Assembly (NCBI GenBank): GCA_006503475.1 | Contig: RSEH01000417.1 | Location: 1-21,771 of the forward strand | DNA: 21,771 bases | Direction: 5' to 3' | Origin: Stentor roeselii | Taxonomy: Eukaryota; Ciliophora; Heterotrichea; Heterotrichida; Stentoridae | In this document: positions 1 to 21,771 of the stretch, one piece after another | Position numbering within the stretch: the stretch's first letter is position 1 | Layout of the letters: the number at the start of each line of letters is the position of its first letter | Notes under the pieces: model-generated | Seen by the model: only the letters and a program-made list of their open reading frames with translations | What the model was told of the DNA's origin: nothing | Database searches by the model: none | Position numbers and translations under genes: made by a program

Positions 1-7
1 ATTTATA

Positions 8-1989
8 ATGTTTTTTTGGCAGTGTAGGAATGCAGTGTCTTGCTTGAAAGTCATCAGAAAGAGCTTTTCAACAGCTGATGATAGCTTTTTTAATCTTTCA
101 ACTGATCTGAATCCGAATTATCAGAGCTTCGAGGAGGTACTCACAGATAGTCTGATTCATGTAGATAAATCACTTCTGATAAAAGATATTATAAAAGAAA
201 GGGCAGTTCTATTGACTAGGCCAAGGAGATGGGGAAAATCACTTAACATACAGATGATTGAGAGTTTTTTCCAGCCAGATCTTTCACCAGAAGGTATGAT
301 TATAGAAGATAAAGTTAAGAAAGAAAAATTCTCTAAGATGCTCATTGGCCGTGAATTTATGCCCTTCAATCCAATTACGAGAGAAAATAAGGAAACTGCG
401 ATTATTGATTTGCAAGGTACAGTTCCTGTTGTTTCTCTAACGTTTCCTGGCAGTGTGGAAAATTCTGAATTCGGAATAAGAGAAGCATTTAAAGATATAA
501 TCAGGGATATCCTAGAGAGGCATCGTTATTTATTAACATCAAATGCAGTAATTGGAACTTATGGTGAGGAATTATTCAAAAAATTTTTAAACGACAATCG
601 AAATTTAGAGATAACTTATCAAAATATTGTAACAATTCTGGAATTGATAATAATCGCTTTAAATCAGCACCACAATAAAAAGCCGATATTACTAGTTGAC
701 GAATATGATAAGACTTTGCTCTACCTCATGACAAAGAATCCTGATTCATATGAATATGGGCTTGAGATATATAATCAATTCTTTTCCGTCATCAAGAAAA
801 ATAGCCAACTACTTCAGCTATCTATTTTTACTGGTGTCACTCGAATATCCAAAGCAAACCTCTCTTCAATTAACAATATTCGCCATGATTCAGTTTGGAG
901 TACAAAATTCGGAGAACATTTTGGTTTCAGTAATGAAGAACTTGATGCTGTTATTGATAAAGCTCATTCAATTACTCCCAAAAAGTTTGATAAAGAAGAT
1001 GCCAAAAAAAAATCACAGAATTGTACTACGGATATAAAATCAATAATAAAATGATGTTCAATCCATTTGCAGTAATGCACTGTATTTATGCAATCATTTC
1101 TGAAATGAATCGACCTTATAAAAACTATTGGGCGATTTCGGGAAATACTGATATACTTGTTGATGCATTACATAAAGTTCCTACCCGTTCTTATATTGAC
1201 AAACTATTCGAAACAGGTGAAGTAAAGTTCATAGCCAAAGATGGAACTGAAGTAGATAAAATTTCAGTTGATGAACAGGCATTTTTGACAACATTACTGG
1301 ATGCAGGATATTTGACTAAAGCAAATAAAGACAATCATTACAAAATTCCGAATCATGAAGTAAGATGTGAATTCTATGAAAAGTTAAATCCAATATGGGT
1401 CAATAGAGTGAAAGACATTTACTTTAAAAGCATCATTTCCAAAGATAAATTCGAAAATCCAGAAACATTTTTACAAATATTTAAGAATAGAGTTCTTAGT
1501 TTTATAAAAGGGGTAGCAGAACCTGAGGCTCATTTTCAAAATTTAATTTACTTAAGTCTCATCAAAACCAATATGGAAGTAGAACAAAAAAAACTTACAG
1601 AGATGGAATCAAAGGCTAACCTTGTGATTTATCCTTTAAATGATTTAAAAAAACTTGAAGATACTGTTTATATAATTGAAATTAAGTTTAAAAGCAGCAA
1701 AAGTCGAAAAGATGTTTTTAATGAAGGTCTGGTTAAAATATTTGAAAGATACTATGCTGAAAATGAAATGATTAAAAATGAAAATTTGAAAATTGTAGTT
1801 CTGAGGGTTGTGACTTTTGGGTATAGAAAGTCATTAAAGTGGCAGATGTCAATAGTTGAACTAAAATTTGCAAGAGAAAATTTGAAGAAGGCAATTGAGT
1901 TATACAGACCAAAGTTTACGGGCTCTAAAAAATGGAAAAATGCTTTCGAAGATATAGTTGGGTTTTCTTTTAGTAATAAGATAATCTAG
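8..1989 (+). CDS. AAA-ATPase-like / PD-(D/E)XK nuclease family protein, interrupted by a frame change
   Basis: Two reading frames together encode one protein of the prokaryote-type family with an N-terminal AAA-ATPase-like domain and a C-terminal PD-(D/E)XK nuclease domain (Pfam AAA-ATPase_like plus PDDEXK_9). The first frame runs from ATG 8 to TGA 1052-1054. It shows Walker A RPRRWGKS (residues 71-78), Walker B ILLVDEYDK (D231, E232) and the family motif FTGVTRISKANLSSINNI. The second frame, open from 1012 to TAG 1989, picks up exactly where the family continues (YYGYK, then NPFAV) and ends in the nuclease core with EIK (E codon 1678-1680, K codon 1684-1686). The frames join by a -1 step at a nine-A run (1004-1012). 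A 15- or 16-nt intron cannot produce this shift. The frame is open to the window edge, so the true start may lie upstream. The role is unknown; such genes are often mobile or horizontally acquired. It may be a pseudogene, a -1 frameshift gene, or a homopolymer sequencing error. Confidence 0.85.
1004..1012 (+). other. Nine-A run at the frame change of the nuclease gene
   Basis: The upstream frame reads GCC AAA AAA AAA TCA here and soon ends at TGA 1052. Re-reading base 1012 gives ATC ACA GAA and continues the conserved protein in the other frame. The site fits an A AAA AAA slippery heptamer, a one-base loss, or a homopolymer miscall. Confidence 0.75.
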
Positions 1990-2216
1990 TTTAGGAATTT
2001 ATATAAGTTTTAAATCTCTTTGGTCTAGTTAATAGAATCGTTTTTCTTGTGAATTTCCTTTATAAGAAGTAATTTATTCATGTGCATAAAATTCTCTTCA
2101 ATAATTTCAATAAATATCTGAATTATTTTCGAGAGAAACTAAACAAACATCTCCAACATAAAACAAACCTAATCCTCCCAAATTCCTTAAACATCCAAAA
2201 CAAAAAAATACGATAA
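1990..2216. other. Intergenic region with C/A-rich leader
   Basis: No gene is seen in these 227 bases. The first 28 or so bases after the nuclease stop resemble, with mismatches, the sequence after the stop of the second copy at the right edge. The last 76 bases before the coiled-coil gene (2141-2216) are strongly skewed: by hand count 21 C and 1 G. They probably hold the promoter and 5' leader of that gene. Confidence 0.6.
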
Positions 2217-5200
2217 ATGTCTGAAAAAGGAGCTAAAAGTAAATCAGTATCAAAGAAAAAAGTAATAAAAACTCAGAAACCCTGGGATGACCGATTCTGG
2301 ATCTCCGACAAGCCAGTCGACGAGAGTTACTTCGAAAAGATGCGTAATCCAAACCTAGGCCGTGTGAAAGAAGAAGAAAAATACGCTCGTAACCGAAATC
2401 CTGGAAAAAACCCAGAATTTTCACTGATCGAGAAGCAAAAGCGTAACGACAAGTCCGCTGAATTGAAAGGTCCTCCAGTGATGATAACGATGGAGACTCT
2501 AAATGACCTGAAGTTAAAACTAGATGAAGAATGGGAAAAGCAAGGAATTCCTCATTATTTCAGAGAAACCTTCAGAACCACTGTTTATTCCTTGTCAAGG
2601 CACAAGGCAGTCGCTATCATTTCCCGGGAACTCGAAGAACTGAAAAGAAAAAAAAGTACTGTGCACCTTGCAATGGAAGCCGTGAAAGCAAGAGAAGAAG
2701 GACTGAAAAACATCAAAGAAATGTTAGAATATTTTTCAAGATCTTCTGGATGGGAAAATGAAGAAAGTCTTTGCCAAGAAGTGATTGAGTTGTTGAATGC
2801 TTATCGGATTTTAACTTTAAATGCTGTGGAAAGCATCATCAAGTGGAAGGAGCAGCTGGTTTATGCTCTTATCTTGAATAAACATGACAGCATCGGCAAG
2901 CATAAGACTCTTGTCTTTGAATGGGCAGGGGAAAACTACATCCATAAGATGAGGACTGACTTGAACTTTTTATTTTCTTCTGACTTTCGAAAGATTTTTA
3001 CTTTTGAGAATGAAAAAGACCCTCTGCTTATTTTTCCCTCGAAACTTCCTGAAAAAAAAGGACCTAAACCGAATGAAAATACGAAAATTCTCAACATTCC
3101 TGCAATGTTGCAGAAACGAGTCAAACTCGCTCATAACTACATCATGGACGAAGACATTGAAGAACAGCTTAAAACTGTTCAAGTCGACCACAAGACCAAC
3201 AAAAAAGCAGCTCAAAAAATCACTGAAGAACTTATCGACTCATACGCTGAAGGTGTTATAAAAAATATCGCAGAAGATACACATAAAGAAGCAAAACAAA
3301 AGCAAAATGAAGAAACGGCGAATAACCTCAGAAATGCTCTTATCGAGGAAATAATAGCGAAGGACTTTAAAGATATCTGTAAACTTGCATATGCAGAAGC
3401 CACTGAACCTCATATCAAAAAGTTCTCTGAAGGTATCATCGATGTACTACTTGAAAAAGAAATCAACAGGACTGTTGAAGCTGTTGCTAAAGAAGAACTT
3501 CAAAATGCGAAAGTCCAGCAAAAGGAACAAGCGAGAAATGAAGTAAAAAATAAGAAAGAAAAAGATGCTGCTGCTAAAAAAAGAAGGGAAGAAGAACTCG
3601 CTCTTGAAAGAAAACTTGCTAAAGAAAGGGAAGAAAATGAAAAAAGACGGAAAGTTGAGGAACTTGCCAAGAAGATGAAAGATGAGGAAAATAATAACCT
3701 TGCTAGAGAAATATTGGAAAGTTTGTTGAAAGAAATTCATGTTGATATTGAAATCATCGTCAGCTTCTTGTATAAAGAGCTTCTTGATGAGAGAAACTTG
3801 AAGAATAAAGAAAAAGAGATGAAAGACTTGGAAGATGCTCGAAGGAGAGAAGAAATGAAAAATCTTGAAGAAGCTAAGAAAAAGGAAGAAATGGAAAGAT
3901 TGGCTCAAGCTAAAAGACTTGAAGAATTGAAGAAAAAAGAAGAAGCTGAAAAAATCGCTGAAGAAAAAAGATCTCAAGAAATGAAGAAAAAAGAAGAAGT
4001 CGAAAAAATGACTGAAGAAAAAAAAAATCAAGAAATGAAGAAAAAAGAAGAAGCTGAAAAAATCGCTGAAGAAAAAAGAATTCAAGACTTAAAGAAAAAA
4101 GAAGAAATCGACAAACAAACAGAACTTAAAAAACTCCAGGACTTGAAAATGAAAGAAGAACAAGACCGACTAAATGAACTCAAAAGACTCGAAGATCAAA
4201 AAAAAAAAGAAGAACTCGAAGAAGCCAAACGAAAAGCTGATCAAAAACGTCAACAAGAAGAACAACTTCGCAGTGTAAAAGCCGAGCAGTTGATGAACAG
4301 TCAAATCGCCGAAAACATTCTAAGAATCATGATCGACGACGAAATCAAATCATTAAACCTCAGTCTTCTAGCAGAAGAAGAAATAAAAAAAGAAATCGAC
4401 AGAAAACGCCAATCTTTAAGAAATGAAGAAGAAAAGGCTCAGTTGGCAAGAAAAGAAAAAGATTTCGAGAATCAGAAGCTTTCTGAACAGATTTATAATG
4501 ATATTGTTGATAAACTACTTGAAAAAATGACTCTTGATAAACTTGCGGATAAGATGGTTGAAAGGGTTGGGTCTTTTAGAAACTCGATTACTATCAATAC
4601 AGGTATTCTTAAAAATACAACTTTTGACCCTGATGATTATGCTGCTGATGAATTCACTCCTGGGGAACATTCTCCTAGAGAAGTTTTCGAACCTTCTCCG
4701 ATTAATTCTAGGAGAGAAGATAGTCCTTTTAAAATAGATGAACTTAAGTATGAGTTCGCCAAGGCTAGTGAGTTTTCGAATGTTAGTGACTTGGTTTGGG
4801 TGCCTTTTAAGATTAGTGAACATAGTCTTGAGTATATTTTTCATGAATACCAAGCTAATATCGCTATTCCATTCACTAAAGTCATGCCAACAGTAAAACA
4901 GCTTCTAAAAGAAACCTACAAAGGAATCGACCCCTGCTGGTACTGGGGTTTAAAATCAAACAAAATATTAGGAGCATTGATATTTTCTCTAGATTTTATG
5001 ACAGACGAGCGTAAAATAATAGTTCACCATTTATCCTGCATAAACGGTGACTTAATGGAGCCATTCATCCAAGCAGCTTCTGAATATTTATTTGAAATTG
5101 ACAGTTGTCAAGAGATCAGAATCAACATGGTAATTCCATTAGGCACTGAACTTCCAAGAGAAATAAAAAAATCATTCAATTCTTTAAAGTTCAAATGGAA

Positions 5201-6233
5201 AGCTTCTGCTGACAGCGGAATTCAAGGATGTGAAATGAACGTCATGGGAAAATTCCGAGAATCCTCAGTTCTTCCTCAATCCCGCAAAAGTGAACTTAAC
5301 AACTTTTCATTAAAATCTGGATGTTTAATCGAGCCGACCTTATCAGGCGTTAACTCAAATAACAAGACAGATGAAGAAATGATTCACTTTGGAAATAGAC
5401 AATGTCAAATCAACAGTGTTCTAAATTTATTCGGAAAATTAGATAAAAGTGGAATAAGTCTTACTCAAAATCATCATAATCGCCTACAAGAAGAAGTTTC
5501 AGGTATTCTAGAAATAATCAACTCAACTGATAGTTTCAACTTTCCAAACATCGTATCACTAGTCTCAGAAAATCCATCAGCCGCTTCAGACTTCTTAAAA
5601 AAGTTCAACTTTTTAGATTTCACAACCACCCAAAAGTCATCAATTTCAGTTCTCGAGTTAAAATTCAAGTTCATTTCATTCACATCAATAAAGCATCAAG
5701 TTGAAGACTCCCTTTTCAAATTCATGCGTTTTAAATCTCCAGATATTCAAGTAGGAAGCGAGTTCCACATATTCAACATTCCAACAAGTCAACAAAACAT
5801 TCGAGCAGTCTTCATTTCTTTCGAAGGTTTAAAAGAAGAGCTAGAAACAGACCTTCGCCGTGAAAAGACAGATTTATTCTACAAGGTCGAAAACTTATTA
5901 AAAAGTGTGAGTTACTCTCAAAGTGATTCAACAGCATTTTCCGTGCCTTCCTTCAGTAAAAAGGCGAGCTGGATTATAAACTGGATGCAAGGCTACGAAA
6001 TTCCTCCTCAACGCGATGAAAAAGTCTCGCAATTTATCAAGAAAAGCTTTGAAACTATTCGAATCAATGCTGAAGTCGCGGAACCTGCAGCAGGAACACT
6101 TGAAGTTGAAAAAGGTTTTTTATTTGACCATAGTTTCATCTTCTGCTTGACCCATACAGGGCTTGACAGGGTGTTAGACATGCCGCTTTTCGTTTGTCTA
6201 GTCGAAAAGAAAGACTGGGTGTTAGCTAATTAG
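2217..6233 (+). CDS. Large coiled-coil protein with GNAT-like and degenerate serpin-like C-terminal domains
   Basis: This 1338-residue protein matches no named gene I can recall. Residues 1-240 are basic, then helical. Residues about 330-830 are Lys/Glu-rich coiled coil with six 18-residue repeats (570-677) and several inserted helical segments without charge runs. Residues about 860-1012 resemble a GNAT acetyltransferase fold (GALIFSLD, then KIIVHHLSCI, then EIRINM). From about 1045 the sequence follows the second half of a serpin: FSVPSFSKKASW (1241 on), a hinge-like RINAEVAEPAAGT (to 1294), then FDHSFIF (1303-1309) and a terminal hydrophobic strand. The reactive loop is about seven residues too short for an inhibitor. 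There is no signal peptide or membrane segment. It is probably a cytoskeletal or ciliary structural protein (inference). ATG 2217 is the first ATG after a C/A-rich leader. Its TAG stop overlaps the stop of the opposite UBE2S gene. Confidence 0.85.
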   Translation: MSEKGAKSKSVSKKKVIKTQKPWDDRFWISDKPVDESYFEKMRNPNLGRVKEEEKYARNRNPGKNPEFSLIEKQKRNDKSAELKGPPVMITMETLNDLKLKLDEEWEKQGIPHYFRETFRTTVYSLSRHKAVAIISRELEELKRKKSTVHLAMEAVKAREEGLKNIKEMLEYFSRSSGWENEESLCQEVIELLNAYRILTLNAVESIIKWKEQLVYALILNKHDSIGKHKTLVFEWAGENYIHKMRTDLNFLFSSDFRKIFTFENEKDPLLIFPSKLPEKKGPKPNENTKILNIPAMLQKRVKLAHNYIMDEDIEEQLKTVQVDHKTNKKAAQKITEELIDSYAEGVIKNIAEDTHKEAKQKQNEETANNLRNALIEEIIAKDFKDICKLAYAEATEPHIKKFSEGIIDVLLEKEINRTVEAVAKEELQNAKVQQKEQARNEVKNKKEKDAAAKKRREEELALERKLAKEREENEKRRKVEELAKKMKDEENNNLAREILESLLKEIHVDIEIIVSFLYKELLDERNLKNKEKEMKDLEDARRREEMKNLEEAKKKEEMERLAQAKRLEELKKKEEAEKIAEEKRSQEMKKKEEVEKMTEEKKNQEMKKKEEAEKIAEEKRIQDLKKKEEIDKQTELKKLQDLKMKEEQDRLNELKRLEDQKKKEELEEAKRKADQKRQQEEQLRSVKAEQLMNSQIAENILRIMIDDEIKSLNLSLLAEEEIKKEIDRKRQSLRNEEEKAQLARKEKDFENQKLSEQIYNDIVDKLLEKMTLDKLADKMVERVGSFRNSITINTGILKNTTFDPDDYAADEFTPGEHSPREVFEPSPINSRREDSPFKIDELKYEFAKASEFSNVSDLVWVPFKISEHSLEYIFHEYQANIAIPFTKVMPTVKQLLKETYKGIDPCWYWGLKSNKILGALIFSLDFMTDERKIIVHHLSCINGDLMEPFIQAASEYLFEIDSCQEIRINMVIPLGTELPREIKKSFNSLKFKWKASADSGIQGCEMNVMGKFRESSVLPQSRKSELNNFSLKSGCLIEPTLSGVNSNNKTDEEMIHFGNRQCQINSVLNLFGKLDKSGISLTQNHHNRLQEEVSGILEIINSTDSFNFPNIVSLVSENPSAASDFLKKFNFLDFTTTQKSSISVLELKFKFISFTSIKHQVEDSLFKFMRFKSPDIQVGSEFHIFNIPTSQQNIRAVFISFEGLKEELETDLRREKTDLFYKVENLLKSVSYSQSDSTAFSVPSFSKKASWIINWMQGYEIPPQRDEKVSQFIKKSFETIRINAEVAEPAAGTLEVEKGFLFDHSFIFCLTHTGLDRVLDMPLFVCLVEKKDWVLAN
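3924..4247 (+). repeat. Six 54-bp tandem units coding 18-residue repeats
   Basis: Six in-phase units of 54 bp encode variants of ELKKKEEAEKIAEEKRSQ. Units one (3924-3977) and three (4032-4085) are nearly identical in DNA, which points to recent duplication or gene conversion. A more diverged unit lies just upstream (3870-3923). The repeats extend a charged single helix or coiled coil. Confidence 0.85.
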
Positions 6234-6772
6234 TTTCTTCTAAGCCACTTCTTCAGTTTTTCAATGTGAGTCTGTGCTCGCTTCGCTGGGGAAAAAACTT
6301 GCTTCGGCATCGCGTTGATTGAGGTGTATAGTTGAGCGTGTTTGAAGTACATGTTGTAGTTTTCCATGAACATTCGCCCGGCTTCCTCGTTTAAAGCAGA
6401 GTCCGGAAAGGGCTGTATCAAAAGACATCGAATCACGTTGAAAATATTTGAAAGTGACCAGTTTTTTGAATTCCAGTCTTTTTTCAAGGTATTGACACAA
6501 ATTTCTCCACCGTTTGAAATGTTTGGATGGAAAATTTTAGTCAAAAAGTATCCTTTTGGAGGTGTTGTTGGGAAATCTGCTGGAAACTCCAGTTTGCATT
6601 TAAATATCCCGCCGTGATAAGGAGTGCCTTCGGGACCTGTTATTTCGACTTGGAAATCTAAGAAGTTCTCTTCGTTCATTATCAACTTGATGCCCTCGAA
6701 GGACTCTTGGCCTAATCGACTGATCTGCTTTGTAAGCATGTTTAAAACACGAGGGTTCAAGTCGATGTCCAT
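6230..6772 (-). CDS. UBE2S: Ubiquitin-conjugating enzyme E2, UBE2S type
   Basis: This 180-residue E2 carries ubiquitin on a cysteine and passes it to substrates or ubiquitin chains. The UBC fold is complete: GPEGTPYHGG, PPKGYFLTKIFHPN (HPN at 82-84), and ICVNTLKKDW with catalytic Cys92. The stretch PKGYFLTKIFHPN...GEICVN...SALNEEAGR is characteristic of UBE2S (E2-EPF), the K11-chain E2 that works with the anaphase-promoting complex in animals. The protein ends KKWLRRN, resembling the LRRL tail that human UBE2S uses to dock on APC/C. ATG 6772 is the only in-frame ATG upstream of the fold. The TAA stop (6232-6230) shares bases with the TAG of the convergent coiled-coil gene, and the start lies 13 nt from the start of the divergent K+ channel gene. 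The family call is firm; the APC/C role is inferred. Confidence 0.93.
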   Translation of the reverse strand: MDIDLNPRVLNMLTKQISRLGQESFEGIKLIMNEENFLDFQVEITGPEGTPYHGGIFKCKLEFPADFPTTPPKGYFLTKIFHPNISNGGEICVNTLKKDWNSKNWSLSNIFNVIRCLLIQPFPDSALNEEAGRMFMENYNMYFKHAQLYTSINAMPKQVFSPAKRAQTHIEKLKKWLRRN

Positions 6773-6785
6773 TATAAACTTTAAT
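6773..6785. promoter_or_regulatory. 13-nt head-to-head spacer with TATAAA
   Basis: Only TATAAACTTTAAT separates the UBE2S ATG (minus strand) from the best channel ATG (plus strand). It contains TATAAA. Promoter elements of each gene must lie in this spacer or inside the neighbour's coding sequence. An alternative channel ATG at 6765 would make the two genes overlap. Confidence 0.5.
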
Positions 6786-8678
6786 ATGTTCGAGAGCTTT
6801 AGGGTTAAAACTATTTCCAATCAGAAGGATTCGGCTTTGGAAAGGAAAAGTCTTAGTGGGTCCAGCTGGCAGAATATCGCTTTTACTTATGATCCTGAAC
6901 CTGCTGGAGATACTTTGAAGTTTAGGCAGGATCCTTTGTATCGATCTGTTAAATTCATTATTTTTCCGGATGATACTTTTAAGATTGTTTGGGACTTGGT
7001 AGTTCTCTGGTAATTTCTAATAAGCCTAGTGCTCTACTCAGTTATTCTCGTCCCCTACCGAGTCTCATTCGTTGAAAGCAATTCAAAATCCTGGAACATA
7101 TTCGAGTTAACCATCGACCTTCTATTCATAGTCGACGTCCTAATAAACTGTTTTTCCGCTCAGATAAAAGAAGAAGTCTTAATAACCGATTTGCGTTTGA
7201 TTCTAAAAAACTACTTAAAAACCTGGATGTTATTCGACCTTCTCTCCGCAATTCCATTTTCATTCATCCTAAGCAGTACAAAAGCCAGCAGTATGGCGAA
7301 ACTTGCGAAGATTCCCCGAATAAACCGTTGTTTTCGGTTCTCAAAAATGATCCAAGGTTCAAATTTGATTGAAAAATTGTACTCGTTTAAATGTTTCAGG
7401 TGCTTTTTCGATATTTCACTTCGAGGAAAGCGAATTTTGTACTTTTCTCTGGCGTTTTGCATGGTTTGTCATTTGTTGACTTGCCTTTGGCATTTTATTT
7501 CGAAGTTGAACCAGGAAAGGAACTGGGTGATTAAATACGATTTTTTGGATAAAAGTGAAAGTGAGTTGTATATGGCCAGTCTTTATTGGGTGATTACGAC
7601 TTTGGCTACTGTTGGGTATGGCGATATTACTCCTGATAATAGTATTGAAAGAGGGTTTTGCATTTGTGTTATGCTTTTAGGAGTGTTTTTTTATTCTTAT
7701 ACTGTCGGAATTATTACTAGTATTATGGCTGATATGGATAGGATGAGGTCACAACTTGATAATAAAATGTTTATTCTTCAAGATATCACTCGCATGTTTA
7801 ATATTGATAAAGAATTTGAAAAGAGGATTAGGAAGAACTTGAAACTTAATACTTCGTCGAATCATACTGATTATACTGAGTTCTTGAAGTGCTTGCCAAG
7901 AAGAATGGCCCTTCAACTAAACTTCATAATAAACAAGAAACTCGTTGAAAAAGGAAACAAGTTCTTCGAAAAGAAACCCTTAGCCTTTATTTCCCAGATC
8001 TTAGAAAACCTAAGATCAGTAAAACTTCCAGCAAAAGAAATAATTTTCTTAAAAGGTTTCATAAGCAGCGAGATTTATTTCATAAGCAAAGGCCACGTGA
8101 GCATCTACAACATTTTCGACAACACAGAAGTATCTCTCTTAACTCTGGTCGAAACCGAGTACTTTGGCGATGTCGGAGTCATGCTCGGCGAGCCTCGATC
8201 AGTATCAGCAAAGACTTTAAAATACTCAGAACTTCTTATTTTAACTAAAGAAGACCTTTTCGATGCACTTAGAGGATTTGAAGAGTTAAAAGAAGAAATG
8301 ATTAATGAAGCGAAAAAGAAAAGAATGGAATTTTCTGTGAAATTTGAAAAGTTTTCTCGAGAATTTCAACTTAATAGAGAACTTGTCCATGGTTTTCCTG
8401 GTAATGGAAGAAATCGTTTTGATCTTGATGAGATGGATCTGGATGAAGAGGATAAGTTTGAAACGTTGGAAGTTAATGAAAGTCTTTCAAATGTTAATGA
8501 AGTTATGAGAATTAAAACTGAGGAAAAATTGTCGACTATTAGAAATGTTTTGTCGAAAAAAACTCTGAAGATGATTGACCCGGGTATTGATATTGTTACT
8601 TTGAAGGAGAAGGTACAGGTGATTGAGGATGAAATTTTAAATTTAATGGTTAAGTATCAACTTACATGTGATGTGTAA
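6786..8678 (+). CDS. Six-TM voltage-gated K+ channel with cyclic-nucleotide-binding domain (EAG/HCN/CNG superfamily), spliced
   Basis: The coding parts are 6786-7009 and 7025-8678 (625 residues) after removal of a 15-nt intron. The intron lies in the first membrane segment; splicing creates VLCLVLYSVILVPYR, matching the S1 region of EAG-type channels. Segments S1-S6 follow, with a weakly charged S4 (KIPRINRCFRFSK) and selectivity filter TVGYGD at 270-275, which predicts K+ selectivity. A C-linker leads to a cNMP-binding fold beginning near residue 410, with phosphate-cassette-like FGD (455-457) and EPRSVSA (R466), so ligand binding is possible. A Glu/Asp-rich and coiled tail follows. ATG 6786 avoids overlap with UBE2S; 6765 is an alternative start. 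It belongs to the same superfamily as the channel at 18306-20171, which has no intron at this site. Confidence 0.92.
7010..7024 (+). other. 15-nt spliceosomal-type intron
   Basis: GTAATTTCTAATAAG begins GTA and ends AG. Unspliced, it puts TAA in frame at 7011. Removing it joins TG to C, giving a Cys codon, and restores a continuous channel S1 helix. Its length matches heterotrich introns. It is the only intron I can support in the window. Confidence 0.92.
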
Positions 8679-8837
8679 TTATTACAGATAATATTCAATG
8701 TATTGGTAATTGTGAAGTAATATGCAAGGATGGATTTTTTTAATTCATTTATTTTAGTGGATGAGAAACTGAAACCCAATAAAACCAATAATTTTCCTAA
8801 ATAAAAAAACCTTAATGAAAACCAATAATTCCTTAAA
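8679..8837. other. Convergent intergenic region with a short direct repeat
   Basis: This AT-rich stretch lies between the stops of the K+ channel and the TFIIH p62-like gene. AAAACCAATAATT followed by a CCT..AAAT tail occurs at 8781 and again near 8818, just reaching the p62 stop. It probably holds both 3' ends; I see no gene. Confidence 0.5.
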
Positions 8838-10223
8838 TTAACCAGAATTAATCATTTGAAAAAATTCATAAGCTCTTAAAATGACATTTTCCATCAAATC
8901 CAAACATTCAAGATTTTTGCAGTTCATCCTCATTTCTTCATGCAAGTCTTTACAAAGTTCTAAATAAAGATTAAGTTTTTCAAAACTTTCACTTTGAAAC
9001 TTGATATCATGATAAAAAAACTTGAGAACCTGATAAACCCTACTAACATATTTTTGTGAATCATCACTTTTATCAACTTCTTTACTTTTTTTAATATTTA
9101 TCTGCTTCACAATCTGCCGAATAGACTCAAAAGCTTCAGCATGTTTGATGAAAACCTGTTCAGGTTTAGCAGTCTGAAACCATTCAACAACATTTTTTCC
9201 CCATTGAATATTTTCATTATTTTTTCCATCAATTTTCATTTTCATGTCTTCACTATCTCCATTATTAAAAGACTTGAAATTTTTTCTTACCTTTTTCGGA
9301 GCAGGAAGGGCATCAGCGATGACATAAGAAGAATGACTGTTGATATGTAGAGAAATTTCATTGAAAAAACCGACCTGCTTGTTTTTCTTCATTCGTTCAT
9401 CCCTCGGTCCTTTAGGCTTGTAAAGCCCGAAATGAGGAGAAATGTCTTCAGAGGACTCTAAGTCAAGAACTTGATTGACTTTCAACCCGATGATTTCAAG
9501 AGCGTCTGACATTGGATTTCCAATTTTTAACTGATTTTCCCAGAAGCTTCTCCAAAATTCAATTTCGTTTTTTTTGTGAGGAACCATGCAGTTGAAGTTT
9601 TTCTGTTCGTAAGGCAACTGTCGAAAAATCAACTCTTTGTGTCTTTTTAATAATTTGACTTCAACTCGACTACTGGTGATGAAACGATGAGGGATCCGAA
9701 CGATTGAAGACAGTTTTCCAGCGACTTGATTAGAATAAACCTGTTTTTTCATATATTCCTTGTAATCATCACATAATTTCCAAAAATCTTCTTGATTCAT
9801 TTTTCCAGTTCTCACAAGATTTTTATGAATCATGGCAAGTTCTTTATTACTTTCTAAAATCTTCACTTTTTTCTGAGAATCTTTTGAAAGATAGTAATAT
9901 TCATCAGGTTTTTGAGGTCTTTTCTGAAAACTTTCAATTTGTCCGTAAAAGTTCATCATGTCTTCAGCATGAGTATCTGAAAAAAAGACAAAAGCGAGAT
10001 TATTTGATTGAAAGTCTTTTCTACTTAGACGGATTATTGACCTTTGGCTTGATGAAACTTTTTCTATACTGCCGATGTGAACATAGCTGAGAATCACTTC
10101 AGGAATGCTGGAAGACTCGTGAGTCCAAATCAGGCGAAAGTTGGTCAAAGCGAGGATTCCTTTGCGTTCTTTGTGAATGGTTTCCTTACGGGCCATGTAC
10201 TCTTCATTTGGAATCAACGCCAT
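8838..10223 (-). CDS. GTF2H1: TFIIH core subunit p62/Tfb1-like (PH domain plus two BSD domains)
   Basis: This 461-residue protein has the domain order of TFIIH subunit p62/Tfb1, which scaffolds the complex in transcription initiation and nucleotide-excision repair. Residues 1-100 form a PH-like domain (GILALTNFRLIW at 22-33). Residues about 120-160 match the first BSD domain, with MNQEDFWKL at 142-150 after a helix resembling KNRMLQEDPVLFQLYKDLV of human p62. Residues about 190-235 match the second BSD domain (IEFWRSFWENQL). The C-terminal half is helical and diverged. It is somewhat shorter than human p62 (548). ATG 10223 lies only 6 nt after the PELO stop; an in-frame ATG nine codons later would give a 33-nt gap but cut into the PH domain. 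Another BSD-PH protein is possible but less likely. Confidence 0.8.
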   Translation of the reverse strand: MALIPNEEYMARKETIHKERKGILALTNFRLIWTHESSSIPEVILSYVHIGSIEKVSSSQRSIIRLSRKDFQSNNLAFVFFSDTHAEDMMNFYGQIESFQKRPQKPDEYYYLSKDSQKKVKILESNKELAMIHKNLVRTGKMNQEDFWKLCDDYKEYMKKQVYSNQVAGKLSSIVRIPHRFITSSRVEVKLLKRHKELIFRQLPYEQKNFNCMVPHKKNEIEFWRSFWENQLKIGNPMSDALEIIGLKVNQVLDLESSEDISPHFGLYKPKGPRDERMKKNKQVGFFNEISLHINSHSSYVIADALPAPKKVRKNFKSFNNGDSEDMKMKIDGKNNENIQWGKNVVEWFQTAKPEQVFIKHAEAFESIRQIVKQINIKKSKEVDKSDDSQKYVSRVYQVLKFFYHDIKFQSESFEKLNLYLELCKDLHEEMRMNCKNLECLDLMENVILRAYEFFQMINSG

Positions 10224-10229
10224 TTATAA

Positions 10230-11423
10230 TTAATTTTCGTCGTCTTCTAATGTTAGGGTTGGGTCGAGGGTGGTGTCGAAGAATTGCACCTCATCTTCCT
10301 CAGCAGAGCTTTCTTCATTTTCCTGCAAGTCATAAACAGGAAATCTCAAAAGAGCAGCAATCCCTGACAATTGATTAATCCTTTCTCCCGCAATATGAAT
10401 AGAAGAAAGTGTATGAACCTCTCCACCATTCTTCTTAACACTTCGAATAACCTCCAAGATTTTTTCCCTTTCATGAACTTTATGTTTCCTGAGAGTTGAA
10501 TCAGAAATAAACAACTGTTGAACTGCCTGCTGCGAAGCTGAAGTTTCAACATCAATCAATCCATAAACCGCTCGATTGGGGTCTTTATTAAGTGTCAAGA
10601 AGAACTCTTCAACCAGGTCCATTTCCTGTGAAAACTGATTAGAACTGATTCTTTCTTTAACAAGCGGGTCGTTCAAAGTATCGATAAGGCCGATTTTTTC
10701 ACCTGACGATGAATGGGCGAGGATCACTTTGTCCTTATCGAACCAGGGCGGCTTCGTCGAGGTCAAGTACTGAAAAAACTGGTCTTTTGTGAACCCAGGA
10801 CTCGCTATTAACAGATTCTTGATTTTCTCGAAGTTTATATGCTGGGTTATTGAAATTGAACATTGCTTGAAAAATTTTTCTAAGGCTTTGTCTAGGCTAA
10901 AGGCAGCTTTTAACTTTCGGGGAATGTGGGCTTCTACTCTTGATTTTACTACTGCCGATGTGTTTGTTATTAGACAGATGTTTGCTAGACCTGACTCCAT
11001 TACTATTGCTGCTAATTCACATGAGGCTTCTGGGTTTGATGCTAGGTCTAAACGCTCCAGGTGTAGCTCGTCCCATTTACGTTTGTAGAGAGTGAATGGA
11101 AGGTTCAGCTCTAACTCGATTGTGTGGTGTTGGCCTAGCTGCATGTATTTGTTTTCACTTGCTGATACTCCACTAATCCTTAAAGACGGTCCATCAGTAT
11201 CATAATCAATCCTTTCAACTTTAATAACAAGTGTAAGCTTCTTTTTTGTAGTAACAACAGATCCAGTTTTACTTTCTTCCTTAATCTTTCTAAAAGTGAC
11301 AGCTTTAATAGCATCTCCTTTATGAATAAGATTAAAAGCATGCCACATATCATCATCTTCCTGCATGATGATCCCGACTGATCCATTTCCCAGTTCGTCA
11401 ATGTTTTTAGCCAAGACCCTCAT
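10230..11423 (-). CDS. PELO: Pelota/Dom34, ribosome rescue factor
   Basis: This 397-residue protein aligns with human Pelota from end to end. Examples are MRVLAKNID at the start, DDMWHAFNLIHKGD, QLGQHHTIELELN, LIASPGFTKDQF, HSSSGEKIG, NRAVYGL, LFISDSTLRKH, SSIHIAGERINQLSGIAALLRFPV, and an acidic SSAEED tail. Pelota is an eRF1 relative without the GGQ loop. With an Hbs1-type GTPase it enters the empty A site of stalled ribosomes in the cytoplasm and splits them, triggering no-go and non-stop mRNA decay. All three domains are present. The start is fixed by homology. It lies 8 nt after the EF-hand gene stop and 6 nt before the p62-like gene start. An extra acidic tail of about 25 residues follows the usual end. 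Confidence 0.97.
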   Translation of the reverse strand: MRVLAKNIDELGNGSVGIIMQEDDDMWHAFNLIHKGDAIKAVTFRKIKEESKTGSVVTTKKKLTLVIKVERIDYDTDGPSLRISGVSASENKYMQLGQHHTIELELNLPFTLYKRKWDELHLERLDLASNPEASCELAAIVMESGLANICLITNTSAVVKSRVEAHIPRKLKAAFSLDKALEKFFKQCSISITQHINFEKIKNLLIASPGFTKDQFFQYLTSTKPPWFDKDKVILAHSSSGEKIGLIDTLNDPLVKERISSNQFSQEMDLVEEFFLTLNKDPNRAVYGLIDVETSASQQAVQQLFISDSTLRKHKVHEREKILEVIRSVKKNGGEVHTLSSIHIAGERINQLSGIAALLRFPVYDLQENEESSAEEDEVQFFDTTLDPTLTLEDDEN

Positions 11424-11431
11424 TTTAATAA

Positions 11432-13204
11432 CTAATAAGAATGATTCGACTTTGGACTGACTTCCTCAACAAACTCACTGTAACTGACCCTCCCGTCATT
11501 ATTCTTATCAAACTTGTCCATCACCGCGTGAAGGTCCTTCAAATTAAAAGGCACACTGAACTGCTTCAGCATCTCAGCGAACTCCATCGATGTAATATAC
11601 CCATTTCTATCCTTGTCCAAGGCATTAAACGTGGAAAAAGCGTTAAAACTTTGTATTTTCGACAACCTTTGCCGATGTTTTTCAGAAAGTGCTTCTTTTT
11701 CCAACAACAACTCAAAAAGATGTAAAAAAATCGCGAGTGACTCTTTCGAAAGTTCCCCTTGTCTCGTGTTTAAAGACCTTGACTTTAAGATCCTGCTGTA
11801 TTCCTCGCTTTTTGGCGTAAACAAATCAGAAAAATCAGAAGATCTCCAACGATTGTCTTGCAAATGAGAAACGTTTTTCATTAGCAGCTGAAGGTCTTCA
11901 GCATCAGCTGTGAATGAAAAAGACTTCAAAGTACTGTCAAGGTCACTCAGTGAAAGGATGCCAACGTCGTATTTATCGAATTTTTTAAAGATTTCGTTTA
12001 GGTTGAAGTCGTGTCGAAGGGCTAAAGTGTTTTTTAATGACTCGATTTGACGGGATTGTTTTATGTGGTCTTGGAGAACTGGAATGAAATCTTGAAGATC
12101 GGAATTTGGAGATGGACGAATAGGATTGGGATTTGAATGGGTTATTGATTCACGGAAAACTTGAGATGATTTCGTGGTTATTTCTTGGAAGGCTTTTGAA
12201 AGTTTCATTGGGGATTTGGAGGAATGGAGAGATTTGGAGGAATAAGTTTTAAATGATGGCCTCATATTTGACCTACCAAATTGATAATTCGAAATTCCAC
12301 CAGTTTGAATTCGAGAATCAACAGGTTCTCTAAAACTAACAGTTTTTCCATTAAATCCCTCAGAGTTCTGAAATTCCTTAATCCCATTACACTGATTCCC
12401 CATAAAGCTCCTAGCAAAAACAACACCAGCAGGACTAACAGACCTATAAAATCTCTGAGGATTCCTAAGCGGAGAAGAATTTCTAACACTCCTAACATTC
12501 CCTTGCTGAATTTCAATCCTTTCACTATCCACAAAAGTCCTACTCGGCATGACACAATCAGCGAATTCCTTATAACTCAAAAAACCATCAGCATCATTAT
12601 CAACTCTTCTAAAAATAGCATCAACATCATGATCATAAATCAAAAAAAACCCTCTCACAAATCTAATCAAGTCATCCCTATCAATCCCTCCACGACTCTT
12701 TAAATCAACACATCGAAAAGTTTGAACCAAATTAAAATCCGGCTTCAAAATAATTTCCCTTCTAAGCGCTTCAAGGTTTCTATGAAAAACGACTTCTCTT
12801 TCCACAAGTTTTCCTAATAAATGCTCAACTTCTGAAGTCATCGCCGCATGTCTGTTCAAAGCCAAGTCTCGAAAGCCAGGGTTGGTTGAGGGCAGTACAA
12901 AATTAATGAATTCTTGAAAAGAAAGTCTTCCATTCAAGTTGCTGTCATATTGTCTGACAAGTAAAAAAGCTTCATCGTTTGTACAGAAAACTCTTCTTTT
13001 TTCAAGAAATGATTGAAACTCGGTACTGGACAATGAACCGAGATTTAGATGGTCTAAAGCTTTAAAGGCGGAATAAGGGTCGAAATCACTGCATTTGGTG
13101 AGAGAATATCGAAAGTTTTCGATTTCTGCCTCGCCGATGCTTATTTGGCTGAAGATCTCTGCTAGCTTTAAAAGAGTTTCTGAGGACTGAATGATTTGGG
13201 CCAT
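11432..13204 (-). CDS. EF-hand Ca2+-binding protein with four paired EF-hand modules
   Basis: The 590-residue protein is built from four modules of two EF-hands, most introduced by a DFN-like motif and closed by a Pro-containing motif (LPST, MPSR, TPKS, SPKS). Canonical 12-residue loops are seen at 87-98 (DSNLNGRLSFQE), 202-213 (DNDADGFLSYKE), 530-541 (DKDRNGYITSME) and 566-577 (DKNNDGRVSYSE). The first loop of modules 1-3 is degenerate (for example DHLNLGSLSS, DLKSRGGIDRDD), as is the second loop of module 3. A Ser/Arg/Pro-rich linker of about 140 residues separates modules 2 and 3. Soluble multi-EF-hand proteins of this sort are common in ciliates, but I cannot name an orthologue. ATG 13204 lies 12 nt from the divergent NOP16-like start. 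G/C strand skew flips sharply inside the gene near 12250. Confidence 0.9.
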   Translation of the reverse strand: MAQIIQSSETLLKLAEIFSQISIGEAEIENFRYSLTKCSDFDPYSAFKALDHLNLGSLSSTEFQSFLEKRRVFCTNDEAFLLVRQYDSNLNGRLSFQEFINFVLPSTNPGFRDLALNRHAAMTSEVEHLLGKLVEREVVFHRNLEALRREIILKPDFNLVQTFRCVDLKSRGGIDRDDLIRFVRGFFLIYDHDVDAIFRRVDNDADGFLSYKEFADCVMPSRTFVDSERIEIQQGNVRSVRNSSPLRNPQRFYRSVSPAGVVFARSFMGNQCNGIKEFQNSEGFNGKTVSFREPVDSRIQTGGISNYQFGRSNMRPSFKTYSSKSLHSSKSPMKLSKAFQEITTKSSQVFRESITHSNPNPIRPSPNSDLQDFIPVLQDHIKQSRQIESLKNTLALRHDFNLNEIFKKFDKYDVGILSLSDLDSTLKSFSFTADAEDLQLLMKNVSHLQDNRWRSSDFSDLFTPKSEEYSRILKSRSLNTRQGELSKESLAIFLHLFELLLEKEALSEKHRQRLSKIQSFNAFSTFNALDKDRNGYITSMEFAEMLKQFSVPFNLKDLHAVMDKFDKNNDGRVSYSEFVEEVSPKSNHSY

Positions 13205-13216
13205 GATTCTGTAATA
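13205..13216. promoter_or_regulatory. 12-nt head-to-head spacer
   Basis: GATTCTGTAATA alone separates the EF-hand ATG (minus) from the NOP16-like ATG (plus). Both starts are the first usable ATG of their frames. Any promoter must overlap coding sequence. Confidence 0.5.
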
Positions 13217-13615
13217 ATGAAGATCAAAAACCGAAAATCAAGGGGAACGACTTCGAAAAATAAAGCTGCTGGAAGGACGAAAACGAAGAAAAATAAAAGA
13301 CCTGCTGGGTGGCTTAATTTGAATTGGGATGAAAACAAATCTGCTAAGTTTAATTATGAAAAACTTGGAATTGCCACTGATCCGATGAAACCTGTTGAAT
13401 CGCAGTTTAAAAAAGAAGCTTTTGATTCACTTGTTACTTCTGAAAAATTTGTTCCTACCAAGAACTTGATTCAGGACTGGCAGAAGGAAATTCTTGTTGT
13501 TTTGGAAAAGAAACATGGGAAGAGGTATGGTGATATGGCTAAGGATATTAAGATCAACTCCTGGCAGTGGACTAAGGCGCAGATTAAGAGGATGATGGAA
13601 TTAGGAGTTCAGTAG
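13217..13615 (+). CDS. NOP16: NOP16-like ribosome biogenesis protein
   Basis: This 132-residue basic protein resembles Nop16, a nucleolar factor of 60S ribosomal subunit assembly. A Lys/Arg-rich N-terminus, probably a nuclear/nucleolar signal, is followed by NWDENKSAKFNYEKLGI, matching the family's W-D...NY.KLGL motif. The C-terminus has KKHGKRYGDMAKDIKINSWQ followed by WTKAQIKRMM, matching the diagnostic end of the family (YGDDY..MARDIKLN..Q.T..QL.RR). It is shorter than human NOP16 (178) because the middle is reduced. ATG 13217 is the first ATG in frame; the frame is open upstream only through non-ATG codons. A C-free G/T/A stretch follows the stop. Confidence 0.85.
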   Translation: MKIKNRKSRGTTSKNKAAGRTKTKKNKRPAGWLNLNWDENKSAKFNYEKLGIATDPMKPVESQFKKEAFDSLVTSEKFVPTKNLIQDWQKEILVVLEKKHGKRYGDMAKDIKINSWQWTKAQIKRMMELGVQ

Positions 13616-13792
13616 TTTAAGGTTTTTTGGAATTTTTAGGATTTTTGGGAGGTGATTTATGGAAATTTGGAGAGTTTTGAAGTGGTTTGAATAAGTTTTA
13701 GAGTTTTGAAGTGATTTGTATGTAAGTTTAGAAGGAAGTGATTATTTTGTGAGAATAAAAGAGAATACTAACGAAAACTAAATATTTTTAAC
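13616..13792. other. Intergenic region with a C-free stretch and short direct repeat
   Basis: By hand count, 13621-13740 has 37 G and no C in 120 bases. AGAGTTTTGAAGTG occurs at 13671 and again at 13700. The region lies between the convergent stops of NOP16 and a small basic gene. I see no gene in it. Confidence 0.7.
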
Positions 13793-14236
13793 TTATTTCT
13801 TTGAGTATCTCGAAAGAACTGGAAACAAATACTGTTCTTTTAATTGAAACTTCGGTGATTTCTTAGAAGTCGATTTTTTATCACTGTTCACAGAATAGGT
13901 TCCACTTTTAGTTCTTCTTGAATGAGGTTTAATCCTTGACAGATAAACTTTTTTATAGTTTTCTTCTTTGGAAATCGATCTTAAAACTGGGAGTTTAGCT
14001 GTTTCTTGAATTTTTGATGGATGGAAAACAATTCGAAGATTTTGATTCACTTGCTCTTTGTAGTCCATCAAGCGTTTTGGAGTAAAAGTCGGGAATTCTA
14101 AGGTCAAGTTAGATGAAGCACTGAGAAAATTCATTTGAGAAGGTGGCTTTACATACTCTTCTGCTTTTTCTATCAGTTCTCTTCTGCCTTGCCTGGACTT
14201 TTTTATATATTCGAGCAGGTCGATTTCTTGAGACAT
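13793..14236 (-). CDS. Small basic hypothetical protein
   Basis: I do not recognise this 147-residue protein. It is rich in Lys, Arg and Ser, has no membrane segment or signal peptide, and has an acidic-amphipathic start (MSQEIDLLEYIKKSRQGRR) and a Ser/Lys-rich C-terminal third. The ATG at 14236 is followed by an uninterrupted frame to TAA. Its length within AT-rich DNA and its ordinary residue composition support a real gene, but no homology was found by eye. It is convergent with NOP16 and downstream of LAS1 on the same strand, 224 bp away. Confidence 0.65.
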   Translation of the reverse strand: MSQEIDLLEYIKKSRQGRRELIEKAEEYVKPPSQMNFLSASSNLTLEFPTFTPKRLMDYKEQVNQNLRIVFHPSKIQETAKLPVLRSISKEENYKKVYLSRIKPHSRRTKSGTYSVNSDKKSTSKKSPKFQLKEQYLFPVLSRYSKK

Positions 14237-14460
14237 TATTATTTGGGTAACTTAACAATCTATGAAATTTTTCGTCAGAAGTTGAATTTGTTGATCAAAG
14301 GCTTTTCATGAGAAATTTATAAAAGAATTAATTATCAATAAAAGTCAAATGAAGAATACAAATTTTACAATAGTTCAGTTTACTAAATCTTTTAATTGAT
14401 GTCTTATTCTATAACTTTCTTAAAATAAACAATTCTAAAACGGTCTTAAATTTCATTATT
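14237..14460. other. AT-rich intergenic region
   Basis: This lies downstream of the LAS1 stop and upstream of the small basic gene on the same strand. It is AT-rich, with no clear repeat, RNA gene or ORF. Confidence 0.5.
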
Positions 14461-15537
14461 TTAAGTGAACACTGAATACGAACCTATCGGCCGTGCAGTC
14501 CAAGTCTTCAAATCCCTCCATCTTTTCATAGGAAGCTGTAAAATTTCACAAGTTTCCGCTTTCCTCTCAGAAAAAACAGTAAAATCATGCATTTTTTTAA
14601 CAATATCAAAACAATCATCATCAAAAGCAGAATGTTCAATCAAAACCTTAACAGTTTCAAAAGCTTCTCTATCTTCATTCTGCATTCTCATAAGAAACTT
14701 AACAAAAGTAGAATAATGAATCTTCACATTTCCAGCCAAAGCAAGAATTTCCTGAACCGCGACTTTTGCCTGTTCAGACGAAATTTCCTTTTCCTGAAGC
14801 AAGGCGAAGACACCCTGCATGACAGCTTCAGGAAAAAATTTATTTTTTCCTCTAATTGCGAGAAAAAGCATGGCCCAGGCGTCTTCATTCATATTCCAAC
14901 GAAGTTTTGCGACAGTTTTTCCGGTTTTTTCCTTGAAAATGATTTTTTCATTGAACAAGCCTTCTGAGAACTTAACAAGTGTGATATGTTCAGAGACTGT
15001 CCTTGCCCTTTTCTCGAATTTTTCAATGTCGTTCAAGACTTTTCCGTTTTTCTTGCTTGTTAGGACCTCTGCTTGTTTCGCCCAGTAGTTTTCGAAGAGC
15101 CAGGTGATTAGAGCTTGAAAAGCCTTGGATAGAAGAAAACCGCTTGGAAGTGTGGAATGAGTCGCGTCGTGTCGTAAGTCGACGATGAACTCTGGAAGGT
15201 TTATTGATTTTGCTGTTTGGGATACTGATCGCGCGAATTTGCAGTCATTATACGTGTCAATTATCAAATTGGTACACCTTACAATTGCCATACTAAGCGC
15301 TAAGCGGCTAGTTTCGCTTTTAAGTGTTGAAAACTCTTGTGGGTTTCCTGACTTCGTCAAGTCTTGCAAACAACGAAGCAGAACTCTCGTTGACTCAACT
15401 CGAACTGGCAGTGGCTGAACATGATTCCAAATTTCAAGAGTTTCCAGCGCTTTCAACGGACTTGTCTGCAAAAGTTCCCAACAAGCCTGCCACTCTTCCC
15501 AATTAGCCCAAGGAACTTTTTTCATTTGACAATCCAT
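14461..15537 (-). CDS. LAS1L: LAS1-like pre-rRNA processing endonuclease (HEPN)
   Basis: This 358-residue protein carries the LAS1 signature. VPWANWEEW lies near the N-terminus. LPEFIVDLRHDATHSTLPS holds the HEPN RNase motif R-x4-H (R122, H127), and EALITWL-type helices with a YWAKQ motif follow. LAS1 cuts the ITS2 spacer of pre-rRNA in the nucleolus, together with the Grc3/NOL9 kinase, to mature the 60S subunit. The long helical C-terminal region is diverged. The frame stays open upstream to 15600, but only with non-ATG codons, so ATG 15537 is the first start; ATG 15525 would also keep the motif. A 19-residue upstream ORF ends 7 nt before the start. Its role links it with NOP16 nearby. Confidence 0.9.
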   Translation of the reverse strand: MDCQMKKVPWANWEEWQACWELLQTSPLKALETLEIWNHVQPLPVRVESTRVLLRCLQDLTKSGNPQEFSTLKSETSRLALSMAIVRCTNLIIDTYNDCKFARSVSQTAKSINLPEFIVDLRHDATHSTLPSGFLLSKAFQALITWLFENYWAKQAEVLTSKKNGKVLNDIEKFEKRARTVSEHITLVKFSEGLFNEKIIFKEKTGKTVAKLRWNMNEDAWAMLFLAIRGKNKFFPEAVMQGVFALLQEKEISSEQAKVAVQEILALAGNVKIHYSTFVKFLMRMQNEDREAFETVKVLIEHSAFDDDCFDIVKKMHDFTVFSERKAETCEILQLPMKRWRDLKTWTARPIGSYSVFT

Positions 15538-15544
15538 TAAATAA

Positions 15545-15604
15545 TCAAAGAAAAATGAAAGCTTTTTCTCTTTTTTTCTCTTTTTTTTCTCTTTTTTCAC
15601 TCAT
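15545..15604 (-). other. Possible upstream ORF in a GAAAAA-rich leader
   Basis: An ATG at 15604 opens a Lys/Glu-rich frame of 19 codons (starting MSEKREKKEKK), ended by TGA at 15547-15545, 7 nt before the LAS1 ATG and in a different frame. It lies in an A/G-only tract on the sense strand. It may be a uORF or simply low-complexity leader DNA. Confidence 0.3.
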
Positions 15605-15760
15605 TTAAACTATCACTTCCAAATTCTTACAAATTTTTATCATAACCTAACATTAAATATTTCATTTTTTATCATATCTTCTATGAACTCTATCTTCAGA
15701 TTCTTTTCTTCCAGCCTGACCAATATTTTTCTCTTCTTCCCTGACATCAGACCTTCTCGC

Positions 15761-16672
15761 CTAAATACCAGATACGCTGATCAAGTGACTCCAGTCAAAA
15801 ATCGAGTCATTTACATAATTTTCCTTAAAAAACAGTTCCTTAAACATCCTCTTCAAATAGCTATAATCCGGACGGTCTTCAAACCTGAGACTTTTACAAT
15901 AGTTAAGATAAGTGACGAACTCATTAGGAAACCCTCTACAAAGAGTCTCAACGCTAGTATTCATCTTTTTTTCCATGATTTTCTCATATTTCTCCTTCTT
16001 CGTCTGTGCAGGCTGGCCTTGCCAAGGAAGCGATCCTCTTAAAAAATACAAAAAAACATATCCAAGTCCTTCAAGGTCATCTCTTCGGCTCTGTTCAATT
16101 CCCATATGTGTATAAATCGAGGTGTACCGAGCAGTGCCAGTCAAACTTTTACCTTCTCGATAAGGAATGTGCTGTTGGGTCTTCGGGTCTCGATAACGCT
16201 TGGCAAGTCCGAAGTCAATTATAAAGACTTGCGAAGCCTTTCTCCCGAGGCCGATAAGAAAATTGTCAGGTTTTATATCGCGATGCAAGAAGTTCTTAGC
16301 ATGCATGTACTCGACTCTTGTGATCATCTGGTCTGCCAACATTAAAACAGTCTTTACAGAAAAGCGTCGACTGCTTAAATTCATCAGTTCTTCAAGTGAA
16401 GGACCCAGCAAGTCGATGACCATGATATTGTACTCGTTTTCAGTCCCGTAGTGGTAAATGTTGGGAATTCCTACACCGCCTTGAAGATAGCGACAAAGTT
16501 TCGACTCGTAGAAAAGCTGAGGGTGTCTACAACGCACTTCTTCTAGTTTTACTGCGATTTCTTCGTTTGTCATTGTGTTCTGGCCCAGGTAAATCACGCC
16601 GAATGAACCGTTGCCGATTCGCTTGATTAAACGGTACTTGCCTCCTACTACGATGTCTCTTAAGGAATCCAT
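15761..16672 (-). CDS. Casein kinase 1 family Ser/Thr protein kinase
   Basis: The 303-residue protein is almost only a kinase domain. It has the glycine loop GNGSFG (20-25), catalytic Lys in AVKLE (K42), [10 protein letters not shown] with catalytic D132, and DFGLAK with D153. The CK1 hallmark segment is present as [13 protein letters not shown], followed by [11 protein letters not shown]1 enzymes phosphorylate acidic or primed substrates and act in many pathways. The usual CK1 segment reads SINTHLG, so the Asn is replaced by Tyr here. There is no long regulatory C-terminal tail like that of CK1 delta/epsilon. The start ([16 protein letters not shown]) matches the family. Upstream lies a 699-bp noncoding region with extreme skew. 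It is one of what is probably a large ciliate CK1 set, so I give no subtype. Confidence 0.96.
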
Positions 16673-17371
16673 TTATTTTGTGGGAAGAAAATTTTGAGAT
16701 TGATGGAAGTTTTGTTGAGTTCTTTGAGGATGCGGGTTATTTTTAAACTTGGATTATTGGAGAAAGGGTTTTTTTAAAGGGAGAAGGGTTTAGTGGGTTG
16801 TTTGAGGAGTTTAGTGTTATTTTATTGTGTGAGGAGGGGTTTTTTGGATTGGTTTAATTTGAGTTTTTTCAGGGTTTTTAGAATATTTGGATTTGGAGTT
16901 TTCTTAAGGTATGATTTTTAGTTTGGATTAAAAAGTTTTGTTGATTTAATGGCTGCGGGTGAGAAAAAATGAAGAGGTTTAAAGGATTGGATTAGAGAAA
17001 ATCGTTGGGAATGAACTTGTTCTCTGTTGATAGAGATGATAGAAGATAGGCTTCAATGTGTTCACAAAAGAAGTAACGTTGAATTAAAAGATATTTTTTT
17101 CTTTAGCTTGGGAAATTTTGAGTGTTTGTTTATAAGTATCATTGTAAATCTAAACTTAGTTATCCATTAAAAAGATAGTTTTTTCTTTAGCTTGGGAAAT
17201 TTGAGTTTTTCTTTATAAATATCATTCTAAATCTTAACTTATTTATCCATTAATTTCTTGAGATTCCTTCTTTTCTTAATAATTAAAATTTTTTTTTTTA
17301 TAATTATCTACATTCTCTTATAATCTTGATTTTCATTAAATTACTAATGAAACTATAAATTAACTACTAAC
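16673..17371. other. Noncoding region upstream of CK1 with strong G skew
   Basis: No gene is seen on either strand in these 699 bases. The part next to CK1 is G/T-rich on the plus strand: 16681-16860 has about 59 G and 3 C. It includes four GGG runs at 16766-16797 that could form a G-quadruplex. The distal part holds a tandem duplication (17087-17253) and very AT-rich DNA near the end of the membrane-protein gene. It probably contains the CK1 promoter. Confidence 0.65.
17087..17253. repeat. Tandem duplication, units of 84 and 83 bp
   Basis: Unit one (17087-17170) and unit two (17171-17253) both begin AAAGATA and end TTATCCATTAA, and share CTTTAGCTTGGGAAATTT. They differ at a handful of bases and one T. 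No conserved ORF runs through them. Confidence 0.9.
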
Positions 17372-18208
17372 TTATACTTTTTTCATCAAATTTTCAAATC
17401 CAACTCTCGAAGTATTTTCCACAAAAAGTCCAATCAAAGTCGCTTGAAGTACTTGAGAAACCCTTCCTGGAGTCGCAGTGGCAGGTACCAAAGCCAGGCA
17501 ATACAATGCAAAAAAGTTAAATTCATATTCAAACCTGAATTTTCTAATAAACCCCCAGAAGACCAAAGCCAAAACAGCATAAAACCCAAGATACCAAAAA
17601 AGTCTCGAGTACAAATAAAGACTATAAAGCTGAAACCCTAACAATCCAAAACAAGCGACAAGAAAAACCCCTGCAAAAATACACGACTTTCGAGAAACTC
17701 TGTAAAATTTGCCGAATGACAGGTTGACCTGAATGAAAGACCCTGAAATAAGGTAAGTGCTGTGGATGCAGACTACGAAAACAACTGTATAACAACAGAA
17801 GTTCGTCAAAATCGCCTCAATGTAACTGGTTTTCTTGTCAACACTTACTAAAGTTGCGTTTGATCCGAAAATAAAGCAAAAAAAAGTGCATATAAACATC
17901 CAGAGGTTATTTGGTTTTGCTTTTTCGCTGATTTTTACTAAATTCTTTAAAGTCACTGATTGAATGAAGACTTTTGCGGAAAAAAGTAAGGTAAAGAAGT
18001 AAAAGATTTTACTTGGGGAGAATTCGTTTGAAAAGTAAAGAGTTTTGTAGAGATTTGATGAGGCTGGAGAGTTTGGGATTAACAGAAGGCAACAGAGAAG
18101 ACCTAAAAGAGAAGCTAAGTAGCCCACTGCGAGTAAAAGGTTTAGTTTTAGATGTTGTCTTAGTTTTGGAGTTGTTTCTACTGTGCTGATGATATCGATT
18201 GATTCCAT
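17372..18208 (-). CDS. Uncharacterised multi-pass membrane protein
   Basis: I do not recognise the family of this 278-residue protein. Hydrophobic segments lie at about 24-44, 66-86, 102-121, 131-155, 176-198, 203-221, 231-243 and 250-263, suggesting seven or eight membrane passes. There is no clear cleavable signal peptide. The C-terminal part (ALVPATATPGRVSQ, then QATLIGLFVENTSRVGFE) has polar residues within helices and looks like the most constrained part. ATG 18206-18208 is the first ATG. The gene is divergent from the second K+ channel gene across 97 bp. It could be a transporter, receptor or ciliate-specific membrane protein; the sequence does not decide. Confidence 0.8.
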   Translation of the reverse strand: MESIDIISTVETTPKLRQHLKLNLLLAVGYLASLLGLLCCLLLIPNSPASSNLYKTLYFSNEFSPSKIFYFFTLLFSAKVFIQSVTLKNLVKISEKAKPNNLWMFICTFFCFIFGSNATLVSVDKKTSYIEAILTNFCCYTVVFVVCIHSTYLISGSFIQVNLSFGKFYRVSRKSCIFAGVFLVACFGLLGFQLYSLYLYSRLFWYLGFYAVLALVFWGFIRKFRFEYEFNFFALYCLALVPATATPGRVSQVLQATLIGLFVENTSRVGFENLMKKV

Positions 18209-18305
18209 TCTAATAATAAGTAAGATTTAATTTATAGTTATTTGTTTGAAGTTAGAATTGAAATTTATGTTTTGGTTAAATTATTTTATTTAAATACATG
18301 TAAAA
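18209..18305. promoter_or_regulatory. Divergent 97-bp promoter region
   Basis: This very AT-rich spacer separates the starts of the membrane protein and the second K+ channel. It should carry both promoters. I see no clear defined motif. Confidence 0.4.
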
Positions 18306-20171
18306 ATGATTAGCAAAGAAATTCTTCACATCCCATCAGAGTCCAAATCCAAATATCTCCCCATCTGGCAACGAGTTCGTCTAAAGCTAAAAGCTAAATA
18401 CTTCTTAAAAAAGTTATCAAAAGATGAAGACAGAACAGAAAAAACAGTAACCCAAGGCACTTTAAAGTTCGAAGACGAAGACGAAGACTACCTAGTCCGT
18501 CGATATTCAATGATAATGACAAGCAAAGCAGACGAGTCAATAAAACTCGAAAAAACTCCCCCTTTTGTATTCCACCCAGAATGGAAATCAAAAAAATTCT
18601 GGAACTTTTTCCTTGCCCTGGGTCTTTTCTACACCGCAGCAGTGATGCCGTTCGTAATGGCTTTCATCGAAACCGAAAAATTCGATTCCTGGTTTTACAT
18701 CTCAATGATTCTCGACCTTCTCTTCATGTTGGACTTTTTTGTGAACTGTCTGACAGCTTTTTACAACAAAGAAGGAATTTTAATTATAAGTCGCAAGGAA
18801 ATTCTTTTAAACTATTTGAAAGGTTGGCTTATTTTAGACTTGCTGGCATCGATTCCTTTTACTTTTATCGAGTTTTCAAATGATAACTCTCAGCAAGATT
18901 CAAAATCTTTAATCCGTATTATAAAACTTCCAAGAATTTATCGTCTTTTGAGGATTTCCAAACTTTTTAAAGTAGTTTCTCAGTCTCGCTATGGTTTCTT
19001 TGAGCAGCTTCGGGATTACTTGAACTTCAAGCACAGTTCAATGAAACTATTGACATCTTCAGCGATAGTGATAATATGCATTCATATATCAGGCTGTTTT
19101 TGGTTTTACATTGCAAGGATCAACGATTTCGACGAGACCACCTGGGTGTATCGTTTGAAGTACATGGATAAAAGCGTCGACAGTCAGTACCTGACCTGCA
19201 TTTACTGGGCGATCACTACAATGACCACTGTCGGATATGGAGATATTCACGCTTTTAACAATTTAGAAAGAATTTTCTGCATCATCTGGATGGCTGTCGG
19301 CATTTTCTTCATTTCTTTCAGCATCGGCAGGCTAGCCTCGATAATCAACACTACTGAAAGTAAAGACAATCTTCTTCTTCATAAACTTTCAGCGATTGAT
19401 GAGTTCTGCTCTGAAGCCAACATCTCGAAAGACCTTCAGAAAAGACTGAGAAGGGCTCTTAAGTTCTCGACTGATAAACAAGGATGGTCCTGGGGCCAAA
19501 AGGATATTTTTTTAAGTGAACTTCCAAGGGCGCTTAAATATGAACTTGCTATGAATATGTTTCAAGGAGCTGCGAAAAAGATTGAGTTTTTTGTTAGTCA
19601 TGAACAAGCTTTTGTTGCATCGATTGTACCGTTGTTGCAACCGATTTGTATTCAGGAAGGCGATAGTGTTTATAAGGAAGGGGAAATCGCTGATGAGATC
19701 TACTTTGTGACTAAAGGAAGAGTCACTTATTGCTTTGGAGTGGAATCGCATTATGTTGCTTGGGTTCATGTCGGGAATTACTTTGGAGATATTGAAGTTG
19801 TTATGAATAATGCGAGGATTTTTAAAGCACTCGCTGTTCAGTATTGTGAGTTGTTTATCATGAATAGGGATTTAATTGAAACTATCATTGAAACTTTTCA
19901 TGAGGTTTGGGAAGAAATTTGTAATGAAGCACTTGCTAGGTTTAGACTTTATCAGAAGGCGAAAATTAAGATTGAAGAAATGCAGAAGTTGAGAAATTCT
20001 GGAAAACTTAGCAAAATGAACTTTCATGAGTTTAAACAGATTGTAGAGCAGAAGTGCAGAGGGAGTTATGATGATTTGAAGAAGAGTGAAACTCAGCATA
20101 TTAAGGATATGGTTTTGAAGCTTGATAAATTGATTGCTGAGCTGAGTCATGAAGAAGGTAATAAAAATTAA
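18306..20171 (+). CDS. Six-TM voltage-gated K+ channel with cyclic-nucleotide-binding homology domain
   Basis: This 621-residue protein has the EAG/HCN/CNG layout. An acidic cytoplasmic N-terminus (EDEDEDY near 58-64) and the pre-S1 motif FVFHPEWKSKKFW lead into S1-S6. S4 has regularly spaced charges (RIIKLPRIYRLLRISKLFK). The filter TVGYGD at 308-313 predicts K+ selectivity. The C-linker includes LPRALKYELAMNMF. The cNMP-like fold has YFGDI (492-496), but the following cassette reads ARIFKAL (R504), without the Ser/Thr that normally follows the phosphate-binding Arg. Cyclic nucleotide binding is therefore doubtful and the domain may be of the EAG homology type. A coiled tail follows. Unlike the channel at 6786-8678, it has no intron. 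Confidence 0.95.
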   Translation: MISKEILHIPSESKSKYLPIWQRVRLKLKAKYFLKKLSKDEDRTEKTVTQGTLKFEDEDEDYLVRRYSMIMTSKADESIKLEKTPPFVFHPEWKSKKFWNFFLALGLFYTAAVMPFVMAFIETEKFDSWFYISMILDLLFMLDFFVNCLTAFYNKEGILIISRKEILLNYLKGWLILDLLASIPFTFIEFSNDNSQQDSKSLIRIIKLPRIYRLLRISKLFKVVSQSRYGFFEQLRDYLNFKHSSMKLLTSSAIVIICIHISGCFWFYIARINDFDETTWVYRLKYMDKSVDSQYLTCIYWAITTMTTVGYGDIHAFNNLERIFCIIWMAVGIFFISFSIGRLASIINTTESKDNLLLHKLSAIDEFCSEANISKDLQKRLRRALKFSTDKQGWSWGQKDIFLSELPRALKYELAMNMFQGAAKKIEFFVSHEQAFVASIVPLLQPICIQEGDSVYKEGEIADEIYFVTKGRVTYCFGVESHYVAWVHVGNYFGDIEVVMNNARIFKALAVQYCELFIMNRDLIETIIETFHEVWEEICNEALARFRLYQKAKIKIEEMQKLRNSGKLSKMNFHEFKQIVEQKCRGSYDDLKKSETQHIKDMVLKLDKLIAELSHEEGNKN

Positions 20172-20369
20172 TTTTATTTGAGATTTGGAGTTGGAGATGG
20201 GTTAGTAGTGGTTATTTGCAACTATATTAAAAATTTGTTGACCTTTCATAAATTTTTCTCTCCAAAGAGTAAACAGATACTACAAGGACATCTAATTAAA
20301 AGCTAATCCCTGAGTTAATAACTGTTTAGATCTTAATCCTTATTGAATTAGAATCATTATCTTGTAATA
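20172..20369. other. AT-rich intergenic region
   Basis: These 198 bases separate the K+ channel stop from the next gene on the same strand. I see no repeat, RNA gene or ORF. Confidence 0.4.
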
Positions 20370-20762
20370 ATGGATAGGCTTTGCATGAATAGCAAATCTG
20401 GAGCGAAATTTAGCCAAAATCAACTGCGAGGCCATAGAAAACTCTTGACTCAAGATTGCAATTCGAAAGATGAAGTGAATTTACCTGGTATCAAAATAAT
20501 AATTTACAACAAAAACCCTCAGTCTAAATTAAAGAAGCCTCTTGTTTCACCTGACATGGTGAGAAAAATGGAAAAACTTCCAAGAGTCAGATCTAAACTA
20601 ATTACTCACAGAAATAATAGAGTGAATTATTCTCGGTGGGTTCCAAAGATTCATGATTATAAACCTTTGTTTCATGACAGAAACAAATCATTTAACTTTC
20701 TGCAAGAACTTGAAAATGAACATAGTGATATTAACAATAAGCTTCATTGGCTTGATTATTAG
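20370..20762 (+). CDS. Small basic hypothetical protein
   Basis: I do not recognise this 130-residue protein. It is basic, soluble, and rich in Asn, Lys and Arg. The start is MDRLCMNSKSGAK and the end is HWLDY before TAG. A second ATG five codons later is an alternative start. Its length in AT-rich DNA suggests a real gene, but no domain can be assigned. It is the last intact gene before the noncoding right flank. Confidence 0.6.
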   Translation: MDRLCMNSKSGAKFSQNQLRGHRKLLTQDCNSKDEVNLPGIKIIIYNKNPQSKLKKPLVSPDMVRKMEKLPRVRSKLITHRNNRVNYSRWVPKIHDYKPLFHDRNKSFNFLQELENEHSDINNKLHWLDY

Positions 20763-21675
20763 TTTTATATTAAATTTCATTGGGATTACTAATATAGTGA
20801 TTGAGAAAGCGTTAAAGAATTAACACTAGTTCATTAGGTCAATTAGTTATGATAAAGCTACTTGATTAAAATTTTATCAAAGAAAGACGCTTTTTGATCA
20901 TTATAATAAGTATACTCATAATAAAAGTTTTAGGTGTATCTAAAAGCAACCCTAGTTATTAGAATGTATCTCATTAATTGAACTATTTTAGAAATAACTA
21001 CCTTCCCTTCTAGTGTTATTCGGATAAGACTAATAATTCTCTCAGAATTTTTATAATAAGAGAACTACCTGGAAAAATTTCTCTCAGCAGTCATTTCATT
21101 AGCGGAATAATCATCGGGTCAAAATGATATTTTAAAGAATGCTTATTTTTTAGTAATCTTTTACTAAGATCAGATCTGTTCAATCATCCAGAGAAAAAGT
21201 TTATAAAGAGTTATTTTCAACGAGATTATTAATGATTGTATTTAACCTGCTCAGACAATATCGGTGTTAAGGTCTTTATATCATCAGTTAAGTCTTTAAG
21301 TCATCAATCCCAGAGATTCAATTTTCTGTTAATTTTCTTTTTTAAATATTCTCTGTAAGAAGACAAAGATTTAATTACGAATTTTATTTTCAGTAATTTA
21401 GCTATTATCATTTACTCAGCTTTACTTCCACCAGCTACAGCATTTATATTCAGCTTTTTCAATGTTTTCTTTTTTTCAAGACTTCAATTCTTTTACCTTC
21501 ATCTTTATCAGCCATTTCTTCAATTTAAAGATATCTCCAGGTTTTAACTGTTCTTTTTGATGAGTATCTTCCATGTCCTTTCACTGGTTCTCTGAAGATT
21601 AAAGTCTCTCTTATCATGAGGCCTTATTATATGGAAACTTGATTGGAGAGTTCAAAACCTATATAAATTGCTTAA
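20763..21675. other. Noncoding right flank with broken short frames
   Basis: No intact gene is seen. On the minus strand, 21229-21574 holds several short frames with coding-like composition that are interrupted by TGA or by shifts at A runs. On the plus strand, two imperfect 20-bp units related to GTCTTTATATCATCAGTTAA lie near 21270-21310. The region is downstream of the second nuclease-gene copy and may hold decayed sequence. Confidence 0.5.
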
Positions 21676-21771
21676 CTAGATTATCTTATTACTAAAAGAA
21701 AACCCAACTATATCTTCGAAAGCATTTTTCCATTTTTTAGAGCCCGTAAACTTTGGTCTGTATAACTCAAT
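21676..21771 (-). CDS. 3' end of a second AAA-ATPase-like / PD-(D/E)XK nuclease gene copy (partial)
   Basis: Read on the minus strand from the window edge, the sequence encodes 31 residues beginning IELYRPKFTG and ending FSFSNKII, then TAG. It is identical base for base to 1894-1989 of the left-end nuclease gene, and the identity continues 2 nt past the stop (98 bp in all, 21674-21771 against 1894-1991). The following 28 or so bases are similar but diverged, then unrelated. The rest of this copy lies beyond the window. Confidence 0.95.
   Translation of the reverse strand: MELYRPKFTGSKKWKNAFEDIVGFSFSNKII

Follow-up and report, generated by a model that had tools for sequence, protein, structure and literature searches.

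Proteins of the DUF1703 type join an AAA-ATPase-like domain (PF09820) to a PDDEXK_9 domain (PF08011), and their role is described as unclear in the accessible part of PMC6387759. According to the same part of that article, the DUF1703 paralogues of Cardinium cCpun, whose role is unknown, number at least 25 and recombine; the Medea factor of Tribolium is cited there as reported to contain a DUF1703 gene. Moreover, PF09820 is listed for the RADAR (RdrA), PARIS1 and Old-tin defence proteins in the available excerpt of PMC10952713. A search of a plasmid collection returned bacterial DUF1703 relatives on plasmids, for example those of Tepidibacter, Persicobacter and Parabacteroides, as well as a relative on a plasmid of Megaera polyxenophila (Rickettsiales) at 28% identity (E 5e-29). 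No family of PADLOC-DB was matched at E ≤ 0.01 by ciliate copy A or by a bacterial relative, and a scan of prokaryote genomes with an eight-member alignment of the ciliate family (A1) matched 560 pattern sites, none of which was confirmed.

Here, we describe a DUF1703-type family of the ciliate Stentor roeselii; for ciliate members, no recognisable paper was found in the open-licence literature. Similar to the family of Cardinium cCpun, it consists of tens of divergent paralogues that recombine; however, the genes of Cardinium are bacterial, with signal peptides predicted for 10 of 25, whereas those described here are ciliate nuclear genes with mitochondrial-type N-termini (PMC6387759, accessible part). 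The Tribolium Medea gene is likewise a bacterial-type DUF1703 gene in a eukaryotic genome but sits in a maternal-effect selfish element (PMC6387759, accessible part), a behaviour that the ciliate family is not known to show. Unlike in the ciliate family, the AAA-ATPase domain is missing from the CI-like toxins of the Wolbachia CidB/CinB type, and the surroundings of their active site are different, as far as the same part of PMC6387759 describes them. At the level of sequence, our comparisons showed a multicopy family that is clustered and partly dispersed, duplicated together with its flanks and mosaic, in which the ATPase motifs are conserved and the nuclease motifs variable.

The window analyzed here comprises all 21,771 bases of contig C368, from an assembly of 44,391,514 bases (44.4 Mb) in 522 contigs. 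Its left part carries copy W of the DUF1703-type gene (AAA-ATPase_like/PD-(D/E)XK; positions 8 to 1989, plus strand; PF09820, E 7.4e-31). In the preliminary description this gene was given as 8 to 1989; however, it is open only as two frames, 8 to 1054 and 1021 to 1989, and breaks near a run of nine A at 1004 to 1012 (plus strand), where copies A and B, uninterrupted on contig C144 with 661 and 659 amino acids, are open. Profile comparison revealed full-length, collinear homology to the bacterial proteins, with which the ciliate copies have in common the RPRRxGK Walker A motif, the DEYD Walker B motif and the C-terminal motifs II, III and IV. As read from the translation of W, the Walker A motif RPRRWGKS lies at 218 to 241 and the Walker B motif DEYD at 698 to 709 (both plus strand); R71 to S78 and D231, E232 and Y233 (numbering of copy A) are invariant in A1, whereas in copy J an N replaces the final D of DEYD. 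The ciliate copies differ from the bacterial proteins by W for F in Walker A, by being about 30 residues longer N-terminally than three of the four aligned bacterial proteins (the Roseburia protein has a longer N-terminus of its own), and by their frequently incomplete active site.

The PF09820 domain was recognized in all eight members of A1. PF08011 was detected by hmmscan in two of the eight (best E 1.7e-9) and not in the C-terminal frame of W; in this PD-(D/E)XK region, the profile-profile alignment is collinear through motifs II, III and IV. The D...ExK site is complete in 14 (B, D, E and L among them) and incomplete in 18 of 32 copies, two of the 32 rows (C476a and C251) having no residue aligned at motif IV. 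In W, the translation and the family motif alignment place motif III (E-I-K, ExK) at 1678 to 1686 and the motif II position, which carries N for the catalytic D in that alignment, at 1618 to 1620 (both plus strand). With K at motif IV and its broken frame, W has neither the complete D...ExK site nor an open frame; copies A and C carry G at motif II. The least conserved part of A1 lies between Walker A and Walker B, at residues 151 to 210 (458 to 637 in the window, plus strand), where the mean pairwise identity is 0.36 and 0.25; copies A and B, 72% identical overall, reach only 0.33 and 0.10 in this segment. The structure model was weak (pLDDT 60.6) and Foldseek returned nothing at E ≤ 0.001; both points, like the complete D...ExK site in only 14 of the 32 copies, count against the best explanation proposed below. 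The VIA structure-match list contained many chains of AAA+, ORC and mitoribosomal proteins, which were taken as common fold only, and neither NCBIfam nor a search by sequence among solved structures was informative.

The N-terminal 22 codons of W (MFFWQCRNAVSCLKVIRKSFST; 8 to 73, plus strand) are presequence-like, with four K/R and no D/E among the first 20 residues. By a composition rule of our own (three or more K/R but not a single D/E among residues 1 to 20), 26 of 31 family N-termini, started at the conserved Met, qualified, versus 3 of 31 controls, which were other ORFs of the window and of C144; the N-terminus of C158a was left out because its start is not visible. Seven of the 31, namely those of F, G, C20 and four C476 copies, have an in-frame ATG further upstream; when the first in-frame ATG was used as the start, five of the 26 were lost and 21 of the 31 still passed, versus the 3 of 31 controls. 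Many of the family N-termini end in RFST, RNFS, RNFT, RYFT or RNFA, which we take to resemble mitochondrial processing sites. Overall, the acid-free, basic N-terminus resembles a mitochondrial presequence.

The profile search of the assembly with PF09820 gave 46 matches on 26 contigs, 45 of them over the cut-off; these counts are lower bounds, and at least two of the rows on C144 are pieces of one decayed copy. A control search of 14 known genomes with PF09820 found none. Counted from the match table, 28 of the 46 matches have open frames of at least 600 amino acids without a stop inside the match. These matches bear out the earlier suggestion of a multicopy family, which we read as a heterotrich-ciliate family with some 45 members in the nucleus, DUF1703 proteins of the bacterial type. 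The closest relatives of W are all on C144 (A, 87%; C, 87%; B, 83%), and W and A lie inside a segmental duplication that relates window positions 1 to 7457 (no strand assigned) to C144:11724-16556; positions 1 to 4431 and 6996 to 7457 align, and 4432 to 6995 are absent there. Between W and A, the 2.1-3.0 kb flank is 94 to 99% identical and the gene blocks 81 to 95%. The neighbour of W is a 1338-residue coiled-coil gene (window 2217 to 6233) with a decayed partial duplicate beside A (C144:13775-16076), in which no ORF of at least 120 amino acids is left on its own strand. Two more family copies on C144 (61012-63631 and 68717-71341) are in direct orientation, about 7.7 kb apart and 91% identical over 2.6 kb; the frame of the former contains a stop.

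The informative sites of the W/A/B comparison fall in clusters, with 0 of 5000 permutations as extreme. Copies A and C show 23 differences, all in the first 349 bases, followed by 1621 identical bases up to the contig end; since this identity reaches the contig end, it may be due to conversion or to repeat collapse. The copies are thus mosaic, in agreement with the gene conversion proposed in the preliminary description. The dN/dS ratio was 0.25 to 0.72 in 15 comparisons (W counted as two halves), which is constraint overall, and 1.43 in one 60-codon block of W versus A with few synonymous changes. As these comparisons indicate, the family expands by segmental duplication, and its copies exchange sequence.

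Direct comparison confirmed that the reverse complement of 21674 to 21771 is identical to 1894 to 1991 (plus strand) at 98 of 98 bases. This match, far beyond chance, contains the last 31 codons of W, its stop TAG (1987 to 1989) and two more bases. The right-hand member, copy X (21674 to 21771, minus strand), is the coding end of a family member cut by the contig end, so that the rest of it lies beyond what the window can tell. Past the match, about 28 further bases are similar at lower identity and the similarity then ends, in keeping with the quick divergence of the 3' flanks reported before; the whole end similarity measured 121 nt at 97% in one comparison and 126 columns at 96% in another. 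A short 3' stretch at 1990 to 2018 (plus strand) is common to W, A, B and X, and past its end X and B are unlike the others. In its 3' flank (21646 to 21673, minus strand), X resembles copy A (28 of 30 bases) more closely than W, and the next 1.4 kb of the right-hand flank had no match in C144 or in pieces of C25, C49 and C187.

The right end of C25 (141,916 bases) consists of the family upstream region, that is, the missing promoter of W, followed by the first 15 bases of the window (1 to 15, plus strand), exactly; C25 is therefore placed to the left of C368. At the other side, C368 ends inside the minus-strand copy X, without its 5' end, as the earlier suggestion of a contig stopping in a repeat would have it, and C144 (78,653 bases) opens inside the minus-strand copy C, without its 3' end. 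X and C overlap by 77 bases (window 21695 to 21771, no strand assigned) with five mismatches, at 1918 to 1944 in window numbering. Hence, both ends of the window do lie in inverted family copies, but their bracketing would be mostly an assembly effect, because C25 ends in the missing upstream part of W and C144 opens in a copy that fits X. To be bracketed by inverted copies is the look of any contig between two inverted repeats and is ordinary in itself. Most likely, X supplies the 3' end of the copy that has its 5' part at the start of C144, and we infer that the assembler split a single gene into X and C. C368 would then be an assembly piece between two inverted family members, in each of which the assembler stopped, and C25, C368 and C144 would form one chromosome region. 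Nevertheless, 5 of the 77 shared sites differ, so that one gene requires an error at one of the contig ends, and the overlap with C25 is 15 bases and not 77.

Other contigs end in a similar manner. Both ends of C393 (18,737 bases) lie in inverted PF09820 copies, the end regions being 90.5% identical over 825 nt. The two ends open with one identical 77-mer, which is what a graph with K = 77 would produce. C337 is also bracketed by inverted family copies, and family matches begin 14 and 9 bases from the left ends of C286 and C252, respectively. Among 21 contig ends, those inside the family were 9 of 15 from family-bearing contigs versus 0 of 6 from others, the 15 being a non-random sample, since C368 and C144 were already familiar and C393 and C337 had been chosen for matches near their ends. 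Within the sequences compared, only four of the 21 terminal 77-mers recurred exactly (the left and right ends of C393 in each other, the right end of C368 in W and the left end of C144 in A), so that K = 77 rests on one exact pair and one geometry.

We favor, with moderate confidence, an explanation in two layers, in which the assembly accounts for the bracketing and the genes belong to a family of mitochondrion-directed ATPase-nucleases of bacterial type. For the first layer, a possible but doubtful alternative takes X and W as two distinct copies that underwent recent gene conversion, and the 98-base identity as real biology and not an effect of the contig end. The mosaicism among W, A and B would fit this, as would the long identical stretch of A and C after their 23 differences and the fact that X has coding bases of the W type but a 3' flank like that of A. 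Nevertheless, the identical stretch ends at the contig end, as does that of A and C, and its limit coincides with the end of C144 at a 77-base offset: C144 stops at 1970 in window numbering, A differs from X one base on, at 1971, and 98 = 77 + 21. Because it reaches the contig end and conflicts at five sites with C144, its probable continuation, the 98-base identity cannot date a spread. A family of mobile elements, in which every gene copy would be a fixed-border transposable unit and the two flanking the window would have inserted in inverted orientation, is very unlikely. In its favour, the copies are many, X and B cease to resemble the rest at nearly one position, roughly 29 nt past the stop, and upstream of the position of window base 1 the likeness of C and A lasts for only about 77 nt; however, such common borders also fit constraint on promoter and 3' end. 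A and B share about 360 nt upstream, so that the 5' borders are not fixed, and the duplication of W and A took along several kilobases of neighbouring DNA, the closest relatives lying in one neighbourhood with duplicated flanks. Furthermore, in tests of copies A and B, both complete, neither terminal inverted repeats nor flanking direct repeats nor an A-tail exceeded what shuffled flanks gave; the flanks of A have a 12-base inverted match (shuffled maximum, 11), away from the borders. On these two copies, a sharp-bordered mobile element was rejected for want of border repeats, and a retrocopy was rejected since no A-tail follows A or B.

For the second layer, we consider it unlikely that the N-terminus is no mitochondrial signal but either a start held constant for structure or regulation or a signal that leads to a different compartment. 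Presequences are usually less fixed than the seven N-terminal residues invariant in A1 (M1, W4, N8, S11, I16, R17 and K18), which speaks for such a start; however, C88, C251, C176, C119 and C33 keep the charge pattern and R-x-F/Y-S/T/A while their other residues differ. Still less probable is a eukaryotic selfish or toxin-like system, comparable to the DUF1703 gene of Tribolium Medea, in which degenerate copies would act as antidotes. The family precedent quoted in the accessible part of PMC6387759, the mixture of complete and incomplete active sites, the hypervariable block, and CidB/CinB as the top-ranked nuclease matches of the model are consistent with it, but dN/dS is below 1 in all 15 comparisons, and likeness of fold shows no function.

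In the favored explanation, best read as mitochondrion-directed ATPase-nucleases whose bacterial origin is suggested by their homology, the protein would be made in the cytosol, directed to mitochondria by its basic N-terminal helix and cut near R-x-F-S/T. Powered by ATP, the AAA+ part may load onto nucleic acid or nucleoprotein, or sense it, with residues 151 to 210 as a putative variable contact surface. The C-terminal domain would cut the substrate in copies with a full active site, and copies lacking one may be regulators or decaying. A bolder version, which we regard as rather improbable, sees the roughly 45 mitochondrion-directed proteins as a diversified arsenal derived from a bacterial ATPase-nuclease. 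Paralogues would exchange the recognition segment, the arsenal would protect mitochondria from nucleic acids that are foreign or selfish (or would itself behave selfishly towards mitochondrial DNA), and copies without activity would be regulators. The family, with its roughly 45 nuclear copies, mitochondrial-type N-termini and hypervariable ATPase block, offers a concrete place to test the role of DUF1703. If import is true, a large, variable nuclease-like family would be aimed at an organelle, and conflict over or defence of mitochondrial DNA in ciliates would become testable.

Elsewhere in the assembly, C26 and C70 begin with CCCTAACA repeats; presumably, Stentor has the same telomere unit as Blepharisma. 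In the accessible part of PMC9942806, CCCTAACA is the telomere unit of the heterotrich Blepharisma, and UGA is read as tryptophan in Blepharisma stoltei. For the window, a reading of TGA as W was rejected, as the main ORFs contain no TGA and each of the 14 ORFs taken as genes has TAA or TAG, never TGA, as its stop; TGA seems very rare in its coding DNA. The window also holds two cyclic-nucleotide-binding ion-channel genes (PF00520 and PF00027; 7029 to 8678 and 18306 to 20171) within its 21.8 kb and, outside the long ORFs, a unit of about 85 nt in a tandem pair, 90% identical, at 17083 to 17253.
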